Source: Haladaptatus sp. R4
GTDB lineage: Archaea > Halobacteriota > Halobacteria > Halobacteriales > Haladaptataceae
Length of the DNA: 64,000 bases
Direction: 5' to 3'
NCBI RefSeq assembly: GCF_001625445.1
Contig: NZ_LWHG01000021.1
Span: 372,001 to 436,000 of the forward strand
How positions within the stretch are numbered: position 1 is the stretch's first letter; the number at the start of each line of letters is the position of its first letter. Below are positions 1-64,000 of this stretch, piece after piece. The translations under genes and the position numbers were made by a program. Below the pieces are notes generated by a model. It was not told the DNA's origin. It made no database searches and saw only the letters and a program-made list of their open reading frames with translations.

Positions 1-185
1 AAATCCCGCCGGAACGCGCCATCGTCCCGCTCTCGATGGCGACCGACGTGGACGGAGCGGATTCGGCGGACGCGGACACGCCGTGGCTCGAAACCCACCC
101 ATCGCTCGAAACGCGGTTGGAACGACTTCGTGAGGCCGAAGAGCAGTTCGAACGGGCATCGTCCGCCGGTAGCCCGGAGAACTGA
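1..185 (+). CDS. C-terminal end of an unidentified protein (partial)
   Basis: The frame entering at base 3 stays open for 60 codons and ends in TGA at 183-185. Third positions are G/C rich, as in real genes here. The visible end is acidic and finishes with a predicted helix around WLETHPSLETRLERLREAEE. The stop shares its last base with the ATG of the next gene (TGATG), which suggests co-transcription with the ModE-type regulator. A molybdate or tungstate role would fit that neighbour, but nothing in the visible residues shows it. I do not recognise the family. Confidence 0.6.
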   Translation, partial: IPPERAIVPLSMATDVDGADSADADTPWLETHPSLETRLERLREAEEQFERASSAGSPEN

Positions 186-924
186 TGTACCGAGCGGTAC
201 GACAGGTACTGACGATGGACGACGCGACGCCACGGGCGACGTTCGACGCACAACTCGTCTCCGGCGATGTCACGTTCGACGCACGGGACGTGCAACTGCT
301 TCGGGCGATAGACGAACACGGCTCGCTCAACGCGGCGGCGACCGCCCTCGGGCGGTCGTACGCCCACGCACAGCGCCGAGTCGTGACGCTGGAGGACGGT
401 TTCGGACCGCTCGTCCGCCGCGAACGCGGCGGGACGAGCGGCGGGGGGAGCACGTTGACCGACGAGGCGCGGCGACTCATCCAGCGATTCCGCCGACTCA
501 CGGCGGAACGTCCGGCCTCGCCGACGTGGACGAGACGGTTCTCGTCGGCACCGTCACCGAACGCGACGGCGAGTTCGGTCTCGTCGAGACGGACGTCGGC
601 GTCGTTCGGGCGCTCGTCCCGGCCGACGCCGACGCCGTGGAGGTACCCATCCGCTCCGACGTGATCACCCTCTACAGTCCCGACGCCGCGCCGCAGGGGG
701 ACGACACGAGCGCCAGAAACCAGTTTTCCGGGACGGTTGTGGCTGTCGAAGAGGGGAAACGAATCGCCCGCATCACCGTCGACGTCGGGGCCGAAACGCC
801 GTTCCTCGCGCTCGTCACGATGAACAGCGTCGAGCGGTTGGGACTGGAACCCGGTCGGCCGGTCGTCGCCTCGTTCAAGGCGACGACGACGCGGGCGGTT
901 CCGGTGGAGTTGAGGTCCGAATAA
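185..924 (+). pseudogene. ModE-type molybdate/tungstate-responsive regulator, frameshifted
   Basis: Two overlapping frames make one protein. Bases 185-508 encode an N-terminal LysR/ModE-like winged helix with the typical SLNAAATALGRSYAHAQRR segment. From about 508 the frame one base back encodes a ligand-binding TOBE-like domain that begins TSGLADVDETVLVGTV and ends ...VPVELRSE at 924. In haloarchaea this family has an N-terminal helix-turn-helix and a C-terminal TOBE region and is taken to sense oxyanions. The two parts join perfectly if one base is missing near 507-509, between codons for TAE and TSG. The start could be the ATG at 185, which overlaps the upstream stop, or the ATG at 215. 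As written the protein would end soon after the DNA-binding domain. Sequence error is at least as likely as true inactivation, because other genes in the window show the same kind of lesion. Confidence 0.75.
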
Positions 925-930
925 TCGGTC

Positions 931-1028
931 CGCGTCGAGAACTTCTCGGTCGGTTCGTTCGAGGGTTTCCCGGTCAATCCGCGTTGAGAACTTCTCGGTC
1001 GGTTCGTTCGAAGGTCTCCCGGTCGGTC
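931..1028. repeat. Two tandem copies of a 49-bp unit spanning the 3' end of the glycosyltransferase gene
   Basis: Units 931-979 and 980-1028 match at about 44 of 49 positions. Both contain the core GAGAACTTCTCGGTCGGTTC. The right copy lies inside the minus-strand glycosyltransferase gene and encodes part of its tail; the left copy holds its stop codon (974-976) and runs into the intergenic space. The repeat explains the echoing TDRE residues at the protein's end. Confidence 0.9.
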
Positions 1029-2224
1029 CGTCCGAGGATTTCGGCACACACGTCCACGAGACGCTTCGCCGACTGGTTCCACGAGTAGCGTTCCGCGACG
1101 GCCCGTCCTTGCTCCGAGAGTCGCGCCCGTAGCTCCGGCGACGAAACCGCCGTCGCTATCGCCGTCGCCAACTCCTCGGGGGTTTCCGGCGGGACGAGCA
1201 ACGCGGTTTCTCGGTCGATGGCGTACTCCGTGACGCCGTCGACCGACGTGGTGACGACGGGGGTGCCGCAGGCCAGCGCCTCCATGTTGACCATGCCGAA
1301 ACTCTCGTAGTGGGACGGCAAACAGGCCACGTCCGCGGCGGTGTAGTAACCCGGGAGTTCGTCGTGTGGAACCGCTCCGAGGACGGACACCGACGACGCC
1401 AGTTCGTGCTCCTCGATTCGCCGCTCCACTGCGTCCTCGTCCCCGCGACCGACGATGGAGAGGTGAACGTCGGTTCCGGCGTCGCGGGCCGCTGCAACCG
1501 CGTCGATGAGGTCGAAGACGCCTTTCGATTCCACGAAGCGACCGACGAACAGCACCGTCGGTTCTTCACGCTCGAATGCGGGCGGCGCGTCGGGGTGAAA
1601 CAGGTCAGTATCGACGCCCGGGTAGACGATGCCGTCGGGTTCGTAGCCGTGTTGCTCGACGAACTCCGCGTTCGTCTGCACCGAATTCACGACCGAGTGG
1701 CTGTCCGACAGCATCCCGTGGGCCGCCGTCCCGAGTCCCGTCCGCTCGAAGCCGTGGTACACGCGAATCACGGGGATGTCGAGGAGGTTCGAGAGGACGA
1801 TGTCCTCTAAGTAGTGGTGTGTCACGAGCACGTCGAGGGTTTCGTTCATCCGCGCAATCGTCCCGTCGCGCATCGCGCCGAGCAGGGGAACGAGTTTTCC
1901 CGTGATGGCGGGAAACACGCGAGTTGCGGCGTCGAACGCGGGGTCAGACAGTTGGACGATTTCCGCGTCCGTCGTGCGCATCTTCGACGTCAGTTCCCCG
2001 GATTCCGTGTAGAGGTAGGCCGACTGGTGTTCCGACAGCGCGTCGAGGAGTTCCTGCACGTACATCACGACACCGCCAGCGTCCCGCGTTCCCGCTTTCC
2101 GGTAGTACATCCCGATGGTCAACTCCGCCGCTCGCGCGTCGGTGGGACGACGCGCGTCGCCGTGTTCCGCCGTCGTCTCCGGACTCCCGACGACACGCTG
2201 GGACGGTCGATTACCACTGCTCAT
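974..2224 (-). CDS. GT4-family glycosyltransferase
   Basis: The 416-residue protein has the GT-B layout: an N-terminal Rossmann half, then a Glycos_transf_1 half. The second half holds LFVGRFVESKGVFDLI and the E-x7-E nucleotide-sugar motif ESFGMVNME at about residues 307-315, followed by ACGTPVV. It should move a sugar from a nucleotide donor to a lipid or glycan acceptor on the cytoplasmic side of the membrane, but the sequence does not give the sugar or acceptor. The flippase at 3923-5437 on the other strand supports a glycan-assembly setting. The first 35 residues are low complexity, so the true start may lie slightly inside. The last 20 residues come from a 49-bp tandem duplication. Confidence 0.9.
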   Translation of the reverse strand: MSSGNRPSQRVVGSPETTAEHGDARRPTDARAAELTIGMYYRKAGTRDAGGVVMYVQELLDALSEHQSAYLYTESGELTSKMRTTDAEIVQLSDPAFDAATRVFPAITGKLVPLLGAMRDGTIARMNETLDVLVTHHYLEDIVLSNLLDIPVIRVYHGFERTGLGTAAHGMLSDSHSVVNSVQTNAEFVEQHGYEPDGIVYPGVDTDLFHPDAPPAFEREEPTVLFVGRFVESKGVFDLIDAVAAARDAGTDVHLSIVGRGDEDAVERRIEEHELASSVSVLGAVPHDELPGYYTAADVACLPSHYESFGMVNMEALACGTPVVTTSVDGVTEYAIDRETALLVPPETPEELATAIATAVSSPELRARLSEQGRAVAERYSWNQSAKRLVDVCAEILGRTDRETFERTDREVLNAD

Positions 2225-2411
2225 TTCCCGATGCTACAGGGGTATTACACTTTGTTATGCGTCGTCGGAACCAATCGGGGGGCGTCGTTCACGTAATCAA
2301 TCGGGACCACAAAATAGAGACGGCGAGTGCTACGGCTTCGACAGGAACGCGGTGTCGTCGTAGTACGGACCACCTACCGCAAAAATACGTTTCCGACGTT
2401 CGCTCTCAGTA

Positions 2412-3644
2412 TCAACCCAGCAGCGCGTGAAGTTGACTGAAATCAACACAATACTGTTTGCCGTTGTAGGTGAAACAGAAGTCACGCGAACCGGGGGCGG
2501 CCGCGTTCTTCGTCCCCTTCTTCATCGCCGGATCGCTCGGTTTTTTCGCCTTCTTGGCCTTTTTAGCTTTCTTGGCCTTCTTTTTCGACTGCTTTGCCTT
2601 CTTGCTCTTTTTGGCCTTCTTTGCGTTCTTCTTCTTCGACTTGCCGCCGGTCTTCGAACTTCCGCCGGACGACGTCACGCCGGTTGCGGCCTGCTTCGCG
2701 GTCGTGGGTGCGGCCTTCGGCGCTTCGTGCGACGGGTTGCTGCCGACGTTCGTCGTCTCGACGTTGCCGATGAGGCTGCCTTTGATCTGCGAATCTGTGA
2801 CCTCGAACGTCGTGTGCGCCGCGACGAGCGCGGAGGCCCCGCCGTTGGTGTCCGCGTCGGTGCAGTCGATGTCGCAGTTCTCGAACGTGACGACGTCGCT
2901 CGTCGTCCCGTAGCCGTCGTAGACGCCGCGGGAGTTCACGACGCCGCCGTTGATCGGGTGGAGCGGAACGTCGTTCGTGTTGTAGATGACGGTATTCTTC
3001 ACCGTCGTGCCGTCCGTCGCCACGCGAAGGTGGCTGATGTTGTTGTTCTTCAGGAGACAGCCATCGAACGCCAGCGTCCCGCCGCCGCCGCTGGATTTGG
3101 CCGCGCCGCCCGCGTAAATCGCGTTGCCCGTCCAGCCGTTCATCGTGACGCCGGTGAGGTCGATGTGACCCGCGAAGGACGCCGGAATTCCGATCGCGCC
3201 CTTGCGAATCATGTCACCGGAGACGCCGTCGCCCATGTAGACGTGCTCGATGGTCCCGGTTCCCGACGCCGTGATGAGGTTCGGGTAGCCACCGAGGTTC
3301 TTCCCCGGCGGGTGGGGACCGCTCACGTCGGACGCGCCGCTGAAACCGACGTTGCGGATCGTCCAGTCGGATCCGCTCGCGATGATGCGAACGTCAGCGC
3401 CCGACGCGCTGATGTCGATGAGTTTGTTTTCGAACGTCTCGCCGCTCCCGACGGTGAACTGCTTCGCCGTGTTCGCGGGAATCGTGATCGTCTCGTACTC
3501 CTTCGCCGCGCCGAGACCGGTCGCAGCGCCAGCACCGGCGGCCGCAACCGCGGCCGTTCCGGTCAGTTTCAGATACGAACGGCGGTCGAACGAACTGCCG
3601 TCCGCTCCGCTATCGTTTTTTGTCGTACTGCAATCGCGTGCCAT
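2412..3644 (-). CDS. Tat-exported right-handed beta-helix protein with lysine-rich tail
   Basis: I chose the ATG at 3644 (MARDCSTTKN), giving 410 residues. An upstream ATG at 3704 adds 20 residues that do not look like leader sequence. A twin-arginine motif (RRSYLKLTG, from about residue 21) and a hydrophobic alanine/glycine stretch indicate Tat export. The body is rich in G, N, T and V with short repeated strands, as in parallel beta-helix proteins that bind or cut polysaccharide; I cannot name catalytic residues. Residues 331-368 are almost only K, A and S, in repeats such as KKAKKAKK, followed by a short end with two cysteines (FCFTYNGKQYC). Such a basic segment is unusual in a halophile surface protein. 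It may bind acidic glycans or the S-layer, which is inference. Confidence 0.85.
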   Translation of the reverse strand: MARDCSTTKNDSGADGSSFDRRSYLKLTGTAAVAAAGAGAATGLGAAKEYETITIPANTAKQFTVGSGETFENKLIDISASGADVRIIASGSDWTIRNVGFSGASDVSGPHPPGKNLGGYPNLITASGTGTIEHVYMGDGVSGDMIRKGAIGIPASFAGHIDLTGVTMNGWTGNAIYAGGAAKSSGGGGTLAFDGCLLKNNNISHLRVATDGTTVKNTVIYNTNDVPLHPINGGVVNSRGVYDGYGTTSDVVTFENCDIDCTDADTNGGASALVAAHTTFEVTDSQIKGSLIGNVETTNVGSNPSHEAPKAAPTTAKQAATGVTSSGGSSKTGGKSKKKNAKKAKKSKKAKQSKKKAKKAKKAKKAKKPSDPAMKKGTKNAAAPGSRDFCFTYNGKQYCVDFSQLHALLG

Positions 3645-3922
3645 GCGGTCTTCAATGCAAAGAGATCGATTAATATTCTTTCGGTGTCGTTCCACACATA
3701 TCAACTAATCTGAAAGTAACAACGAAATCGATGACTCGCTGGAATTATCATGATCGTTGTTCACATGGCTCTTTCGGTGTGGGTTCGGGTGAGGCGGATG
3801 AGAGCGATTACTCCGCCGTACGGCGTCCATAACAAAGCCACTCGGCCGATTTGATTGTCCCACCGTGAATTCGAGAACGCAACGAGGCCGCGAGCACCAC
3901 GCTTATCCACGGAACTACCGGA

Positions 3923-5437
3923 ATGGCGACGAGTGAAAACCACCTCTCGAAACTGCTGTCGAGTTCGGTCCTCATCGTCGTCGGCGTCATCGTCGCGTCC
4001 ATCGGTCGACTGATCGAGCGCGTCATCGTCGCCCACTGGTTCTCGCCGCAACTCTACGGCGAGATGACCATCGCACTCGCCATCATGACCATCGGGGCGA
4101 CCGTCTCGCTCGTCGGGTTGAACGACGGGATTCCGCGATTCGTCTCCCGCTACGACGACGACCGGGACGTGCGCGGCGTCTGGCTGTTCGGACTGGGCTT
4201 CTCGCTCGTCGTCAGCGTCCTCGTCTCGCTCGTCCTGTACCTGAACATCGACCACATCACGGTCGCGCTGTTCGAGACGAGCGCCGCGACCGACCTGCTC
4301 CGCCTGTTCATTCTCACGATTCCGATCACGACGGGGCTAACCGTCGGCGTGAGCGCGCTCCGCGGCATGGAGAACACGCGCTACAAACTGTACACGAAGG
4401 ACCTTCTCTACCCGTGTCTCCGAATCCTCCTGCTCGTCGCGCTCGTCGCGGGAGGGTTGAACCTCGCGTCCATCGGCTACGCCTACCTCGTCGCCACGCT
4501 CTGCACGGTGGTCGTGGTCTACTTCCTCTCGAACCGCCTCGTCCGACTCGTCGGCCCCGTGCGAACGCACACCCGCGAACTGCTGACCTACTCGGCCCCG
4601 CTCATCGTGACGATGGTGCTCTCGATCCTGCTCACGCGGATGGACACCATCATGCTCGCCCAGTTTCGCACCTCGAACGAAGTCGGGGTCTACAACGCCG
4701 CCTACCCGCTGGCGAACAGCCTCCTCATGGTCATCTCCTCGTTCGGGTATCTCTACCTGCCGCTCACGTCCAGACTCGACGCCGACGGCGAGCGCGACGA
4801 GGTGACGAGCATCTACCGCATCACGACGAAGTGGATTTACGTCCTCACCTTCCCCGCGTTTCTGGTGTTCACCGTCTTCCCGGACGATACCCTCTCGATC
4901 TTCTTCGGGTCGGGGTACACGGGCGGCGGTATCGCGCTCGCAATCCTCTCGGTCGGGTTTTTCACCAGCGCGGCGGCGGGACGGAACCGGACGACGCTCG
5001 CCGCGCTCGGTCACACGAAAGCGATTCTGGGGGTCGATATTCTGACGCTCGCGCTCAACTTCGTCGCCAACCTCCTCCTCATTCCGACGTACGGCATCGT
5101 CGGTGCCGCCGTCGCCTCCTCAGGGGCGTACGTCGTCCGAAACCTCGCGCTCAACCTCGTGCTCTGGTCGAAATGCGACATCACGCCGTTCGCCTCGTCC
5201 ACGAACCGGACGTACGTCGTCCTTCCGCTCGTCCTCTTCCCGGTCGCCCTGGGCGCGTCCCGCTGGGTGACGTTGACGCTCGTGACGCTGCCCGTCTTTC
5301 TGGTCTGCACCGGCCTCCTCGGACTCGTCGCCGTCGTCCTCGCCGGGGGACTCCAACCGGAGGACGGCGCGCTCATCGAGTTCGTCGAGGGCGCACTCGG
5401 CATCGAGATGCCCACCATCGAGCGCTACGTTCCCTGA
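3923..5437 (+). CDS. Polysaccharide/oligosaccharide flippase (MOP superfamily, Wzx-like)
   Basis: The 504-residue protein is almost wholly membrane-embedded, with about 12-14 hydrophobic helices. It has the N-terminal pattern of polysaccharide exporters (SSSVLIVVGVIVASIGRLIE) and internal loops such as YDDDRDVRGVW and TRMDTIMLAQF. Proteins of this family turn lipid-linked glycans across the cytoplasmic membrane for N-glycosylation or exopolysaccharide. It stands alone on this strand, with 278 bp between its start and that of the divergent beta-helix gene. The glycosyltransferase further left supports a glycan role. The substrate is unknown. Confidence 0.88.
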   Translation: MATSENHLSKLLSSSVLIVVGVIVASIGRLIERVIVAHWFSPQLYGEMTIALAIMTIGATVSLVGLNDGIPRFVSRYDDDRDVRGVWLFGLGFSLVVSVLVSLVLYLNIDHITVALFETSAATDLLRLFILTIPITTGLTVGVSALRGMENTRYKLYTKDLLYPCLRILLLVALVAGGLNLASIGYAYLVATLCTVVVVYFLSNRLVRLVGPVRTHTRELLTYSAPLIVTMVLSILLTRMDTIMLAQFRTSNEVGVYNAAYPLANSLLMVISSFGYLYLPLTSRLDADGERDEVTSIYRITTKWIYVLTFPAFLVFTVFPDDTLSIFFGSGYTGGGIALAILSVGFFTSAAAGRNRTTLAALGHTKAILGVDILTLALNFVANLLLIPTYGIVGAAVASSGAYVVRNLALNLVLWSKCDITPFASSTNRTYVVLPLVLFPVALGASRWVTLTLVTLPVFLVCTGLLGLVAVVLAGGLQPEDGALIEFVEGALGIEMPTIERYVP

Positions 5438-5563
5438 CTCGAATCGTTGCCGTTGCCGACAGCCTTTTTATCCCCGTGACGTTACGGAGACCATGGTCGC
5501 ACAGACGATTGATCGCGTTCCGCGAGAACAGTAGCCAACTCATTCTGATTACCGGAGGTATCG

Positions 5564-6348
5564 ATGCTGACCAGTAGCCACGCCCTCGCCCGCACGGGAC
5601 TCGACGCCGCCGCACTGAAACCCGCAGAGTGTGACGTGCGGCGAGCGCACGACTTGCCGTTCGAGACGATCACCATCGACTACGAAGGGCGCGAGCACCT
5701 CCCCGACGAGGCGGTGCTCCGCGAACTGGCGGCGGCAAAGAACGTCCTGATGACGGTTCCGATCCGGGCCGACGGGTTCGACCCCCTCGGCGACGATTCG
5801 CTGTTCGACCGACTCCCCGAAGGGGTCGGGACGGTGTTCGTCGCCGGACACGCCGCGTATCTCGACGACGAGGAGAAACGGCGTGCGGTCGCGCGCGCCT
5901 CGGCGCGGCGCTGGAGCGGTCGCCCGACGCGTGGGTCGGCACCGAAGGGATCGAACGAATCGCCACCGCCACGGGCGCGACGCAGTTCGAACTGCTGTCG
6001 CGCTCGACCGACCGGGACGTTCGAGCGCTTCGCTCGGCCGGATTCGAGGGAACGGTCGCGGTGTACGCCCCGACCGTCCTCACGGACGACGAGGACACGA
6101 TCCTCGATTCGGTCGGGGCGTACGTCTCCCGACGACGACCCGTGGCACGGGCGCTCCCGGACGACGCACCGGCGGATGCCAGCGCCGACGGCCGCGCGCG
6201 GCGCGTCCTATCGGCGGCGAGCCGTGATTTCGCGCTCGTCGGAACCGAACGGGAAATCGGCGAACGGGTCGAGGAACTGAAGACGGCCGGGGTGGACCTC
6301 GTGGTCGGGTATCCCGCCCGCGGACTCGACTCGTTCCTCGGTCGATAA
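5564..6348 (+). pseudogene. Luciferase-like (LLM-fold) haloarchaeal protein, frameshifted
   Basis: The first frame (5564 to about 5898) reads MLTSSHALARTGLDAAALKP through RRAVARA. The frame one base back then continues LGAALERSPDAWVGTEGIER to the stop at 6348. Joined, the protein is about 262 residues. Its end (FALVGTEREIGERVEELKTA, then GVDLVVGYPARG) resembles the last beta-alpha unit of F420- or FMN-dependent luciferase-like oxidoreductases, although it is shorter than most of them. One C missing in the GCGCGCGCCTCGG stretch near 5897-5899 explains the break. A TATA-like CCTTTTTATCCC lies about 100 bp upstream. Function is unknown; the family match is moderate. Confidence 0.6.
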
Positions 6349-6433
6349 CGGCCGAAATCGTCCCGTACGTCCGTTTTTTCTCCCATCGCCGCGACACCCA
6401 GTTTCAAATACCACGGCTGCAATACAAACCGTC

Positions 6434-7198
6434 ATGAGCCGACTTGCAGAACACACGACGACCACCGCGGGCGACGCGCTCGCCGACGTGGACGTCGCAT
6501 TACTCCCGACGGGAAGCGTCGAACAACACGGGCCAGCCCTCCCATTAGGAACCGATTTCATGGCGGCACAGGCGGTCGCGGGGGAACTCGCCGACCGCGA
6601 CGACGTCGCCGTCCTCCCGACGATTCCGGTCGGGGTCAGCGAACACCACCGCCAGTTCGACGGGACCCTGTGGACCGACCCGACGACGTTCGAGAACTAC
6701 GTCTCGGACATCGTCTCCAGCATCGCCAGCCACGGCGTGCGGAAGGTCGTCATCGTGAACGGGCACGGGGGCAACGACGGCGCGCTCCGCCGGGTCGCGC
6801 GCCGCGTCCGACGCGCGGAAGTCGCCTACGCCGTCCCGTGGAACTGGTGGAGCGGTATCGACGACGTGCTCGAAGACGAGTTCGGGATGGGAATCACGCA
6901 CGCCGACGAAATCGAGACGAGCATGCTCCTCGAAGTCGCCGAGGAACTCGTCCGCGAGGCCGCGCTCGAAGCGGCCGAGGCGGGCGCGAACGACGTGTGG
7001 GGCGAGGACGTTCACGGAGCCAACATCGGGTTCGATACGGCCGACTTCTCCGAAAGCGGCGTCGTCGGGCACCCGACGCGCGGATCGCGCGAGGCGGGCG
7101 AACGATTGCTCACGAGTTCGAGCGACGAACTCGCCGCGTTGGTCCAATGGCTCGCCGAACGGGATATCGCGGATCTGTGGCCACAGGAGCACCGATGA
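6434..7198 (+). CDS. Creatininase-family metal-dependent amidohydrolase
   Basis: The 254-residue protein has the two family signatures: the metal-binding SVEQHGPALPLGTD (residues 28-41; E30, H32 and D41 are the likely ligands) and NGHGGND (109-115). The family covers creatininase and the archaeal FAPy deformylase ArfB of riboflavin/F420 synthesis. ArfB is attractive in an F420-using archaeon but is not proven by sequence alone. The gene overlaps the next one by ATGA (7195-7198), so the two are translationally coupled and may act in one pathway with the flavin-dependent amino-acid-oxidase-type enzyme. Confidence 0.85.
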   Translation: MSRLAEHTTTTAGDALADVDVALLPTGSVEQHGPALPLGTDFMAAQAVAGELADRDDVAVLPTIPVGVSEHHRQFDGTLWTDPTTFENYVSDIVSSIASHGVRKVVIVNGHGGNDGALRRVARRVRRAEVAYAVPWNWWSGIDDVLEDEFGMGITHADEIETSMLLEVAEELVREAALEAAEAGANDVWGEDVHGANIGFDTADFSESGVVGHPTRGSREAGERLLTSSSDELAALVQWLAERDIADLWPQEHR

Positions 7199-8379
7199 AG
7201 GTCGGCATCGTCGGCGGCGGTGCGGTCGGCCTGACGGCGGCCCACGACCTCGCTGTGCGCGGTACCGACGTGACGCTGTTCGAGGCGGGCGAAATTCCGA
7301 ACGAAGGGGAGAGCACCTCGCGGGCGGCGGGCGTGCTCTACGACGCCTTCGCCGCCCCGGAGGACGCCCGTATCGGAAGCCGCGCGATAGAGCGCTTCCG
7401 CGAGTTTTCCGGAACAGGGGGATTCGAGTTCGTGGAGACGCCGTACGTCTGGTTCGCCCGCACCGGCGACGAGAAGCGCGCCGCTGCGATCCGCGAGCAG
7501 GTGCCTCGAATGCGCGAACAGGGACGCGACGTCGCGTTCATCCACGCCTCGGAACTGAAAGAACGGTTTCCGGCGGTGAACGTCGAGGACGTCGGCATCG
7601 CCGCAATCGCCCGCAACACCGGATGCACCGACCCCGGAAGCTACGCCAGGATGATGGCGGCGGAAGCGGAGACGGAGGGCGCGGAGATTCGAACCGAGAC
7701 GCCGATTCGGATTCGACTTGGGGACGAGGGGGCGGACGACCCTCGAATCGTTCCGCTGGCCGACGGCGACGCTTCCGGCGAATCGTTCGACGCCATCGTC
7801 GTCGCGGCCGGATCGCACACGAAACGCGTGTTCGCGGAGGCGGGAATCCCCGTCGCGCTCAAACCGTACCGCGTGCAGGCGCTCACCTGCGAGTTCGACG
7901 CCGACACGCCGATGCTGTACGACGCCACCGAGGGCTACTACCTACGGCCACACCCCGAGGGGCTTCTGGCCGGGGACGGGACGGAAGAGGTCGAGAGCGA
8001 CCCCACCGATTGGAAACACGAAAGCGACGACGCGTTCGTCGCCGCGATGGAGGAACGGCTCTCCCATCGGCTCGATTTCGAATCGGACACGGAATCCGAA
8101 CCGAAGACGGAATTCGAACCGGCGTCGGAACCGACCGTCGAACGCGCGTGGGCGGGGCTCTGCACCGCGACGCCAGACTACGACCCGTTGCTCGGCGAAC
8201 TCCGACCGAACTGCTACGTCGCCGCTGGCTGGCAGGGCCACGGGTTCATGCGCTCCCCGGCGCTCGGTGAAGCCATCGCGAAGGACGTGCTCGGCGAGGG
8301 CGGCGTCCCGGAGTTCGACCCGACACGCTTCGCTGGCGACGAGGAGTTCGAAATCGTGGAAGGAATGGCCGTCGAGTAG
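7195..8379 (+). CDS. FAD-dependent oxidoreductase, D-amino-acid oxidase (DAO) family
   Basis: The 394-residue protein starts MKVGIVGGGAVGLTAAHDLA, a Rossmann GxGxxG fold that binds the FAD ADP moiety. It ends with the second FAD segment (NCYVAAGWQGHGFMRSPALG) typical of the DAO/glycine-oxidase/sarcosine-oxidase group. Such enzymes oxidise an amine or amino acid and pass electrons to oxygen or another acceptor. A low-complexity acidic insert rich in E, S, T and P (about residues 295-320) is probably a lineage-specific loop. It is coupled to the creatininase gene by a 4-base overlap. The substrate is not evident. Confidence 0.87.
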   Translation: MKVGIVGGGAVGLTAAHDLAVRGTDVTLFEAGEIPNEGESTSRAAGVLYDAFAAPEDARIGSRAIERFREFSGTGGFEFVETPYVWFARTGDEKRAAAIREQVPRMREQGRDVAFIHASELKERFPAVNVEDVGIAAIARNTGCTDPGSYARMMAAEAETEGAEIRTETPIRIRLGDEGADDPRIVPLADGDASGESFDAIVVAAGSHTKRVFAEAGIPVALKPYRVQALTCEFDADTPMLYDATEGYYLRPHPEGLLAGDGTEEVESDPTDWKHESDDAFVAAMEERLSHRLDFESDTESEPKTEFEPASEPTVERAWAGLCTATPDYDPLLGELRPNCYVAAGWQGHGFMRSPALGEAIAKDVLGEGGVPEFDPTRFAGDEEFEIVEGMAVE

Positions 8380-8380
8380 G

Positions 8381-8758
8381 TTATTCGGACTTCGGTACGG
8401 TCACGCGGAGCGTTCCCGAGTCGGTCAGCGTCGCCGTCGCTTCGTTCGCATCGACCTTCGCGTCGGACGGGAGTTCGACCTCCCCGTCGAGCGACATCCC
8501 GCGACCGGGGAACACCATGTCGAACCCCTCGTGGAAGTCGCGGAAGCGGTCGATCCGAACGAGGACGGAGTCCTCGACGAATCGGACTTGCACGTCGCTT
8601 CCCGTCGCACCTGCCGCGTCGAACACGACGAGGTAGGCGTCCTCGCTTTCGAGCAGGTCGGCCGGGATGGGACGTGATTCCTGTACCTTGCTCGCGGCAC
8701 GGCCGACCTTCGATGCGACGGCCGTCACGGTCGAGCGCCCGAGGTCGCGGAGCGTCAT
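8381..8758 (-). CDS. Hsp20/alpha-crystallin-type small heat shock protein
   Basis: The 125-residue protein has a short N-terminal arm and then a beta-sandwich that resembles the alpha-crystallin domain: DAYLVVFDAAGATGSDVQVR, DSVLVRIDRFRD, and a closing LRVTVPK strand. Members of this family keep unfolding proteins soluble. The match is weaker than for classic Hsp20, since the usual A-x-x-x-G-V-L motif appears only as ATLTDSGTLRVTVPKSE. The start ATG overlaps the stop of the upstream zinc micro-protein gene by 4 bases, so the two form an operon on the minus strand. Confidence 0.8.
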   Translation of the reverse strand: MTLRDLGRSTVTAVASKVGRAASKVQESRPIPADLLESEDAYLVVFDAAGATGSDVQVRFVEDSVLVRIDRFRDFHEGFDMVFPGRGMSLDGEVELPSDAKVDANEATATLTDSGTLRVTVPKSE

Positions 8759-8913
8759 AGTTCGATGGCTTCGAGGCAATCGGTTTCGCCGCAGTACGGG
8801 CACTGGAAGTCGTCCACTCCCACGTCGTCCGGCATATCGTAGGTGTAGTGCATCTCGAACATGTCCATCTCGCAGTCGTCGTCCGTACACTTGACCTCAA
8901 GCGTCGCAGGCAT
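8755..8913 (-). CDS. 52-residue zinc micro-protein (two Cys pairs)
   Basis: The frame reads MPATLEVKCTDDDCEMDMFE and continues to CPYCGETDCLEAIEL before TGA at 8755-8757. The Cys pairs (C-x4-C, then CPYC with a following C) suggest a single zinc site. Small CPxCG-type zinc proteins are numerous in haloarchaea and mostly unassigned. It leads a two-gene operon with the Hsp20-like gene (4-base overlap). Confidence 0.8.
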   Translation of the reverse strand: MPATLEVKCTDDDCEMDMFEMHYTYDMPDDVGVDDFQCPYCGETDCLEAIEL

Positions 8914-9919
8914 ACGCGTGGATACGTACCGAACGGAAATAAACGCGCGGACTTCGGCTAGGATTGGTGGTTCGGGGAGTACGAGTTGTGGTTGGTTTTG
9001 GTTGTGTGATTGGAGTTACTGAGAAGATCACCTCGAAAGCCCCCACCTGCTCGCTACGAGTTGTTTCTGACTTCATCGAGAGAGCACACTACTGAGAACA
9101 CTACCTCGAAAGCCCCCGCCCGCTCGCGGCACCGGAAGACGTTCCGGCTCACATTCGTTCGCGGGCTGCGACTTCCGTGGTCACACTCACATTCGTTCGC
9201 GTGACCCGCTCAGTGACATCTCTCCGTCGGCACTTCGTGCCTTGGCAAGAGAAAAGCTCTTGCCTGCTCTCGTTCGCTCCTCTGTCGCTCACGAGAACTC
9301 CTCCGGGAGGGTTCACTGAGACGACCACAGTAAACGCGAGCGGGCGGCCCCTTTCATCCCTATCCCTACCGCTCCGCCTCCGCACCGTACCACGAGCCTC
9401 CCCAACCTCCTCGCTCCCTCCAGTCGCTCGTCCCTCGCGCGGGCGCACTGCCGTGCGCCTTCGCACGCCGGTTGGCTGGTCAATATCGCACCCGCCCCGT
9501 CCAACCGAGTGGCGCGCGCTGACGAGATGGCGAGGATAGCGAGGTTTCACAGAAACCTCGAAACGAGCGGCAACGCTGCCGAGCAACGCTCGGCAGGCAG
9601 CCAGACAGGGTCTGGCGACGCCCGCGAGCTAGCGCTCATCCGAGCCGTCTCGTCAGAATCGTGCGAGGGATGAGTGAGCGAGTGTAACGAGCGAAGGAAT
9701 CGGCTGGGGAGGCGTTGGTGCGGCCGCGAACGGGCGGGGGCTTTCTGGGTTGTCTTCTCAGTAGCTGTGTTCGCACCGGAATTAGAGTCGTTTCGTAGCG
9801 GGCGGGAGCTTTCTGGGTATTCATCGCAGTTGCTGCTACGTTCTTACCAGAGTTGGAGCCGTCCCGTCGCTGCGTTCGACGTAGTCACCGTTTTATCCGC
9901 CCAGTCACAAAAGCGGGTA
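8914..9919. repeat. Non-coding repeat island A with nested inverted ends
   Basis: There is no credible gene here: the open frames are arginine-rich shadows. The island core is 9031-9817. Outer arms CTCGAAAGCCCCC (from 9032) and GGGAGCTTTCTGGG (ending 9816), and inner arms at 9104-9130 and 9717-9749, are inverted copies of one another. A 22-bp segment (GCGAAGGAATCGGCTGGGGA plus GG) lies at 9691-9712 and recurs identically in islands B (39613-39634) and C (59685-59706). Perfect hairpins inside are GGCAAGAG/CTCTTGCC (9244-9264), CGAGGTTTC/GAAACCTCG (9540-9560) and CTGCCGAGC/GCTCGGCAG (9576-9596). The far right end (about 9888-9898, CCGTTTTATCC) holds a TATA-like site for the radical SAM gene. 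The island's function is unknown. Confidence 0.85.
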
Positions 9920-11647
9920 ATGACTGACCCCGCGACTCTCGACGTGACGCTCGTGGACGGCTACGTCGACGAACCGGCTCACTTCGGCGTGCCGCCGTAC
10001 ATCTCGACGTACCCGCGCTACACCGCCGGGGCGCTGGTGGACGCGGGAGTGCCGGAAGAGCAGATTACGTACCACACCATCGACGAACTCCGAGAGGACA
10101 ACTCGAAGTGGGCCGACGTGGCCGACGCCGACCTGTTCGTCTACATCGGCGGGATGACGGTGCCCGGCAAGTACGTCGGCGGGACGCCCGCCGAACCGGA
10201 CGAGGTGCGGAAGATGGCGTGGACCGCCGACGGCACGAGTCTGATGGGCGGCCCCGTCAAGTTCGGCGTCGGCGACGAGAACGCGGGCGGAACCCAGACC
10301 GAGCGCGACGACCTCGACTTCGACTTCGTGGCGAAGGGCGACGTGGAAGCCGCCGCCGCGGACCTCGTGGAGAGCGGTCTGGAGGGTTTCAACAACCGGA
10401 TGCGCGACAACGAGGAAATCGACCGCTGGGCGGAAGCGGGCGCGTTCGTCGTCGAACAGCACCCGAACCATCCGGACTACCTCATCTGCGAGATGGAGAC
10501 CTCGCGGGGGTGTCCCTACAGATGCTCGTTCTGCACGGAACCGCTGTACGGCAACCCGGCGTTCCGCGAACCCGAGTCCGTGATCGCGGAGGTTGACGGC
10601 CTCTCGAACCGCGGCGTCCGGCACTTCCGACTGGGCCGACAGGCCGACATCCTCGCCTACGGCGGAAACGGCGAGAAGCCCAACCCGGACGCGCTTCGGG
10701 AGTTGTACGGCGGGATTCGGGCGGTCGCGCCGGACCTCGGCACGCTCCACCTCGACAACATGAATCCCATCACCATCGTGGAGTGGCCCGAACTGTCCCG
10801 CGAGGGCATTCGGGTCATCGCCGAGCACAACACGCCGGGCGACACCGCCGCGTTCGGACTGGAATCGGCCGACCCCGTGGTGCAGGAGCAGAACAACCTG
10901 AACGTCTCCGCCGAGGAGTGTTTCCGAGCGGTGAAAATCGTCAACGAGGAGGCGGGATGGCGGCCAGGCGAGAGTTCGGAAGCGGCCCCGACGCACGGCC
11001 CCGACGCGGCGAACCGCCTTCCGAAGCTCCTGCCGGGAATCAACCTGCTCCACGGGTTGAAAGGCGAGCGGAAGGAGACGTTCGACCACAACCGCGAGTT
11101 CCTCGGGCGGGTGTACGACGAGGGGCTGATGCTCCGCCGGGTGAACATCCGGCAGGTGATGGCGTTCTCGGGGACCGAGATGAACTCCGTGGGGACCCAA
11201 ATCGCGGACGACCACAAGCGACTGTTCAAGCAGTACAAGAGCGAGGTCAGGGAGGAAATCGACAATCCGATGCTCCAGCGAGTCACCCCGCCGGGAACAG
11301 TCCTGCCCAACGTCCACCTCGAATACCATCAGGACGGTCGGACCTTCGGGCGACAACTCGGCACCTACCCGCTCCTCGTCGGGATTCCGGGGGAACGCGA
11401 ACTCGGACGAACGATGGACGTCGCCGTCGTGGACCACGGCTATCGCTCCGTCACGGGCGTTCCGTATCCGCTCGACGTGAACAGCGCGTCGATGGACGAA
11501 CTCACCGCGATTCCCGGCCTCGGCAAACAGCGCGCCGGAAACGTCATCGTCAACCGGCCGTACGAGACGCCGGACGACCTCGCCGAGACGGTGGACGTGG
11601 ATTTGAGCAAGTTCGCCGGGAGACCGGTGTCCAGAAACGCGGACTGA
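9920..11647 (+). CDS. Radical SAM protein with C-terminal helix-hairpin-helix domain
   Basis: The 575-residue protein carries the [4Fe-4S]-binding motif CPYRCSFC (C198, C202, C205) after a cobalamin-domain-like N-terminal half. The last 60 residues hold a helix-hairpin-helix segment (LDVNSASMDELTAIPGLGKQ) that resembles DNA- or RNA-binding units. Radical SAM enzymes cut S-adenosylmethionine to a 5'-deoxyadenosyl radical. The combination suggests modification of a nucleic acid or nucleoprotein, but the substrate is not known to me. I chose the ATG at 9920 because it lies about 25 bases after a TATA-like CCGTTTTATCC, as for a leaderless haloarchaeal transcript; the longer frame upstream runs into repeat DNA. 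Confidence 0.88.
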   Translation: MTDPATLDVTLVDGYVDEPAHFGVPPYISTYPRYTAGALVDAGVPEEQITYHTIDELREDNSKWADVADADLFVYIGGMTVPGKYVGGTPAEPDEVRKMAWTADGTSLMGGPVKFGVGDENAGGTQTERDDLDFDFVAKGDVEAAAADLVESGLEGFNNRMRDNEEIDRWAEAGAFVVEQHPNHPDYLICEMETSRGCPYRCSFCTEPLYGNPAFREPESVIAEVDGLSNRGVRHFRLGRQADILAYGGNGEKPNPDALRELYGGIRAVAPDLGTLHLDNMNPITIVEWPELSREGIRVIAEHNTPGDTAAFGLESADPVVQEQNNLNVSAEECFRAVKIVNEEAGWRPGESSEAAPTHGPDAANRLPKLLPGINLLHGLKGERKETFDHNREFLGRVYDEGLMLRRVNIRQVMAFSGTEMNSVGTQIADDHKRLFKQYKSEVREEIDNPMLQRVTPPGTVLPNVHLEYHQDGRTFGRQLGTYPLLVGIPGERELGRTMDVAVVDHGYRSVTGVPYPLDVNSASMDELTAIPGLGKQRAGNVIVNRPYETPDDLAETVDVDLSKFAGRPVSRNAD

Positions 11648-11993
11648 AAAAGGATTTTTCAGCGACGACGATTTTTCGGCGAGTGAGCGGCGCGAGCGCC
11701 GCCCACGAGCGAGAGGCCGGTGACAGGACCGCCAGTAACTGTCATCGGCACAATCGCCAGAAGTGAAATTGTCACAACCGCCAGAAGCGGCTATCGACAC
11801 ACCTGTCAGCTATCAGAAGCCGATTTAACCGCCAGCAATCGCCATTCTCGGCCAGCCACTAGCCGCTAGTACACTCTCCGGAAAATCGAAGATTTTCCGG
11901 GCCAAGGAACCCCCGGAGGGGGTAACGCCGTGCTTTTGGTCCAGATTTTTATCGAGGATCGCAGAGCGACCCTCGCAATAAAAAGGTGGTTCG
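11648..11993. repeat. Repeat family 2, copy 1: spaced ACCGCCAG units, hairpins and conserved GTGCTTTTGGTCCAG element
   Basis: No gene is visible. From left to right the stretch holds a 48-bp segment (11678-11725) repeated in inverted form at 12657-12704; several ACCGCCAG or AATCGCCAG units (11730-11840); a perfect hairpin CCGGAAAATC-GAA-GATTTTCCGG (within 11876-11903) identical to one at 46604-46631; a hairpin ACCCCC-GGA-GGGGGT; then GTGCTTTTGGTCCAG (11930-11944) followed by a stem-loop closed by TTTTTAT/ATAAAAA (11946-11984) and GGTGGTTCG. The stop codon of the TRAM gene (11994-11996) touches its right edge. Confidence 0.85.
11930..11993 (+). ncRNA. Candidate structured RNA/DNA element, copy 1
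   Basis: The conserved flank GTGCTTTTGGTCCAG is followed by a stem: TTTTTAT (11946-11952) pairs with ATAAAAA (11978-11984), CGAGG (11953-11957) with CCTCG (11971-11975), and TCGC (11959-11962) with GCGA (11966-11969), with loop AGA. Then comes GGTGGTTCG. The copy at 46657-46748 has the same flanks but an entirely different inner stem that also pairs. Strand is assigned by the flank direction only. Whether it is transcribed is unknown; it could also be a terminator for the convergent neighbours. Confidence 0.45.
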
Positions 11994-12425
11994 TTAGAAC
12001 TCTTCCTCGATGATTTCGCCGACGGCGAAGTTCGATTTCACTTCCGTGATTTCGACCTTCACGCGTTCGCCGATCTCCGCGCCGGGAACGATGATGACGT
12101 ACCCGCGTTCGACGCGGGCGATGCCATCTCCCTGTTTGCCGATGTCTTCGACTTCGACGTAGCGGATTTCACCGGCTTCGACGGGTGGCTGTGGTTCCGA
12201 CGAGACGGAACTGCCCGTACTCGGTTGCGTCGAAGTCGCGGTCGTTTCTTGTTCTTCGTCCGATTCCTCTTCCGTTTCTCGCGAGATTAGCGCGACACGG
12301 TAGGTTTCTCCCGGTTCGACCGAACCCGTATCGATTTCGCGACGTGGTATCGAGACAACGTATTCGTCGCCGTTGAGAGTAACATCACCGCTGAACAGAC
12401 ACAGGAGTTTATCAGAGATTTCCAA
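11994..12425 (-). CDS. TRAM-domain RNA-binding protein
   Basis: The C-terminal 65 residues form a TRAM beta-barrel: GEIRYVEVEDIGKQGDGIAR, then VERGYVIIVPGAEIGERVKV. Small TRAM proteins are common in haloarchaea and are thought to act as RNA chaperones or cold-shock-like proteins. I chose the TTG start at 12425 (MEISDKLLCLFSGDV...) because a GGAGGT Shine-Dalgarno sequence lies 9 bases upstream and homologues begin at this point. That gives 143 residues; the ATG at 12485 would add a non-conserved 20-residue extension. A Ser/Thr/Glu-rich linker separates the two halves. The gene sits between inverted copies of a 48-bp repeat. Confidence 0.85.
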   Translation of the reverse strand: MEISDKLLCLFSGDVTLNGDEYVVSIPRREIDTGSVEPGETYRVALISRETEEESDEEQETTATSTQPSTGSSVSSEPQPPVEAGEIRYVEVEDIGKQGDGIARVERGYVIIVPGAEIGERVKVEITEVKSNFAVGEIIEEEF

Positions 12426-12732
12426 GGCTCGTAGACCTCCACGTGAAACCAAGTAGTCAACCATTAAAGAATTATCGAACGCCACCGTTTGCTGCCGTTA
12501 GAAGCCGAAATCCACACGATTGGCGCGGGTTTGGGCCTACTTTCGTGAAAACGTCCGAACCAGTAGCTTGCATCATCCCCCTTCCGAAAAACCGGAAATC
12601 CTTCGATAGAAGCGCCAGGGACAGGTAATCGTCCGGTTCGTTGATTTCGGCAGCCGTGTCACCGGCCTCTCGCTCGTGGGCGGTGCTCGCGCCGTCCACT
12701 CGCCGTGAGAAGATCACTACGCCGTGAGAAGA
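12426..12732. repeat. Intergenic stretch with inverted 48-bp repeat copy and 19-bp tandem repeat
   Basis: Bases 12657-12704 are the inverted counterpart of 11678-11725 (about 45 of 48 match), so the TRAM gene is bracketed by an inverted repeat. Directly to the right is a 19-bp unit (CGCCGTGAGAAGATCACT plus one base) in two tandem copies (12701-12719, 12720-12738). The second copy reaches the stop codon of the next gene. The remainder is the TRAM promoter side and shows no gene. Confidence 0.8.
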
Positions 12733-13374
12733 TCACTTGCCGTACGTCGTCCCGTCGGGGTTTTTCGCGCCTTCGGAGTCGTAGACGACGGTCTCTCCGG
12801 GGGCGGGGTCCGCGGGTTCGTAGTTGTCGCGCACACCGATTGCCTCTTCGAGTTCGCGGACGGCGCGTTTCTTGAGCGTCTCCGCAAGTTCCTCCGCGTG
12901 TTCCCTGTCGATGTCCCGGCCGAGGCCTTCGCACTCGTGGGCGCGGACCATGCCGGACTCGTCCACGGGGTCGCCCATCGGTTGGCTCGTCCCGCCGAGC
13001 GCCACGCTGAAGGGGTACGTTTGACAGATGAGCGGACGGTCAGGATGCACCGAACACGCGCCGATACCGTCCTCGTAGAATCGGCAGTCGCCGCAGTCAT
13101 CGGTTTGGAGCGCCCATTCGAACGTCTCGCCGTCGCCGTCCGCCGTCAACCCGAACGGCATGGGGCGGGCCACATCCCGAAAGTCGTACTCCGTCGCCGC
13201 CTGTAGCTCGCGCACTTCGTCGGGGAAGACGGTGGCGGTGTGGGGGTCGTCCGCTTCGCTCGTACAGCAGGCACCACAGCGCGTACACTCGAATCCGATG
13301 TCCTCGATTGCATCGGCGAGGTCGGCCGTGTCGAGCGAGTTCGCTCGTTCCAATTCGGCTTCGAGAGTTTCCAC
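12733..13374 (-). CDS. YkgJ-family cysteine-cluster protein
   Basis: The 213-residue protein carries the zinc/iron-chelating CxxCxxCC pattern (FECTRCGACCTSEADD) and later CGDCRFYEDGIGACSVHPDR and PLICQTYPF, all hallmarks of the YkgJ (CxxCxxCC) family. The family's role is not known. I chose a GTG start at 13374 (reading VETLEAELER) because the frame upstream of it runs antisense through the MBL gene. It lies just downstream of the MBL-fold hydrolase on the same strand (49-bp gap) and may be co-transcribed with it. Confidence 0.82.
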   Translation of the reverse strand: METLEAELERANSLDTADLADAIEDIGFECTRCGACCTSEADDPHTATVFPDEVRELQAATEYDFRDVARPMPFGLTADGDGETFEWALQTDDCGDCRFYEDGIGACSVHPDRPLICQTYPFSVALGGTSQPMGDPVDESGMVRAHECEGLGRDIDREHAEELAETLKKRAVRELEEAIGVRDNYEPADPAPGETVVYDSEGAKNPDGTTYGK

Positions 13375-13423
13375 GGGGAACGGTTCGTTTGTGGAATGAA
13401 AATCGTTGTGGGTGTCGGCAGAC

Positions 13424-14173
13424 TCAGTTCGGCACCGCGCGTTCGCCGTCCCACGCCACCTTCCCCTCGACCGCCAGCTTTTCCAGATGGGCGGCCACGG
13501 TTCGCTCCGCGAACTCCCGGACAGCGGAGACGTCCTTGTCGTATGCCGCGTCCGTAACCTCGGGGAGCGTTCGGGCACCGCCGCGGACCGCATCGAGAAC
13601 GCGCCCTTCACGGCGCAGTCGGTGGTCGATGAGTCGTCGAATCGTCGCTCGTGAGTCCTCGATGACTGGTCCGTGACCCGGATAGAGCGCCGTCGGATTC
13701 TTTGCGTACAGTCGCCGGAGCGACGTGAGGTAGGCGCGAAGGTCCCCTTCCCCGGCCGCGACGACGACGCTTCCCTCCGCGACGGCGAGGTCGCCCGAAA
13801 CGACCCCCTCGTCGGTGGCGAACGCGACGTGGTCCGGGGCGTGGCCCGACGTTTCGATGACGGTCAGTGGGCCGACTTTCGTTCCTTCCCGAAACGTCCG
13901 GTCGGGGTCGGTTCCAGTCGCGTCAGCGAACCGTTCTTCGTGTCCGTACCGTGCCCATACCGTCGCGTCACAAACTTCGGCGTAGTGGGCGACCCCGCCG
14001 ACGTGGTCGGGATGGGTGTGAGTGAGAACGATGTCGGTGATATTCGTCCCGTCCACGACCCGGTCGAGTTCCTCGGTTCGCCCTGCCGGGTCGATGAGGA
14101 CGCCACCGACGACGTATGCGTTTGTCGCCCCATGTGGTGCCAGCGTCTCGGTCGGCACGGGAATCGGGTTCAT
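13424..14173 (-). CDS. MBL-fold metallo-hydrolase
   Basis: The 249-residue protein has the metallo-beta-lactamase signature THTHPDHVGG (residues 51-60; H52, H54, D56 and H57 bind metal). Further metal ligands follow in SGHAPDHVAF, SGDLAV and LYPGHGPV. The C-terminal 60 residues form a winged-helix-like LACTB2 extension (LRREGRVLDAVRGGARTLPE). This arrangement matches the beta-lactamase-2-like subgroup that acts on thioesters, glutathione adducts or RNA. The substrate is unknown. Confidence 0.88.
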   Translation of the reverse strand: MNPIPVPTETLAPHGATNAYVVGGVLIDPAGRTEELDRVVDGTNITDIVLTHTHPDHVGGVAHYAEVCDATVWARYGHEERFADATGTDPDRTFREGTKVGPLTVIETSGHAPDHVAFATDEGVVSGDLAVAEGSVVVAAGEGDLRAYLTSLRRLYAKNPTALYPGHGPVIEDSRATIRRLIDHRLRREGRVLDAVRGGARTLPEVTDAAYDKDVSAVREFAERTVAAHLEKLAVEGKVAWDGERAVPN

Positions 14174-14279
14174 GCGAGGGAAGTAGGACGCGGCCGGGAA
14201 AGGCTTCCCGTTCGTGGACGTCGCTCGTCAGGAAAAACGAGGGCCGAATATCGGCGAGAAAACCCAGGGAGGCGTCGTT

Positions 14280-14531
14280 TTAGTTGTTGAGGAGGTAGAC
14301 CTGCTTTCGCGCGTCGCGGAAACTGTGGCGCGAGACGATGAGGTCCTGCTCTTCGAGACGGGTCAGGGCGTAGCGGACGGTTCGGTCCGGAAGCAGCGAT
14401 TCCTCCGCGAGTTCGCCCTGCGTCAGCGGTTCTTCGGTTTCCAGTACCTTGGCGACGAGTTTGGCGCTGGGGGGTAGTTCACGGAGTCGTTCACGAAATT
14501 CACCTGCTGGTTCTGGTACAGTCGTGCTCAT
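14280..14531 (-). CDS. Winged-helix DNA-binding protein (MarR/TrmB-like)
   Basis: The 83-residue protein is a single winged helix: LPPSAKLVAKVLETEEPLTQ, GELAEESLLPDRTVRYALTR, LEEQDLIVSRHSF. It is the short haloarchaeal HTH type and probably a transcription factor. I chose the ATG at 14531 (MSTTVPEP); the longer frame upstream passes through AT-rich promoter DNA. It is divergent from the PPOX gene at 14678 and shares a 146-bp AT-rich control region with it. Its targets are unknown. Confidence 0.85.
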   Translation of the reverse strand: MSTTVPEPAGEFRERLRELPPSAKLVAKVLETEEPLTQGELAEESLLPDRTVRYALTRLEEQDLIVSRHSFRDARKQVYLLNN

Positions 14532-14677
14532 ATATAGCATGCGACCGGGGGAAGGTGGTAAACGTTGGCTATAGGTGTGTACATACAATATCGACACCTT
14601 AAACGTCATTATATCACATTTAAATTCCATGATAAGTTGGGGAGAAACTACACCGTTCTTCACGACGTGAGATAGGT

Positions 14678-15076
14678 ATGGAATCGATACCCGAGGAGTT
14701 TCGAGACCTGTTCGAGAGGAAAGCGTTCGCCAACTTCGCCACCGTCATGCCGGACGGAACGCCGCAGGTGACGCCCGTTTGGGTGGGATACGACGGCGAT
14801 TACCTCCTCGTGAACACCGCGGAAGGCCGACAGAAGGAACGAAACGTCAGGCGGAATCCGAAGGTCGGACTCTCCATCCTCGATCCGGACGACCCGTACC
14901 GATTCGTTTCGGTTCGCGGCGAAGTCGAGGCGGTCACGGAGGACGGCGCGGTCGAACACGCCAACGAACTCACCAAACGGTACATGGGCCAAGACGAGTA
15001 TCCGAACCTCGATCAGGAGGAGGGTGCCCGCGTCATTATCCGGATTCGCCCCGATCGAGTCGTGACCGGCGGATGA
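14678..15076 (+). CDS. PPOX-class F420-dependent oxidoreductase
   Basis: The 132-residue split-barrel flavin-fold protein starts MESIPEEFRDLFERKAFANF and continues ATVMPDGTPQVTPVWVGYDG, then DYLLVNTAEGRQKERNVRRN. These are the signature strands of F420-binding PPOX proteins. They reduce small molecules with F420H2 or simply bind the deazaflavin. Single-domain length is normal for the family. The gene is divergent from a winged-helix regulator, a possible controller. Confidence 0.87.
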   Translation: MESIPEEFRDLFERKAFANFATVMPDGTPQVTPVWVGYDGDYLLVNTAEGRQKERNVRRNPKVGLSILDPDDPYRFVSVRGEVEAVTEDGAVEHANELTKRYMGQDEYPNLDQEEGARVIIRIRPDRVVTGG

Positions 15077-15094
15077 TCTGCCCACCCACTCTAC

Positions 15095-15253
15095 CTACTG
15101 CTGGCGGTCGGTCTTCGGCGGTCCGCCGTGACGGTTGTACTGGCCGAGGACACAGCCACAGTCCGGACAGTGGACGATGATCATGGTTTCGTATTCGTGG
15201 CGTACGAGGTCCGCGGCGGTGAAGTCGCCACCACAGTGATTACAGGTCGTCAT
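15095..15253 (-). CDS. 52-residue zinc-finger micro-protein
   Basis: The frame from the ATG at 15253 reads MTTCNHCGGDFTAADLVRHE and later VHCPDCGCVLGQYNRHGG. The two CxxC pairs can bind one zinc ion as a small ribbon. It is one of the many CPxCG-type micro-proteins of haloarchaea and its function is unknown. It is convergent with the PPOX gene (18 bp apart). Confidence 0.8.
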   Translation of the reverse strand: MTTCNHCGGDFTAADLVRHEYETMIIVHCPDCGCVLGQYNRHGGPPKTDRQQ

Positions 15254-15419
15254 CGGAAACCCCGAAGGAAGTACGCGCCCGACGTCCAAAATCGTTCCTC
15301 TACGGGTGCTGTCAGGTCGTCCGCCGCAGGAAAGGGATCCCGTGAGTGTGAACCCCGCCCCGCTATCCACATCCAGTACCGTTTTATCCCTCGGGTGAGG
15401 TTGTTCGGACGAAGAAAGT

Positions 15420-16127
15420 GTGAAGGGACAGGAGTGGTATCAGGCTACGGAGGTGGCCGAGGAATACGAAGAGAAGCGATTCTCCCGTGGCGGCCGACTC
15501 ATCGACCGCCGCGAGAAGCAAGCAGTTCTCGACGCTATCGGCCCGGTCGAGGGGAAGCGCGTCCTCGAAATAGCCTGCGGTACCGGCCGGTTTACCGTCA
15601 TGCTCGCCGAACGGGGCGCGGACATCGTCGGACTCGATATCTCGGCGGCGATGCTCCAACAGGGCCGTCACAAAGCGCGGAACACGGGGGTCGCCGATCA
15701 TCTGGAGTTCATGCGCGGCGACGCCGCCCGGCTCCCGTTCCCGGACGACCACTTCGACACCGTGTTCGCCATGCGGTTTTTCCATCTCGCGAACACGCCA
15801 GCCTCGTTCCTGAGCGAGATGTGCCGTGTCTCGAAGGATCAGGTCTTTTTCGACACGTTCGCCGGACCGAGCACCCGAAGCCTCTACAACTGGCTGTTGC
15901 CGATGGGTTCGCGGTTGTACTCGCTGGACGACGTGCAGAAACTCCTCGGGGAAACCGGCCTCTCGTTGGTGGACTCCGAACACGATTGGATCCTCCCCTA
16001 CGGTTTCTACCGGAAGATTCCCGACGCCATCGCGACGCGCATCCGGGACATGGACACCACGATAGGCGAAACGGCTGTCGGAGACCACCTCGCGTCCGTT
16101 TCCTACTGGAACACGAGCGTCGAGTAG
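15420..16127 (+). CDS. Class I SAM-dependent methyltransferase
   Basis: The 235-residue protein starts with GTG at 15420. It holds motif I VLEIACGTGRFTVMLAERGA, the acidic residue after strand 2 (VGLDIS) and motif IV (LPFPDDHFDTVFAMRFFHLA) of Rossmann-fold methyltransferases of the UbiE/COQ5-like group. A TATA-like CCGTTTTATCCC at about 15381 is 39 bases upstream. The acceptor is unknown; the next gene (GT2) is on the same strand, so a glycan or lipid acceptor is possible. Confidence 0.87.
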   Translation: MKGQEWYQATEVAEEYEEKRFSRGGRLIDRREKQAVLDAIGPVEGKRVLEIACGTGRFTVMLAERGADIVGLDISAAMLQQGRHKARNTGVADHLEFMRGDAARLPFPDDHFDTVFAMRFFHLANTPASFLSEMCRVSKDQVFFDTFAGPSTRSLYNWLLPMGSRLYSLDDVQKLLGETGLSLVDSEHDWILPYGFYRKIPDAIATRIRDMDTTIGETAVGDHLASVSYWNTSVE

Positions 16128-16209
16128 TCCGAAACTGATCCGTTTTTCGGCGAGTGTTGACAACGACGTGCCGAATTGCTTTTACGTACTCGGTATCTGA
16201 AAAGCGGAT

Positions 16210-17133
16210 ATGGACTTGTCCGTGGTCGTTCCGACGCTCAACGGTCGTGAACCGCTGAGCGACGCCCTCGACGCGGTCGCCCGATACGTCCCCGACGCCG
16301 AGGTCGTCGTGGTAAACGGTCCCTCCACGGACGGAACCACGGGAATGGTGTGCGAGCGCGACGACGTGAGCGCGCTCGTCGAGATTTCCGACCGAAACCT
16401 GAACGTCGCGCGCAACGCGGGCCTCGCCGAAGCCACCGGCGAAGTTATCGCGTTCCTCGGCGAGGAGGTCGCCGTCGAGGAGTCGTGGTACGACGGCATC
16501 CGGAACGCCATCGCGGACGGCGCGGACGTGGTCACGGGTCCCGTCCATCGGATGGTTCGGGCGGGGATGACGACCGAGACGATCGAAACGCGAACGATAG
16601 CGGGCCGGGACGTGACCTACTTTTCGGGCGTAAACGTCGCGTTTACCCGTGACGGCATCGAGGCCGTGGACGGCTTCGACGAGGCGCTCGAAACCGGCGG
16701 CGCGCGCGATTGTGCCCACCGCCTCGCGGGATTGGAACGCTCCATCACGTGGGCTCCGGAAGTGGCCGTGCGCCGCGAGGACTCCGACGAGAAGGGTGTC
16801 GAACGCGATTGGGCGACGAAATACCGCTCGCTCTCCTACCGGATGGTCAAAAACTACGGGCCGCGACTGACCGTGTTCAGACGGACCATCCACGACGCCG
16901 TCCGCGACGCACGGACGGCCGGAGGGAACGTCGCCTCCGGCGATACCCGTCCGTCCCTCTGGGCCAGTTGCGGCAAGGAAGTCGCCAAGGGAATCGCCAA
17001 AGGTTCCAAAGACGGCCTCGTCGCCCGCCTCCGGGACCGGGACGAGACGCGCAACCCGAACGGGTTGTCCGACCGCGCCGACCGCGCCGTCGAACGCTAC
17101 GATTGGCGCGAGGTCGAACCCGAGATGGAATAG
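16210..17133 (+). CDS. GT2-family glycosyltransferase
   Basis: The 307-residue GT-A protein starts MDLSVVVPTLNGREPLSDAL. It has the nucleotide-binding strand AEVVVVNGPSTDGT and an acceptor-side region ending DGFDEAL, as in GT2 enzymes such as dolichol-phosphate or rhamnosyl transferases. The usual catalytic DxD is not clear: the equivalent place reads FLGEEVAVEE. It might use a diverged acidic pair. The C-terminal 80 residues are basic/amphipathic and could lie at the membrane. It follows the methyltransferase with an 82-bp gap. Confidence 0.85.
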   Translation: MDLSVVVPTLNGREPLSDALDAVARYVPDAEVVVVNGPSTDGTTGMVCERDDVSALVEISDRNLNVARNAGLAEATGEVIAFLGEEVAVEESWYDGIRNAIADGADVVTGPVHRMVRAGMTTETIETRTIAGRDVTYFSGVNVAFTRDGIEAVDGFDEALETGGARDCAHRLAGLERSITWAPEVAVRREDSDEKGVERDWATKYRSLSYRMVKNYGPRLTVFRRTIHDAVRDARTAGGNVASGDTRPSLWASCGKEVAKGIAKGSKDGLVARLRDRDETRNPNGLSDRADRAVERYDWREVEPEME

Positions 17134-17189
17134 CAGTTCGACGACCAGACAGAACGAACGTCGGGACCGATTTTACCCGGAAATCGAAC

Positions 17190-18029
17190 TTACCCCGTTA
17201 GCGAACGATCATTCGTCCGGCGCGAGCGCTCGACGACGCGACAGGGATTGTTGGTGAACACCTTTCGCATGGCATCTTCGGGCACGTCGAGGGTGAGTAT
17301 CTCCATGACGGCGACGTTCGGATGGGCGTGGGGGGCACCGCTGCCGAAGAGGACGCGGTCGGGATGCTCCATGACGGCGCGTTCCATCTGCTCGCGGTAG
17401 CGGACGAAACTCGTGTCCAGATAACAGTCGTCGTGCGAGTCGAGCAGGTCGATGGCGTCCTCCATCAGATCACGGTTCAGCGGAAAGCCGCCGAAGTGCG
17501 AGAGAACCACGGGGAACGAGCGGTCGAGGAGGGTCGTCGCGGCGGTTTCCGGGGGGAATCCGTCGCCCGCGGTGACGAGGACGGGAAGGTCCACGTCTTC
17601 GAGTCGGTCGAGGACGTCGTCGTCCGGAAGGCCGTCGTGGGTCGGGTCGAGTTTGAACCCGTGGAACCGGTCGTCGTAGGCGTACTGCTCGACGTCTTCG
17701 GGGGAGGTGTGCCAGTCCTTTCGGTGCGTACGGAAGTTTCGGAAGCGCGCCGTGGCGCTCCCGTCGGGGTCGCGGGGACCGTTGATCCTGGCGAACGTAA
17801 AAAACGGGCGCTCGACGCTTCGCCGAGCGACGGCGTTGTTCGCTCGGAGATAGCTCGAACCCTCCTGGACGGGACCGGGGAAGACGATGGCGTTCACGAC
17901 ACCCGCCTGGTGGAACTCGCGCTCCAATTTGTCGGGCGAGATAGCACGCCCGCGCGCCGTAACCGACTCCTCGACCGGGAGACGGGCGTGAACGTCCACC
18001 ACTCGAAACCGGTGCTCCAGTTCTAGCAT
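17190..18029 (-). CDS. Amidohydrolase (TIM-barrel) family protein
   Basis: The 279-residue protein begins MLELEHRFRVVDVHARLPVE. VDVHARL stands where metal-dependent amidohydrolases carry HxH, so the second His is replaced (D-V-H-A-R). Later segments FHGFKLDP, VVLSHFGGFPLN and YLDTSFVRY fit the amidohydrolase_2 barrel. The loss of one metal ligand may mean a changed reaction. I chose the ATG at 18029; a start at 18050 would add 7 residues. It is divergent from the thermosome gene. Confidence 0.82.
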   Translation of the reverse strand: MLELEHRFRVVDVHARLPVEESVTARGRAISPDKLEREFHQAGVVNAIVFPGPVQEGSSYLRANNAVARRSVERPFFTFARINGPRDPDGSATARFRNFRTHRKDWHTSPEDVEQYAYDDRFHGFKLDPTHDGLPDDDVLDRLEDVDLPVLVTAGDGFPPETAATTLLDRSFPVVLSHFGGFPLNRDLMEDAIDLLDSHDDCYLDTSFVRYREQMERAVMEHPDRVLFGSGAPHAHPNVAVMEILTLDVPEDAMRKVFTNNPCRVVERSRRTNDRSLTG

Positions 18030-18110
18030 CTGAAAATTCCTCGATGGCAATCGGGTTTGTATCTATCGGTCGATTCGTGTAACTGCGTCCCGTCCAGTAA
18101 ACCGAGTAAA

Positions 18111-18146
18111 AAGATTTATATAGAACATCAATCATTCGTTATACGT
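18111..18146 (+). promoter_or_regulatory. Thermosome promoter
   Basis: AAAGATTTATATAG (from 18110) is a strong TATA box with a purine-rich BRE-like stretch before it. The ATG at 18147 lies about 28 bases from its centre, so the transcript is probably leaderless or nearly so, as is common in haloarchaea. Confidence 0.65.
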
Positions 18147-19739
18147 ATGTCAGAATCAGGATTCGGACAGCGACGCATGGGCGGACGACCGATGTTCATC
18201 CTCAGCGAGGGCACGGAACGGACACAAGGTCGGGACGCTCAATCCTCCAACATCACGGCCGGGAAAGCGGTCAGCGAGGCCGTACGCACCACGCTCGGCC
18301 CGCGCGGGATGGACAAAATGCTCGTCTCCGACGACGGCGACGTCGTCATCACGAACGACGGGGTCACGATTCTCGACTCGATGGACATCGAGCATCCCGC
18401 CGCACAGATGATCGTCGAAGTCTCCCAGACACAGGAGGACGAAGTCGGCGACGGGACGACCACGGCGGCAGTCCTCGCCGGGGAACTCCTCGCGAAGGCC
18501 GAGAACCTCCTCGAACAGGACGTCCACGCCACGACCATCGTGGAGGGCTACGCCCGCGCTCGTGACATCGCCATCGAGGCCGTCGAGGACCTCTCGCTCG
18601 ACGTCGACATCGACGACGACCTCCTGAAGCAGGTCGCCGAATCCAGCATGACCGGCAAGGGCACCGGCGACATCACGACCGAGCGACTCGCGGACGTCGT
18701 CGTCAACGCGGTCCGCGGCGTCGAAACCGACGACGGACTCGACCGCGACGAAATCCGCGTGCTGACGCAGGTTGGCGGCAGTTCCAGCGGGACGGAACTC
18801 GTCGAGGGAATCGTCGCCGACGCCGAACCCGCACACAAGAACATGCCGCGCTCGGTCGAGGACGCGACCATCCTCGCCACCGACGGCACCTTCGGCGTTC
18901 GCGAAACGGAACTCGACGCCGAGTACTCCGTCGACAACGTCGAACAGCTCACCGCCGCGATGGACGCCGAGGACAACCAGCTCCGCGACCTCGCCGATTC
19001 CATCGCCGACGCCGGTGTCGACGTCGTCTTCTCGCACTCCTCCATCGACGACCGCACGGCCTCGTACCTCGCCGAGCACGGCATCCTCGCCTTCGAGGAC
19101 GTCGACGACGACATGACGAGCGCCATCGCCCAGTCCACGGGCGGCAAGCGCACGGGTAAACCGGACGACATCGACGACGACGACCTCGGCCACGCCGACA
19201 CCATCCGCGTCGAGAAGTACGGCGACGAGGACCTCGTCTTCGTCGAAGGTGCCGACGAGGCACAGTCCGTCACCGTCTTCGTCCGCGGCGGAACGGAACA
19301 CGTCGTCGACGAAGTCGAGCGCGCCATCGAGGACGCCCTCGACGTCGTCGCCAACGCCGTCGAAACCGAGAGCGTCGTCCCCGGTGCCGGTGCGACCGAG
19401 ATCAACATCGCGGGCCGCGTCCGCGACGACGCCGCGGGCATCGAAGGCCGCCAGCAACTCGCCGTCGAAGCGTTCGCCGACGCCATCGAAATGCTCCCGC
19501 GAACCCTCGCGGAGAACACCGGCATGGACCCCATCGACGCCCTCGTCGACCTCCGTGCGGCGAACGACGCCGAGGAAGGCCGCGCAGGCATCATCTCTTC
19601 CGGCGAGACCGGCGAAATCGCCGACCCCGTCGAGAAGGGCGTCATCGACCCCGCCGCCGTCAAGAGCGAAGCCATCGAGAGCGCCACCGAATCCGCGACG
19701 ATGATCGTCCGCATCGACGACGTCATCGCCGCCGAGTAA
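18147..19739 (+). CDS. Thermosome subunit (group II chaperonin)
   Basis: The 530-residue protein has the chaperonin ATPase signatures [11 protein letters not shown] (residues 49-59), [17 protein letters not shown], and GDGTTT (101-106), and near the end [13 protein letters not shown]. Two stacked eight-membered rings refold proteins with ATP in the cytoplasm. The tail ends IDDVIAAE and lacks the Gly/Met-rich end of many haloarchaeal alpha and beta subunits. With the short [11 protein letters not shown] start this points to the third (gamma, Cct3-like) subunit, which I rate as moderate. The coding strand is long and free of interruption. Confidence 0.93.
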
Positions 19740-19749
19740 GCGACCGCCT

Positions 19750-19765
19750 GATCGCGATCTTTTTT
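19750..19765 (+). terminator. Thermosome terminator: palindrome plus T-run
   Basis: The palindrome GATCGCGATC (19750-19759) is followed directly by six T, just 10 bases after the thermosome stop codon. Archaeal terminators chiefly need the U-run; the hairpin may assist. Confidence 0.55.
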
Positions 19766-19875
19766 GTCGCCACGAACGGACGAGAGTGCCCACAGCCGCG
19801 CTTCGAACGGTTGTGGAACCGTTTTGACCGTTCGAAGTAGCAAGCCCTAACCCGACTGGGTGTCAATCTTCGTCG

Positions 19876-20139
19876 ATGAGCGAGCGTACCCTTTCGAGCC
19901 GTCGAATCTTTCTCGCCACTGCCGTAACGATCGTTCTCGTCTCGGGCGGTATCGGACTCACGGTCGGTGCGACCGGTCAAAACAGACACAAAATACTGCG
20001 GTTGTTCGGCGTCTCGCTGTTCGAGATGAGTCCCACCTCGATGGCCCTGTTCGGCATGGCGCTCACGACGGTGGTTCTCGTCGTCCTGTTCGCGCTGGTT
20101 TCGTACGTCTCGCAGTACGACACCGACCGCGTAACGTGA
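19876..20139 (+). CDS. Small membrane protein with two transmembrane helices
   Basis: The 87-residue protein has a basic start (MSERTLSSRRIFLATA) and two hydrophobic spans, at about residues 10-32 and 55-80. It looks like one of the haloarchaeal DUF membrane proteins of this length. No function is evident. It lies 136 bp after the thermosome and 40 bp before another small membrane gene on the same strand, so the pair may be one transcript. Confidence 0.72.
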   Translation: MSERTLSSRRIFLATAVTIVLVSGGIGLTVGATGQNRHKILRLFGVSLFEMSPTSMALFGMALTTVVLVVLFALVSYVSQYDTDRVT

Positions 20140-20179
20140 GAGGAAAAAGATTATTCCAGTCCGCCGACTTGCACCCGAT

Positions 20180-20449
20180 ATGGCAACCGAAACACGTTCG
20201 CGCTCGTCCTCCGACGGGACGACCGGCGAACTGCTGGCCGTTGCGGCAACGATTCTGCTGGCGAGCGCCCCAGCCCTCTTCGCGCTCTACGTCATCTTCG
20301 ACACGTTCTCGCCGACGGGTCAGACGGCGTCGCTCCTCGACTACGCCACGACGACGATGAGCGGTGCTATCATCTTCGCCGTCCTCTGGTTCGGACTCGT
20401 CCTCTTCGCCTACTGGCCGTCGCTGGCCGAAGCGTGGAACGACCGATAA
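20180..20449 (+). CDS. Small membrane protein
   Basis: The 89-residue protein has a hydrophilic Ser/Thr/Arg N-terminus and two hydrophobic spans, at about residues 17-42 and 60-83, ending in PSLAEAWNDR. I do not recognise a function. It follows the preceding small membrane gene closely on the same strand. Confidence 0.72.
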   Translation: MATETRSRSSSDGTTGELLAVAATILLASAPALFALYVIFDTFSPTGQTASLLDYATTTMSGAIIFAVLWFGLVLFAYWPSLAEAWNDR

Positions 20450-20529
20450 CAACGTAGTCGGTAACTGCGAATAATGTAGTCGGTAGCCGCGGTCGGCGGT
20501 CAGCACAAAAGTCGTCCTTTTTCGCCCGT

Positions 20530-21503
20530 TCAGGGTGCTATCGTCCCTTCCTCGGCGTCGAGCAGTTCGTGGTAGCGGTTTCGGATGGTGACTTCGCTGA
20601 TGTTCGCGACGTCGCTGACCTCGCTCTGTGTCACCTTCTCGTTGGTCAGGAGCGCGGCGGCGTACACGGCGGCGGCCGCGAGTCCGACGGGTGATTTCCC
20701 GCTGTGGAGACCCTTCTTCGTCGCCGTGTCGAGCAACGAGCGGGCACGTCGTTCGGTCTCGTCCGAGAGATCGAGTTCGGACGCGAACCGTGGGACGTAG
20801 CTCTTCGGGTCGGCGGGTTCGATTTCGAGGCCGAGTTCGCGGGCGATGTAGCGATACGTTCGGGCGATTTCGTCCTTCTCGACGCGTGAGACGGCCGTCA
20901 ACTCGTCCAAACTGCGCGGGGTGCGCGCCTGCCGGGCGGCGGCGTACAACGCGCCGGTTGCGACGCCTTCGATGGAACGCCCCGGCAGGAGGTCCTCGTC
21001 CAGCGCACGGCGGTAGATGACGCTCGCGGTCTCACGAACGGTGTCGGGGAGGCCGAGCGAACTCGCCATGCGGTCGATTTCGCCGAGCGCCTGTTTCAGG
21101 TTGCGCTCCTTGCTGTCGCGGGTGCGGAAGCGCTCGTTCCACTTGCGGAGTCGCTGCATCTTCTCGCGCTGGCGGGAGCCCAGCGAGTTGCCGTAGGCGT
21201 CCCGGTCCCGCCAGTCGATGTTGGTCGAGAGCCCCTTGTCGTGCATCATGTTCGTCGTCGGTGCACGACGCGGGATTTCTGCTCGCGTTCGCTCGCGTCG
21301 AAGGCGCGCCACTCCGGCCCGCGGTCCACGGCGTCTTCCTCGACGACGAGACCGCAGTCGTCACACACCCGCTCACCGCGCTCTTCGTCGGTGACGAGCG
21401 GGCCACCACACTCGGGACATCGTTGTTGCTCGTCGGCTCGCGTTTTGGTTTGCTCACCGGTGGTTTCGGTTTCGTCAGTCGGTCGGGTACGTGTATCAGT
21501 CAT
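20530..21503 (-). pseudogene. tfb: Transcription initiation factor TFB (frameshifted in this sequence)
   Basis: The N-terminal frame (from 21503) encodes the zinc ribbon, [20 protein letters not shown] then DCGLVVEE, and the start of the B-reader ([15 protein letters not shown]). The frame that resumes at about 21266 encodes the B-linker ([20 protein letters not shown]) and both cyclin-like core repeats that hold TBP-TATA and the BRE, to the end at 20530. The join is perfect if one C is restored at 21266-21267 (plus strand GCAC|GACG). The recognition helix IRNRYHELLDAEEG is present near the end. TFB recruits RNA polymerase to promoters. Haloarchaea carry several tfb paralogues, so loss of one is tolerable, but everything outside one base is intact, which favours sequence error. 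Confidence 0.9.
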
Positions 21504-21767
21504 GGCGTACTATCAGGAGAGAGAGGGTCGATGGTGCACTACGAGAGTGAGAGAATCGATAGACATATCTTATAGGACCTCCACCGTCTTAACTCCAGTG
21601 GCAAAAACGCCCATTTTCCCGGGGCGTAAACTGGTGTTTTATCGGATATGGCACGGGAAGAATGCAGTATTCGATTTTCTCGCACGACTCCGCTGATGGC
21701 CTTCTTTATCAGCCATTCGGCAGTGAGTATCGAAACCCTTACCGCTCGTCCGAGGGTTCATGAACAC

Positions 21768-22046
21768 ATGAGCGACACGCCTCCCGGACCGGACGAGGTT
21801 CGGTACGTCGCACGGTTGGCCCGCGTCGGGGTTTCCGACGAGGAAGCCGAGCGATTTGCCGAACAGTTCGCGGATATTCTGGGTTACTTCGAAACGCTGG
21901 ACGAGGTACCCGAGGTCGAACGCGAGGACGACCTCGTCAACGTCATGCGCGAGGACGAGGTTCGAACCAGCCTCGACCAGGCCGATGCGCTGGAAAACGC
22001 ACCGGAGACCGAAGACGGCTACTTCAAAGGACCCAACGTCTCATGA
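21768..22046 (+). CDS. gatC: Asp-tRNA(Asn)/Glu-tRNA(Gln) amidotransferase subunit C
   Basis: The 92-residue protein has the GatC features: DEVRYVARLARVGVSDEEAE, FAEQFADILGYFETLDEV, and the end LENAPETEDGYFKGPNV. GatC wraps round GatA in the heterotrimeric enzyme that amidates misacylated tRNA. I chose the ATG at 21768; the longer frame upstream is promoter DNA. It overlaps gatA by 4 bases (22043-22046). gatB is not adjacent here. Confidence 0.95.
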   Translation: MSDTPPGPDEVRYVARLARVGVSDEEAERFAEQFADILGYFETLDEVPEVEREDDLVNVMREDEVRTSLDQADALENAPETEDGYFKGPNVS

Positions 22047-23308
22047 GCGACATATTCATCACCGAGGAAACTATCGACGGTGCGGACGACGGCCCGCTCG
22101 CCGGAAAAACCGTCGCCGTCAAGGACAACATAAGTACGAAAGGAATCCGGACGACCTGCGGGTCGGCCATGTTGGAGGAGTACGTCCCGCCCTACGACGC
22201 AACCGTCGTCACGCGGTTGAAGGACGCCGGGGCGACCATCGTCGGCAAGGCCAACATGGACGAGTTCGGGATGGGAACCACGACCGAAACGTCGGCCTTC
22301 GGCCCGACGGAAAACCCGGTCGCGGAGGGTCACGTCGCAGGTGGCTCCTCCGGTGGCAGTGCGGCCGCCGTCGCGGCCGGTGAGGCCGACCTCTCGCTCG
22401 GGACGGACACGGGTGGCTCCATCCGTTGCCCCGCCGCGTTCTGTGGCGTGGTCGGCATCAAGCCGACCTACGGACTCGTCTCGCGGTACGGACTCGTCGC
22501 CTACGCGAATAGCTTGGAGCAGGTCGGTCCAATCGCACCGACGGTCGAGGAGGCCGCTTCCCTGCTCGACGTCATCGCCGGACCGGACGACCACGATGCG
22601 ACGACCCGCGAGGAAGGCGCGGACGCCGACTACGCGAGCGCCGCGGACGGCGACGTGGACGGCCTCGACATCGGCGTCCCGACCGAACTCGTGGAGGGTG
22701 CGGACGAGGGCGTCGTTTCCCGCTTCTGGGACGCCATGGACGAACTCGAATCGCAGGGAGCGACGGTCCACGAAGTGTCCCTCCCATCGATCGAACACGC
22801 CGTCGAAGCCTACTACGTCATCGCCATGTCCGAAGCCTCCTCGAACCTCGCCCGGTACGACGGGGTTCGGTACGGCGAGTCCGGCGGCTACGACGGCAAC
22901 TGGAACGAAACCTTCGCCGAGACGCGCGAGGAGTCGTTCGGCGACGAGGTGAAACGACGCATCCTGCTCGGCACCTACGCCCTCTCGGCCGGGTATCACG
23001 ACAAGTACTACAAGAAGGCACAGGACGCCCGCTCGTGGCTCAAGGGCGATTTCGACGACGCCTTCGAGGACGTGGACGTGCTCGCCAGTCCGACGATGCC
23101 GACGCCGCCGTTCGAACTCGGCGAGAGTCTGGACGACCCGCTCCAGATGTACCTCGCGGACGCGAACACCGTCCCCGTCAACCTCGCCAATCTCCCCGCG
23201 ATTTCCGTCCCGGCGGGAGAAACCGACGGTCTCCCCGTCGGCGTGCAGTTCATCGGGCCGAAATTCGGCGAACAGCGCGTGATCCGGGCCGGAAGCGCGT
23301 TGGAGTAA
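22043..23308 (+). CDS. gatA: Asp-tRNA(Asn)/Glu-tRNA(Gln) amidotransferase subunit A
   Basis: The 421-residue protein is the glutaminase part of the transamidosome. It has the amidase-signature catalytic triad Ser-cisSer-Lys: K27 in VAVKDN, S102 in GGSSGGSAAAVA, and S126 in TDTGGSIRCPA. It releases ammonia from glutamine and channels it to GatB. Length and ending (LPVGVQFIGPKFGEQRVIRA) match haloarchaeal GatA. It is translationally coupled to gatC. Confidence 0.95.
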   Translation: MSDIFITEETIDGADDGPLAGKTVAVKDNISTKGIRTTCGSAMLEEYVPPYDATVVTRLKDAGATIVGKANMDEFGMGTTTETSAFGPTENPVAEGHVAGGSSGGSAAAVAAGEADLSLGTDTGGSIRCPAAFCGVVGIKPTYGLVSRYGLVAYANSLEQVGPIAPTVEEAASLLDVIAGPDDHDATTREEGADADYASAADGDVDGLDIGVPTELVEGADEGVVSRFWDAMDELESQGATVHEVSLPSIEHAVEAYYVIAMSEASSNLARYDGVRYGESGGYDGNWNETFAETREESFGDEVKRRILLGTYALSAGYHDKYYKKAQDARSWLKGDFDDAFEDVDVLASPTMPTPPFELGESLDDPLQMYLADANTVPVNLANLPAISVPAGETDGLPVGVQFIGPKFGEQRVIRAGSALE

Positions 23309-23524
23309 CGAATCGGTTCGGGTTTTTTCGGGGGACAGTCACGCCGGTTCGGAAGACGATAATCGAGGAGAGAAATCGTTTATAAACCCGTTGACACGTG
23401 TCCAGTTTCACCGGGCCGCCAACTGTGCCGCTATCGAACTACACCATTCGACGGTAGAATAAAACGGATGATAAACTAGTAACCATATTATAGTATAAAC
23501 AACCTATTATTCGATGCGATTCCG

Positions 23525-23842
23525 ATGATAGTCAAAGCAGAAGACGCGGAGACGAACGAATTTCAGGGCGTGCAGTTCGACGTGCTCGCGGTCGGCGACG
23601 AGTCGATGGTGACGAAGATGCACTTCGAAGAGGGCAACGACGTTCCGCCGCACACCCACGAAAGCGAACAGAGCGGGTACGTGATGTCGGGTACGTATCG
23701 GATCCACATCGGAGGCGACGAGGAAACGATAGAGAGCGGGGACAGTTATTCGATACCGGGTGGCGTCGAACACAGCTACGAGATAATCGATTCCGGGGAA
23801 ATCATCGACGTCTTCTCGCCACCGCGAGAGGATTTTCTGTGA
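23525..23842 (+). CDS. Small cupin-domain protein
   Basis: The 105-residue single-domain cupin has motif 1 PPHTHESEQSGYVMSG (two His and a Glu bind metal) and motif 2 near SYSIPGGVEHSYEII. Such proteins may be small dioxygenases, isomerases or sugar-binding regulators; no substrate is shown. The upstream DNA is AT-rich (TATTATAGTATAAAC near 23488-23502) and gives a good promoter. Confidence 0.85.
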   Translation: MIVKAEDAETNEFQGVQFDVLAVGDESMVTKMHFEEGNDVPPHTHESEQSGYVMSGTYRIHIGGDEETIESGDSYSIPGGVEHSYEIIDSGEIIDVFSPPREDFL

Positions 23843-23926
23843 GGATGTAGCGACGATGGCAAGATGGAACGGACGACGTGAAATCTCCGCCAACGCTTAT
23901 TTCTTTCCGGCAGTTCGATTGTCCGT

Positions 23927-24592
23927 ATGGTAGGTACCGTCGTCGAAGTCGAGATTCCAGCCGACGAATTCGCGCTCTGGGAAACGTTGACGGAGCACGA
24001 AACCCTCGAATTCGAGATCGAGCGCGTTGTTGCACACGAGAGCGACAGAGTGATGCCGTTCGTCTGGGCGAGCGGCGGGGAAGGAGACATGGAATCGATC
24101 TTGGAGGAGGACACGAGCGTCCAAAACCTGCAGTTGCTCGCGGACTTGGACGAAGAACAGTTGTACCAGATGGAGTGGACCGACCGCATCCAAACGCTCA
24201 TTCACATCCTCGTGGACGAGGAAGCAACCGTCCTCTCCGCGTCCGGGAACAGTAGCCACTGGCATCTCCGTATTCTCTTCCCGGACCGGAACGCGTTGTC
24301 GGACACCTACGACTACTGCCGTGAAAACGACCTCACGCTCGACATTCGGAACATCTACGAGTTAGAACAGGGTCGAAAGGGGCGGTTCGGCCTCACCGAC
24401 GAACAACAGGACACGCTCACGCTCGCGTTCGAGCGTGGCTACTACGACATTCCCCGGGAGGCGTCGGCCGAAAAGCTCGCCGACGACCTCGAAGTGTCAC
24501 ACCAAGCCATCTCCGAGCGACTGCGGCGCGGTCACCGCAGCCTCGTGAAAAACACGCTCATAATCGGACGAAACGCCGACGAACCGCAGTAA
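23927..24592 (+). CDS. Bacterio-opsin-activator-type HTH regulator (HTH_10)
   Basis: The 221-residue protein ends with the HTH_10 domain: GLTDEQQDTLTLAFERGYYD, then IPREASAEKLADDLEVSHQA and ISERLRRGHRSLVKNTL. This is the hallmark of the Bat-like family confined to haloarchaea. The N-terminal half (VEVEIPADEFALWETL and on) is the usual partner domain and may sense a ligand. It is a cytoplasmic transcription regulator with unknown targets. Confidence 0.9.
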   Translation: MVGTVVEVEIPADEFALWETLTEHETLEFEIERVVAHESDRVMPFVWASGGEGDMESILEEDTSVQNLQLLADLDEEQLYQMEWTDRIQTLIHILVDEEATVLSASGNSSHWHLRILFPDRNALSDTYDYCRENDLTLDIRNIYELEQGRKGRFGLTDEQQDTLTLAFERGYYDIPREASAEKLADDLEVSHQAISERLRRGHRSLVKNTLIIGRNADEPQ

Positions 24593-24598
24593 AATCGA

Positions 24599-24949
24599 TT
24601 AGTCCTCGTACGCGAGGTTCATGATCCACTGCGAGAAGGCGTCGCTCTCGGGATCTATTTCCTCCTCCCCGATGAACGGCGAGAGCATGTCGCCCGCCAT
24701 CAACAGCGAGAAATCGAGGTCCTTCGCGGCGGGCGTGATGAAGTAGGTGTTGTGCCCCTCGTAGACGGTCTCCTGTCGCTGGACGAACCCCTGTCGCTCC
24801 AACGACTCCACGATTCGACTACCCTTGCGCGACGAGACATCGAGGTTTTTCCAGAAGTCGCTCTGATGGATACCGCCGCTCTCGCGGACGAGTTCGAGGC
24901 CGTTGTACTCGTCCTCAGTGAGGTCTTCCTCGGACGTTGCCGTGCTCAT
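24599..24949 (-). CDS. Winged-helix transcription regulator
   Basis: The 116-residue protein has an HTH at ELVRESGGIHQSDFWKNLDV, then SSRKGSRIVESLERQGFVQR, with a wing QETVYEGHNTYFITP. The fold resembles haloarchaeal MarR/Lrp-like regulators with a short C-terminal extension. I chose the ATG at 24949. It is convergent with the Bat-type gene (6 bp between stops) and downstream of the NRDE gene on the same strand. Confidence 0.82.
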   Translation of the reverse strand: MSTATSEEDLTEDEYNGLELVRESGGIHQSDFWKNLDVSSRKGSRIVESLERQGFVQRQETVYEGHNTYFITPAAKDLDFSLLMAGDMLSPFIGEEEIDPESDAFSQWIMNLAYED

Positions 24950-24974
24950 GTTCAATACAGGGACGGGCGGGCGT

Positions 24975-25676
24975 TTAAATGTGACTTTCCACGTTATCGT
25001 ACGGGGTTTCACAAGGAGGGCCGTCGGCGAACTCGTAGCTCCCGGTGCCGTCCTCGAACACGGTGACGATGGACGACGAGCGGGTTCCGTATCCGTCGCC
25101 GTGGACGCAGACGCCGATGTCGTGATTTCGGAGGGTATCCCTGGCCGATGCTCGCCATTCGGAAAGCGACGGCGGGTCGTCCGCGGTCACGTCGACGTGC
25201 GGCAGAATCCGTTCGGATTTCGGGGCGTTCGCGTCGAATCCTCGGTTGACGACGACGTGGACGCCGGGGTCGAGGCGCGTCGTTTCGAGCGTGCCGTCCC
25301 ACTCCAGGAGGGTCGCCTCGTTCGCGTCCGCGAGCAGGAGGTTGAATCCGGCGTATCGATGTTCGTCGAGTTCGCCGGTCACGAACTCGCGCGCGGACGC
25401 GGCCGACTCGTGGGCCAGCGCGTCGCGTACCAGCAAGCCGCGGGAGCGCTCGCCCTCCAGTTCGACCCAGCGGTTCGTCACGCCGACGAACAACCCCGAA
25501 TCGTTGTACCCGATCCACGTGCCGCCCGCCTCCTCGTCCTGCGGGGCGACGACCGTCGGATCCCGGTCGAGCACCCTCGGCGGGCGTGAAGGCCGACCGA
25601 ACGCTTCGTCACGGTTCGCGGCCGCGACGACGGGTGCGTCCTCGAAAACCTGCCACGCGACGATGAGTGTACACAC
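24975..25676 (-). CDS. NRDE (TANGO2-like) family protein
   Basis: The 233-residue protein starts at GTG 25676 and reads MCTLIVAWQVFEDAPVVAAA, then NRDEAFGRPSRPP. The invariant Cys2 and the NRDE motif define the family, which has an Ntn-hydrolase-like fold. Eukaryotic TANGO2 members are linked to haem and lipid handling; the archaeal role is unknown. Later segments GGTWIGYNDSGLFVGVTNR and VVNRGFD are typical. The GTG start is chosen because Cys must be residue 2. Confidence 0.88.
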   Translation of the reverse strand: MCTLIVAWQVFEDAPVVAAANRDEAFGRPSRPPRVLDRDPTVVAPQDEEAGGTWIGYNDSGLFVGVTNRWVELEGERSRGLLVRDALAHESAASAREFVTGELDEHRYAGFNLLLADANEATLLEWDGTLETTRLDPGVHVVVNRGFDANAPKSERILPHVDVTADDPPSLSEWRASARDTLRNHDIGVCVHGDGYGTRSSSIVTVFEDGTGSYEFADGPPCETPYDNVESHI

Positions 25677-25767
25677 GTGGAGGGGTTGGTCTCGATTCGA
25701 TAAAAGGTTTCGTCGGCCCCGCCGCTTATGCGAATCCTCGTCGTGACTACTCCGGGGAGTTTCGAAC

Positions 25768-26391
25768 ATGACACACAGACGCAATGTACTGAAGACCGGC
25801 GCGACGCTGGGGGTCGGGATGGGAGCGCTCGGAACCAGCGTCGGGTCCGCGCAGACGACCACACGGATGACCGGCAGTCCGTCGTTCAGCACGGGCGAGA
25901 TGACGGGCAAAAATCAACCGAAGAACGTCGAAACGAACGCCAACGGAGTGGCGATGTTCATGCAAGCCGGGGAGAACGTCCGGTACGTCCTGCTCGTCTC
26001 CAAACTGGAGGACGTCACGGAGGCGCACATCCACATGGGGAAGAGAGGGCAGAGCGGGTCCGTCGTCGTCTGGCTATATCCGAGTCCGAAATCGACCGAG
26101 GGACGACAGTTCTCCGGCGAGTTCAACGGCGTGCTCGCGTCCGGAACGTTCGATTCGAGCGACCTCGTCGGGCCACTGAAGAACGAACCGCTAACACAGC
26201 TAGCGAGCGTCATCGAGACCGGGGAGGCGTACGTCAACGTTCACACGAAACAGAATCCCGAAGGGGAGATTCGGGGGCAGATTTCGCCGGTCTCGAACGC
26301 CGAGGCGAAATTCAAGGAGGCGCTCGACGTGAGCACGGGCAACGGTTTGGGAATCCAGCGCTCCGTGAGTCTGCAGATACAACAGTCGTAA
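25768..26391 (+). CDS. Tat-exported CHRD-domain protein
   Basis: The 207-residue protein has a twin-arginine leader (MTHRRNVLKTGATLGVGMGA) and then one CHRD domain: NANGVAMFMQAGENVRYVLL, VTEAHIHMGKRGQSGSVVVW, and an end AYVNVHTKQNPEGEIRGQI. CHRD domains were named from chordin; in microbes they occur in secreted proteins of unknown role. It probably acts outside the membrane. It is divergent from the NRDE gene. Confidence 0.88.
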   Translation: MTHRRNVLKTGATLGVGMGALGTSVGSAQTTTRMTGSPSFSTGEMTGKNQPKNVETNANGVAMFMQAGENVRYVLLVSKLEDVTEAHIHMGKRGQSGSVVVWLYPSPKSTEGRQFSGEFNGVLASGTFDSSDLVGPLKNEPLTQLASVIETGEAYVNVHTKQNPEGEIRGQISPVSNAEAKFKEALDVSTGNGLGIQRSVSLQIQQS

Positions 26392-26400
26392 AGTCGCCGA

Positions 26401-27967
26401 TCACCGGAACCGTTCGCGAACCGCCTCGCGGTCGATGGTTCCGGAGGTCGTCCGGGGGAGTTCCACGGCGGTGGCGAGAAGACGCGGGTGTTTGTACCCG
26501 GCGAGGCGGCCGTCACAGAACTCGCGCACCGAGTCCAGCGTCACGGACGTCTCGGCGACGGGAACGACTAGGGTCGCGATTCGTTCGCCCCACTCGTCGT
26601 CCTCGACGCCGACGACCGCGACTTCCGACACGTCGGGATGGTCGCGGAGCACGTCCACGACTTCGCCGGGATGGACGTTCTCGCCGCCGGTGACGATACG
26701 GTCGGCGCGGCGGTTCAACACCCAGAGCCGACGCCTTCGTCGCGGTAGCCCACGTCGCCCGTCCGGAGCCGTGCTCGCCGAACGCCTCGTCAGTCGCGTC
26801 GGGATTGCCGTAGTAGCCAGCCATCACGGTCGGTCCGGAGACGACGAGTTCGCCGGGTTCCCCGGTCGGTGCGAGCGTCCCGTCGTCGCGGACGACGGAG
26901 ACGTCCGTGAACATCAGCGGCCGACCGACCGTTCCGAGGTGTGAAACCGCTTCGTCGGGGGTCGCGGTGGCGATCTGCGAGGCGGTTTCGGTCATGCCGT
27001 AGGTCGGGCAGACCGGGACGTCGCGCTCCGCACACGCCGCGATGAGGTCGTCGCGAGCGGGTGCACCGCCGAGGAGGACGAACCGAAGCGAGTCCGAGAG
27101 ATTCCCCTCGTCCAGCAACCGCCGGAGCATCGTCGGAACGAGCGAAACCCCGGTCGCCCTGTACGTCCGGAGGAACGAACGGGTGTCCTCGGCGTCGAAG
27201 CCTTCCTGCACGACGACCGTCGTTCCGTACAGCGCGGAGCGCAGGAGCGGTGCGAGGCCGCCCATGTGGTACGTCGAGAGACAGAGGTGCCAGCGGTCGC
27301 CCGGGAGGACGCCGAGGCGGAACGCCGAGGCGGTCGCGCTGGCGAACAGGTTACCCATCGTGAGCGTGACGGCCTTCGGGTTACCGGTCGTCCCGGACGT
27401 GAACAGGAGGACCTGCGGGTCCGCACGCGACCACTCCGCGCGTTCGAACTCCGCTTCCTCACACGCCGAAAGCGTGGTGTCCGTCGATGCATCGACGGAC
27501 ACCACGGGGACGTTTCGAGTGCTTTCACCATCCGTCCCCTCCCCAGCGATTTCGTGAGCCACCGTTTCAGTGTCGGCCTCGCAGACGAGAACTGATAGAT
27601 CCGTCACCGCGACCTGTCGACGGAGCTCGGGGGTGGCCAGACGGACGTTCAGTCCGACGAGCACACAGCCCAACCGCATCGCGGCGTGGACGAGCAGCAC
27701 ACCCTCCATCCGGGTCTCCATCAGCATGCCGAGGTGATCCCCTTTCCCGAGTCCCAATCCGGCCAGCTTTTCGGCAGTCTCCTCGACGGCCGAATCGAGT
27801 TCCGCGTACGTCCACTCGGTGCCGTCCGCCGCTTCGACGATGGCGGTTCGGTCGGGCGACACGTCCGCCCGATGCGAGAGCCAATCGTTCAGTGGCGGTT
27901 CGTTCAGCGACGGTTTGTTCATCGGTCGCTCGTTCGTCCCTCGGTCGTTTCTCTTCCGTTCGTTCAT
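26401..27967 (-). pseudogene. menE: o-Succinylbenzoate-CoA ligase (two frameshifts in this sequence)
   Basis: The first 400 residues hold the ANL-superfamily AMP-binding motif LLFTSGTTGNPKAVTLT and the later GGAPARDD and YGMTETASQ. Near 26765 the frame slips (after GEHGS), runs as RTGDVGYRDEG, slips again near 26730 and continues RLWVLNRRADRIVTGGENVH to a normal end at 26401. Each slip is cured by one extra base, CCGG[G]AGCC and GCCG[G]ACGCC on the plus strand. MenE makes o-succinylbenzoyl-CoA in menaquinone synthesis. The start overlaps the menC stop (27964-27967). The first 29 residues repeat NERxx/NEPPL-like units and are probably a recent extension. Confidence 0.88.
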
Positions 27968-28985
27968 GACTCACCCCACGTATCCGCCACGCCGTTTCCG
28001 GGTTCCTGCGGAACGCTGACCGACCCGTCCACGAGTCGCGTCCGGTCGGGACCCAGATCCCGACCCAGCAGCGTTCCGGTCGCCACCCCGCAGGCGAGAC
28101 GGTCGGGAATCGCGGCCGCCGCGTGAATCGCCGCCGTCCTCGCGACGACGCCGTCGATGGTTGTCGTGACGACCGGCGTGACGCCCTCGTCCCGGGCGTG
28201 TTTCGCGACCTCCACGACCCGATCAGGACCGCCAATCACCATCGGTTTGCAGATCAGCACGTCCGCGGCACCCGCGTCGAGGACCGTCTCGGCCGACGTT
28301 TCCGCGATGGACTCGTCCGCAGCGACGGCGACGACCGGCCGCGCAGGTCGGCGAGACCGTCGATGTCGTCGGCCGGAAGCGGCTGTTCGACGTAAGCGAT
28401 TCGAAGCGAGTCGAACTTGTGAAACGCTTCGCGTGCCTCCGCACGCGACCACGCGCCGTTCGCATCGACGCGGAGTTCGACGTCCGGGCCGACCGCATCC
28501 CGAACCGCCCGGAGGCGGGACACGTCGTCCGTAAGCGAACGTGCCCCCACTTTCACCTTCACGGACTCGAACCCGGAATCGACCGCGTCCTCCACCGCCG
28601 CCACAGTCTCGATACGCGAGCAGTCGCCGACGGTGGCGTTGGCCGGAACCGACTCGACGTGGTCCGGCCCGCCGAGAATCCGATACAGCGGTTGGTCCTC
28701 CCGCTTCGCTCGCAGGTCCGCCAGCGCGAGCGCGAAGCCGTGTCTGGCCGCCGGTGTCGATTCGAGGGACGACAGTGCGCTCTCGGGGTCATCGACGTGC
28801 GCGATGGCCGCGCGGCACGCCGGAAGGGATTCGGTCCACCCCGGAAGGGGCGTCGCCTCCCCGATGCCGATGTCGTCGCCGTCATCGATGCGGATGAGGA
28901 TGCCTTTTCGGTGCTCGATGGGGCCGTGTGCCGTGTCGAGCGGCGACTCCAGCGGAAGCGAGAACTCGTGCGTTTCGATAATCAT
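27964..28985 (-). pseudogene. menC: o-Succinylbenzoate synthase (frameshifted in this sequence)
   Basis: The protein belongs to the enolase superfamily. The N-terminal capping domain is followed by the barrel with VKVKVGARS (Lys pair) and ELRVDANGAWSRAEA (metal Asp), then YVEQPLPADD (Glu). At about 28337 the frame breaks after DLRG; the next frame continues PVVAVAADESIAETSAE and VLICKPMVIGG (active-site Lys). Restoring one C in CGCGGC[C]CGG (minus strand) joins them. MenC dehydrates SHCHC to o-succinylbenzoate for menaquinone. It overlaps menA by 4 bases upstream and menE downstream, forming a menA-menC-menE operon. Confidence 0.9.
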
Positions 28986-29923
28986 ACCGTCATACCGATG
29001 GCGAAACAGACCGCGTGGGCGGCCAGCAGTTTTCCGGTCTGTTCGAGTGCCGGATTGAGCGCCTCGCCCGACGTCTTCGTGAGCATCGTCCGGGTGATCA
29101 TCGCGGCGTACGGAACCGTGATGAGCGGGAGGAGGACGGCAAAACCGAACGCCGACGTGGTCGCGAAGTAGATGGGGACGAGGTAGGAAAGGGCGAGCAT
29201 ACCGATGAACTCGCCGCGACTCGCACGGTAGCCGATGAGCACCGCCAGCGTCTTCTTGCCCGCTTTCCTGTCGTTCTCCAAGTCACGGACGTTGTTGACG
29301 ACGAGGATGTTCGTCGAGATGGCCGCGACTGGGAGGCTCGCCAAGAACGCGGTCATCGTGACGGTTCCCCCCGGAATGGCGAGCGGGAACGGCGCGGCGA
29401 CGAGGCTCGCGGCCTGCACGTAGAACGTCCCCATCACGGCGATGACGCCGAAGAAGACGAAGACGAACAGGTCACCCAGTCCGTGTGAGCCGAGCGGAAA
29501 CGGCCCGCCAGCGTAGGCGATGCCGCTGATGACGCTCGCGAGGCCGATGACGAGGATCGGTAATCCGCCGACGTAGACGAGGTAGACCCCGACGACGATG
29601 GCGAGCAGGAAGGTGCCGTACATCGCCCGTTTGACCTCGTTCGGCGCGATGAGCCCCGACTGTGTCACGCGGGTGAATCCCGTCCGTTCGTCGGTATCGA
29701 CGCCCTTCACGGCGTCGTAGTAGTCGTTGGCGAAGTTCGTCCCGATCTGGATCAGCGCCGCGCCGACGAAAGCCGCGAGCGCCGGAAGCGGCGCGAACTG
29801 CTTCTCGTGAAGCGCAAGCCCGATGCCCACGATGACGGGCGCGGCGGCCGCCGGAAGGGTGTGTGGCCGCGCCGCCATCAGCCACGCCTGCTTCCGAGAG
29901 ACGTCTGTGGCCGTATCGTTCAT
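28982..29923 (-). CDS. menA: 1,4-Dihydroxy-2-naphthoate polyprenyltransferase
   Basis: The 313-residue membrane protein of the UbiA family has the prenyl-diphosphate motif NFANDYYDAVKGVDTDER and a second DNA-like loop NVRDLENDRKAGKKTLAV. About eight or nine hydrophobic helices follow. It attaches the isoprenoid chain to DHNA to make demethylmenaquinone in the membrane. It opens the menA-menC-menE operon. Confidence 0.94.
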   Translation of the reverse strand: MNDTATDVSRKQAWLMAARPHTLPAAAAPVIVGIGLALHEKQFAPLPALAAFVGAALIQIGTNFANDYYDAVKGVDTDERTGFTRVTQSGLIAPNEVKRAMYGTFLLAIVVGVYLVYVGGLPILVIGLASVISGIAYAGGPFPLGSHGLGDLFVFVFFGVIAVMGTFYVQAASLVAAPFPLAIPGGTVTMTAFLASLPVAAISTNILVVNNVRDLENDRKAGKKTLAVLIGYRASRGEFIGMLALSYLVPIYFATTSAFGFAVLLPLITVPYAAMITRTMLTKTSGEALNPALEQTGKLLAAHAVCFAIGMTV

Positions 29924-30163
29924 TATCGAGATAGTTCCGGCGAGAGGTGTATAGCATCTACGGTTTCACAGGACTCTTACCGGATTTCTCTCCGGAGAAA
30001 CGGATTCGATGGCGCGGGCGAGGGACTTTCGTTTAAGTGCTTCTCGTCACAAGGTGGAGATATGGACGGAAGACGGCTCGTTCTGCAGGAGTAGATTGAC
30101 TCGTTTCGAGTGACGACGCTCGTCACGAATCCGTCACGAACACCGCGAGCGTTCTCGGCGTGG

Positions 30164-30647
30164 TCAGTTCCGTTCCAGTTCGCGAGCGTCGCTCCCGTAT
30201 CGCGACGACTCCTCCTTGTGAAGCAGGGTCTCCAACCGCCGCTCGAACTCCGATTCCGAAACCTTCCCGTCGGCGTAGTTGCGTTTCAAGCGCTCGACGG
30301 GGTCGGTTTCGTCACGGTCGTCCGTCGAAACCGAACCGTCGAACGACTCCGAATACGCGCTCGACCGACGGGATGTTCCCGATGAGCGAGAGGTACACCG
30401 GCCAGAGGGTGGCGACGGTTAGGACCAGGGTTCCGAGGGTGAGCGCCAGAAACAACGGGGCGAAAAACAACGTGACGAACAGGTTGAGACTGTACAGACT
30501 CACGCTCGTCAGGACGTAAGAGAGGATTCCCAGCGTTCCGGTACCGAACGCGAGCAAGAGTCGTCCGACGGTGCCGTCCGGCGTGTAATGCTCGATGAAT
30601 CGGTGCCATCGACGCGTTCTGGATTCCGAGGAGGGTAAATCGACCAT
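30164..30647 (-). pseudogene. Small membrane protein with C-terminal SHOCT domain, frameshifted
   Basis: The first frame (from 30647) has a basic start and two hydrophobic spans (LLLAFGTGTLGILSYVLTS and FVTLFFAPLFLALTLGTLVL) and reaches LIGNIPSVER. A different frame then reads FDGSVSTDDRDETDPVERLK, RNYADGKVSESEFERRLETL, LHKEE and ends ELERN at 30164. That end is a SHOCT (short C-terminal) domain, which mediates protein-protein contacts in many membrane proteins. The break lies between about 30345 and 30375 and needs two missing bases or one extra. As written the SHOCT part would not be made. Confidence 0.72.
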
Positions 30648-30716
30648 GGGACCACATACCTGCCGGTCAGTAATATTCGTTCCGGAGTTGAAGAATGAAT
30701 AACAGGATTCGCGGGG

Positions 30717-31478
30717 TCAGTCCGTCTCCGGGATGGCGTAGGACCCGGCGAGGAAGAACAACACGGCGAGGGCGGCGAGGACGACCAAGTCACCGCCGAC
30801 GGCCCCATGGGAGTACGTCAAGGTTCGGACGCCGCGCGCGAAGTACGTCAGCGGCGAGATGTTCATGATGGGACGGAACCACGACGGCAGGAGGTCCGGC
30901 GTGACGAACGTGTCCGAGAGGAACAACAACGGCAGGGCGATGGCGTTGCTGGCGGCGATGACGCCGTCCGAGGACCCGGCGTAACTCCCCAGCAGGGAGC
31001 CGAGGCCGCAGAACAACGCGACCGCGAGCGCGATGAAGACCGCGACGGCGGGCAACGTGGCGAGGGAGACGCCCGTGCTCGTCACGAGGGTCATCAGCAC
31101 GAGGATGATGACGCCCGCGAGGCCGATGATGACGACGTTGACGAGCGTGTGTGCGAGCAACCACTCGGCACGGGTGAGCGGCGTGGTCGACAGCTTCTCG
31201 AAGCGGTTCGACTCGCGGTGCCGGGAGACCGAACTCCCGACGCGCGAGAGCGGTGTGAACAGCACGACGACGGCGAGGTAGCCCGGCAGGTAGTACGCCG
31301 GGGGTTTCGAGAACAGGCCGCCCGAACCGCCCGAACCCGGATTGGTCTGCACCAACACCGCGAAGATGAGGATGAGGATGACCGGGAAGAAGAACGTGAA
31401 GAACACGGCGGTGCGACGGCGGAGGAACGACCGCCACGCCGCACCGGCCTCCGACCGGACGCGACCGAACGACGTCAT
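30717..31478 (-). CDS. ABC-2 type transporter permease
   Basis: The 253-residue protein has about six membrane helices in the ABC-2 pattern, with a conserved central stretch (PAYYLPGYLAVVVLFTPLSR). It overlaps the ATP-binding gene upstream by 4 bases (31475-31478), so the pair make one exporter, probably a homodimer of each. The cargo (drug, lipid or polysaccharide) cannot be read from the sequence. Confidence 0.9.
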   Translation of the reverse strand: MTSFGRVRSEAGAAWRSFLRRRTAVFFTFFFPVILILIFAVLVQTNPGSGGSGGLFSKPPAYYLPGYLAVVVLFTPLSRVGSSVSRHRESNRFEKLSTTPLTRAEWLLAHTLVNVVIIGLAGVIILVLMTLVTSTGVSLATLPAVAVFIALAVALFCGLGSLLGSYAGSSDGVIAASNAIALPLLFLSDTFVTPDLLPSWFRPIMNISPLTYFARGVRTLTYSHGAVGGDLVVLAALAVLFFLAGSYAIPETD

Positions 31479-32413
31479 TGGTCACCTCCGACGATGGCGG
31501 CCTCACCGGCACGACGCGTGGTTTCCGGCCCGAGCGGTGCGCCTGTCAGCCTGAGGTACACGTCCTCCAAGTCCGGTTCGGTCCACGTCAGGGCCTCGTA
31601 CTCGACGCCGCGGCTGTTCAAGTCCGTGACGACCTCCCCGATGTCGGCGGGGGTGACGCCGTCGAACACCAGTCCGGATTCGGTCTCCTCGACGGTGTAT
31701 CCCATCTCGACGGAGGACCGCGGGGTCGCGGTTTCCACGACGAGTCGGCTCTCGCCGCCGTACTCGCCGATGAGCGAGTCGGGCGTTCCGACGGCGACGA
31801 TTTCGCCGTCCGCGAGGAGTCCGACCCGGTCGGCCAGTTGTTCCGCTTCGGCCATGTAGTGGGTCGTCAGGAAGACCGTCGTTCCGCCGTCCGCGAGGTC
31901 CTCGACGAGTCCCCAGAGCGCGCGGCGTCCGGCCGGGTCGATTCCGGTCGTTGGCTCGTCCAGAAAGAGGATGTCGGGGTCGTTAACCAGCGTCGCGGCC
32001 ACACAGACCCGGCGTTGCTGTCCTCCGGAGAGGTTCTTGTACCACGTGTCGCCCGTGTCGGTGAGACCGACGTCGGCGAGGGCGTCGTCGGGGTCGCGGG
32101 CACCGTCGTACAGGCCCGCGTAATACGCGACGAGTTCGCGGGCCGAAAGCCGGGCAGGAGGGTCGAACGACTGCGGAAGCAGTCCCACCCGTGACTTGTC
32201 CACGTTACCGGGTGGTGCACCGAGGATGGAAACGCTCCCGCCGTCGGGAGTCATCGTCCCGGTCAGTGACCGGATGAGTGTTGTCTTGCCCGCCCCGTTC
32301 GGCCCGATGAGCGCGAACACTTCGCCCGCGCCGACCGAGAGGGAGACACCGTTCAGTGCGACGGTGTCGCCGTATTCCTTCCGAACGTTCTCGGCGACGA
32401 GTGCGTCGGACAT
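31475..32413 (-). CDS. ABC transporter ATP-binding protein
   Basis: The 312-residue protein has Walker A GPNGAGKTT (residues 37-45), the signature LSGGQQRR, and Walker B with the catalytic Glu (ILFLDEPTTGIDPAGRR). A C-terminal 80-residue extension matches the DrrA/NatA type of drug or sodium exporters. It powers the permease that follows in the same operon. Confidence 0.93.
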   Translation of the reverse strand: MSDALVAENVRKEYGDTVALNGVSLSVGAGEVFALIGPNGAGKTTLIRSLTGTMTPDGGSVSILGAPPGNVDKSRVGLLPQSFDPPARLSARELVAYYAGLYDGARDPDDALADVGLTDTGDTWYKNLSGGQQRRVCVAATLVNDPDILFLDEPTTGIDPAGRRALWGLVEDLADGGTTVFLTTHYMAEAEQLADRVGLLADGEIVAVGTPDSLIGEYGGESRLVVETATPRSSVEMGYTVEETESGLVFDGVTPADIGEVVTDLNSRGVEYEALTWTEPDLEDVYLRLTGAPLGPETTRRAGEAAIVGGDQ

Positions 32414-32626
32414 GCCCGGAACTTCTCGCCGTTGCTAAGTAAGGAGTTCGATTCGACCACCAAGCGGTCCGTCGAACGACATCACATCGAAATCGGAACT
32501 GACTGAGCCAAGATAGTTTTGCCCGAATAATTATTCGACATCGTCCGCGTTCAGCTCATCGATCCTTCCAATTCCCGCTCCATCGACCCCGTAATCGTTC
32601 GATCCGTTCTTCGGTCGGATGGGGTA

Positions 32627-33313
32627 TTACGAGTTTCGTCCTCGGCCCCACCGAATCGTCGGCCGCCAGTACAACAACAGGACGGTAACGACGAACACGA
32701 CCGTCGAGATGTCGTAGGAACCGGACGAAACCGTCGCGGCGAGTCCCGATCCCGCGCCAGCGACCCCCGTGATGAGCGACGCGACGATTGGCCACGAACA
32801 ACTCACGCAGGAGAACAGGCCGAGGAGTCCCGAAATCGCGGACCCCGCCGCGTCGAGGACGGTGGCGTAGACGAGATACGCGAGCGAGAGATAGCCGATC
32901 AGTTTGAATGGCAGAATCTCGACGCGAAACACGCTGTTGTGATACAGCAGTGCGGGTCCCCATCCCGGCGGGAGCCACGAGATACGAAACCCGTTCGCCA
33001 GCGATCCGGGGAGCGCACCGGTGCGGCCGAACAGGCCGCCGAAGTACGCGACGACGACGAAATACCCGATGCCGATGGCGAGCGCGACCCACCGGTCGCG
33101 CTCGTTCGTTCGAACCGGGTTCGTCTTCCACACCGCGTACAGCCCGACGTTTATCCAGATAAAGGGGTAGAGCAGGTAGCGGAAGCCATAGCCGTGGGAC
33201 AGTCCCTTGACGGCGAGAAAGGCCAGCAGCGCGAACAACTCCGCGTTCAGCACGACCGCTCCCAACAACAGCGATTCGTGGGACGGCCGATAGCGTGTGA
33301 ATGCGGTGCTCAT
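32627..33313 (-). CDS. Multi-pass membrane protein downstream of ctaA-ctaB
   Basis: The 228-residue protein starts at ATG 33313 (MSTAFTRYRPSHESLLLGAV) and has about six hydrophobic helices, with a Cys pair in GLFSCVSCSWPIVA inside one helix. Its start overlaps the end of the haem synthesis fusion gene by 4 bases, so it is co-translated with it. The link suggests a role in haem A or oxidase assembly, for example copper or thiol handling by CVSC, but that is inference. I do not recognise a named family beyond haloarchaeal DUFs. Confidence 0.85.
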   Translation of the reverse strand: MSTAFTRYRPSHESLLLGAVVLNAELFALLAFLAVKGLSHGYGFRYLLYPFIWINVGLYAVWKTNPVRTNERDRWVALAIGIGYFVVVAYFGGLFGRTGALPGSLANGFRISWLPPGWGPALLYHNSVFRVEILPFKLIGYLSLAYLVYATVLDAAGSAISGLLGLFSCVSCSWPIVASLITGVAGAGSGLAATVSSGSYDISTVVFVVTVLLLYWRPTIRWGRGRNS

Positions 33314-34701
33314 AGTACGAGTGCATCGACGACGATGGCGAGCAACAGCGCCCCGAGATAGGCGTTCGACGCGTGGAACGAGCGGAACGCCGCCTTGTCG
33401 TCGCGTTCGCGGTGGAGTTGAACGACCGCGACCAGGAAGACCGCCCCGAACACGATGGTCGTGAGCGCGTACAACCAACCGAGGGTCGTCACCGTGGCGA
33501 GGACGCCCGAGGCGAGCAGCGTCGCGCCCAACCACAGCAGGATGTGTTTTCGGGTTTCGGCCTCGCCGCGAACGACGGGCATCATCGGGAATCCACCGCG
33601 CGCATAGTCGTCCTTGTACGCCAGCGCGAGGTTGTAGAAGTGGGCGGGCGTCCACAGGAAGATTACACCGGCCAGCACCAGCGCGGGCAGACCGATATCG
33701 TCGGAGACGGCGGCCCAACCGATGAGCGCCGGGAGCGACCCGGCCAACCCGCCGATGACGGTGTTCTGCACCGTGTTCGGCTTCAGGATGAGCGTGTACA
33801 CCACGCTGTAGAACACGATGGCGAACAGGCCGAAGATGGCGACGAGCAGGTTCACCGAGAGGAAGACGGCCAGCGACGCGGCGGCCAGCAGAAAGCCGAA
33901 GGCGATGGCGTTTCGAAGCGGAATCTGTGCCGTCGCGGCGGGGCGGTCCGCGGTGCGGTTCATCCGCTTGTCTACGTCGCGTTCGAGGACGTGGTTGAAC
34001 GTCCCGCTCGCGCCGATGGAGAGGACGCCGCCGGTGAGCGTGGCGACGATGGTGCTCACCTGTAACGTATCGGATCCGGCCGCGAGCGCCATCCCCGCCG
34101 AGGCGACGAGACAGAGCAACCACATCAAACGCGGTTTCATCAGGCGGAAGTAGGCGTACGCGGTCGCCGTGATGCCGACGAGGTCGCCGGTTTCGGTCGG
34201 TTCCTCGATGGGGTCCGGGTCGTTGAACGTCATACCGACCGGACCGTCCGACTCTTCGGGTTCGAGCGTCCACGCGAGCGCGAGGACGACGCCGGTGAAA
34301 ATCGCCATGCCGACGATTAGGTGAGTGTCGGCGAACGAAGTCGTCGTCGCGGAGGTGGCCGCATACGCGCCCAGGACGACCTGTATCGGGTAGAGTATCG
34401 CGGCGAATCCGATTCCCGCCTTCACGCGCGGTCGAGAGTTACGACGGAACGCCAACACGGTCGTGGCGAACAACAGCAGGCCGACGACGAGCGCGACCAC
34501 GCGATGGGTCCACGCGATGATGAGTTTCGAATCGTGGAACGGAACGATCCAATGGCCGTTGCAGGCGGGCCACGTCGGGCACGCGGAGACGGCGTTGACG
34601 AGCGAGGTCGTCGCACCGACGACGACCAAGAGATAGACGCCGACAACGGTCGCTGTCAGTGCACGTTCGAACCGTCCAGATGAGGAATCCTGCAATGGCA
34701 C
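33310..34701 (-). CDS. ctaB: Fused haem A synthase (CtaA) - protohaem IX farnesyltransferase (CtaB)
   Basis: The 463-residue protein is in two parts. Residues 1 to about 150 form a four-helix half-size COX15/CtaA-like unit with ACPTWPACNGHW and AWTHRVVALVVG (haem-ligand His). From about 180 it is UbiA-type haem O synthase with NHVLERDVDKRMNRTADRPA and the second motif YKDDYARGGFPMM. CtaB farnesylates haem B and CtaA then oxidises the methyl group, giving haem A for the cytochrome oxidase whose subunits II and III follow on the other strand. Fusion couples consecutive steps. The gene is divergent from coxB. Confidence 0.92.
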   Translation of the reverse strand: MPLQDSSSGRFERALTATVVGVYLLVVVGATTSLVNAVSACPTWPACNGHWIVPFHDSKLIIAWTHRVVALVVGLLLFATTVLAFRRNSRPRVKAGIGFAAILYPIQVVLGAYAATSATTTSFADTHLIVGMAIFTGVVLALAWTLEPEESDGPVGMTFNDPDPIEEPTETGDLVGITATAYAYFRLMKPRLMWLLCLVASAGMALAAGSDTLQVSTIVATLTGGVLSIGASGTFNHVLERDVDKRMNRTADRPAATAQIPLRNAIAFGFLLAAASLAVFLSVNLLVAIFGLFAIVFYSVVYTLILKPNTVQNTVIGGLAGSLPALIGWAAVSDDIGLPALVLAGVIFLWTPAHFYNLALAYKDDYARGGFPMMPVVRGEAETRKHILLWLGATLLASGVLATVTTLGWLYALTTIVFGAVFLVAVVQLHRERDDKAAFRSFHASNAYLGALLLAIVVDALVL

Positions 34702-34803
34702 CGTTGTCTGACGAATTGTATCCCCGCGTACTTAGACCATCCGACTTTCGACGGCAGTGAAGTCAGCACATATTTATGGGTCACTTCCGAAGGCTAGGCC
34801 AAT

Positions 34804-35640
34804 ATGGATTCCAAGCGGATGGGACTCATCGCGACCCTCGGCGCGATGTTCCTCGCACTCGCTGTCGACCCTGTAGCGGCCTACAATTCGACGACAGATT
34901 CCCTGATTCGGACGCTCAACAAGCAGTTGTTGTACGCGGCAATCCCCATCTCGATCCTCGTCGAGGGGATCCTCTTCTACACCGTCTGGAAGTTTCGCAA
35001 CAACGACGACCCGAAACCGACGAAGGAGAACCGACGGCTCGAAATCACGTGGACGGTCGCAACCGCAATCGTCCTCCTCTTCGTCGGGGTCGCATCCTAC
35101 GGCGTCATGGCGAACGAGTACGTCACGGTGACGCCGAAGGACACGATGCAAAAGGAACCGAACGCGGTCAGCGTCGACGTCATCGGTCAGCGCTACTTCT
35201 GGACCTACAACTACCCCGAGCACAACATCACGGGTTCATCGGACCTCTACATCCCGAAGGACAGGCCGGTGTACTTCAACGTCACGTCGACCGACTGGAT
35301 ACACTCGTTCCACGTTCCCAAACTCGGGTTGAAACAGGACGCGATACCGGGCGAGAACAACACCATCAAGACGAAAGTCACGAAGGAAGGCACGTATCAG
35401 GTGTACTGTGCTGAGTACTGTGGCTCCGGTCACTCGGTCATGCTGAGCAAGGTGCACGTCGTCTCGAACGCCAAGTACGAGAAGTGGCTGAAACAGCAGG
35501 AGAAGAAGAACTCCGGCGGAAGTTCGAGCGGCAACGGAGGGAACAACAGTTCGAGCAGCGGCGGTAACAACAGCACTGCGGGTGGCAACAACAGTTCGAG
35601 CGGTAACAGTACTGCGGGCGGCAACAACTCGTCGGCGTAA
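34804..35640 (+). CDS. coxB: Cytochrome c oxidase subunit II
   Basis: The 278-residue protein has a leader and two membrane helices, then the outer cupredoxin domain with the binuclear CuA site: HSFHVPKLG and CAEYCGSGHSVM (C202, C206, H210, M213). It takes electrons from the donor (probably a halocyanin or cytochrome) and passes them to subunit I. Residues 236-278 are a disordered Asn/Ser/Gly tail with many N-x-S/T sequons (NNSS, NNST), probably N-glycosylated outside the cell. No subunit I gene lies nearby. Confidence 0.94.
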   Translation: MDSKRMGLIATLGAMFLALAVDPVAAYNSTTDSLIRTLNKQLLYAAIPISILVEGILFYTVWKFRNNDDPKPTKENRRLEITWTVATAIVLLFVGVASYGVMANEYVTVTPKDTMQKEPNAVSVDVIGQRYFWTYNYPEHNITGSSDLYIPKDRPVYFNVTSTDWIHSFHVPKLGLKQDAIPGENNTIKTKVTKEGTYQVYCAEYCGSGHSVMLSKVHVVSNAKYEKWLKQQEKKNSGGSSSGNGGNNSSSSGGNNSTAGGNNSSSGNSTAGGNNSSA

Positions 35641-35767
35641 TTCCGATTTTTCCGTTTCGATGATGATTCCGTAGTGATGACTCAGCAATACTGAAACCAT
35701 CGCAGACAGTTCGTCCGACGAACGCCTTTGGGTGCATTTTTAGTAGTCGGGCCGCAACCGTCTCTGT

Positions 35768-36625
35768 ATGACGGTAACGGACGATTCGACAGAGGAGCAC
35801 GGCCATCACCTCCCGGCCGTCGAGGACTGGCCGAAAGGCTTCGGCGAGGCGTCGTGGTGGCCGATCATCACGGTACTCGGCGCATCAGGGTTCTACGTCG
35901 GTGCCGCACTGTACATTCTGGGACACGGCGGGGACACCATGGTCGGGCCGAACATCGGCCCCATCGTGTTCATCTGTGCCGCCGCGGTCTTCCTCAGCGG
36001 ACTGTACGGGTGGGTGTATCACGCCTTCGTCAAGCACTTCTGGAGCAAGGAGTCATCCGGCTCGCCGAAGCTACGCTTCGGGATGATAATGTTCCTCTGC
36101 ACCGAAATCGCGACGTTCGGTGCCGGGTTCGTCTACTACTTCTTCATCCGGGTCGGTACGTGGCCCCCGAAGATCGGAGAGGTTCCCGAAGTCGTGAGTA
36201 CATTGGTCATCGTTAACACGGTCCTGCTGGTCGCCAGCAGTATCACGCTCCACTGGGCGCACAGCGAACTCCGGAAGAACAACCGAAGTCGGTTCATCGC
36301 CGGTCTCGCAACGACGCTCGTCCTCGGTGCCCTGTTCCTCGCTGGACAGGTGTACGAGTACTACGACTTCATCGTCGAGAAAGGGTTCACGTTCACTGGC
36401 GGCGTGTTCAACAGCGCGTTCTTCGGCCTGACGGGTCTCCACGGCCTGCACGTTACGATGGGCGCAGTGCTCCTGACCATCGTTCTGGTCCGTTCGCTGT
36501 ACGGACAGTACTCCGCGGATCGTCACGTCTCCGTGTCGACCGTCTCGATGTACTGGCACTTCGTGGACGCGGTGTGGATCTTCCTCGTCGTCGTGATCTA
36601 CTTCGGCGCCGAGATAAACTTCTGA
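35768..36625 (+). CDS. coxC: Haem-copper oxidase subunit III
   Basis: The 285-residue protein has seven membrane helices of the CoxC/CyoC type. Markers are FGMIMFLCTEIATFGAGFVY, FFGLTGLHGLHVTMGAVLL and the last helix YWHFVDAVWIFLVVVIYFG. It stabilises subunit I and the proton path in terminal oxidase. It lies 127 bp after coxB on the same strand and has its own TATA-like stretch (GCATTTTTAGTAG), so it may be transcribed separately. Confidence 0.93.
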   Translation: MTVTDDSTEEHGHHLPAVEDWPKGFGEASWWPIITVLGASGFYVGAALYILGHGGDTMVGPNIGPIVFICAAAVFLSGLYGWVYHAFVKHFWSKESSGSPKLRFGMIMFLCTEIATFGAGFVYYFFIRVGTWPPKIGEVPEVVSTLVIVNTVLLVASSITLHWAHSELRKNNRSRFIAGLATTLVLGALFLAGQVYEYYDFIVEKGFTFTGGVFNSAFFGLTGLHGLHVTMGAVLLTIVLVRSLYGQYSADRHVSVSTVSMYWHFVDAVWIFLVVVIYFGAEINF

Positions 36626-36767
36626 CCGCGAATTCGTTTTCCCACTTTTCATCCGTTCCAGTGACCACGCTACCGAGTCGGAGTGGAATTCGATCCCGTT
36701 CGAATCACCGTGAACACGGAAACACGCGTTCGCAAGATTGAAACGCGAGAGTGCAGAATTTCGTGGT

Positions 36768-37049
36768 ATGGAACTGCGGGTTATCGAGAAAAGCGATACG
36801 GAACTCCGGATCGAAATCGGGGGCGAGGACCACACCTTCATGAACGTGTTGAAGGGTGCACTCCTCGAAACCGAGGGCGTCGCGGCGGCGACCTACGACC
36901 TGAACCCCGAGCAGTCGGGTGGACAGACTGACCCCCTCCTCACCGTCAAAACCGAGGACGGGGTCGACCCCATCGACGCCTTGGAGGCCGGTGCACAGAA
37001 CGTCAAAGACAAGACGGGCGCGTTCCGCGAAGCGTTCACGAGCGCCTGA
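36768..37049 (+). CDS. rpoL: DNA-directed RNA polymerase subunit L
   Basis: The 93-residue protein matches archaeal RpoL (RPB11/AC19 homologue): [46 protein letters not shown]. It pairs with RpoD in the polymerase assembly platform. I chose the ATG at 36768; an upstream ATG at 36738 adds ten residues not seen in homologues. Confidence 0.95.
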
Positions 37050-37106
37050 GTTTTCGGGTTCGTATTTCGTTTCGGTCTTCGTGATGCACGACGAGCGACC
37101 GGAAAA

Positions 37107-37922
37107 TCACATCCGAACCGGCACGTCACGGTCCGCGAGGTACTCCTTTACCTCCCGAATCGAGTACTCGCCGAAGTGGAAGATGGACGCCGCGAGCGCC
37201 GCGTCCGCGTTCGCGTCGGTGAACACCTCGTACGCGTCCTCCGGGCCGCCACACCCCGACGAGGCGATGACGGGCGTCGAAACCGAATCGCAGACGGCCT
37301 TCGTCAGCGGCACGTCGTAGCCGTCCTTCGTCCCGTCCGCGTCGATGGAGTTGACGAACAGTTCGCCCGCGCCGCGCGATTCGGCCTCTCTCGCCCATTC
37401 GACCACGTCGATGCCGGTTCCCTCGCGGCCGCCCTTGACCGTACACTCGAACCAACAGGACTCGCCGTCCACACGTTCGTAGTGTTCGCCTTCCTCGTCG
37501 AAGCGCCTACGGGCGTCGACGCTGATGACGATGCACTGACTGCCGAACGCCGTCGCCCCCTCCGTCACGAGTTCCGGGCGCTCCAGCGCGGCGGTGTTGA
37601 TGGACACCTTGTCCGCCCCGGCGCGCAGGGTTTCCTTGATGTCCTCGCGGGTTCGAATCCCGCCGCCGACGGTCAGCGGGATGAACACCTCGTCGGCCAC
37701 CGAGTTGACGACGTTCAACATCGTCTCGCGGCCGTCGGCGCTGGCCGTGATGTCGAGGAAGACGAACTCGTCCGCGCCCGCCTCGTTGTACTGGCGCGCC
37801 ATCTCGACGGGGTCGCCCGTGTACTGTAAGTCCTCGAAGTTGACGCCGGTGTACACCGCCGGGTTCCCGTCGTCGTCCAAGTCCACGTCGATACACGGGA
37901 TGATCCGCTTGGTGAGAGTCAT
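37107..37922 (-). CDS. hisF: Imidazole glycerol phosphate synthase subunit HisF
   Basis: The 271-residue TIM barrel starts [20 protein letters not shown]. It has the two phosphate-binding strands ([36 protein letters not shown]) and the catalytic Asp residues in PCIDVD and [12 protein letters not shown]. It cyclises PRFAR with ammonia from HisH to IGP and AICAR in histidine synthesis. hisH is not adjacent. Confidence 0.95.
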
Positions 37923-38150
37923 TGGGAGTGGGTTGGGAACCGGACGGCAAAAGGAGACGGGTTACGGGAAAGGTTGCGACGAGAAGCGAGCGGTAGAGCC
38001 GCGTGTGTCAGCGGTACTGGCTTCGTGCAGCACGGAACTTGCAATCACAGGAAAATCGAACACACCTGTTCGTACCTTCACTGCTCGTGCGTTTCGCCTT
38101 CGTGATGCGGACAACAGAAGGTACGTAAACTTCGGCCCGATAGCACCGGT

Positions 38151-39188
38151 ATGGCCGAAATCGACGTGGAACCCGTCGAGCGAATCGACGAGGACGTCGT
38201 CCCCGCGGGGATCGATGCACCGAAGTACGTGTTGTACGGCGGCAAAGGCGGCGTCGGGAAGACGACGATGGCCGCCGCGACGGCGCTGGCGAGCGCGCGC
38301 GATGGAACGCGAACGCTCGTCGTCTCGACCGACCCGGCACACTCCCTGTCGGACACGTTCGAGCGCGACATTCCGGCGGAAGCGACGCGCATTCGGGAGG
38401 ATATTCCCCTCTTCGCGGCGGAGATCGATCCGGACGCCGAACTGGAGGAACAGGCCGGAATGATGGGCGAAGGGAGTCCGCTCGGCGGCATGCTCGGCGA
38501 CGATGAGGACGGGCCGATGGGGTCGCTCCTCGGCGGGGCGATGCCCGGGGCGGACGAGGCCGCCGCGATGCAGAAGTTACTCGAATTTCTGGACGACGAG
38601 CGGTTCGACCGCGTCGTCGTGGACACCGCGCCGACGGGACACACCCTCCGATTGCTGGAACTGCCCGAACTGATGGACACGATGGTGGGCCGGATGATGA
38701 GCCTGCGCCAGCGATTGAGCGGGATGATGGACGGCGTCAAGGACGTGTTCGGCGGCGGTGCGGACCCCGAGGAAGGGATGGAGAACCTCGACGTGCTCAA
38801 GGAACGGATTCAAAAACTCCGGACGACGCTGCGGGACCCCTCGAAAACGGACTTCCGCGTCGTCATGATCCCCGAGGAGATGAGCGTCTTCGAGTCCAAG
38901 CGCCTGCTCGCGCGACTGGAGGAGTTCGGAATCCCGGTCGGAACCGTCGTCGTCAACCGCGTGATGGAGAACCTCGCGGACGTGACCGATTCGGTCGATT
39001 CGGATCGGTTCGCCACCCCGAACCTCGACGACTGTGAGTTCTGCCAACAGCGCTGGGAGGTCCAGCAGGGCGCGCTTCGGGAAGCACAGGACGTGTTCCG
39101 CGGGCACACCATCAAACGCGTTCCGCTGTTCGCCGACGAAGTTCGCGGCGAGGAGATGTTGCGCGTCGTCGCCGCCTGTTTGGACTGA
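38151..39188 (+). CDS. Get3/ArsA-family ATPase
   Basis: The 345-residue deviant-Walker-A P-loop protein has [10 protein letters not shown] (30-39), switch [13 protein letters not shown], switch [16 protein letters not shown], and the dimer-bridging Cys pair CEFC (C295, C298) seen in tail-anchored-protein targeting Get3/TRC40. A methionine-rich segment ([15 protein letters not shown] to [15 protein letters not shown]) resembles the groove that binds a transmembrane helix. Get3-like membrane-protein targeting is more likely than arsenite export because no ars genes are near. Confidence 0.9.
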
Positions 39189-39926
39189 TCCGACGGGAAC
39201 GCCAACATTTTACTGAGAACATAACTACCGCGACGACGACGTAGAAAGCCCCCACTTGCTACGAGGTGTCTGTATTTTGAGACTGCAAGTACCGAGCCGC
39301 ATGAATTACCGCATCCGCCCCGCAACCGCTTGCTCGCGGCTGTGCCGCTCGCTTGCGAGGTTCCGGAGGAACCTCGTCTACCGCCCACACGCCTCCCCAG
39401 CCGATTCGCTCCGACGCTCCTTCCGTCGCGCGCCGTGCGGTTGAACCGTATCGTGCAGCCTATCCAACCGAGTGGCGCGCGGGGCAGCAGGCCCGAGGAT
39501 AGCGGTCATCCGAGGGTCTGATTGGCTATCGCGCGAGGGATGACTGAGCGACTGAAATCCCCGTGAGCGGTAGCGAACGGGAGCACGGAAGAGCGGAGCT
39601 CTTCCGGAGGGAGCGAAGGAATCGGCTGGGGAGGATGTGGTGCGGGGCGGTGGTGTGGGTGGTTGAAAGGGGCGCCGCTCGCGTGTATCGTGGGCGTCTC
39701 GGCGACCTCTCTTGGTGAAGACGAGCGAAACGAGTCGAACCAAGATGTCGGTCTAGCGGCCGCGAGCGGGCGGGGGCTTTCGAGGCGGTCTACGTCCCAG
39801 CAACTGCACTCGTAAAACAATCAAAAACAGCACAACGAAGCGAGCGGGCGGGGACTTTCGAGGTAATTATCTCCGGAACTGCAATCACAAAAGAATCAAA
39901 CACGCCCACTCGTCGCGCTTCCCGAA
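39189..39926. repeat. Non-coding repeat island B with nested inverted ends
   Basis: No gene is visible. The island core is 39243-39862. The left arm GAAAGCCCCCACTTGCTACG (39244-39263) mirrors the right arms GCGGGCGGGGGCTTTCGAGG (39766-39785) and GCGGGCGGGGACTTTCGAGG (about 39844-39863). CCTCCCCAGCCGATTCGC (39392-39409) is the reverse complement of the core of the 22-bp segment at 39613-39634 shared with islands A and C. Perfect hairpins are CGAGGTTCC-GGA-GGAACCTCG (39356-39376) and CGGAAGAGC-GGA-GCTCTTCCG (39586-39606). CGAGGGATGACTGAGCGA (from about 39533) has counterparts in A and C. Confidence 0.85.
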
Positions 39927-40778
39927 TCAGTCGAAGAACTTCTTGACCCAGTCGTTGGTCGAGAGATCGGAGAACGTCCCGTACAGTTTGTCGAGCCACG
40001 CGGCGGGTAGGATACGCGCGTACTCGGTTATCCGCGCCATCGTCCCGACCTGATAGCGGGCGTTCGGATGTTGGAGGTTCGCCGCGTCGAGGATGGTGTC
40101 GGCGACTTCCTTGGGGTGGACTGCGCCGGGCATGCCGCCGTCGATGGCCTGCCGGTCGCCGTACATCTTGTAGAAGCTTTCGTAGCCGCCGGAGCGCTCG
40201 ACGCCCTCGACCTCGTCGCTCGCGCGGTCGTAGAACTCGGTATCGACCGGGCCGGGTTCGACCAGCACGACGTCCACGTCGTACTCGGAGACTTCGCCGC
40301 GGAGGGAGTCCGAAATACCTTCCAGCGCGAACTTCGACCCGCTGTAGATTCCCATGCCGGGGACCGCCACGCGGCCGACCGCGCTGGAGACGTTGATGAT
40401 GGTCCCTTTTCCGCGCTCGCGCATGTGCTCCAATGCGGCGCGGGCCAGTCGAAGCGGCCCGTAGACGTTCACGTCGAACTGCGCGTGCACCTGTTCGATC
40501 GGTACGTCCTCGACGGGACCGGGCTGAGCGTAGCCCGCGTTGTTGACGAGGCAGTCGAGGTGGCCGTGCTCGTCGATGATTCTCCCGATGACGCGCTCCA
40601 CGTCCTCGTCCTTGGTGACGTCGAGCGTCGAAATGGTACAGCCCTTCTCCCCGAGCGTCTCGATATCGGCGGGGTTTCGGGCGGTCGCGTACACTTCCCA
40701 GCCGTCCGCGAGAAACGAGAGAGCGGCCTCCCGACCGATCCCCGACGAACAGCCAGTTATCAGCACAGTCTCAGCCAT
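39927..40778 (-). CDS. Short-chain dehydrogenase/reductase (SDR)
   Basis: The 283-residue classic SDR has the NAD(P)-binding TGCSSGIGREAALSF, NNAGY, catalytic Ser in INVSSAVGRVA, and YSGSKFALEG (Tyr and Lys). The long C-terminal region (about 60 residues beyond the core, with YKMYGDRQAID) resembles the retinol-dehydrogenase-like group. It oxidises or reduces an alcohol/ketone; the substrate is unknown. Confidence 0.9.
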   Translation of the reverse strand: MAETVLITGCSSGIGREAALSFLADGWEVYATARNPADIETLGEKGCTISTLDVTKDEDVERVIGRIIDEHGHLDCLVNNAGYAQPGPVEDVPIEQVHAQFDVNVYGPLRLARAALEHMRERGKGTIINVSSAVGRVAVPGMGIYSGSKFALEGISDSLRGEVSEYDVDVVLVEPGPVDTEFYDRASDEVEGVERSGGYESFYKMYGDRQAIDGGMPGAVHPKEVADTILDAANLQHPNARYQVGTMARITEYARILPAAWLDKLYGTFSDLSTNDWVKKFFD

Positions 40779-40802
40779 GGGGTTTCCTTCGGACGGGGGT
40801 GG

Positions 40803-41618
40803 CTAAGTATCAACGGTTTCCTTCACGTCATCAGCGTAGGCGTCCGCCCGCCGCGTCGGTTCGGGGAGTTTGTACCCCGCACAGAGTTGCCAGACCAAAT
40901 CCGCGGTCGTCTCGGCGCTCACGCGGTGGCCCGAACTGACGTACAACGGGTTGATGTGGCGCTTTTCCGGGTTCGGATACTGGCGCGACTGGAGCGCGTA
41001 GCCGATGACCGTCCCGCCGGGCGCGCTGACCCGCGAGTTCGCAACGACCGGCACGCGCTCGCCCGCGTCCATGTATCCCTGCGGCGGGTCGCGCAACTCG
41101 CCACAGAGCAGGTTCTTGGCGACGCCGACGGTCGGCAGGTCCAACATCACGCCGATGTGCGTGGCGATTCCGGCCTGCCGGAAGTGAATCCGTCCGCTTC
41201 CGTCCACCATGGCGAGGTCGGGCGAGACGGTCAACTTCTCGAAGGCGCGCAAAATTGCGGTTCCCTCCCGGAACGACAGCAGTCCGGGAATGTACGGAAT
41301 CTCCGTCTCGACGGCGGCGTGAACGCGCTCTATCACCTCGCCGTCGCGCGACGCGACGAGCGCGCTCACGGCGAGGTCGTCGATGAAGGCTTGGTCCACG
41401 CCGACGACGACGGGGGAGTCATTGGTTGCGGGCGTCTCGTCACCGGTCGGCAGGTGCGTCTGCTCCTCGTCGGTCGCTTCCGCACGAACGCTCCCCGCGT
41501 CGAAGTCGAACGCGTCCTCGAAAATAGCCGTCTCCGCCACCTCGTACTGGAGCGCTTCCATCTCTTCGCGCGAGAGCGACGCGTCCGGAACGAATTCGGG
41601 GTGGGCGAGGTCGGTCAT
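40803..41618 (-). CDS. nfi: Endonuclease V
   Basis: The 271-residue protein has the endonuclease V core: VVVGVDQAFIDDLAVSALVA (first catalytic Asp), YIPGLLSFREG, LAMVDGSGRIHFRQAGIATH, DLPTVGVAKNLLCGE, and YVSSGHRVSAETT. It cuts the second bond 3' to deaminated bases (inosine) for repair. I chose the ATG at 41618, just 4 bases after the rhomboid stop, which gives the usual length with a haloarchaeal acidic N-terminal arm. Confidence 0.93.
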   Translation of the reverse strand: MTDLAHPEFVPDASLSREEMEALQYEVAETAIFEDAFDFDAGSVRAEATDEEQTHLPTGDETPATNDSPVVVGVDQAFIDDLAVSALVASRDGEVIERVHAAVETEIPYIPGLLSFREGTAILRAFEKLTVSPDLAMVDGSGRIHFRQAGIATHIGVMLDLPTVGVAKNLLCGELRDPPQGYMDAGERVPVVANSRVSAPGGTVIGYALQSRQYPNPEKRHINPLYVSSGHRVSAETTADLVWQLCAGYKLPEPTRRADAYADDVKETVDT

Positions 41619-41622
41619 TTCA

Positions 41623-42528
41623 TCAGAACCGGCGGCGGCCTCCGCCACCCATCCCGCCACGTCCACCGCCCCCGCCGATATCGAGTTCGGAGGGACCACC
41701 CGTACCGCGGTTTTTCAACCACGCGCCGTACAGCAGACCGATTCCCAGCCCGGTGAGGTGGGCCAATTGGGCGACGTTACCCGCACCCGGTCCAGCGACG
41801 ACGCTCGTGAATCCGGAGTAGATGGCGAAGCCGATGGTCGCCACCCAGAGCGGCACCGGGAGGATGAAGTAGATGTAAATCTTCATGTTCGGGTTCAGAA
41901 CCGTGAGAACACCCATAATCGCCATGATAGCGCCGCTCGCGCCGAGAACGATGGCACTGCCGCCCATCAGTCCGACGATACCGACCTGTGCCAGTCCGGC
42001 GAGGATTCCGCTTCCGAGGAACAACGCGGAGAACTTCGCGCTCCCGATGCGCCGTTCGAGCACCGGCCCGAAGAAGTACAGCACGATGCCGTTGAAGATG
42101 ATATGCGTGAACCCACTGTGTGCGAAGATGGACGTGATCCACGTCCAAACGTAGGTGATATGATAGGTGCTTAGCGTGAATATCGAAACCCACTCCGGAC
42201 TCCATTGCTGGATTCCGAGCAGGGGTGTGATGGCGTACTGCGCGACGAACATCAGCACCATCAGTCCGAGGAACACGAACGTCATGTTCCCGCGGAAGTA
42301 GCTCAGCGGGCCGCCGGTGCGGGCGGCAGCGCTGAATCGGCCGCCGTCGCTATCGTTCACGCCATCATCGAAGCCACTGTCGAACACTCCCTCCGGATCG
42401 TTCCACTGGTCCAACCCCGGACAGGAGTGATTCTCCGGGAGTCGGTGCTCGGCACAGAACGTCCCGCCGCACATCCGGCACTGGTACGGCATATTCTCGT
42501 TCTGCCCACACACGTCGCATTGCGCCAT
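41623..42528 (-). CDS. Rhomboid-family intramembrane serine protease with N-terminal zinc finger
   Basis: The 301-residue protein starts with an AN1-like zinc finger (CDVCGQNENMPYQCRMCGGT, then FCAEHRLPENHSCPG). Six membrane helices follow with HSGFTHIIFNG, the catalytic GASG (Ser198) and a His at about 257 (AQLAHLTGLG). It cuts proteins within the membrane. The zinc finger may choose substrates. The tail is Gly/Arg-rich (GGGGGRGGMGGGGRRRF). It is followed directly by endonuclease V. Confidence 0.92.
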   Translation of the reverse strand: MAQCDVCGQNENMPYQCRMCGGTFCAEHRLPENHSCPGLDQWNDPEGVFDSGFDDGVNDSDGGRFSAAARTGGPLSYFRGNMTFVFLGLMVLMFVAQYAITPLLGIQQWSPEWVSIFTLSTYHITYVWTWITSIFAHSGFTHIIFNGIVLYFFGPVLERRIGSAKFSALFLGSGILAGLAQVGIVGLMGGSAIVLGASGAIMAIMGVLTVLNPNMKIYIYFILPVPLWVATIGFAIYSGFTSVVAGPGAGNVAQLAHLTGLGIGLLYGAWLKNRGTGGPSELDIGGGGGRGGMGGGGRRRF

Positions 42529-42834
42529 TGTTCCATGGTTTGAACCGACCGGTCAAATGGGTTTGGGTGCGTGGCGGACGTGAAAAATAGGGGACAAAAT
42601 CGAGCGCCGAGAAACCGTCGAACGAGTCGGATTTCCGCGTGCCGTAGACGGGGAAATTGTAGAACTGTCGGACGGTCGTCATCGATCCGAAGCCGGATTC
42701 CGGAATCCACAGCGGTTGGTCGGCCAGCGTGTCCAGTTCGCCGTGGTCGTCGGCCGACTCCGAAAGTTCGGTCGGGTGATGTTCGGAGTGCAGAGGGCAG
42801 GAAGCTTTTGACTGCTGGCCGAGGAGTGTGGGGT
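42529..42834. other. Intergenic stretch with a possible gene remnant on the minus strand
   Basis: Reading the minus strand from about 42815 to 42620 gives a gene-like peptide with high G/C third positions: TELSESADDHGELDTLADQP, LWIPESGFGSMTTVRQFYNF, PVYGTRKSDSFDG. It has no clear start, and beyond 42620 the composition becomes less coding-like, running into the rhomboid gene in another frame. It may be a decayed or misassembled small gene. The rest should hold the promoters of the two divergent neighbours. Confidence 0.3.
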
Positions 42835-43272
42835 GTGAAGGAGTACGAACGAAAAGGACTGCTGGAGCGGGTCGAACGCGAAAGCGCGACCCTGGGCGCG
42901 TCGATTCCCGAGTCGATTTCGGTGCAGGGAGAGGAGATCGACCTCCGCGAGTTCGTCTTCGAAATCAAACGCCGGGAAACGATCCCGGAGGGCGAACGCG
43001 ACCGCGTGGAGCGGGCGAAACGGAACCTGCGCCGCGAGCGCCTCCAGCGCAAGGAACGGCTGGAAGAAGCGGACATCACCAAGGAGGAGGGTGAACAGTT
43101 GGTCGAGAGCATCATCGGCATCGACCGCGCGCTGAACGCGCTCGAAAACCTCGGGCCGACGAATCTGGAAGCCGAAGGGAGTGCCAAGGAGGCCGCCGAC
43201 CAGAAACGGTGGATGTCGTTCCTCCAGCAGGCGCTCGGCAACGAAAGCAGCGGGAAACGATCACGATTATGA
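42835..43272 (+). CDS. DUF5788-type haloarchaeal protein
   Basis: The 145-residue protein starts with GTG at 42835 (reads VKEYERKGLLERVERESATL). It is mostly charged alpha helix: RRETIPEGERDRVERAKRNL, RRERLQRKERLEEADITKEE, then the conserved GIDRALNALENLGPTNLEAE. A coiled-coil is likely. No enzyme motif is seen. Its stop overlaps the polX start by ATGA (43269-43272), a linkage that suggests a role with DNA polymerase X. Confidence 0.83.
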   Translation: MKEYERKGLLERVERESATLGASIPESISVQGEEIDLREFVFEIKRRETIPEGERDRVERAKRNLRRERLQRKERLEEADITKEEGEQLVESIIGIDRALNALENLGPTNLEAEGSAKEAADQKRWMSFLQQALGNESSGKRSRL

Positions 43273-45014
43273 GTCGAAACGAGGAAGTCGCGGCGTTGTT
43301 CGAGGAGTACGCCGACTTGGTCGAAGCACAGGACGTCCAGTACAAACCGCAGGCCTACCGCCGGGCGGCGGACAACATCCGCGACTACCCGGAGGACATC
43401 GCGGAGTTGGCCGAGCAGGGACCCGACGCGGTCGGGGAAATCCCGCAGGTCGGCGACTCGATTGCGAGCAAAGTCATCGAATACTTCGAGACCGGCGAAA
43501 TCGAGGAACTGGAGGAGGAACGCGAGAACCTCCCCGTCGAGATGGTCGAACTGACGCGCGTCGAAGGTGTCGGCCCGAAGACGGTCGGCAGCCTCTACGA
43601 GGAACTCGGTATCCGAACGCTGGACGACTTGGAGGACGCGGCCCGCGAGGGGGAGATCCAGGAGATCAAGGGCTACGGTCCCAAGACGGAGGAGAACATC
43701 CTCGACGGCATCGAGTTCGCACGGACGGTACGGGGACGGGAACTGCTCGGCGACGCCCGACCGGTCGGGGACCAGGTACTCGCCTTCTTCGACGATATTC
43801 CGTCCGCCGGGCGGCACGAACTCGCCGGGTCGCTTCGGCGTTGGCGCGAGACCATCGGCGACATCGACGTGCTCGCAGAAAGCGAGGAAGACGAGAAGGA
43901 GGCGGTCATCGAAGCGTTCACCGACTGGGAGCGGGCGACGGAGGTCATCGAATCGGGAACCGACAAGGCCGCAATCCGCGTCTCGGACATGCGCATCGAC
44001 CTCCGCGTCGTCGTCCCCGAAGAGTTCGGCAGCGCGCTCCAGTACTTCACCGGAAGCAAGAACCACAACATTACCCTGCGAAACTACGCCATCGAACAGG
44101 GGTACAAGGTGAACGAGTACGGCGTGTTCGACGTGAGTGATGTGGACGACCCGGACGCCGGGCAACGCGTCGGCGAGAAGGTCGCAGGCGAGACGGAAGC
44201 CAGCATGTACGAGGCGCTCGGCCTGCCGCTCATCGCACCGGAGATGCGCGAGGACAACGGCGAAATCGACGCCGCGCTGAACGACGACCTCCCCGACCTC
44301 ATCGAGGAGGGCGACGTGCGCGGCGACCTCCACCTGCACACGAATTGGTCGGACGGAAACAACACCATCGCGGAGATGATCGAGGGTGCGGCCGAGTTCG
44401 GCCACGACTACATCGTCATCTCCGACCACGCGACGGGGTCCGGGATGGTCGGCGGCGTCGGATTGGACGACGCCGAACTCGAAGAGCAGATAGCCGAGGT
44501 GCGTGCGGCCGCCGAGGACGCCCCCATCGACGTGTTCACCGGCGTCGAGGCGAACATCGACCCGGACGGCGGAATCAGCGTCGGGGACGACGTGCTCGCC
44601 GAACTGGACATCGTCGTCGCCTCGCCGCACAGCAGTCTGGACGGCGACGCCACCGAGCGGTTGATCCGGGCGATCGAACACCCGAGCGTCGATATTCTCG
44701 GCCATCCGAGCGGCCGACTCATCAACCAACGGCCGGGCCACGATTTCGACGTGCGCGAAGTGGCGAGCGCCGCCGCGGACAACGACGTCGCACTGGAAAT
44801 CAACAGCAACACGCACCGTCTCGACCTCTGGGGTGCGGCGGTGCAGGTCGCGGTCGAGGAGGGTGCGACCATCGCCATCGATACCGACGCTCACAGCCCC
44901 GGCGAGTACGGGAACATCAGGTACGGGGTTCACACCGCGCGGCGCGGTTGGGCCGAGGCGGACGACGTGCTCAACACCCGCGACGCCGCGGGCGTCCGCG
45001 AGTTCCTGCACTGA
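43269..45014 (+). CDS. polX: DNA polymerase/3'-5' exonuclease PolX with PHP domain
   Basis: The 581-residue protein has an N-terminal helix-hairpin-helix (LTRVEGVGPKTVGSLYEELG), the pol-beta palm with IGDIDVLAESEEDE (catalytic Asp pair) and a third Asp in MRIDLRV, and a C-terminal PHP phosphoesterase with DLHLHTNWSDGNNT, SDHATG and DTDAHSP. It fills gaps in base excision repair and trims 3' ends. It overlaps DUF5788 upstream and the Mut7-C gene downstream. Confidence 0.94.
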   Translation: MSRNEEVAALFEEYADLVEAQDVQYKPQAYRRAADNIRDYPEDIAELAEQGPDAVGEIPQVGDSIASKVIEYFETGEIEELEEERENLPVEMVELTRVEGVGPKTVGSLYEELGIRTLDDLEDAAREGEIQEIKGYGPKTEENILDGIEFARTVRGRELLGDARPVGDQVLAFFDDIPSAGRHELAGSLRRWRETIGDIDVLAESEEDEKEAVIEAFTDWERATEVIESGTDKAAIRVSDMRIDLRVVVPEEFGSALQYFTGSKNHNITLRNYAIEQGYKVNEYGVFDVSDVDDPDAGQRVGEKVAGETEASMYEALGLPLIAPEMREDNGEIDAALNDDLPDLIEEGDVRGDLHLHTNWSDGNNTIAEMIEGAAEFGHDYIVISDHATGSGMVGGVGLDDAELEEQIAEVRAAAEDAPIDVFTGVEANIDPDGGISVGDDVLAELDIVVASPHSSLDGDATERLIRAIEHPSVDILGHPSGRLINQRPGHDFDVREVASAAADNDVALEINSNTHRLDLWGAAVQVAVEEGATIAIDTDAHSPGEYGNIRYGVHTARRGWAEADDVLNTRDAAGVREFLH

Positions 45015-45451
45015 TGGACCGCCTCTTTCTCGACGTGATGTTGGGAAAACTCGCGACGTACCTGCGGATGTGTGGCTACGACGCCGCGTACGCGCTGGAC
45101 AGGGGTGTCGAGGACGACGACGTGATTCTCGAACTGGCCGAATCGGAGGACAGGACGCTCCTCACGCGGGACGTGGAACTCGCGGGGCGTTCCGAGGACG
45201 CGGTTTGCATCGAATCGCTCGACGTGGAGGACCAGTTGGGGGAACTGCGCGAGCACGGGTTTTCCCTCTCGCTCTCCGAACCCGCTCGTTGTTCGGATTG
45301 TAACGGGGAACTGGTTCGGGAGCGTAAGGGAAAGGAGAACCCGGAATACGTCCCCGACGGAAAGAGGGTGTGGCGCTGTCGGGACTGCGGAAAGCGATTC
45401 TGGAAGGGAAGCCACTGGAAGTCGGTCGAAGAAACGCTATCGAAACTCTAG
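45014..45451 (+). CDS. Mut7-C RNAse-domain protein (PIN-like plus zinc ribbon)
   Basis: The 145-residue protein has a PIN-like N-terminal half (MDRLFLDVMLGKLATYLRMC, with later Asp residues in LLTRDVELAG) and a C-terminal zinc ribbon (CSDCNGELV; CRDCGKRFWKGSHW). It is predicted to cut RNA. Its ATG shares a base with the PolX stop (TGATG), so it closes a three-gene operon. It overlaps the convergent membrane gene by 4 bases. Confidence 0.9.
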   Translation: MDRLFLDVMLGKLATYLRMCGYDAAYALDRGVEDDDVILELAESEDRTLLTRDVELAGRSEDAVCIESLDVEDQLGELREHGFSLSLSEPARCSDCNGELVRERKGKENPEYVPDGKRVWRCRDCGKRFWKGSHWKSVEETLSKL

Positions 45452-46254
45452 CGGTTGGACTGCCAGCGGTCACAGGCGTCCATATCGGTCATTCGCTGGT
45501 CGTGGAGTCCACAATAGGGCGTCATACCCGAGTCGGTACGGACGTAATCGAAGTGGGCGCAGTTGCCGCAGTACGTGTCCGTCGGGTTCGTCGGGGACGG
45601 AGCGGACGGCCGGTCAGTATCCATCGGCGAGATGATGTCGTCGCTCGCCGCGCCGCCGTCGCTAACGGGGGCGCTGGGGGACTCCATGCCGGTCGGGTCG
45701 TCGCCGAAGACGCCGATGCCGCCAAACCCGCGCGGTTTCTCGACTTCGATTATTTTCGTCTCGCCCTTGCGCGTGACTTCCATCGTGACGGTTCCGCCGG
45801 GGTCGTTCCGCGTCTTGAAGTTCACGACGGCGGTGAACAGACACCAGAACGTCGTCATGAGGCCGACGAAGTAGATGGCGACGACGGGCAGCGTGAGGTG
45901 TTGGCCGTGTCCGGCCCAGTGATGCGGGTAGGCGTACCAGAACATGGCGACGCCGAGAATCGTGATACTGGACCCGATGGCCGCCGCCGCGCGCACGCGG
46001 TCGCTCGTCGCCGGGAGGACGACGAACACGCCGACGAAAACGGCGGGGACGCCCAGACCGGCGGTGACACCCGCGAACTTCCGTGCGCCGTACACGTCCA
46101 GTCCGACGGCCGAGAACAGGTTCGTCGTCCCCGCGAGGATTCCCACGACGACGAGCAACGACCCGGCGAGAAACAGACCGACGCCGAGATAGAGACGCCG
46201 GGGGCGCTTTTTCACGCCGCCGTGCCCTTCGTACGTTTCCCCGAGGCTTGTCAT
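45448..46254 (-). CDS. Haloarchaeal membrane protein with C-terminal zinc-ribbon-like domain
   Basis: The 268-residue protein has about four membrane helices in residues 20-140 and a beta-rich cytosolic stretch (GGTVTMEVTRKGETKIIEVE). A Ser/Pro/Asp linker follows, and then a Cys-rich end: CGNCAHFDYVRTDSGMTPYC and later C in DACDRW. The tail probably binds zinc. Similar proteins are widespread in haloarchaea as a DUF. Function is unknown. Confidence 0.85.
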   Translation of the reverse strand: MTSLGETYEGHGGVKKRPRRLYLGVGLFLAGSLLVVVGILAGTTNLFSAVGLDVYGARKFAGVTAGLGVPAVFVGVFVVLPATSDRVRAAAAIGSSITILGVAMFWYAYPHHWAGHGQHLTLPVVAIYFVGLMTTFWCLFTAVVNFKTRNDPGGTVTMEVTRKGETKIIEVEKPRGFGGIGVFGDDPTGMESPSAPVSDGGAASDDIISPMDTDRPSAPSPTNPTDTYCGNCAHFDYVRTDSGMTPYCGLHDQRMTDMDACDRWQSNR

Positions 46255-46783
46255 GTATCTGCCATTGGAGTCCTCCTACTAAACTACTCCGTCAGACAGA
46301 CATCAGAATTATTATGCTTAAGTTCTATACCGGGCCGGAAGTCGGGTACTGAGACGATCATCATACGTTCTACTCTATCGACTGTTCTACTGTCCCTCGG
46401 AACCTACCACGATCTGATTAGTCCAACAGGCGATGAGTCGTGAGCGACCGTACGGGAGCGGTAGGCCGGTGTCACAACCGCCCAGAAATCTCGCATTGAC
46501 ACAACCGCCAGAGTCAGCAACCGACACAGCCGCCAGTCACCAGAAATTCCATCGAAAGACCTGCGGTCTTTCGAGCCATCAAAATCGCACCACGATTTTG
46601 AGACTCCGGAAAATCGAAGATTTTCCGGGCCGACGACCGACCACCGGGAGGGAGGAGTGCTTTTGGTCCAGCTTTTACAGGGAAGCGACGGCGGTTTCGT
46701 GTCGTTTACGAAACCGCCGTCAACTTCCCGTCGTAAAAGGTGGGTTCGAAAAGCATAATCCGCGCCCTCGCAAACGCCACGGT
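46255..46783. repeat. Repeat family 2, copy 2: ACCGCCAG units, three short hairpins and the GTGCTTTTGGTCCAG element
   Basis: No gene is visible. ACACAACCGCCAG-type units occur at about 46475-46540. Three perfect hairpins follow: TCGAAAGACC-TGC-GGTCTTTCGA (46552-46574), CAAAATCG-CACCA-CGATTTTG (46580-46600) and CCGGAAAATC-GAA-GATTTTCCGG (46606-46628). The last lies in a 28-bp block identical to 11876-11903. Then comes the conserved element at 46657-46748. The left part (46255-46430) is the AT-rich promoter side of the membrane-protein gene; the right end holds the promoter of the DUF5789 gene. Confidence 0.85.
46657..46748 (+). ncRNA. Candidate structured RNA/DNA element, copy 2
   Basis: GTGCTTTTGGTCCAG (46657-46671) is followed by a stem CTTTTAC/GTAAAAG (46672-46678 with 46733-46739), GGGAAG/CTTCCC (46680-46685 with 46724-46729) and a perfect 13-bp helix (46687-46699 with 46709-46721), and then GGTGGGTTCG. 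Flanks match copy 1 at 11930-11993 while the inner stem is unrelated in sequence yet fully paired. It lies 35 bp before the DUF5789 start, so here it could be a 5' leader. Confidence 0.45.
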
Positions 46784-47074
46784 ATGGCCGACGATAACGA
46801 AGACGAGGGACCCGCCGTCGAACTCGGCGACGGTGAACCCGTCGATGGCGCACCTATCGCGCGAATCTCTTCGCGGCTGTTCTGGCCCATTCAGAAGAGC
46901 GAAATCGCGCGCCGGGAAGGAAGCGAGACGATTCGAACGCCGGACGGACCACAGCAACTCGACGCCGTTCTGGAGGACGTCGACATGACGTACTTCCAGA
47001 CCGAGCAGGCATTCACGGGCGCGATTCGCGACGTCATCGGCACGGGTCCGGTCCCGACCGCCGACGATTCGTGA
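46784..47074 (+). CDS. DUF5789-type haloarchaeal small protein
   Basis: The 96-residue acidic protein starts MADDNEDEGPAVELGDGEPV and continues APIARISSRLFWPIQKSEIA with the end YFQTEQAFTGAIRDVIGTGP. The pattern matches a haloarchaeal DUF without known role. Its stop overlaps the GTG start of the CPBP gene (GTGA, 47071-47074), suggesting coupled expression. Confidence 0.83.
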   Translation: MADDNEDEGPAVELGDGEPVDGAPIARISSRLFWPIQKSEIARREGSETIRTPDGPQQLDAVLEDVDMTYFQTEQAFTGAIRDVIGTGPVPTADDS

Positions 47075-47757
47075 ACTTCTCCCGAAACGTCGAGGACGGA
47101 TCGTTCGGCCTCTCGTGGGTACAGTTGACGTTCCTCGTCGGTGGGATCATCACGGTTTCGTGGTCGTACCTACCGAGCACGGGAGGCAGCCTGAACCTAC
47201 GCGTCGTTCGCGACACGACGCTGTACATCCTGATTCCCGGCGTACTGGCGATAACGCACGGCCGTCACCTCGGCTATCGGGTGGATCGAAAGGCGATACG
47301 CAACACGTTGATTCTCGCGGCGTTCGTGATTCCGATTTACGTCGTCGGATCGTCGCTGCCGACCATTCGGACGTACTATCCGATGTGGGAGACGAGCGCG
47401 GCGCTCGGGAGCTTTCTCCCGCACTCGGTAAAGCAGTTCATCGTCGTGCTCGCGGCCGAGACCTACTACCGCGGGTTTCTCTGCGTCGGCCTGCGAAAGA
47501 TCGGGTACAAGAGCGCCTTCGTGAGTCCGGTGATCTATGCGTTTCATCACCTCGGAAAACCGCCCATCGAAGTCGTGCTGTCGGCACCGACGGACGTGCT
47601 GTTCGGCGTGGTGGATTTCAACTGCGATTCGTTGCTTCCGTCCGTCGTGGCCCACGGCGTCGGACTGATGCTTCTTGACTGGTTGGTGCTTCACAAGCCG
47701 CTCATTCCGCCCGAGAGGGTCGTCCACTGGCTCTCGTGGATTCCGGTGCACATGTGA
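47071..47757 (+). CDS. CPBP-family intramembrane protease-like protein (first Glu missing)
   Basis: The 228-residue membrane protein starts at GTG 47071. The CPBP/Abi region is present, but motif 1 (normally EExxxR) reads AETYYR, so one of the two catalytic Glu residues is Ala. Motif 2 reads YAFHH in place of FxxxH, and motif 3 has VVAHGVGL. Active members are Rce1-like glutamyl proteases; this one may be weak or catalytically dead. It is co-transcribed with DUF5789. Confidence 0.8.
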   Translation: MNFSRNVEDGSFGLSWVQLTFLVGGIITVSWSYLPSTGGSLNLRVVRDTTLYILIPGVLAITHGRHLGYRVDRKAIRNTLILAAFVIPIYVVGSSLPTIRTYYPMWETSAALGSFLPHSVKQFIVVLAAETYYRGFLCVGLRKIGYKSAFVSPVIYAFHHLGKPPIEVVLSAPTDVLFGVVDFNCDSLLPSVVAHGVGLMLLDWLVLHKPLIPPERVVHWLSWIPVHM

Positions 47758-47833
47758 TGGTGGTCGATTTTCCGCAGTTCGTCGCTTTCCTCGTTCGGAA
47801 CGTTCAACCGCCCCGCGGCGGAACCCCCACGTA

Positions 47834-48757
47834 ATGTTCGGGATGGTCGAGCGCGTGGAGGACGAGGTGTCCCCGATGGCGGCCCTCGCGGTCGCCATCG
47901 TCGCGGTCAGCACGAGCGCCATCCTCATCGAACTCAGTCACGCGCCGAGCATCATCAAGGCGTTTTATCGGTCGCTGTTCACGACGCTCCTCCTCGCGCC
48001 GCTCGCTGTTACGCGGTATCGGGACGACCTGCGAACCTTCTCGGGGCGGGATCTGTTCATCGCCGTCGTCACGGGGTGTGCCCTCGCCGCCCACTTCATC
48101 GCGTGGTTCGCGAGTCTGGACTGGACGACCGTCGCGGCGTCCGTGACGCTGGTCCAATCCCAACCGCTGTTCGTCGTTGTCGGCGCGTGGGCGCTGCTCG
48201 ACGAACGCGTCACCCGACGGACGATGGTCGGAATTTTCGTCGCACTGCTCGGAATGGTAGGGATGTCGCTGAGCGGCCTGCTCTCGAACGCCGCCGTCGC
48301 CGGGGCGCGGCCGCTGTACGGAAACGGACTCGCTATCGTCGGGGCGATAGCGGCGGCGGGATACGTCCTCGCCGGGCGGTCGCTCCGCCAGCGCGTGTCG
48401 CTGATTCCGTACGTGACGGTCGTGTACAGCGTGACCACCATCGTCTTGCTCGGTGCCGCACTGACCAGCGACGCGACGGTCTCCCTTACGGCCTACCGAC
48501 CGACGGAGTGGTTCCTCTTTCTCGGGATGGCCGTCGGGCCGGGAATCTTCGGCCACACGATAATCAACTGGGCGCTGAAGTACGTCGAATCGAGCGTCGT
48601 GAGCGTCACGCTCCTCGGCGAACCCGTGGGGAGCACGATTCTCGCGTTACTCATCCTCGGGCAGACGCCGGGCCTCGCAACCGTCATCGGCGGGGCCGTC
48701 GTGCTCGCCGGGATCTACGTCGCTTCGACCGGGGGAAAAAGCGCGGCGTCCCAGTAG
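47834..48757 (+). CDS. EamA/DMT-superfamily transporter
   Basis: The 307-residue protein has ten hydrophobic helices in two EamA repeats, with SHAPSIIKAFYRSLFTTLLL in the first and LKYVESSVVSVTLLGEPVGS in the second. It is a drug/metabolite exporter type of unknown cargo. The start at 47834 (MFGMVERVEDEVSPM) was chosen; 47843 is an alternative. Confidence 0.88.
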   Translation: MFGMVERVEDEVSPMAALAVAIVAVSTSAILIELSHAPSIIKAFYRSLFTTLLLAPLAVTRYRDDLRTFSGRDLFIAVVTGCALAAHFIAWFASLDWTTVAASVTLVQSQPLFVVVGAWALLDERVTRRTMVGIFVALLGMVGMSLSGLLSNAAVAGARPLYGNGLAIVGAIAAAGYVLAGRSLRQRVSLIPYVTVVYSVTTIVLLGAALTSDATVSLTAYRPTEWFLFLGMAVGPGIFGHTIINWALKYVESSVVSVTLLGEPVGSTILALLILGQTPGLATVIGGAVVLAGIYVASTGGKSAASQ

Positions 48758-48799
48758 CCGATAGTCGGTGATCGGTAGTCGGTACCCAGTACTCGGCAC

Positions 48800-49528
48800 T
48801 CAGTACTCCGGCCGTTCCTCGTACTCGATCGGGTCGCGCACGCCGACGTTCTGGAACGCCTGCAAGCGAAGCGCACACGAATCACAGGTTCCGCAGGCCG
48901 GTTCCTCCGCACGGTAGCAACTCCACGTCAGTTCGTACGGAACGTCGAGTTCGACGCCGCGCTCCGCGATATCGGTCTTGCGGAACTCGACGAACGGCGC
49001 GACGAGTTCGATGTTCGTTTCGTCCTTCGTGCCGGTGTCCACCACGTTCTGGAACGCCTCGAAGAACTGTGGGCGGCAGTCGGGATACCCCGAAAAGTCC
49101 TCGCTGTGTGCGCCGATGAAGACGGCATCGCAGTCGTTCGCTTCCGCGCAGGAGACCGCCATCGAGAGCAGGTTCGCGTTCCGGAACGGGACGTAGGTGT
49201 CCGGCACTTCGTCGCTCTCCAAGTCGGCGTCCTCGACGTCCATCTCGTCGTCGGTCAGGCTCGATCCACCGATCTTCGCGAGGTGGCTCGTCTCGACGTG
49301 CAGGAAGCCAGCGTCGAGTTCCTCGGCCTGTCGCTTCGCGCAGTCGAACTCCTTCGCCTCGGTTCGTTGGCCGTAGGACGTGTGCAGGAAGTACGGTTCG
49401 TATCCGCGTTCGCGTGCTTCGTAGGCCACGGTCGCACTGTCCATCCCGCCGGAGGCGAGGATGACGGCGCGTTTTTCGGTCTGTTCGTCCGTCGCAGTCG
49501 AGTCGTCGGATGAATCGTTCGATGTCAT
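48800..49528 (-). CDS. queC: 7-Cyano-7-deazaguanine synthase
   Basis: The 242-residue protein has the ATP-pyrophosphatase loop SGGMDS (residues 26-31) and the zinc-binding end SCYRAEEPACGTCDSC. It converts CDG to preQ0 with ATP and ammonia. In archaea preQ0 is the precursor of archaeosine in tRNA. It is the last gene of a queD-queE-queC set on the minus strand, 32 bp after queE. Confidence 0.94.
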   Translation of the reverse strand: MTSNDSSDDSTATDEQTEKRAVILASGGMDSATVAYEARERGYEPYFLHTSYGQRTEAKEFDCAKRQAEELDAGFLHVETSHLAKIGGSSLTDDEMDVEDADLESDEVPDTYVPFRNANLLSMAVSCAEANDCDAVFIGAHSEDFSGYPDCRPQFFEAFQNVVDTGTKDETNIELVAPFVEFRKTDIAERGVELDVPYELTWSCYRAEEPACGTCDSCALRLQAFQNVGVRDPIEYEERPEY

Positions 49529-49560
49529 GAATATCGTCTATCGTGTTTCGTATCTCGCGT

Positions 49561-50343
49561 TCAGGTTCCGGGGACGTCGTTCCACAGGTCCACGTGCAGG
49601 CGCGGCGTGTATCGATAGCCGTACTCCATCGCCAGTTCGGCGACCCGTTCACGGTTCTCGTCCAGTCCGTCGCGGGTCGCTCCCTCGGGCATCAACAGTA
49701 CGTCCGTGTCGGATAGCGGTTCGTCGGCGGCATCACGAACGGCCGAAACCAGTTCCTCTATCTCTTCCAGGTCGGCGTCGTCGGTGACGACGAACTTCAA
49801 TTGGGTTTCGTACGCGTCCACGAGTCCCGCGAGCGTCCCCACATCGATCCGTCGCTCCTCGTGTCGTTCCGCCCACTCGCCGTCGCCTTTCGGGTCGTTC
49901 TCCGGCGTCGGGGTCGAGGAGGCCAGTTTTGGGCTGACGCTCGCCAGATCGATCGGTGCGTCGGGGAGGAACGTCCCGTTCGTCTCGACGGTCGTGTGAT
50001 AGCCCAGTTCCGAAAGCCGGTCGAGCAGGGTGACCGACTCCCCGTGAACCAGCGGTTCGCCGCCCGTGAGGACGACGTGGTTCGCGTCGTAGGACTCGAC
50101 CTCCGCGACGATGTCGTCCAGCGTCATTCGGGCGTGTGTCGGTTCCCACGAGGTGTGATACGAATCGCAGAACCAGCACCGAAGGTTACAGCCACTCGTC
50201 CGGACGAACACGCTCGGAACGCCCGCGAGTTTGCCCTCGCCCTGCAACGAGTAGAACAACTCGTTGATGGGAAGCGACGGTTCGTCCGAGTCCGCTTCCT
50301 CATCGCGTTCGGTTTCTTCCGGACCGGTTGCGTTCACTGGCAT
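49561..50343 (-). CDS. queE: 7-Carboxy-7-deazaguanine synthase
   Basis: The 260-residue radical SAM protein has CNLRCWFC (C52, C56, C59) and GGEPLVHGE. It rearranges 6-carboxytetrahydropterin to CDG, the second step of preQ0 synthesis. I chose the ATG at 50343, two bases after the queD stop. The N-terminal 25 residues are an acidic extension. Confidence 0.94.
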   Translation of the reverse strand: MPVNATGPEETERDEEADSDEPSLPINELFYSLQGEGKLAGVPSVFVRTSGCNLRCWFCDSYHTSWEPTHARMTLDDIVAEVESYDANHVVLTGGEPLVHGESVTLLDRLSELGYHTTVETNGTFLPDAPIDLASVSPKLASSTPTPENDPKGDGEWAERHEERRIDVGTLAGLVDAYETQLKFVVTDDADLEEIEELVSAVRDAADEPLSDTDVLLMPEGATRDGLDENRERVAELAMEYGYRYTPRLHVDLWNDVPGT

Positions 50344-50345
50344 GA

Positions 50346-50783
50346 TCAGACCGGTGCACCACAGAGTTCGGACGTCTCGTTCACCTGTACCCCGACTTTG
50401 GAGACGTTGTCGGGCAACTCCTCCATGAACCGGCGTTCCAGTTCGAGGCTCATCACCTCGGCGGTCGGCGGGTCCTCGAAGAGGACGACCGCCGCCCCGT
50501 CGCCGCTCTCCTCGAACGCCTCCACCAGCGGGTCGCCGTCCTCCAGCAGGAACATGTGATCCCACTCGTCGATTATCGACGTGATATCTCCCTTGTCCAC
50601 GACCCACCCTTCCTCGGTGAGTTCGCCGACCACGGTCACCTCTATCTCGTAGTTGTGACCGTGCGGTCGGCTACATTTCCCGTCGTGATGCAGCAATCGA
50701 TGCCCGGTGCTGATGCGAATCGGACGGTCGCGTCCGATATGCAGCGTTCGTTCCGGGGATGATTCGAGTAGCGATCCAGTCAT
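50346..50783 (-). CDS. queD: 6-Carboxytetrahydropterin synthase
   Basis: The 145-residue T-fold protein has zinc-binding His28 (STGHRL) and H41/H43 in SRPHGHNYE, plus catalytic C37 (DGKCSRPHG), and the later WDHMFLLEDGDPL. It converts dihydroneopterin triphosphate for queuosine/archaeosine synthesis. It leads the operon; a TATA-like ACTTAAAC (minus strand GTTTAAGT) about 28 bases upstream fits a leaderless start. Confidence 0.93.
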   Translation of the reverse strand: MTGSLLESSPERTLHIGRDRPIRISTGHRLLHHDGKCSRPHGHNYEIEVTVVGELTEEGWVVDKGDITSIIDEWDHMFLLEDGDPLVEAFEESGDGAAVVLFEDPPTAEVMSLELERRFMEELPDNVSKVGVQVNETSELCGAPV

Positions 50784-50944
50784 ATTCGGAGATTATCGAG
50801 AGAATACTTAAACGCCACTACTCCGAGCCGTGGTACAAATGGAGGCCGTCGATTACTCGCTGTTGAACGATATCGGCGAGGAGGAGTCACCAGTTATTCA
50901 TCGCAATCGTAATATCTATAGTAAATATCTTCATCCTCTCCAAC

Positions 50945-51178
50945 ATGAAAAGCCCTCTCGAAACGTTGCAGAACTTCGGCGAATTGGAAGACCACGAGAA
51001 AGTTCGATTCCTCATCAGGGGAAGCGGGGTGATGATCGTCCTCCTCGGCGTCCTGCTGTTTTTCACGCTCGACGGGATGTTCGTCCCGGCGATTTTCGTC
51101 GTCGTCGGTCTCCTCGACGTCACCGTCATCTCGACGTTCATCGCGAACCAGCAGAAGAAATCGAACGAGAGCATCTGA
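50945..51178 (+). CDS. Small membrane protein
   Basis: The 77-residue protein has a charged start (MKSPLETLQNFGELEDHEKV) and two hydrophobic spans, at about residues 27-42 and 46-65, ending in QQKKSNESI. No function is recognised. It is divergent from queD and has an AT-rich upstream region (CTATAGTAAATATC). Confidence 0.7.
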   Translation: MKSPLETLQNFGELEDHEKVRFLIRGSGVMIVLLGVLLFFTLDGMFVPAIFVVVGLLDVTVISTFIANQQKKSNESI

Positions 51179-51282
51179 GACGGAAGATCTCTACACCGGT
51201 TGGTGAGTATTTGATGCAATAAATAGATCATATTTTTCTGGAAGAATGGGATTATAGCATAATAGAGAGATATGTGTAATGC

Positions 51283-51519
51283 ATGGAAAGTACCACGGAG
51301 TGGAGTAACCCACTCAGCATCCTGGGTTTTGCTACGATCACAATTGCAATTATTACATTTATACTTGCGTTTCAACATCCATTATGCCTCAATCAAGCAA
51401 GTCCCTCAGGTGGATCCTGTGCCCCAAATATCAACTATTGGGGACCGGGCTTACTAGCGTTGATTGCAGGGGCTACTCTCGCAGTACTTGGGAAACGACT
51501 AGCGGAACCTGCCTCTTAA
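51283..51519 (+). CDS. Small AT-rich membrane protein of unknown origin
   Basis: The 78-residue protein has two hydrophobic spans (LGFATITIAIITFILAF and GPGLLALIAGATLAVLG) and a Cys pair between them. Codon use is distinctly AT-rich (ATA, ATT, CAA) compared with its neighbours. It lies in an AT-rich stretch (51180-51590) next to tRNA-Glu, a common place for transferred DNA. I do not recognise it. Confidence 0.6.
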   Translation: MESTTEWSNPLSILGFATITIAIITFILAFQHPLCLNQASPSGGSCAPNINYWGPGLLALIAGATLAVLGKRLAEPAS

Positions 51520-51594
51520 CCGTATACGATGAGTACGGTTGTTTTACTTCGTGTTCGCAGTACTGCTATCGCTCGGACGTTTACTTCTAGAAAA

Positions 51595-51669
51595 TGCTCC
51601 GTCAGGGATTCGAACCCTGGTCCTTGCCGTGAGAGGGCAAGATGATTGGCCGGACTACACCAACGGAGC
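51595..51669 (-). tRNA. tRNA-Glu (CTC)
   Basis: The minus strand reads GCTCCGTTGGTGTAGTCC at the 5' end, then an anticodon arm TTGCC-CTCTCAC-GGCAA with anticodon CTC, and the T arm GGTTCGAATCCC. The acceptor stem GCTCCGT pairs with ACGGAGC, with discriminator A. The 75-nt length suits haloarchaeal tRNA-Glu. CCA is not encoded. Confidence 0.95.
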
Positions 51670-51807
51670 GTGTGTACTCAATCGTAATCGCACGGACTGT
51701 TTAACAGTTGCGTTTCGGAAGCGCCGTGGCGCGGTATGACACATTCTGAAGCGGGAACACGCATCGCTCCCGATGCAGTTCGCACCGAAAAAAAAAACCG
51801 ATGGTCC

Positions 51808-53001
51808 TCAACGGTCGAGTGGCGACCCGGCGGCATCCGGTTCATGCCCGTCGAGGCTGATGATGTTCTCACGACCGACGCGGAGCTTACTGATATCGCC
51901 CTCCTCCTCCATCTCCGAGAGGAGCATGCTGACCTTGGATTTCGACCAGCCGGTCTCGTCCACGATGTTGACCTGCTTCATCCGGCCGCCGTTCTCGCGG
52001 AGGAGTTTCTTCACCCGTGCCTCGTCGGTCAGCAGTTCCTCGTCGCTGACTGCGGGTTCGGCAGGCGGAGTGTTCGACTCGGGAGTCGCTGCGGCACCGC
52101 CAGCACCAGCACCGCCACCGCCGCCACCCGGTGTGCTTCGACCGGACGAAAGTGAACCGAGGCTCCCCTGCCGCCACATGAACACCGCGACCAGCCCGAT
52201 GAGGACTAGAACGACTGCGATGAACCACATCATCGGCGACCGTGAGTTGGAACCTTGGTTCCCACCGCCGGGTGGAACGCTGCTGTTGTTCGTGGACGTC
52301 GTCGTGGTCGTCGTGCTACTCTGGGGTGGTGAGGAGAACTTCACCATCGGATGCTGATCGGTGAACTCCCGTGGACCGGTCCAGGACACGGAACTGCTTT
52401 CCGCTAACGTGTCCCCGGACATGTTCACTCCCTTCGTCGGGCGAACTTTCTCGAAGGTCATCCCGTCCGCGTGGTTGATGACGAGCGTCTGGTCTTTCCC
52501 GAGATAGAGGCCGCCCTTGAACACGTCGCCGATGTTCGTGACGTTGCCGCTACCGTACGCGAACGAGGACCACGTAAACGACATCTCGACGACGCCTCGG
52601 GTCGTATCTCCGTCGATCCCTTCCTGGTTGATGTAGGCGTTCTTCGAGAAGTTGCTGGCGGCCATCTTCCGTTTCGTTCGGTTGTTCGCCGTCCTCGTGA
52701 GGTTGACGGCGTTTTCCCTGAAGCTCTTGTACATCTCGGTGTCGGAAGAGTTGAACCGGTTTGAAAATTCCTTGAACTGTTCGCGTTCCTGTTTGTTATT
52801 CAACGTTTTCTCGTAGCGAAATGTCCAGAGAGCGTCGGCACTGTTCTTATAGACGAAAATATGAAATTCGACATCATCGAACTCCTGGGAAGTGGTAATC
52901 TTTTGCGGAGTCGTCGGAGCATTGCTCTGGGCTGTCCCGGAAGCGGGAATCAGCGCGACGAGCAGCACCGTGATGAGGCCGACAGCCAGGAGCCGTCTCA
53001 T
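51808..53001 (-). CDS. Membrane-anchored protein with extracellular domain and cytosolic winged helix
   Basis: The 397-residue protein has a signal-like start (MRRLLAVGLITVLLVALIPA), about 230 residues of probable outer domain rich in N and T with several N-x-S/T sites, and a Thr/Ser/Gly linker. One membrane helix follows (MMWFIAVVLVLIGLVAVFMW), then a Gly/Ala linker and a C-terminal winged helix: EARVKKLLRENGGRMKQVNI, VDETGWSKSKVSMLLSEMEE. That matches a haloarchaeal family that may pass an outer signal to DNA in one protein. I chose the ATG at 53001; an ATG at 53055 would add 18 residues before the leader. Confidence 0.85.
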   Translation of the reverse strand: MRRLLAVGLITVLLVALIPASGTAQSNAPTTPQKITTSQEFDDVEFHIFVYKNSADALWTFRYEKTLNNKQEREQFKEFSNRFNSSDTEMYKSFRENAVNLTRTANNRTKRKMAASNFSKNAYINQEGIDGDTTRGVVEMSFTWSSFAYGSGNVTNIGDVFKGGLYLGKDQTLVINHADGMTFEKVRPTKGVNMSGDTLAESSSVSWTGPREFTDQHPMVKFSSPPQSSTTTTTTSTNNSSVPPGGGNQGSNSRSPMMWFIAVVLVLIGLVAVFMWRQGSLGSLSSGRSTPGGGGGGAGAGGAAATPESNTPPAEPAVSDEELLTDEARVKKLLRENGGRMKQVNIVDETGWSKSKVSMLLSEMEEEGDISKLRVGRENIISLDGHEPDAAGSPLDR

Positions 53002-53051
53002 GTACCTTATCGTCCATGGCCGGATATAAAAGACCTTGTGACGTGAGGACG

Positions 53052-54203
53052 TCACCGAACTATGCTACCATTGCTCATGATTTTTGCCGGGGATTGCCAC
53101 GTTCGTTCGTCCTCACGGGGGTCGGAATCGAGGACGACGAGGTCCGCACGATAACCCTCCTCGACCAGTCCGACGTCCGACAACCCGAGGAGGTCGGCCG
53201 CGTTGACCGTCGCCGCCTCCAGCGCCGCTTCGGGCGACATCCCGTACTCGACCATCAGTTCGATTTCCTCGGGAATGTCGGCGTGGAAGTTGAACGGCGT
53301 TCCGGCGTCGGTTCCCATCGCGATGGGCACCTCGGCGTCCATCGCATACTCGAAGGCGTCCGCAACCGATTCGATGGCGTCTTCGGCCTTCTCGACCGCG
53401 TATTCGGGGATACCCGCTTCCGTCCCGTGTTCGACGATACCGGCGGACGCCTTCGCGGTCGGCACCCAGTAGGTACCCCGGTCGGCCATCATCTCCGCCG
53501 CTTCGCGGTCCATGAACGTCCCGTGTTCGATACTCGAAATTCCGGCACGAACGGCGTTCTTGATGCCTTCCGTCCCGTGTGCGTGGGCCGCCGTCGGCAC
53601 GTGCTTCGCGGCAGCCGTCTCCACCAGCGTCGTCAACTCGGCTTCGTCCAGTTCGGGGGAACCGGTGATCGCACCGTCCGTCAGAACGCCGCCGGTCGCC
53701 ATGCACTTGACGACGCCCGCACCGCGCTTGAGTTGCTCACGGACCGCCTTCTTCACCTCCGCTTCACCGTCCGCCTCGCGGCCGTGCCAGTGGCCGTGGC
53801 CGCCGGTCATGACGACGTTTTGGCCGCAGGCGACGATTCGAGGTCCCTCGATGAGTCCGGCTTCGATCGCATCCGCGGCGTCGAGCGCGAGCGTCGTCGG
53901 CGAACCGAGGTCACGAACCGTCGTCACACCCGCACGAAGGGCGTCGCGGAGGTTCGATACCGCACGATAGGAGAGCATCATGTCGCTGTCGCCGAACACC
54001 GACGTGACGTCCGGCCGACCGTCCATCGACGAGTGGATGTGCGAATCGATGAGCCCCGGGGCGACGAACTTCCCGCTCACGTCGAGTTCCTCGTCGGCGT
54101 CCGATACGTCCCCCACCGAGACTATCTCGCCGTCCTCGATGGCGACATCCGCCTCCCTGATCCCGTTTGCATCTACGACATCCGCACCGCGAAGTACGAG
54201 CAT
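53052..54203 (-). CDS. Amidohydrolase (imidazolonepropionase-like)
   Basis: The 383-residue metal-dependent hydrolase has DSHIHSSMDG (the HxH motif), KCMATGGVLTDG (Lys), AHAHGTEGI, SIEHGTFMD and GTDAGTP (catalytic Asp). The N- and C-terminal strands complete the small beta sandwich. Family members cleave cyclic amides, dipeptides (prolidase-type) or ureas. The substrate is not evident. The ATG at 54203 was chosen as the first in a coding context. Confidence 0.9.
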   Translation of the reverse strand: MLVLRGADVVDANGIREADVAIEDGEIVSVGDVSDADEELDVSGKFVAPGLIDSHIHSSMDGRPDVTSVFGDSDMMLSYRAVSNLRDALRAGVTTVRDLGSPTTLALDAADAIEAGLIEGPRIVACGQNVVMTGGHGHWHGREADGEAEVKKAVREQLKRGAGVVKCMATGGVLTDGAITGSPELDEAELTTLVETAAAKHVPTAAHAHGTEGIKNAVRAGISSIEHGTFMDREAAEMMADRGTYWVPTAKASAGIVEHGTEAGIPEYAVEKAEDAIESVADAFEYAMDAEVPIAMGTDAGTPFNFHADIPEEIELMVEYGMSPEAALEAATVNAADLLGLSDVGLVEEGYRADLVVLDSDPREDERTWQSPAKIMSNGSIVR

Positions 54204-54314
54204 GAGCGGTGTGAGACGCGGTGACGAGATAACCGTCAGGGTCCCGGCAGGGTGGGGGGAAGTTCTCAGCTCGTTGAGGAAAGAGGGAATTCGTTCGACG
54301 TGAAACGGAGGTGT

Positions 54315-55052
54315 ATGACGGAGACGACAACGACGAGAACGGCGCTGATAACCGGTGCGAGTTCCGGAATCGGGCAGGCGACGGCTCACGCCCTCGCCAG
54401 CGACGGAATGAACGTCGCGCTCGCGGCGAGGCGCGAGTCGGAACTGGCCGACATCGCTGAAGGGGTGGAATCCGAGTACGGCGTCGAGACGACGGTCTGC
54501 CCGACCGACGTGCGCGACGAGGAAGCCGTCGCGTCGATGGTCGAGGGGACGGTTTCGGCCTTCGGCGGTCTCGACGTGCTCGTGAACAACGCCGGACTGG
54601 CACGGGGCCAGCAGGTCGAGAATCTCTCGACCGAGGAGTTTCGAACCATGCAGGACACGAACGTGGATGGCGTCTTCTTCGCCACACGGGCCGCACTCCC
54701 GTACCTCCGCGAGTCGTCCGGCAACCTGATCTTCGTCGGGAGTTTCGCGGGGCGATTCCCCCGACCGTTCAATCCGGTCTACGCCGCGACGAAGTGGTGG
54801 GTGCGCGGGTTCGCACACAGCCTCGAAGGACAAGTCGGCGAGGACGGCGTGGCCGTCACGGTCGTCAATCCCTCGGAAGTCCGAACGGAGTTCGGCTCCG
54901 AAGAGGGCGAGTCCTTCGAGGAACGATTCGAACCCGGTAGCGTCACCGAACCGGAAGAGATAGCCGACGCTATCGCGTTCGCGGCGGGAATGAGAAATTC
55001 GACCGTCAGCGAAATAGACGTCTACCGCCGGGACAAGTTCTCGGACTTCTGA
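54315..55052 (+). CDS. Short-chain dehydrogenase/reductase (SDR)
   Basis: The 245-residue classic SDR has TGASSGIGQATAHALAS, NNAGLARGQ, catalytic Ser in FVGSFAGRF, and YAATKWWVRGF (Tyr, Lys). The end EIDVYRRDKFSDF is typical of the YdfG/serine-dehydrogenase-like group. It probably uses NADP. It is convergent with the flavoprotein reductase, with no bases between the stop codons. Confidence 0.9.
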   Translation: MTETTTTRTALITGASSGIGQATAHALASDGMNVALAARRESELADIAEGVESEYGVETTVCPTDVRDEEAVASMVEGTVSAFGGLDVLVNNAGLARGQQVENLSTEEFRTMQDTNVDGVFFATRAALPYLRESSGNLIFVGSFAGRFPRPFNPVYAATKWWVRGFAHSLEGQVGEDGVAVTVVNPSEVRTEFGSEEGESFEERFEPGSVTEPEEIADAIAFAAGMRNSTVSEIDVYRRDKFSDF

Positions 55053-56090
55053 TTATCCGTACCCTTCGTACTGGAGATGGTCCTCGGGGACTCCGAGGTC
55101 CTTCGCCGCGCTGGCGAGCATCGACACCATCGCGTTGACGCCGCAGGCGTACACTTCGAGGTTGTCGGGATCGATTTCGGCGTCGATGTCGTTGGCCGGT
55201 TCGGTCACGTACTCCGCGAGGTCCTCCGAGAGGTTCTCCTCTGCGCCATCGACGAGGTACTTGACGAGCGTCTGCTGGACGTAGTCGGTTTCGCCCTCCC
55301 AGTCCGTGAGGTACTCCTCGCGCGAGCAGGTCGGGATGAAATGGAAGTTCCCGTGTTCCTCATCCAGTCTCCGGAACTCCTCGAAGTGCGCCAAGTCGTC
55401 CTTCCACGACGCGCCGAGGAACAACCAGAGGTCCCGTTGTTCGCCCTCGTACTCGTCGCGCCCCTCCTCGAACGTGTACTCGATCATGCTCCGAAGCGGC
55501 GCGACGCCGGTCCCGGTGGCGAGAAACACCATGTCCCGACCAGACGGTTCTTCGAGGACGAAGTCGCCGTTCGGCCCGCGAATCGTCACCGTCTCGCCTT
55601 CCTCGATGTCCTCGAACAGTTTCGACGTGAGATGCCCGTGCGGGACCCGCCGAATACAGAGCTCGATACCGTCGTCGTTCGGCGAACTGGCGATGGAATA
55701 GACGCGGGGCGTATGTTCGTATCGCATCGTGGTGTACTGGCCGGGGACGAAATCGAACTCCTCGTCCATCTCGATGCGAAGGCTCATCAACGACGGGTAG
55801 GGTCGCTGATACCGGTCCTTCAACGACGAGAGTTCCGTCAGCAAGTTCTCGTGTTGGTGCTCGTCCTCCTCCAACGTCGAGATCATCTCGTCCCAGTCCG
55901 GGTCGCCCGATTCGACCTCGTCCGCCCAGTCGTCGTGTCCGTCCACCCGAAGCAACTCGGCGGTCCGCTCGACGACACGGTCGGTGCGGTCCTCGTCGAG
56001 GTGATTCCGTTCGGCTATCGTCGCCGAGTCCGTCACCAGCGGAAGCTCCTCGGCCCGTCTGTGCTGTGAATGCTGTGATGGTATCTCCAT
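55053..56090 (-). CDS. Ferredoxin-NADP reductase-like flavoprotein
   Basis: The 345-residue protein has an N-terminal helical region of about 90 residues with no clear match, then the FNR-like FAD domain (FVPGQYTTMRYEHTPRVYSI) with the FAD motif RxYS. The NAD(P) domain follows (MVFLATGTGVAPLRSMIEYT) and ends VYACGVNAMVSML. It moves electrons between NAD(P)H and a carrier such as ferredoxin. The ATG at 56090 was chosen; 56126 would add 12 residues. The N-terminal domain is unusual. Confidence 0.88.
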   Translation of the reverse strand: MEIPSQHSQHRRAEELPLVTDSATIAERNHLDEDRTDRVVERTAELLRVDGHDDWADEVESGDPDWDEMISTLEEDEHQHENLLTELSSLKDRYQRPYPSLMSLRIEMDEEFDFVPGQYTTMRYEHTPRVYSIASSPNDDGIELCIRRVPHGHLTSKLFEDIEEGETVTIRGPNGDFVLEEPSGRDMVFLATGTGVAPLRSMIEYTFEEGRDEYEGEQRDLWLFLGASWKDDLAHFEEFRRLDEEHGNFHFIPTCSREEYLTDWEGETDYVQQTLVKYLVDGAEENLSEDLAEYVTEPANDIDAEIDPDNLEVYACGVNAMVSMLASAAKDLGVPEDHLQYEGYG

Positions 56091-56180
56091 GGCCGCGCTG
56101 GTTACGAAGATGTGTGCGAGCGACAAAACACTTCTCGCTATTTCCCGACCCGCTAATCCTATCCGACGATTTTCCGGACG

Positions 56181-59100
56181 TTAGTCGAGCGCGTCGGCGA
56201 CCTTCTGGATCGGGTGGGGCGGTTCCTCACCCTGCCAGTCGCCGAGTTGCGTCCGACAGGACGCACCCGGCGCGACGACCTCGTTTCCGTCGCTCTCCTC
56301 GACCTGCTCGAACAGGATCGATCCGACCGCCTTGCTCATCGAGTAGTGTTCGGCTTCGTAGCCGAAACTGCCCGCCATGCCACAGCACCCGCTGTCGAGC
56401 GCGTCCACTTCGTAGCCCGCGTTGCGGAGGACGGCCACGGCGTGGCCGTCCTTCTTCGTCGCCTTCTGGTGGCAGTGGCCGTGGTAGGTCAACGACCCGT
56501 CACCCGTCGCCGGGAGGTCGAAATCGAACGCGTCGAGGTACTCGCAGATGCCGTAGGAGTTCGCGGCGAGTCGCTCGGCTTCCGTTCGGAGACCGTCGGC
56601 CTCGGGGTCGGCGGAACGGGGTTCGGTGTACTGGCCACTCGACGACCCGGATTTCTCGGTCGCGGGAAGCAGGTCGAGGTAGTCCGACTGGAACATCACC
56701 GCGTCGGACGGTTCGACCACGACCACGTCCCAACCGTCGCGCACGAACGGGGAGAGTGCCTCGACGTTCGTCTCGGCCTGCTTTCGCGCCGTATCGAGCA
56801 TGCCTTTCGAGTGGGCCGGTCTGCCGCTCCCGGCGACGTCGGACGGAATCCGGACGTGGACGCCCGCCGCTTCGAGCACCCGAACCGCTGCCTTTCCGGC
56901 CTCTGGATGGTTGTAGTTCGTGTAGGTGTCCGGAAAGAGCAGGACGCGGCGGGCGGCGTCCTCCTCCGGGACGCGCGTCCCGCGCTCGGCGAACCAGTCT
57001 TCGAGCGTCTCGCGGTGGAACGTCGGGAGGGTTCGGTCGCTGGCGATGCCGAGCAGTTCCTCGGCGACGAACCGAGCGCCCGGCAGTTCCGTCGCCCAGT
57101 TAGAGAGCGGCGCGAACGCGCTTCCCAGCGCCGAGAGCCGACCGATATTGCCGAAGAGGCGGTCCCGCAGATTCAGTCCGTGGCGCTCGTGGTACTCGTG
57201 TTCGACTTCGGCTTTCAGCTTCGCCATGTCCACGCCGGACGGACAGTCACGGGCACAGCCCTTACAGCCGATACAGAGGTCCATCACCTCGTGCATGAAC
57301 TCCACGTCGAACTGCTCCTCGTCGGAAAGGGAACCGCTCATCGCCTGCCTGAGCATGTTCGCCCGTCCTCGCGTGCTCGTGATCTCCTCGTCGGCCGCCC
57401 GGTAAGTCGGGCACATCACACCGCCGGTGACCTCCTGCCCACCGCGACAACCGCCACAGCCGTGACAGAGTTCGACCATCCCCTCGAAGCCGTTCTCGTT
57501 CTCCCAGTCGAGCACCGGGTCGAACCCGGCGTCGAACTCGTAGCTGGAGTCGAATCGCAGGTTTTCGGTCATGTCCACGTCGCCACAGACCTGCCCGGGG
57601 TTGAGCAACCAGTCCGGGTCGAAGGCGGATTTCAGGTCGCGGAAGACGTTCCAGACGTGGTCGCCGTACAGTTTCCGGTTCCACTGCGTGCGGGCGCGGC
57701 CGTCGCCGTGTTCGCCCGAGACGCTGCCGCCGTACTCGACCACGAGGTCGGTGACGGCGTCCGCGATGGATTCCATCTGGTTCACCCCGGCCGGACTCTT
57801 CGTGTTGACGAGCGGCCGGATGTGCAGACAACCCGGCCCGGCGTGGGCGTAGATGCTGGCGAACGTGTCGTTGTCCTCCAGCACCTGCTGGAAGTCGGCA
57901 ACGTACTCGGGAAGGTTCTCCGGCGGGACGGCCGCGTCCTCGATGAACGAGATGTGCTTCGCGTCCGTCGTGCGCGAGAGCAGGATGGGCAGGCCGGACT
58001 TCCGCAGTTTCCAGAAGCGGGCGCGTTCCTCCTCGTCGTGTGCCTCCAGCAGGGAGAACGCACGTTCCCCTTCGCGGGCCTCCCGCAGCGCCGCGACTTT
58101 CTCCCGGCCGTCCTCGTCGTCGGTCGCGTAGAACTCCACGAGCAGGACCGAGTCGGTTCCGTCCGGCAACATCTCCACTACGTCGTGGAACTCCTCGGTG
58201 TCGCTGGCGAGGTCGATGAGCACGTCGTCCAGCACTTCGACGGCCGCCGGGTCGTGGTCGAGAATCGGCGACACGTCCTCCATCGCGTCGTTCAGGCTGT
58301 CGTAGGTCAACAGCGCCATCGCCTTCGTCTCGGGCACGGGTTCGAGACTCACCGTCGCCTCCGTCACGATGGCCAGCGTCCCCTCGCTCCCGGCGAGCAA
58401 GCGCGCGAGGTTGACGTGCCCCTCCTCGGCTTCCTCCGCCAGCCTGTCGAGGTTGTATCCCGACACGTTACGTTTGAGTTGCGGGAACACCTCCTCGATG
58501 GCGTCCGATTCCTCCTCCACGATTCGCAGGACTTCGGCGTAGATTTGGCCTTCGAGGGAATCCGCTTTCGCGCCCTCTCGAAGCTCCTCCAGCGTCACGT
58601 CGCCGAAGCGCGTCACGGAACCATCGGCGAGGACGACTTCGCACTCCTCGATATAGGCGTCCGTCTTTCCGTACTTCAGCGAGTGGGCACCCGTCGAGTT
58701 GTTACCGATCGCGCCGCCGATTGCGCTCTTGTCCCGCCACGCCGGGTCGGGCGCGAACTTCAGGTCGTACTCGGCGAGTTCCGCGTTCAACTCCCCGAGG
58801 ATGGTGCCGGGTTGTGCGCGGGCGGTCCGTTCCTCCACGTCGAACTCCAGCAGGTCGCCCATGTGCCGGGTGAAGTCCAGCACGACGGCCTCGTTGACCG
58901 ACTGTCCGGCGAGGCTCGTGCCGCCGCCGCGCGGCAGGACCGGGATTTCGCGTTCGGCGCAGTACTCCATCACCGCCGCCACGTCGTCCGTCGACGTCGG
59001 GAAGACGACGCCGATGGGCGTCACCTCGTAGGCGCTCGCGTCCGTGGCGTACAACTGCCGGGAGTACTCGTCGAACCGAACCTCCCCGTCCACCAGTTTC

Positions 59101-59201
59101 ACGAGGTCAGAGACCAATCCAGTGCGCGCGGTAGAATCCGAATGATAATCGTAATTCGCGTGTTCGTCGCGGGCCGGGTCTCCCGCGTCACGTGTTGCCA
59201 T
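56181..59201 (-). CDS. FAD/FeS oxidase fusion (D-lactate/glycolate dehydrogenase type)
   Basis: The 1006-residue protein has an N-terminal FAD-binding PCMH domain (PVLPRGGGTSLAGQSVNEAV), an FAD-linked oxidase C domain (VSGEHGDGRARTQWNRKLYG), two ferredoxin-type Cys clusters (CHGCGGCRGGQEVTGGVMCP; CIGCKGCARDCPSG), and a CCG domain near the end (CCGMAGSFGY, C939-C940). It is a GlcD-GlcF-like fusion. It probably oxidises a 2-hydroxyacid and sends electrons to quinone. The single long frame is intact. Confidence 0.92.
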   Translation of the reverse strand: MATRDAGDPARDEHANYDYHSDSTARTGLVSDLVKLVDGEVRFDEYSRQLYATDASAYEVTPIGVVFPTSTDDVAAVMEYCAEREIPVLPRGGGTSLAGQSVNEAVVLDFTRHMGDLLEFDVEERTARAQPGTILGELNAELAEYDLKFAPDPAWRDKSAIGGAIGNNSTGAHSLKYGKTDAYIEECEVVLADGSVTRFGDVTLEELREGAKADSLEGQIYAEVLRIVEEESDAIEEVFPQLKRNVSGYNLDRLAEEAEEGHVNLARLLAGSEGTLAIVTEATVSLEPVPETKAMALLTYDSLNDAMEDVSPILDHDPAAVEVLDDVLIDLASDTEEFHDVVEMLPDGTDSVLLVEFYATDDEDGREKVAALREAREGERAFSLLEAHDEEERARFWKLRKSGLPILLSRTTDAKHISFIEDAAVPPENLPEYVADFQQVLEDNDTFASIYAHAGPGCLHIRPLVNTKSPAGVNQMESIADAVTDLVVEYGGSVSGEHGDGRARTQWNRKLYGDHVWNVFRDLKSAFDPDWLLNPGQVCGDVDMTENLRFDSSYEFDAGFDPVLDWENENGFEGMVELCHGCGGCRGGQEVTGGVMCPTYRAADEEITSTRGRANMLRQAMSGSLSDEEQFDVEFMHEVMDLCIGCKGCARDCPSGVDMAKLKAEVEHEYHERHGLNLRDRLFGNIGRLSALGSAFAPLSNWATELPGARFVAEELLGIASDRTLPTFHRETLEDWFAERGTRVPEEDAARRVLLFPDTYTNYNHPEAGKAAVRVLEAAGVHVRIPSDVAGSGRPAHSKGMLDTARKQAETNVEALSPFVRDGWDVVVVEPSDAVMFQSDYLDLLPATEKSGSSSGQYTEPRSADPEADGLRTEAERLAANSYGICEYLDAFDFDLPATGDGSLTYHGHCHQKATKKDGHAVAVLRNAGYEVDALDSGCCGMAGSFGYEAEHYSMSKAVGSILFEQVEESDGNEVVAPGASCRTQLGDWQGEEPPHPIQKVADALD

Positions 59202-60174
59202 AGTAGGGCGTATGGAAGGGGGACCGAAAAGTCATGTGGGCCACGGCAACGACGGCGGGGAACACGGCCAGTTGCTTTTGGGTATCGTGTGGGTTCGATT
59301 GGAATTGCAGGAAGGTAGACTGCCTCGAAAGCCCCCGCCCGGTCCCACGAACGACGAAGGAGTGAGTGGACGCTGTCGAAGCGTTGCTCCGACTGAACTT
59401 GCTACGCACAGGAGAGTTTGATTCTGGTTTTGTGATTTCAGTAGCCGAGCAACACTGAAGACCGCAACCGCCTCCGCACTGCAACCGCACCGCCCACAGT
59501 CCTCCCCAGCCGATTCCTCGCTTACGCTCGTCATCCCTCGCACGAACCTTCCGAGACGGTTCGACCGACCGATGGTCTCGCCTCTCCAGCGCGCGCCACC
59601 CGGCGGGACGGACTGTGCAATACTGACCAACCACACGGCGCGCGCGTTTCTCGCGCGCGAGGGATGAGTGAGCGACCAGCGGGAGCGAAGGAATCGGCTG
59701 GGGAGGCGTGTGGTGCGTTGTAGGGGAGGTGCAGTCGGGTGGGATGAAAGGGGCCGTCCGTTCGCGCTCGTTTAGTCGTCTGTGCAGGCAACTATTTTGA
59801 CCGAGCTGTGCGGAGAGGTCAAAATATCCTGCACAGCGGTCACGCGAGCGAAGTTCCCGTGAGCCGTGCGAACGGGAGCCAGCAAGAGCGAAGCGCTTGC
59901 GCTGCGAGGGTGACCACGGAAGTCGCAGCCCGCGCAACGAAGTGAGCAGGAACGTCTTCGGGCGACCGCGAACGGGCGAGGGCTTTCGAGGTCTGCCTCT
60001 CAGTAACTGCAATCACACACCAACCAAACACGTCTCGTAGCGAACGGTCGGGGGCTTTCTGGGTCTTCTTCGTAACGACGGTTGTAGAAAGACCAGAGCA
60101 GGAGTCGTCTCGGGGCAAATTCAGTCAGAGCCAGGATCAGTCAAAGTCACGCACTCGTCGTCGCCCTCATCGTG
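59202..60174. repeat. Non-coding repeat island C with nested inverted ends
   Basis: No gene is visible. The island core is 59323-60063. The left arm CTCGAAAGCCCCCGCCCGGT (59324-59343) mirrors the right arms GAACGGGCGAGGGCTTTCGA (59970-59989) and GAACGGTCGGGGGCTTTCTG (60042-60061). CCTCCCCAGCCGATTCCTCG (59501-59520) faces the shared 22-bp segment at 59685-59706. A nested double stem occurs at 59780-59836: CTGTGCAGG/CCTGCACAG outside and ATTTTGACC/GGTCAAAAT inside, around a 14-base loop. GATGAAAGGGGCCG (from about 59742) also occurs, inverted, in island A near 9346. Confidence 0.85.
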
Positions 60175-61352
60175 CTAGCGGATGATGTTGGACTCCAGGT
60201 CGCGCGGGAAGTAGGTCAGCATCTCCGTCCCGTTCTCGGTAATGGCAACCGTGTCCGAATGCCGATAGCCGTACGTGTCGGTGTACAAGCCGGGTTCGAT
60301 GGTGTAAACGTGGCCGGGTTCCATCTCGGCGTCGTCCGCCTCGACGTGGTCGGTCCAACCGTGGTCGATGTACGGCGGTTCGTGACCGCCCATGCCGATG
60401 TTGTGGCCGACGTGGTGGCGCGCGAGGTCGGCGACGCCCTGCTCCTCGAAGTAGTCGGACACCTGCTCGTCCACGTGCGCCAGCGGGACGCCGGGACCGA
60501 GGGCGTCGATGGCGATGGTCTGGGCTTCGAGCATCAACTCGAAGTAGTGGACCTGCTCGTCGTTCGGTTCGCCGACGAACATCGTGCGCTCCAGTTCGGA
60601 GTGGTAGCCATCGACGTTGGCCGCAGCACCCGTGATGAGCACGTCCCCCTCCTCGATTCGGCGGTTGGCGGTATGGCCGTGGGGCAGGGCGGTCTGTGGA
60701 CCGGTGATATAGCCCGCGTGGGCCGGACCGTCTCCGCGTGTGCGTGCGACGTACGTGTCCCCGAGCGTGTCGAGCATGGCGCGGGAGCGTCCGTGGACGC
60801 GCGCTGGCTGACGGTCGCGGGATGAGCGCCCGGTTCGGTGTAGTCCGCGAGGTACTGATGGGCGAGGTTACCCCACTTCGCTGACTCCCTGATCAGGTCG
60901 ATTTCGGCGTCCGACTTCGCCCAGCGCATGCGGTCCACCCACGCCTGCGACTCGACTTCGACGAGTTGTGAGAGCGCGGGACCGGTGTAGCCCATCACAC
61001 CCGGCGCGCCGTCGGCGTCCGCCACGACGGATTCGGCTCCGAGTTCCGACAACATCTCGGCGGCCACCTCGATCGGTTTCCCACCGGGATAGTCGAAGTA
61101 GTGGTGGACCGCGTCGATATGGGGATTCGACTGGACGCGCTCGACTTCGAGGCGCGGTATCGTGATCTCCACACGGTCGTCGGTGACGGCGAGGACGACC
61201 GGGCGCTCGGTCTGGATGTGGTCGAAGCCGGTGAGGTATTCGATGCTCGTCGCGCCGAACCAGACGCCAGCATCCACACCGCGGTCGCGTATTCGCTCGC
61301 GCACGTCCGAGAGACGCGCTTCGAACTCGGAATCGGGAAGCCGTGTCGACAT
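60175..61352 (-). pseudogene. M24-family Xaa-Pro peptidase (frameshifted in this sequence)
   Basis: The N-terminal half (from 61352) is the creatinase-like domain (STRLPDSEFEARLSDVRERI; FGATSIEYLTGFDHIQ). Near 60780-60805 the frame slips by one base, and the C-terminal M24 pita-bread domain follows: GDVLITGAAANVDGYHSELE (metal Asp), HHVGHNIGMGGHE (His), HVYTIEPGLYTD (Glu). The slip is cured by one added base. The enzyme removes residues ahead of proline or acts on similar amide bonds. Confidence 0.87.
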
Positions 61353-61536
61353 GTGATGTCGTTCACAGGAGCGGCCTAAAAGCGTTGACGTGCCGGAAAC
61401 CGAGGAGAAACCGAAACGAGCCGTTTCTCGTCCGATAGTGGCTGCCTAACTCGATTTCGAGATGCATTCCGAACCGTCCGGCAGGCACGAGTGCGTCGAG
61501 CGACGCTGCTCTGCTCGGTCGGATTTTGAGAGAAAG

Positions 61537-61557
61537 TCCGCCCTCCCCGATTTGAAC
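61537..61557. repeat. Duplicate of the 3' end of tRNA-Tyr (att-like repeat, distal copy)
   Basis: Twenty-one bases (TCCGCCCTCCCCGATTTGAA plus C) match 61650-61670 exactly, which is the T-arm/acceptor 3' end of the tRNA-Tyr gene with discriminator base. The copies are 113 bp apart and in the same direction. This is the pattern left by integration at a tRNA gene. The 92 bp between them hold no gene. Confidence 0.85.
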
Positions 61558-61649
61558 ACCGTGAGATGTTCCGGGCATGTGGCCCGTCGGGCCATTCCGG
61601 GCATGCAACTCACAAGCTCAAATCGTATCAGTTGAATTTGTAAAACAAA

Positions 61650-61723
61650 TCCGCCCTCCCCGATTTGAACGGGGGACAAGTCGATCTACAGTCGACTGCT
61701 CTACCAATCTGAGCTAAGGGCGG
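61650..61723 (-). tRNA. tRNA-Tyr (GTA)
   Basis: The minus strand reads CCGCCCTTAGCTCAGATTGG, an anticodon arm GTCGA-CTGTAGA-TCGAC with anticodon GTA, and T arm CCCCGTTCAAATCGGGG. The acceptor stem CCGCCCT pairs with AGGGCGG, with discriminator A. Haloarchaeal tRNA-Tyr begins with C1 as here. The 3' 21 bases are duplicated downstream at 61537-61557. Confidence 0.95.
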
Positions 61724-61851
61724 GCACGCACTTTCACCTATCCGCGTTGCGGACTTAAGAATTATTATTCGGCTTGGCGCGTCCGACGGACGGAAGGTTC
61801 AAGTATGATAGACACGGTGTATCCGAAAACGGATCTATACGAGTGATCGAG

Positions 61852-62385
61852 ATGAGTAAAATTACATTTCGCGCGGACGACGACCTCGTCAAGCAGATCG
61901 AATCGCTCGACGCTTCGAAGAGCGAAGTGATGCGCGAGGCGCTCCGCGAGTATCTCGACGGTTCCGAAAGCGAGGGCGAGGAGCCGACGCTCGATGCAGT
62001 AGTCGCCGACCGCGTGGACGAACTCGTCGATCAGCGACTCGCCACGGACGTGGCTCCCCGCGGCGACGGGCGGGACATCAACGTCAACGTCACGCTCGAA
62101 GGCGCGGGAGCGGGAACGGCAAGCGCGCACGAGGAAGAAGAATCGTCGACGGTCAAGACGGAAGAGCACGTTCGTACGACGCCCACCGACGCGGGCCACG
62201 CCGAAAACACGTGCCAACAATGTGGCGAATCGCTGGACGCGAACCACGTTTACTGCCCGAACTGTGGCGAGAAAGCCACACATCGCGTGTTCTGTGACTG
62301 CGGTGACGAGCTGCGCTCCGATTGGGCGTTCTGCCCCGGGTGCGGCCGACGAACGCCGTCCGCTGACGTTTTAGACTCGTCGTAA
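61852..62385 (+). CDS. cdrL: Ribbon-helix-helix regulator with C-terminal double zinc ribbon (CdrL-like)
   Basis: The 177-residue protein has an N-terminal ribbon-helix-helix (MSKITFRADDDLVKQIESLD, ASKSEVMREALREYL), an acidic linker, and at the end a double zinc ribbon: CQQCGESLDANHVYCPNCGE, then CDCGDELRSDWAFCPGCGRR. Its place directly before cdrS-ftsZ2 matches the cell-division regulator CdrL of other haloarchaea, which is recalled knowledge. Palindromes just downstream could be its operators. The ATG at 61852 was chosen over a TTG at 61774. Confidence 0.82.
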   Translation: MSKITFRADDDLVKQIESLDASKSEVMREALREYLDGSESEGEEPTLDAVVADRVDELVDQRLATDVAPRGDGRDINVNVTLEGAGAGTASAHEEEESSTVKTEEHVRTTPTDAGHAENTCQQCGESLDANHVYCPNCGEKATHRVFCDCGDELRSDWAFCPGCGRRTPSADVLDSS

Positions 62386-62399
62386 AACGATTGTTTTAC
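62382..62399. promoter_or_regulatory. Palindrome GTAAAAC-GATT-GTTTTAC (candidate operator 1)
   Basis: The perfect 7+7 inverted repeat with spacer GATT overlaps the cdrL stop codon. It shares spacer and pattern with the palindrome at 62445-62462. It could be an RHH-protein operator or, less likely given its twin, a terminator hairpin for cdrL. Confidence 0.6.
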
Positions 62400-62407
62400 A
62401 AACGCCG

Positions 62408-62420
62408 TTAATTATATATG
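62408..62420 (+). promoter_or_regulatory. TATA box for cdrS-ftsZ2
   Basis: TTAATTATATATG is the best TATA match in the gap. A start about 25 bases downstream (near 62440) would put the operator palindrome at 62445 right at the start site and leave a leader of about 125 bases before cdrS. Confidence 0.6.
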
Positions 62421-62444
62421 CCGTGGCTATGTGGATACTTCTAC

Positions 62445-62462
62445 GTAAGACGATTGTCTTAC
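62445..62462. promoter_or_regulatory. Palindrome GTAAGAC-GATT-GTCTTAC (candidate operator 2) with half sites downstream
   Basis: The perfect inverted repeat has the same GATT spacer as 62382-62399. Single half sites GTAAGAC (62510-62516) and GTCTTAC (62542-62548) lie further down the leader. Its position near the predicted start site fits repression of cdrS-ftsZ2. Confidence 0.65.
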
Positions 62463-62567
62463 GCCATCTGAATACGGCCGAAGCCGGGTGTCTCGGCCGC
62501 TAAAACGGCGTAAGACGGACGAAACAAAACTACCGCGTGTCGTCTTACCAAACAAGGGGAACCAACT

Positions 62568-62747
62568 ATGGAGCGCGTGACACTACGAATCCCAAAGCAA
62601 CAAATCGAAGAAGTCGAACAGATGGTCGAAACCGGCGAATTCCCGAACCGCAGTGAAGCGATTCGGGCAGCAGTGCGGGATATGCTCAACGAGCATGAGA
62701 ACGCCGGGACCGAGACCACGAACAAGCGCACGTGGGCCAAGGTATAA
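62568..62747 (+). CDS. cdrS: Short ribbon-helix-helix protein (CdrS)
   Basis: The 59-residue protein starts [20 protein letters not shown] and continues [20 protein letters not shown], a whole CopG/RHH fold with a short tail. Three bases separate it from ftsZ2. Haloarchaeal CdrS is encoded in the same place and controls division genes (recalled from published work on Halobacterium and Haloferax). It is very short but clearly coding. Confidence 0.9.
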
Positions 62748-62750
62748 TCG

Positions 62751-63938
62751 ATGCAGGATATCGTTCAAGAAGCGCTGGAAAACGCCGAAAGCGAGCAGCG
62801 TGAGATGGAAGCAGTGGACACGGGCGACGAGTTCGGCGACCCACGAATCGTCATCGTCGGCTGTGGTGGTGCGGGCAATAACACCATCAACCGACTGTAT
62901 AACATCGGCGTCGATGGCGCTGACACGGTTGCCATCAACACCGACAAACAACATTTGAAGATGATCGAAGCCGACACGAAAATCCTCGTCGGCAAATCCC
63001 TCACGTCCGGTCTCGGCGCGGGTGGCGACCCCTCGATGGGCGAGCGTGCGACCGAGATGGCACAGGGAACGGTCAAGGAAGTGCTCGGCGACGCCGACCT
63101 CGTCTTCGTGACCGCAGGCATGGGTGGTGGCACCGGCACTGGCGCGGCACCAGTCGTCGCAAAAATCGCCAAAGAGCAGGGTGCAATCGTCGTGGGGATG
63201 GTCTCCACGCCGTTCAACGTCGAGCGTGCCCGCACGGTGAAGGCCGAGGAAGGGCTGGAGAAACTCCGCAACGAAGCGGACTCCATCATCGTCCTCGACA
63301 ACAACCGACTGCTCGATTACGTCCCGAACCTCCCGATCGGCAAGGCGTTCTCGGTCATGGACCAGATCATCGCCGAAACCGTCAAGGGGATTTCGGAGAC
63401 GATCACACAGCCGTCGCTCATCAACCTCGACTACGCGGACATGTCCACCATCATGAATCAGGGCGGCGTCGCCGTGATGCTCGTCGGTGAGACACAGGAC
63501 AAGAACAAGAGCGACGAAGTGGTGCGCGACGCGATGAACCACCCGCTTCTCGACGTGGACTATCGCGGCGCATCCGGCGGTCTCGTCCACATCACGGGCG
63601 GTCCCGACCTGACGCTCAAAGAGGCAGAGGGCATCGCGGCCAACATCACCGAACGGCTCGAAGCGGACGCCAACGTAATCTGGGGCGCTCGCATTCAGGA
63701 GAACTACAAGAACAAGGTTCGTGTCATGGCCATCATGACCGGCGTCCAGAGCGCACAGGTGCTCGGCCCGACGACACAGAAACAGGCCGACCGCTCCCGA
63801 CAGAAGATGCGCGACGTCGACGCACAGTCGTACGATAGCGGTAACGACCAGTCCGAAGGGCGCAAAACGTTCGGCGCTCAGAGCGACGGCGGCCGGAGCG
63901 AACTGGAGAAGAACAACGGCCTCGACGTTATCCGATAA
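62751..63938 (+). CDS. ftsZ2: Cell division protein FtsZ2
   Basis: The 395-residue tubulin-fold GTPase has the G-box [12 protein letters not shown] (residues 123-134), an N-terminal [16 protein letters not shown], and the T7 loop near NLDYADM. The start [16 protein letters not shown] and the pairing with cdrS point to FtsZ2, the constriction FtsZ of haloarchaea, and not FtsZ1. The C-terminal end ([15 protein letters not shown]) is the short conserved tail. It is co-transcribed with cdrS. Confidence 0.94.
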
Positions 63939-64000
63939 CTGCTTCGCCTCATTTATTCTCGTTTTCTTCTGTTCTCAGTGCAACGCCAGCAAGTGGTACG

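Follow-up and report, generated by a model that had tools for sequence, protein, structure and literature searches.

The intergenic islands of Haladaptatus sp. R4 are mosaics of copies, usually two and inverted, of a smaller element. Our data show the sequence and fold of this unit, the selection of its folded purine strand, and differences between relatives in which sites are occupied and which are empty. The explanation that we favour, and which we hold to be about evenly poised between right and wrong, is that the unit represents a non-autonomous, non-coding, interspersed family of haloarchaeal elements, and that the islands are accretions of its units of about 230-390 bp.

Three islands in one window

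The window, that is, the whole 64-kb stretch of Haladaptatus sp. R4 DNA that was analysed, belongs to contig C21 of the 4.9-Mb genome and contains three islands, A, B and C, in gaps that gene prediction delimits at 1006, 738 and 1057 bp. A first-pass annotation of the sequence had singled them out by common arms, an identical segment, shared blocks, and a length and structure that encode nothing plausible. The arm GAAAGCCCCCGCCCG, with up to two mismatches, indeed matches nine places in the window, every one of them within A, B or C (shuffled-sequence control: mean 0.49, largest 4). The identical segment, given as 22 bp, is an exact 24-mer, GAGCGAAGGAATCGGCTGGGGAGG, found at 9689-9712, 39611-39634 and 59683-59706, with a shuffle expectation of 0. 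Both blocks, GAGGGATGA[CG]TGAGCGA and GATGAAAGGGG, are present in the islands, but not each block in each island. At an E-value of 0.1, Pfam gave no match for six ORFs within the three islands, and a codon model called no gene within the gaps; the possibility that the islands are decayed genes was rejected on these grounds. Their components are as follows.

8914-9919: gap with island A, between divergent neighbours, a DUF7559 gene (8755-8913, minus strand) and a radical SAM gene (9920-11647, plus strand)
9035-9132, plus strand: pair of left arms of A, GAAAGCCCCC at 9035 and again at 9108, at a distance of 73 bp
9343-9480, minus strand: left element of A, with F box (about 9343-9359), G box (9398-9409, variant CTCCCCAACCTC), HP1 and D box
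9511-9745, plus strand: right element of A, with 5' end GGCGCGCGCTG, P1/HP2, D box, HP1, G box and arm
9669-9701, plus strand: HP1 of A (GAT...ATC), a tandem G.A mismatch hairpin, entered in alignment A2 as row 9658-9712
9799-9817, plus strand: outer right arm of A, where the 3' end occurs a second time
39189-39926: gap with island B, between convergent neighbours, an ArsA-type ATPase gene (plus strand) and a short-chain dehydrogenase gene (minus strand)
39474-39781, plus strand: right full-length element of B, with 5' end GGCGCGCG, D box (about 39530) and long HP1
39845-39859, plus strand: outer right arm of B
59324-59597, minus strand: left element of C, with 5' end near 59597, D box (about 59531), HP1, G box (about 59502) and arm (59327-59341)
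59637-59987, plus strand: right full-length element of C, with P1, D box (about 59654), HP1 and G box (59694-59706)
60045-60059, plus strand: outer right arm of C; the inner one lies 72 bp away

Island A fits the span of 9031-9817 first proposed for it, its left repeat unit beginning near 9017. In the two left arms, the 3' end of the left element is repeated in tandem. This element has the minus strand as its purine strand and carries a K-type P1/HP2 on the side that faces the centre. The right element bears the arm GGGCGGGGGCTTTC at 9731-9745; the F box (GAAAGGGG) is missing from this half of A, and the left half of B has a lone G box. The right element of B continues with a G box (39622-39634), an F box (about 39663), P3 and an arm (39767-39781), and that of C with the F box GAAAGGGG at 59746, a long-insert P3 and an arm (59973-59987). 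Doubled arms, spaced 68-78 bp apart, occur on one or both sides of the islands. The arms, initially taken for island ends, are the 3' end of a smaller element, often tandemly repeated, and the island itself is not the unit.

The window has some further features of its own. The gene to the left of B (38151-39188, plus strand) has an ArsA-type anion-transporting ATPase as its product. A 57-nt inverted repeat (89%) at 11677-11733 and 12649-12705, with 915 nt between its arms, encloses a TRAM-domain gene (11994-12485, minus strand). A second repeat, CTCCGGAAAATCGAAGATTTTCCGGGCC, lies at 11876-11908 and 46604-46636 and forms a hairpin with a GAA triloop; the region of about 46500-46740 matches several further places in the R4 genome and in relatives. 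Positions 2501-3000 show an extreme AT skew (-0.54) within an ORF (2412-3704, minus strand) that has no Pfam match.

Islands across the R4 genome

By gene prediction and a motif scan, island parts were located in 44 intergenic gaps of the R4 genome. These gaps have a median length of 811 bp, as against 106 bp for the 338 other gaps. Two stray motif matches inside genes look like chance. BLAST of island A against the genome returned 223 matches, and the arm pattern 75 against 4 for the reversed pattern; the copies are therefore not confined to the window. A scan with seven blocks gave the order outer arms, X hairpin, F, G, D and centre, followed by mirrored D, G, F and arms; some islands are one half only, the arm is repeated one to three times per side as a tandem unit of 68-78 bp, and in 19 islands the G boxes are inverted relative to each other. 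Four R4 contigs end in or beside islands (C8 and C28 at their starts, C9 and C11 at their ends), so that islands may break the assembly.

The best match of an island half was never the other half of the same island (0/38). Furthermore, no two islands are at least 85% identical over 200 bp or more, and modules of 60-190 bp reach 95-98%. Taken together, halves that are never each other's best match and the lack of island pairs at 85% indicate that the islands are mosaics, neither copies of a master island nor fold-back products. The latter observation also implies that whole islands have not been copied recently; island B has no close donor.

The repeat unit

Read on its purine strand, the unit is 5'-GGCGCGCGCTG (P1/HP2) CGYGCGAGGGATGA (HP1) RTCGGYTGGGGAGG ... 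TGAAAGGGG (P3) GGGGCTTTC-3'. A fuller reading of the boxes has a variable HP2 and a variable HP1, the latter followed by RTCGGYTGGGGAGGNNTGTGG, a linker, TGAAAGGGG, P3, whose insert is often about 95 nt, and GGGGGCTTTCGAGG. The conserved boxes are GCGAGGGATGA and TCGGYTGGGGAGG, and G-D cores gathered from other species revealed a conserved element far outside Haladaptatus. In 86 elements, the bases after GAAAGGGG pair with those before GGGGGCTTT to form P3 (pairing score 10.33; shuffled mean 9.11, largest 9.33), which identifies the arm of the first-pass annotation as the 3' strand of P3 together with the conserved end. Where both ends were found, outside the R4 genome, the unit measures 233-390 bp, and about 230-390 bp overall. 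A short form stops after the G box and a tail, and the F-P3 part occurs alone in another genus, often as inverted pairs 22-30 bp apart. The unit starts with GGCGCG and ends with CTTTC, and neither is an inverted repeat of the other; the arms of an island are inverted, but they belong to two units. Hence there are no terminal inverted repeats, and palindromes lie near both termini, P1/HP2 at the 5' end and P3 at the 3' end.

A hairpin of alternating Watson-Crick and G.A pairs

HP1 is a helix in which Watson-Crick steps of 2 bp alternate with tandem G.A mismatches; in most cases a GNA triloop caps it. Its statistics rest on 138 distinct hairpins among the matches listed, with at most ten places per genome for all but the last genomes. 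The exact search pattern has fixed boxes, so that the outermost HP1 pairs are forced, and our shuffle test uses only free stem positions. In the 46 hairpins of the commonest length among those listed, 237 of 276 free stem positions are Watson-Crick, compared with a mean of 128 and a maximum of 165 when the arms were shuffled among elements (1000 trials). The tandem G.A mismatches are retained in 40-46 of these 46 hairpins, and GNA stands at the centre of 77 of the 105 odd-length hairpins among those listed. Alignment A2, 17 rows chosen by their boxes and one hairpin length (6 of 23 candidates, with another hairpin type, were excluded), has 95.4% of its cells paired, which falls to 27-45% when the partner is slid by 1-3 columns; 32 cells changed on both sides, against 11.8 in shuffled controls.

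Wobble pairs in the same 46 hairpins are asymmetrical: on the purine strand, G.T or T.G occurs 22 times and A.C or C.A four times. This excess indicates that the purine strand is the selected, folded one. With RNA energies, the purine strand of the hairpin L190 gives the exact consensus fold (-10.3 kcal/mol) and that of island C gives it in part; the complement does so in neither case. Folding with DNA energy parameters did not recover the HP1 structure, which counts against an easy choice of single-stranded DNA over RNA. In DNA, too, exceptional stability is a property of adjacent sheared G.A pairs and of GNA loops such as that of d(GCGAAGC); in RNA, GNRA tetraloops would be preferred. On these grounds we lean, weakly, towards single-stranded DNA.

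A structured RNA had been among three guesses of the first-pass annotation, beside a non-autonomous mobile element and a chromosome-organising site. According to this explanation, the purine strand would be transcribed, by itself as a non-coding RNA or within mRNAs, and would act as RNA; both the exact consensus fold of L190 under RNA energies and the tolerance of G.T (G.U) pairs on that strand agree with it. However, a TATA-like box lies at the expected distance upstream of the 5' end in only 1 of 40 elements. In 32 intergenic cases (L228-L257), the upstream gene runs in the same direction as the purine strand only 20 times, and at the g23 locus, described below, that strand is antisense to both neighbouring genes. 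Moreover, no match at the gathering score was found in Rfam 15, and a relaxed E-value gave one chance-level match far under the cut-off. The element is structured, as had been supposed; with no promoter before its 5' end and a free orientation to genes, a role as free RNA is the less likely part of that guess, and we consider the explanation as a whole unlikely. Two more specific candidates were set aside. The 44 island gaps (23 tandem, 13 convergent, 8 divergent) show no significant bias of gene orientation relative to the other gaps (177, 79 and 82), and a cis-acting UTR or terminator was rejected on this result and the 20 of 32 cases above. A hammerhead ribozyme, prompted by the CTGACGA...GAAA look of some R4 copies, was dropped because the elements of other genera do not have it.

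Distribution among haloarchaea

An exact pattern of the core was found in 128 of 391 Halobacteria genomes, covering 39 of 84 genera, and the reversed pattern in none, which bears out the statement in the first-pass annotation that similar tracts exist in other haloarchaea. A covariance model, R1, matched at least 84 of 145 genomes; the candidates that it scored in each genome were limited in number (39 in this run), so that its counts are lower bounds. When 295 genomes were sampled across the phylum, the exact pattern matched 15, all of them Halobacteria, and none of the 235 genomes outside the class. Sixteen of 20 named genomes had matches, up to 75 in Haladaptatus litoreus and 65 in Natrinema zhouii; Natrinema gelatinilyticum, Halogeometricum limi, Halostella pelagica and Halomicrococcus gelatinilyticus had none. 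Numbers swing widely within genera: Natrinema genomes have 0 to 65 copies, and those of genus g2, by inference Halorussus, 0 to 55.

No viral contig and no phage matched, and 7 of 72,556 plasmid records did; the phage and plasmid searches were made with island A as the query, which favours close relatives. Viral or plasmid carriage was rejected on these counts. In two genomes, arm matches concentrate on the largest contigs: G003 has 33 of its 35 on two contigs (52% of the genome), and G004 has 21 of its 22 on one contig (69% of the genome). We infer from their size that these element-bearing contigs are the chromosome.

The arrangement of copies varies between genomes. HP1 cores are paired 3' to 3' in G041 (C1:1634784/1634944 and C1:2756219/2756353) and in G409 (C1:470404/470570), opposite to the island pairs of the window, which are 5' to 5'. 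At L316, L319 and L320, in two genera, HP1-like hairpins directly adjoin tRNA genes and are preceded by a partial tRNA repeat (GGACTCGCGGGG), which may be chance or an integration scar; the R1 matches beside these tRNA genes may themselves be chance.

Dispersal to unrelated sites

Of the 40 matches listed for genome G059, 18 start at the same query base, position 31 (the GGCGCGCG 5' end), in unrelated flanks. Six pairs of copies, picked for similar-looking cores, were compared. Three lie in unrelated flanks: a G059 pair is 95.6% identical over 137 bp, a G011 pair 98.4% over 127 bp, and a full-length G074 pair 82% over 231 bp, from GGCGCG to GGGGCTTTC. The G018 pair belongs to a 4-kb duplication and was excluded, and those of G041 (57 bp) and G146 (69%) were uninformative. 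At the site of island B, none of eight related Haladaptatus genomes has an island; three of the eight hold isolated near-matches to one or two boxes, with no arm and no F box. Short empty counterparts of 10, 51 and 133 bp were found in a relative for three more R4 islands.

Near-identical copies with a sharp 5' end, together with occupied and empty sites, show that the element disperses, either as single units or as the P1-HP1-G part alone, to unrelated sites. The guess of a mobile element is thus the favoured one of the three. Against it, no mobilising enzyme was found and no target duplication is visible. The latter had been proposed as a check; none is seen at the copies in unrelated flanks or at the empty sites, where the flanks are too diverged, and 3' boundaries vary.

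Possible upkeep in place

At the g23 locus, a site in genus g23 that was compared in 24 genomes, the element is present in 10 and G320 has only the F-P3 part. Twelve others lack the full element, and one genome gave no match to the locus. The element sits between two co-directional genes. In seven of the 12 empty junctions, which were read, these genes overlap at TGATG (six cases) or are separated by a few tens of bases (one case). Alignment A3 comprises the 10 genomes with the element and G320, G381 being left out. In these 11 orthologous copies P3 is 97.9% paired, and 7 of its 17 pairs changed on both sides.

At site A, Haladaptatus sp. DYF46, which has the nearest named orthologue of the gene beside A (96% amino-acid identity), carries an island, and three other Haladaptatus species carry one G-D half-element each, the gap there being about 250-300 bp long. 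Judging from this comparison, an older single copy seems to be the origin of A. The compensatory changes at orthologous sites and the half-elements kept at site A suggest upkeep in place. Gene conversion could be an alternative source of this apparent upkeep. As a parasite has no need of upkeep, the observation counts against a pure parasite.

Upkeep, together with the intergenic and replicon bias, keeps alive another explanation, in which the islands are host chromosomal sites resembling the BIMEs of enterobacteria: paired inverted intergenic repeats that either serve as binding sites for a chromosome or topology protein or fold when single-stranded at replication forks. With an inverted pair, the lagging template would present one purine strand able to fold, from whichever side the fork arrives. 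Copies are strictly intergenic, save the two stray matches, lie mostly on the largest replicon pieces and are nearly absent from the mobile records searched, and their structure is retained at orthologous sites. The 0/38 result fits as well, since a pair would be maintained without being a perfect palindrome. On the other hand, copy numbers that drop to 0 within a genus argue against an essential role, and most islands are not common to close relatives (8 of the 44 R4 islands matched an island among 40 regions fetched from G003 and G004). The bias to the largest replicon pieces and the structure kept in place leave the earlier guess of a chromosome-organising site standing as a minority view, to which we give distinctly less than an even chance.

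The same data bear on whether the islands are a by-product of DNA synthesis, nested palindromes without function that arose by fold-back copying on GNA mini-hairpins. GNA-loop hairpins are in fact nested within some HP1, and at L337 a 60-bp tandem duplication of the 3' end has arisen in place, which suggests how arm arrays may arise. Nevertheless, the halves of an island are never each other's best matches, and boxes conserved across the class and compensatory changes require selection. HP1 covariation, the 0/38 halves and the P3 changes at orthologous sites largely refute this explanation, which we regard as scarcely credible.

Discussion

If the islands are accretions of an interspersed element, the unit would be recognised, and moved or copied in trans, as a folded single purine strand, with single-stranded DNA the more likely substrate than RNA. 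Pairing of inverted copies, exchange of modules of 60-190 bp and tandem duplication of the 3' end could then build the nested palindromic islands of Haladaptatus. Some old copies would be held in place by selection, and the element may be partly domesticated.

More specifically, and tentatively enough that we think it more probably wrong than right, the selected form throughout the class might be a folded single DNA strand, built as a helix in which Watson-Crick steps alternate with sheared tandem G.A pairs, with GNA mini-hairpin loops and with G-tracts facing each other across P3. This strand would be read by an unnamed archaeal enzyme acting on single-stranded DNA, and be partly domesticated as a paired chromosomal site. 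Possibly the G-tracts across P3 and the G box together form a quadruplex, a structure that the multimolar potassium inside haloarchaeal cells would favour.

The mobilising enzyme would act in trans, and this analysis found no candidate for it. The IS200/TnpA_REP type of transposase (PF01797) has no match in the R4 genome and is present in 11 of 20 element-rich genomes as against 15 of 20 genomes without model matches; an IS200/REP-type (RAYT) transposase was thus discarded as the general mobiliser. A related possibility is that the element is a palindrome-associated transposable element (PATE) derived from IS605/IS1341, as in Haloquadratum walsbyi. It has no terminal inverted repeats, has palindromes near both ends and is too short to code, in keeping with the definition of PATEs (PMC3119063), which also includes the absence of a target duplication; none is visible at the copies in unrelated flanks. 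Yet the flanks of two TnpB genes, from Halorussus and Haladaptatus, have no BLAST similarity to the elements (E 1e-3), neither TnpB has a tblastn match in the 110 loci compared, and R4 has no TnpA; a derivation of this kind appears very unlikely.

The element reaches tens of copies in some haloarchaeal genomes and is unnamed in the libraries searched; in the open-licence literature searched, we did not find it described. The fold of HP1 is unusually well defined for a dispersed repeat. If an enzyme that recognises single-stranded DNA exists, this would be a new dispersal route in Archaea; if a chromosome protein binds the islands, they would be BIME-like sites in haloarchaea. Either reading explains the islands as mosaics of one unit.

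Several known systems invite comparison. With the MITEs and SMRs of Haloquadratum the element shares being non-autonomous, short, present in many copies and gathered in conglomerates (PMC3119063). Both of these are defined there by terminal inverted repeats, the mobiliser of SMRs being given as unknown, whereas the element runs from GGCGCG at its 5' end to GGGGCTTTC at its 3' end without such repeats. PATEs, by the definition in the same source, have no terminal inverted repeats, palindromes near the termini and ends related to IS605; likeness extends to being non-coding, heterogeneous and in many copies, to a haloarchaeal host and to end palindromes (PMC3119063). Unlike PATEs as described there, the element has inner conserved boxes, a tandem-G.A hairpin, class-wide conservation and inverted pairs that form islands, and no IS605/IS1341-like ends were found in comparison with the two TnpB elements.

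The RNA families of Rfam resemble it in their covarying helices, G.U tolerance and conserved unpaired boxes; the element differs from them in having no match, no promoter and no fixed orientation, and many copies per genome. REP sequences and REPINs have short units of about 20-40 bp, in a system with a TnpA_REP/RAYT transposase and a GTAG-type tag. Like the REPs, BIMEs and REPINs covered in (PMC8266576), the element is an intergenic, dispersed, structured repeat with strand-specific hairpins beside a conserved motif, inverted pairs and mosaics. It departs from them in its unit of 230-390 bp, its archaeal host and the lack of a PF01797 protein in R4 and in 9 of 20 element-rich genomes. Going by what these sources describe, the PATEs of Haloquadratum are the closest named family in anatomy and REPINs and BIMEs the closest in arrangement; the element works like a PATE or a REPIN, and we assign it to neither.

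Follow-up and report, generated by a model that had tools for sequence, protein, structure and literature searches.

Transcription in archaea stops at T-tracts. In Haloferax volcanii, such tracts lie a few to tens of nucleotides behind stop codons and tRNA ends, T-stretches gave about 95% termination in a Haloferax reporter, hairpins were present near some termination sites (one of them active), and a hairpin (S12) gave 59% termination in the reporter (PMC7237163). Haloarchaea also carry small mobile repeats without a transposase, namely the PATEs, MITEs and SMRs of Haloquadratum; SMRs are 80-110 bp long and their mobilisation is unknown, and SMRs and PATEs are described as making no target duplications and as located in, or derived from, IS605 elements (PMC3119063). 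REP/BIME sequences, associated with RAYT (Y1, TnpA-like) transposases that the palindromes flank, are short multi-copy extragenic palindromes that follow a single-strand hairpin logic and form tandem arrays. Diversity-generating retroelements have a hairpin close behind the duplicated 3' end of a gene, and their repeat mismatches are confined to adenines.

The window, i.e., the whole 64,000-nt stretch of Haladaptatus sp. R4 DNA analysed here, contains two hairpins that belong to a large, apparently undescribed haloarchaeal family of structured elements. The initial annotation had reported a frame common to the two copies, and we found it exactly where it had been placed: both copies begin with GTGCTTTTGGTCCAG (11930-11944 and 46657-46671, sequence read directly), and both contain AAAAGGTGG (11981-11989 in copy 1 and 46735-46743 in copy 2) followed by (G)TTCG. 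The features considered below are the following.

11878-11922: two more hairpins directly upstream of copy 1, CCGGAAAATC-GAA-GATTTTCCGG at 11878-11900 and CCCCC-GGA-GGGGG at 11910-11922
11930-11989, + strand: copy 1, with the GC-TTTT-GGT frame (contig C21, place 383928-383990)
11941-11943 and 11987-11989: foot of copy 1, CCA and TGG
11946-11950 and 11980-11984: T-run and A-run of copy 1
11953-11962 and 11966-11975: inner stem of copy 1
11980-11996, - strand: TRAM stop codon (11994-11996), then CGAA-CCACC-TTTTT, the T5 tract coming from copy 1
11994-12482, - strand: gene for a TRAM-domain protein (PF01938), start position putative, with element copies on both sides
12481-12571, - strand: degenerate third copy, upstream of the TRAM gene, 3' end towards the gene
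46657-46743, + strand: copy 2, frame as in copy 1, inner stem long and different
46668-46670 and 46741-46743: foot of copy 2, CCA and TGG
46747-46759: CGAAAAGCATAAT, promoter-like, beginning 3 nt past the end of copy 2
46784-47074, + strand: DUF5789 gene (PF19102), downstream of copy 2

The inner stems do differ, as the initial annotation had stated, but its description of both as fully paired did not hold. In copy 1 a single A-C mismatch is present when the + strand is folded (G-U for the - strand). Each copy also has an internal loop, G[AC]/GG, above its foot, as well as a bulge on the 3' side. The RNA folds of both strands of both copies were better than those of shuffled sequences, with z-scores of -2.3 (copy 1) and -7.9 (copy 2) on the + strand and -4.5 and -8.7, respectively, on the - strand. 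A relaxed frame pattern (two mismatches or fewer) was found four times in the window, compared with 0.25 expected from shuffling. Copy 1 adjoins the end of a gene and its T5 tract is the only one close behind the TRAM gene in the window; T-tracts belonging to the + strand gene upstream of copy 1 are already present at 11655 and 11672. Copy 2 is flanked by divergent genes and ends 40 nt before the ATG (46784) of the DUF5789 gene. The hairpins upstream of copy 1 are part of an array that precedes many copies in the genus, in which the element is often the last in a series of perfect hairpins (11878-11989 here; own-genome copies L030-L057). The array order is GAAAGACC..GGTCTTTC, CAAAATCGC..GCGATTTTG, CCGGAAAATC..GATTTTCCGG, then the variable stem, and degenerate ACACAACCGCCAG repeats precede the arrays in own-genome copies.

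To estimate the size of the family we used a covariance model (R1) made from 15 own-genome copies, with the structure set by hand. Copy 2 was in the training set and copy 1 was not; copy 1 was matched at E 2.3e-7. The degenerate third copy, matched at E 0.0028 in the window search and 0.2 genome-wide, is orthologous to intact copies upstream of TRAM in relatives. A pattern search of the genome (4.9 Mb) gave more than 20 clear copies, and R1 gave 28 at E < 0.01. The search of haloarchaeal genomes that the initial annotation had proposed yielded further copies in 146 of 194 genomes, covering 61 of the 65 genera of the class; 35 of 40 relatives had R1 matches. The annotation had named a lack of further copies and of covariation in a larger set as the outcome that would speak against the element, and the larger set contained both. 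Chance similarity of the two copies was rejected on the basis of the genome-wide copies and the covariation of the foot. Outside the class, within the phylum, there were weak R1 matches alone, one to three per genome and near the threshold. An exact pattern allowing any C/G combination at the foot gave at least 120 loci. Those among the matches listed came nearly all from named haloarchaea (Haloferax, Natrinema, Halococcus, Halorubrum, Halorientalis and others), and a few of the 138 listed copies were from non-haloarchaeal records, some resembling simple tandem repeats. Rfam returned nothing above curated thresholds for the whole window except two tRNAs, and no match at E up to 1 for the copy-1 region; the open-access literature searched contained no description of the element, in agreement with the annotation's view of it as undescribed. 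Most sampled genomes of one genus (g7; G027, G043, G044, G046, G048 and others) are without the element, which sets this genus apart from almost every other. A hairpin resembling the element, with an apparent tRNA 3' end behind it, was also seen in a MAG labelled Woesearchaeota (L093); this may reflect transfer, misbinning or chance.

The family consensus is TTTTGGT-[foot]-G[AC]-TTTT(T)-variable stem-AAAA(A)GG-[foot']. Its pairing is selected, with compensating changes, as the initial annotation had argued from two copies: the feet were complementary in all 138 copies among the matches listed, with the foot pair C-G in 104, G-C in 34 and mismatched in none. The foot triplets were CCA/TGG, GCA/TGC and CGA/TCG, and rarer copies had GAAC/GTTC or CAA/TTG. 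In the R1 training set 16 of 24 pairs showed double changes, a level reached by 0 of 500 shuffles, and sliding the partner by 1-3 columns abolished the covariation signal. Among the matches listed, 119 distinct haloarchaeal cores were compared; the foot was closed in 118, the inner part was better folded than shuffled sequences (median z -2.7), and in 97% the strand starting with TTTTGG had the higher stability. The 5' side carries an invariant, unpaired TTTTGGT, and the inner stems differ between copies yet remain paired. Tandem GA/GA accounted for 136 of 149 2x2 loops among the matches listed (the GA/GG loop of the foot set aside), and at least one such loop was present in 89 of the 119 cores, on the sense strand only; RNAfold favours GA/GA loops, yet almost none were seen on the opposite strand. 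Because the stem is free to change while pairing and G-A loops stay, a single-strand fold is suggested rather than read-out of duplex DNA. A classical k-turn also has tandem G-A pairs, but the adjoining 3-nt bulge was absent from the folds seen. Template-switch repair without selection is possible for perfect stems, but would erase the conserved G-A mismatches.

The element is directional and occupies a fixed orientation at transcription-unit borders. Positions were counted for 104 copies with flanks among the matches listed, with heuristic gene calls near the named loci. In 25 of the 104, the 3' end was -2 to 8 nt from a stop codon or tRNA 3' end on the opposite strand, compared with 1 for the other end; a same-strand stop codon was located 10-60 nt upstream of the 5' end in 34, compared with 2 in the mirrored arrangement; and approximately nine copies ended 33-48 nt before a start codon, i.e., at the promoter. 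T-tracts precede the stem on both strands (runs of 4-8 on the sense strand and 4-6 on the opposite one), and the element has a T-tract shortly after the gene end, as archaeal T-tract terminators do.

At some genes the element is kept vertically while its stem turns over. It ends a few nucleotides before a CGAAAA..TAAT box at the DUF5789 gene in eight of nine genomes of the genus, the ninth having a truncated remnant. It is found directly behind the TRAM stop codon in the own genome (G000), in G001, G002, G003, G004, G005 and G007, and likewise in G015 from another genus, with very different stems among the orthologs; in G006 and G008 the hairpin has been lost and a T6 tract kept. Many relatives have another copy directed towards the TRAM promoter, and neighbouring genes may bear two back-to-back copies ∼350-550 bp apart. 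The TRAM and DUF5789 neighbourhood, to which the initial annotation had drawn attention, is not special, as many unrelated genes carry the element.

The DNA just behind the element repeats the 3' end of the upstream gene in 55 of 110 strict copies among the matches listed vs. 2 of 110 in a reversed control; the two window copies were both checked and are without such flanking repeats. The repeats are variable in length (27-146 nt) and usually start 0-6 nt past the element, and the same genes recur with a tail copy across genera (etfA, for example, in Haloferax massiliensis, Natronoglomus and the own genome). Of 54 cases among the matches listed, 24 have behind the foot three nucleotides that equal three of the gene at a shift of one, and then a single additional nucleotide, which is a pyrimidine in all but one of the 24 (these cases include homologous loci and come from ∼13 gene families). 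For one gene in one genus, three genomes without the element show the stop codon and native flank. A filled site (G130) reads stop codon, 14 nt, element, tail copy, stop codon, then the same native flank, and G056 has a decaying version of it. We concluded from these filled and empty sites that the element plus tail copy was inserted, with a long duplication. Behind the tail copy a second element was absent in 40 of 51 cases among the matches listed, complete in 6 and partial in 5, the partial ones mostly retaining the 5' side only. Simple tandem duplication of gene tail and element would account for some tandem arrays (L204, L142, L161), but it was rejected because it explains neither the 40 cases in which no second element follows nor the native flank that immediately borders the G130 tail copy. 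Mismatches between the two tail copies fell on third codon positions 80 times and on the other two 43 and 22 times, some frames possibly being misassigned; they fit drift after duplication roughly, and horizontal acquisition of the gene ends is not claimed. Tandem arrays of gene tail plus element with near-identical units were seen at L204 (five units of 124 bp), L145, L142, L161, L203 and L191. At L183 and L200, the element directly adjoins a copied tRNA 3' end of about 23 nt, and at L183 a complete tRNA-Pro comes next, at 136 nt.

From these sequence features, we consider the chances about even that the element is a mobile or recombinogenic boundary hairpin acting as a directional T-tract terminator or insulator. 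Transcripts coming from its 5' side would meet two T-tracts, and the stem would then be a pause or roadblock, or would shield the 3' end of read-through RNA, so that read-through is halted just ahead of what follows, a gene entered antisense in the case of copy 1 and a promoter in that of copy 2. The palindrome also supplies the gene on the opposite strand, TRAM in this case, with a T-tract right behind its stop codon; that strand presents CCACC-TTTT directly after the neighbouring stop codon or tRNA end, and termination at copy 1 could thus occur in either direction. Spreading would proceed by insertion or template switching in which the tail of the adjoining gene is copied anew, and no Y1 transposase would take part. 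Three features together, namely the directional placement, a TTTTGGT that is invariant and unpaired, and a T-tract ahead of the stem, suggest that transcripts running in the TTTTGG direction are stopped, and the T-tract kept in TRAM orthologs lacking the hairpin and the positions kept with different stems count for the terminator reading. Against it are the T-runs of 4-6, which are modest and lie before the hairpin in both directions, the own T-tracts of the + strand gene upstream, and the slightly better folding of the - than the + strand in copy 1. Since the T-runs are modest and precede the hairpin, and a hairpin is not known to be required for archaeal termination, T-tract termination alone does not explain the strongly conserved stem and its G-A loops; the G-A stem may have its part in pausing, RNA 3'-end protection or spreading rather than in termination.

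We tentatively extend the terminator reading to a haloarchaeal class of mobile terminators of 60-90 nt, although we lean somewhat against this fuller version. Such elements would insert behind genes by tail re-copying, leaving the 27-146 nt repeat and the junction of 3 nt plus pyrimidine, without a Y1 transposase, and would then be kept across species and genera as directional boundaries with the stem turning over. If true, a class-wide structured element has so far gone unnamed in well-studied model archaea. It would bear on what besides the T-tract defines archaeal transcript ends and on how small transposase-free repeats move, for which the filled and empty sites offer a direct handle.

The multi-copy palindromes, filled and empty sites, tandem arrays and tail duplication would also be expected of a selfish REP-like or MITE-like DNA hairpin, a substrate of a mobilising enzyme or of replication-fork template switching for which gene borders are harmless insertion places. 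The fixed junction (24 of 54, the extra nucleotide nearly always a pyrimidine) points the same way. However, orthologous positions persist across the genus with turned-over stems, and the spacing to stop codons and promoters is very tight. The Y1 transposase (PF01797) was absent from seven copy-rich genomes (G000, G002, G004, G008, G009, G011 and G028), no element was found near 21 Y1 loci of relatives, and 2.9 million viral contigs gave no exact pattern match. We regard a selfish hairpin as possible but rather unlikely.

The G-A loops conserved on one strand only, and the many copies 10-60 nt past a same-strand stop codon, are consistent with an RNA element of mRNA 3' UTRs whose hairpin fixes or stabilises the ends or binds a protein via tandem G-A. 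This is improbable given that the G-A strand is antisense to the adjoining gene in copy 1 and a quarter of copies, and that copy 2 lies upstream of a promoter between divergent genes. A boundary site in double-stranded DNA for a chromatin or replication protein would agree with the unit-border location, the fixed orientation and the invariant, unpaired TTTTGGT; we find it very doubtful, because the stem sequence varies freely given pairing and G-A loops. The initial annotation had suggested a small RNA, a leader or an anti-terminator, to which we attach hardly any probability, even though the structure is selected. Copy 1 comes after a gene and copy 2 before one, no conserved place inside leaders was seen, and genes are faced from both ends of the element. 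Stop codons, tRNA ends and promoters fit a transcription-unit border better than a free-standing small RNA, for which Rfam likewise gave no match, and no support was found for an anti-terminator.

Compared with the Haloferax volcanii terminators, the element is alike in its T-tracts behind stop codons and tRNA ends, and differs in its conserved frame, compensating foot, tandem G-A stem and multi-copy family, which the part of that work considered here does not describe (PMC7237163). It shares with the PATEs, MITEs and SMRs of Haloquadratum a small size and apparent mobility without a transposase, and differs by its repeats of the host gene tail and its gene-border placement; the direct repeats at 55 of 110 copies among the matches listed set it apart from PATEs and SMRs, which have no target duplication (PMC3119063). 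MITEs carry terminal inverted repeats akin to those of a transposon, and a target duplication that is short and of fixed length; in the element, the foot forms an imperfect inverted repeat and the flanking repeats vary over 27-146 nt. The hairpin behind a duplicated gene 3' end recalls diversity-generating retroelements, whereas here the repeat mismatches extend beyond adenines and the tails come from ordinary metabolic genes, etfA among them. Like REP/BIME, the element is a multi-copy extragenic palindrome with hairpin logic and tandem arrays; unlike them, its stems vary freely and gene-tail duplications flank its copies, and REP/RAYT membership was rejected on the absence of a Y1 transposase from the own genome and copy-rich relatives. 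We concluded that the element is akin to terminator-like or REP-like intergenic repeats while being a member of neither.
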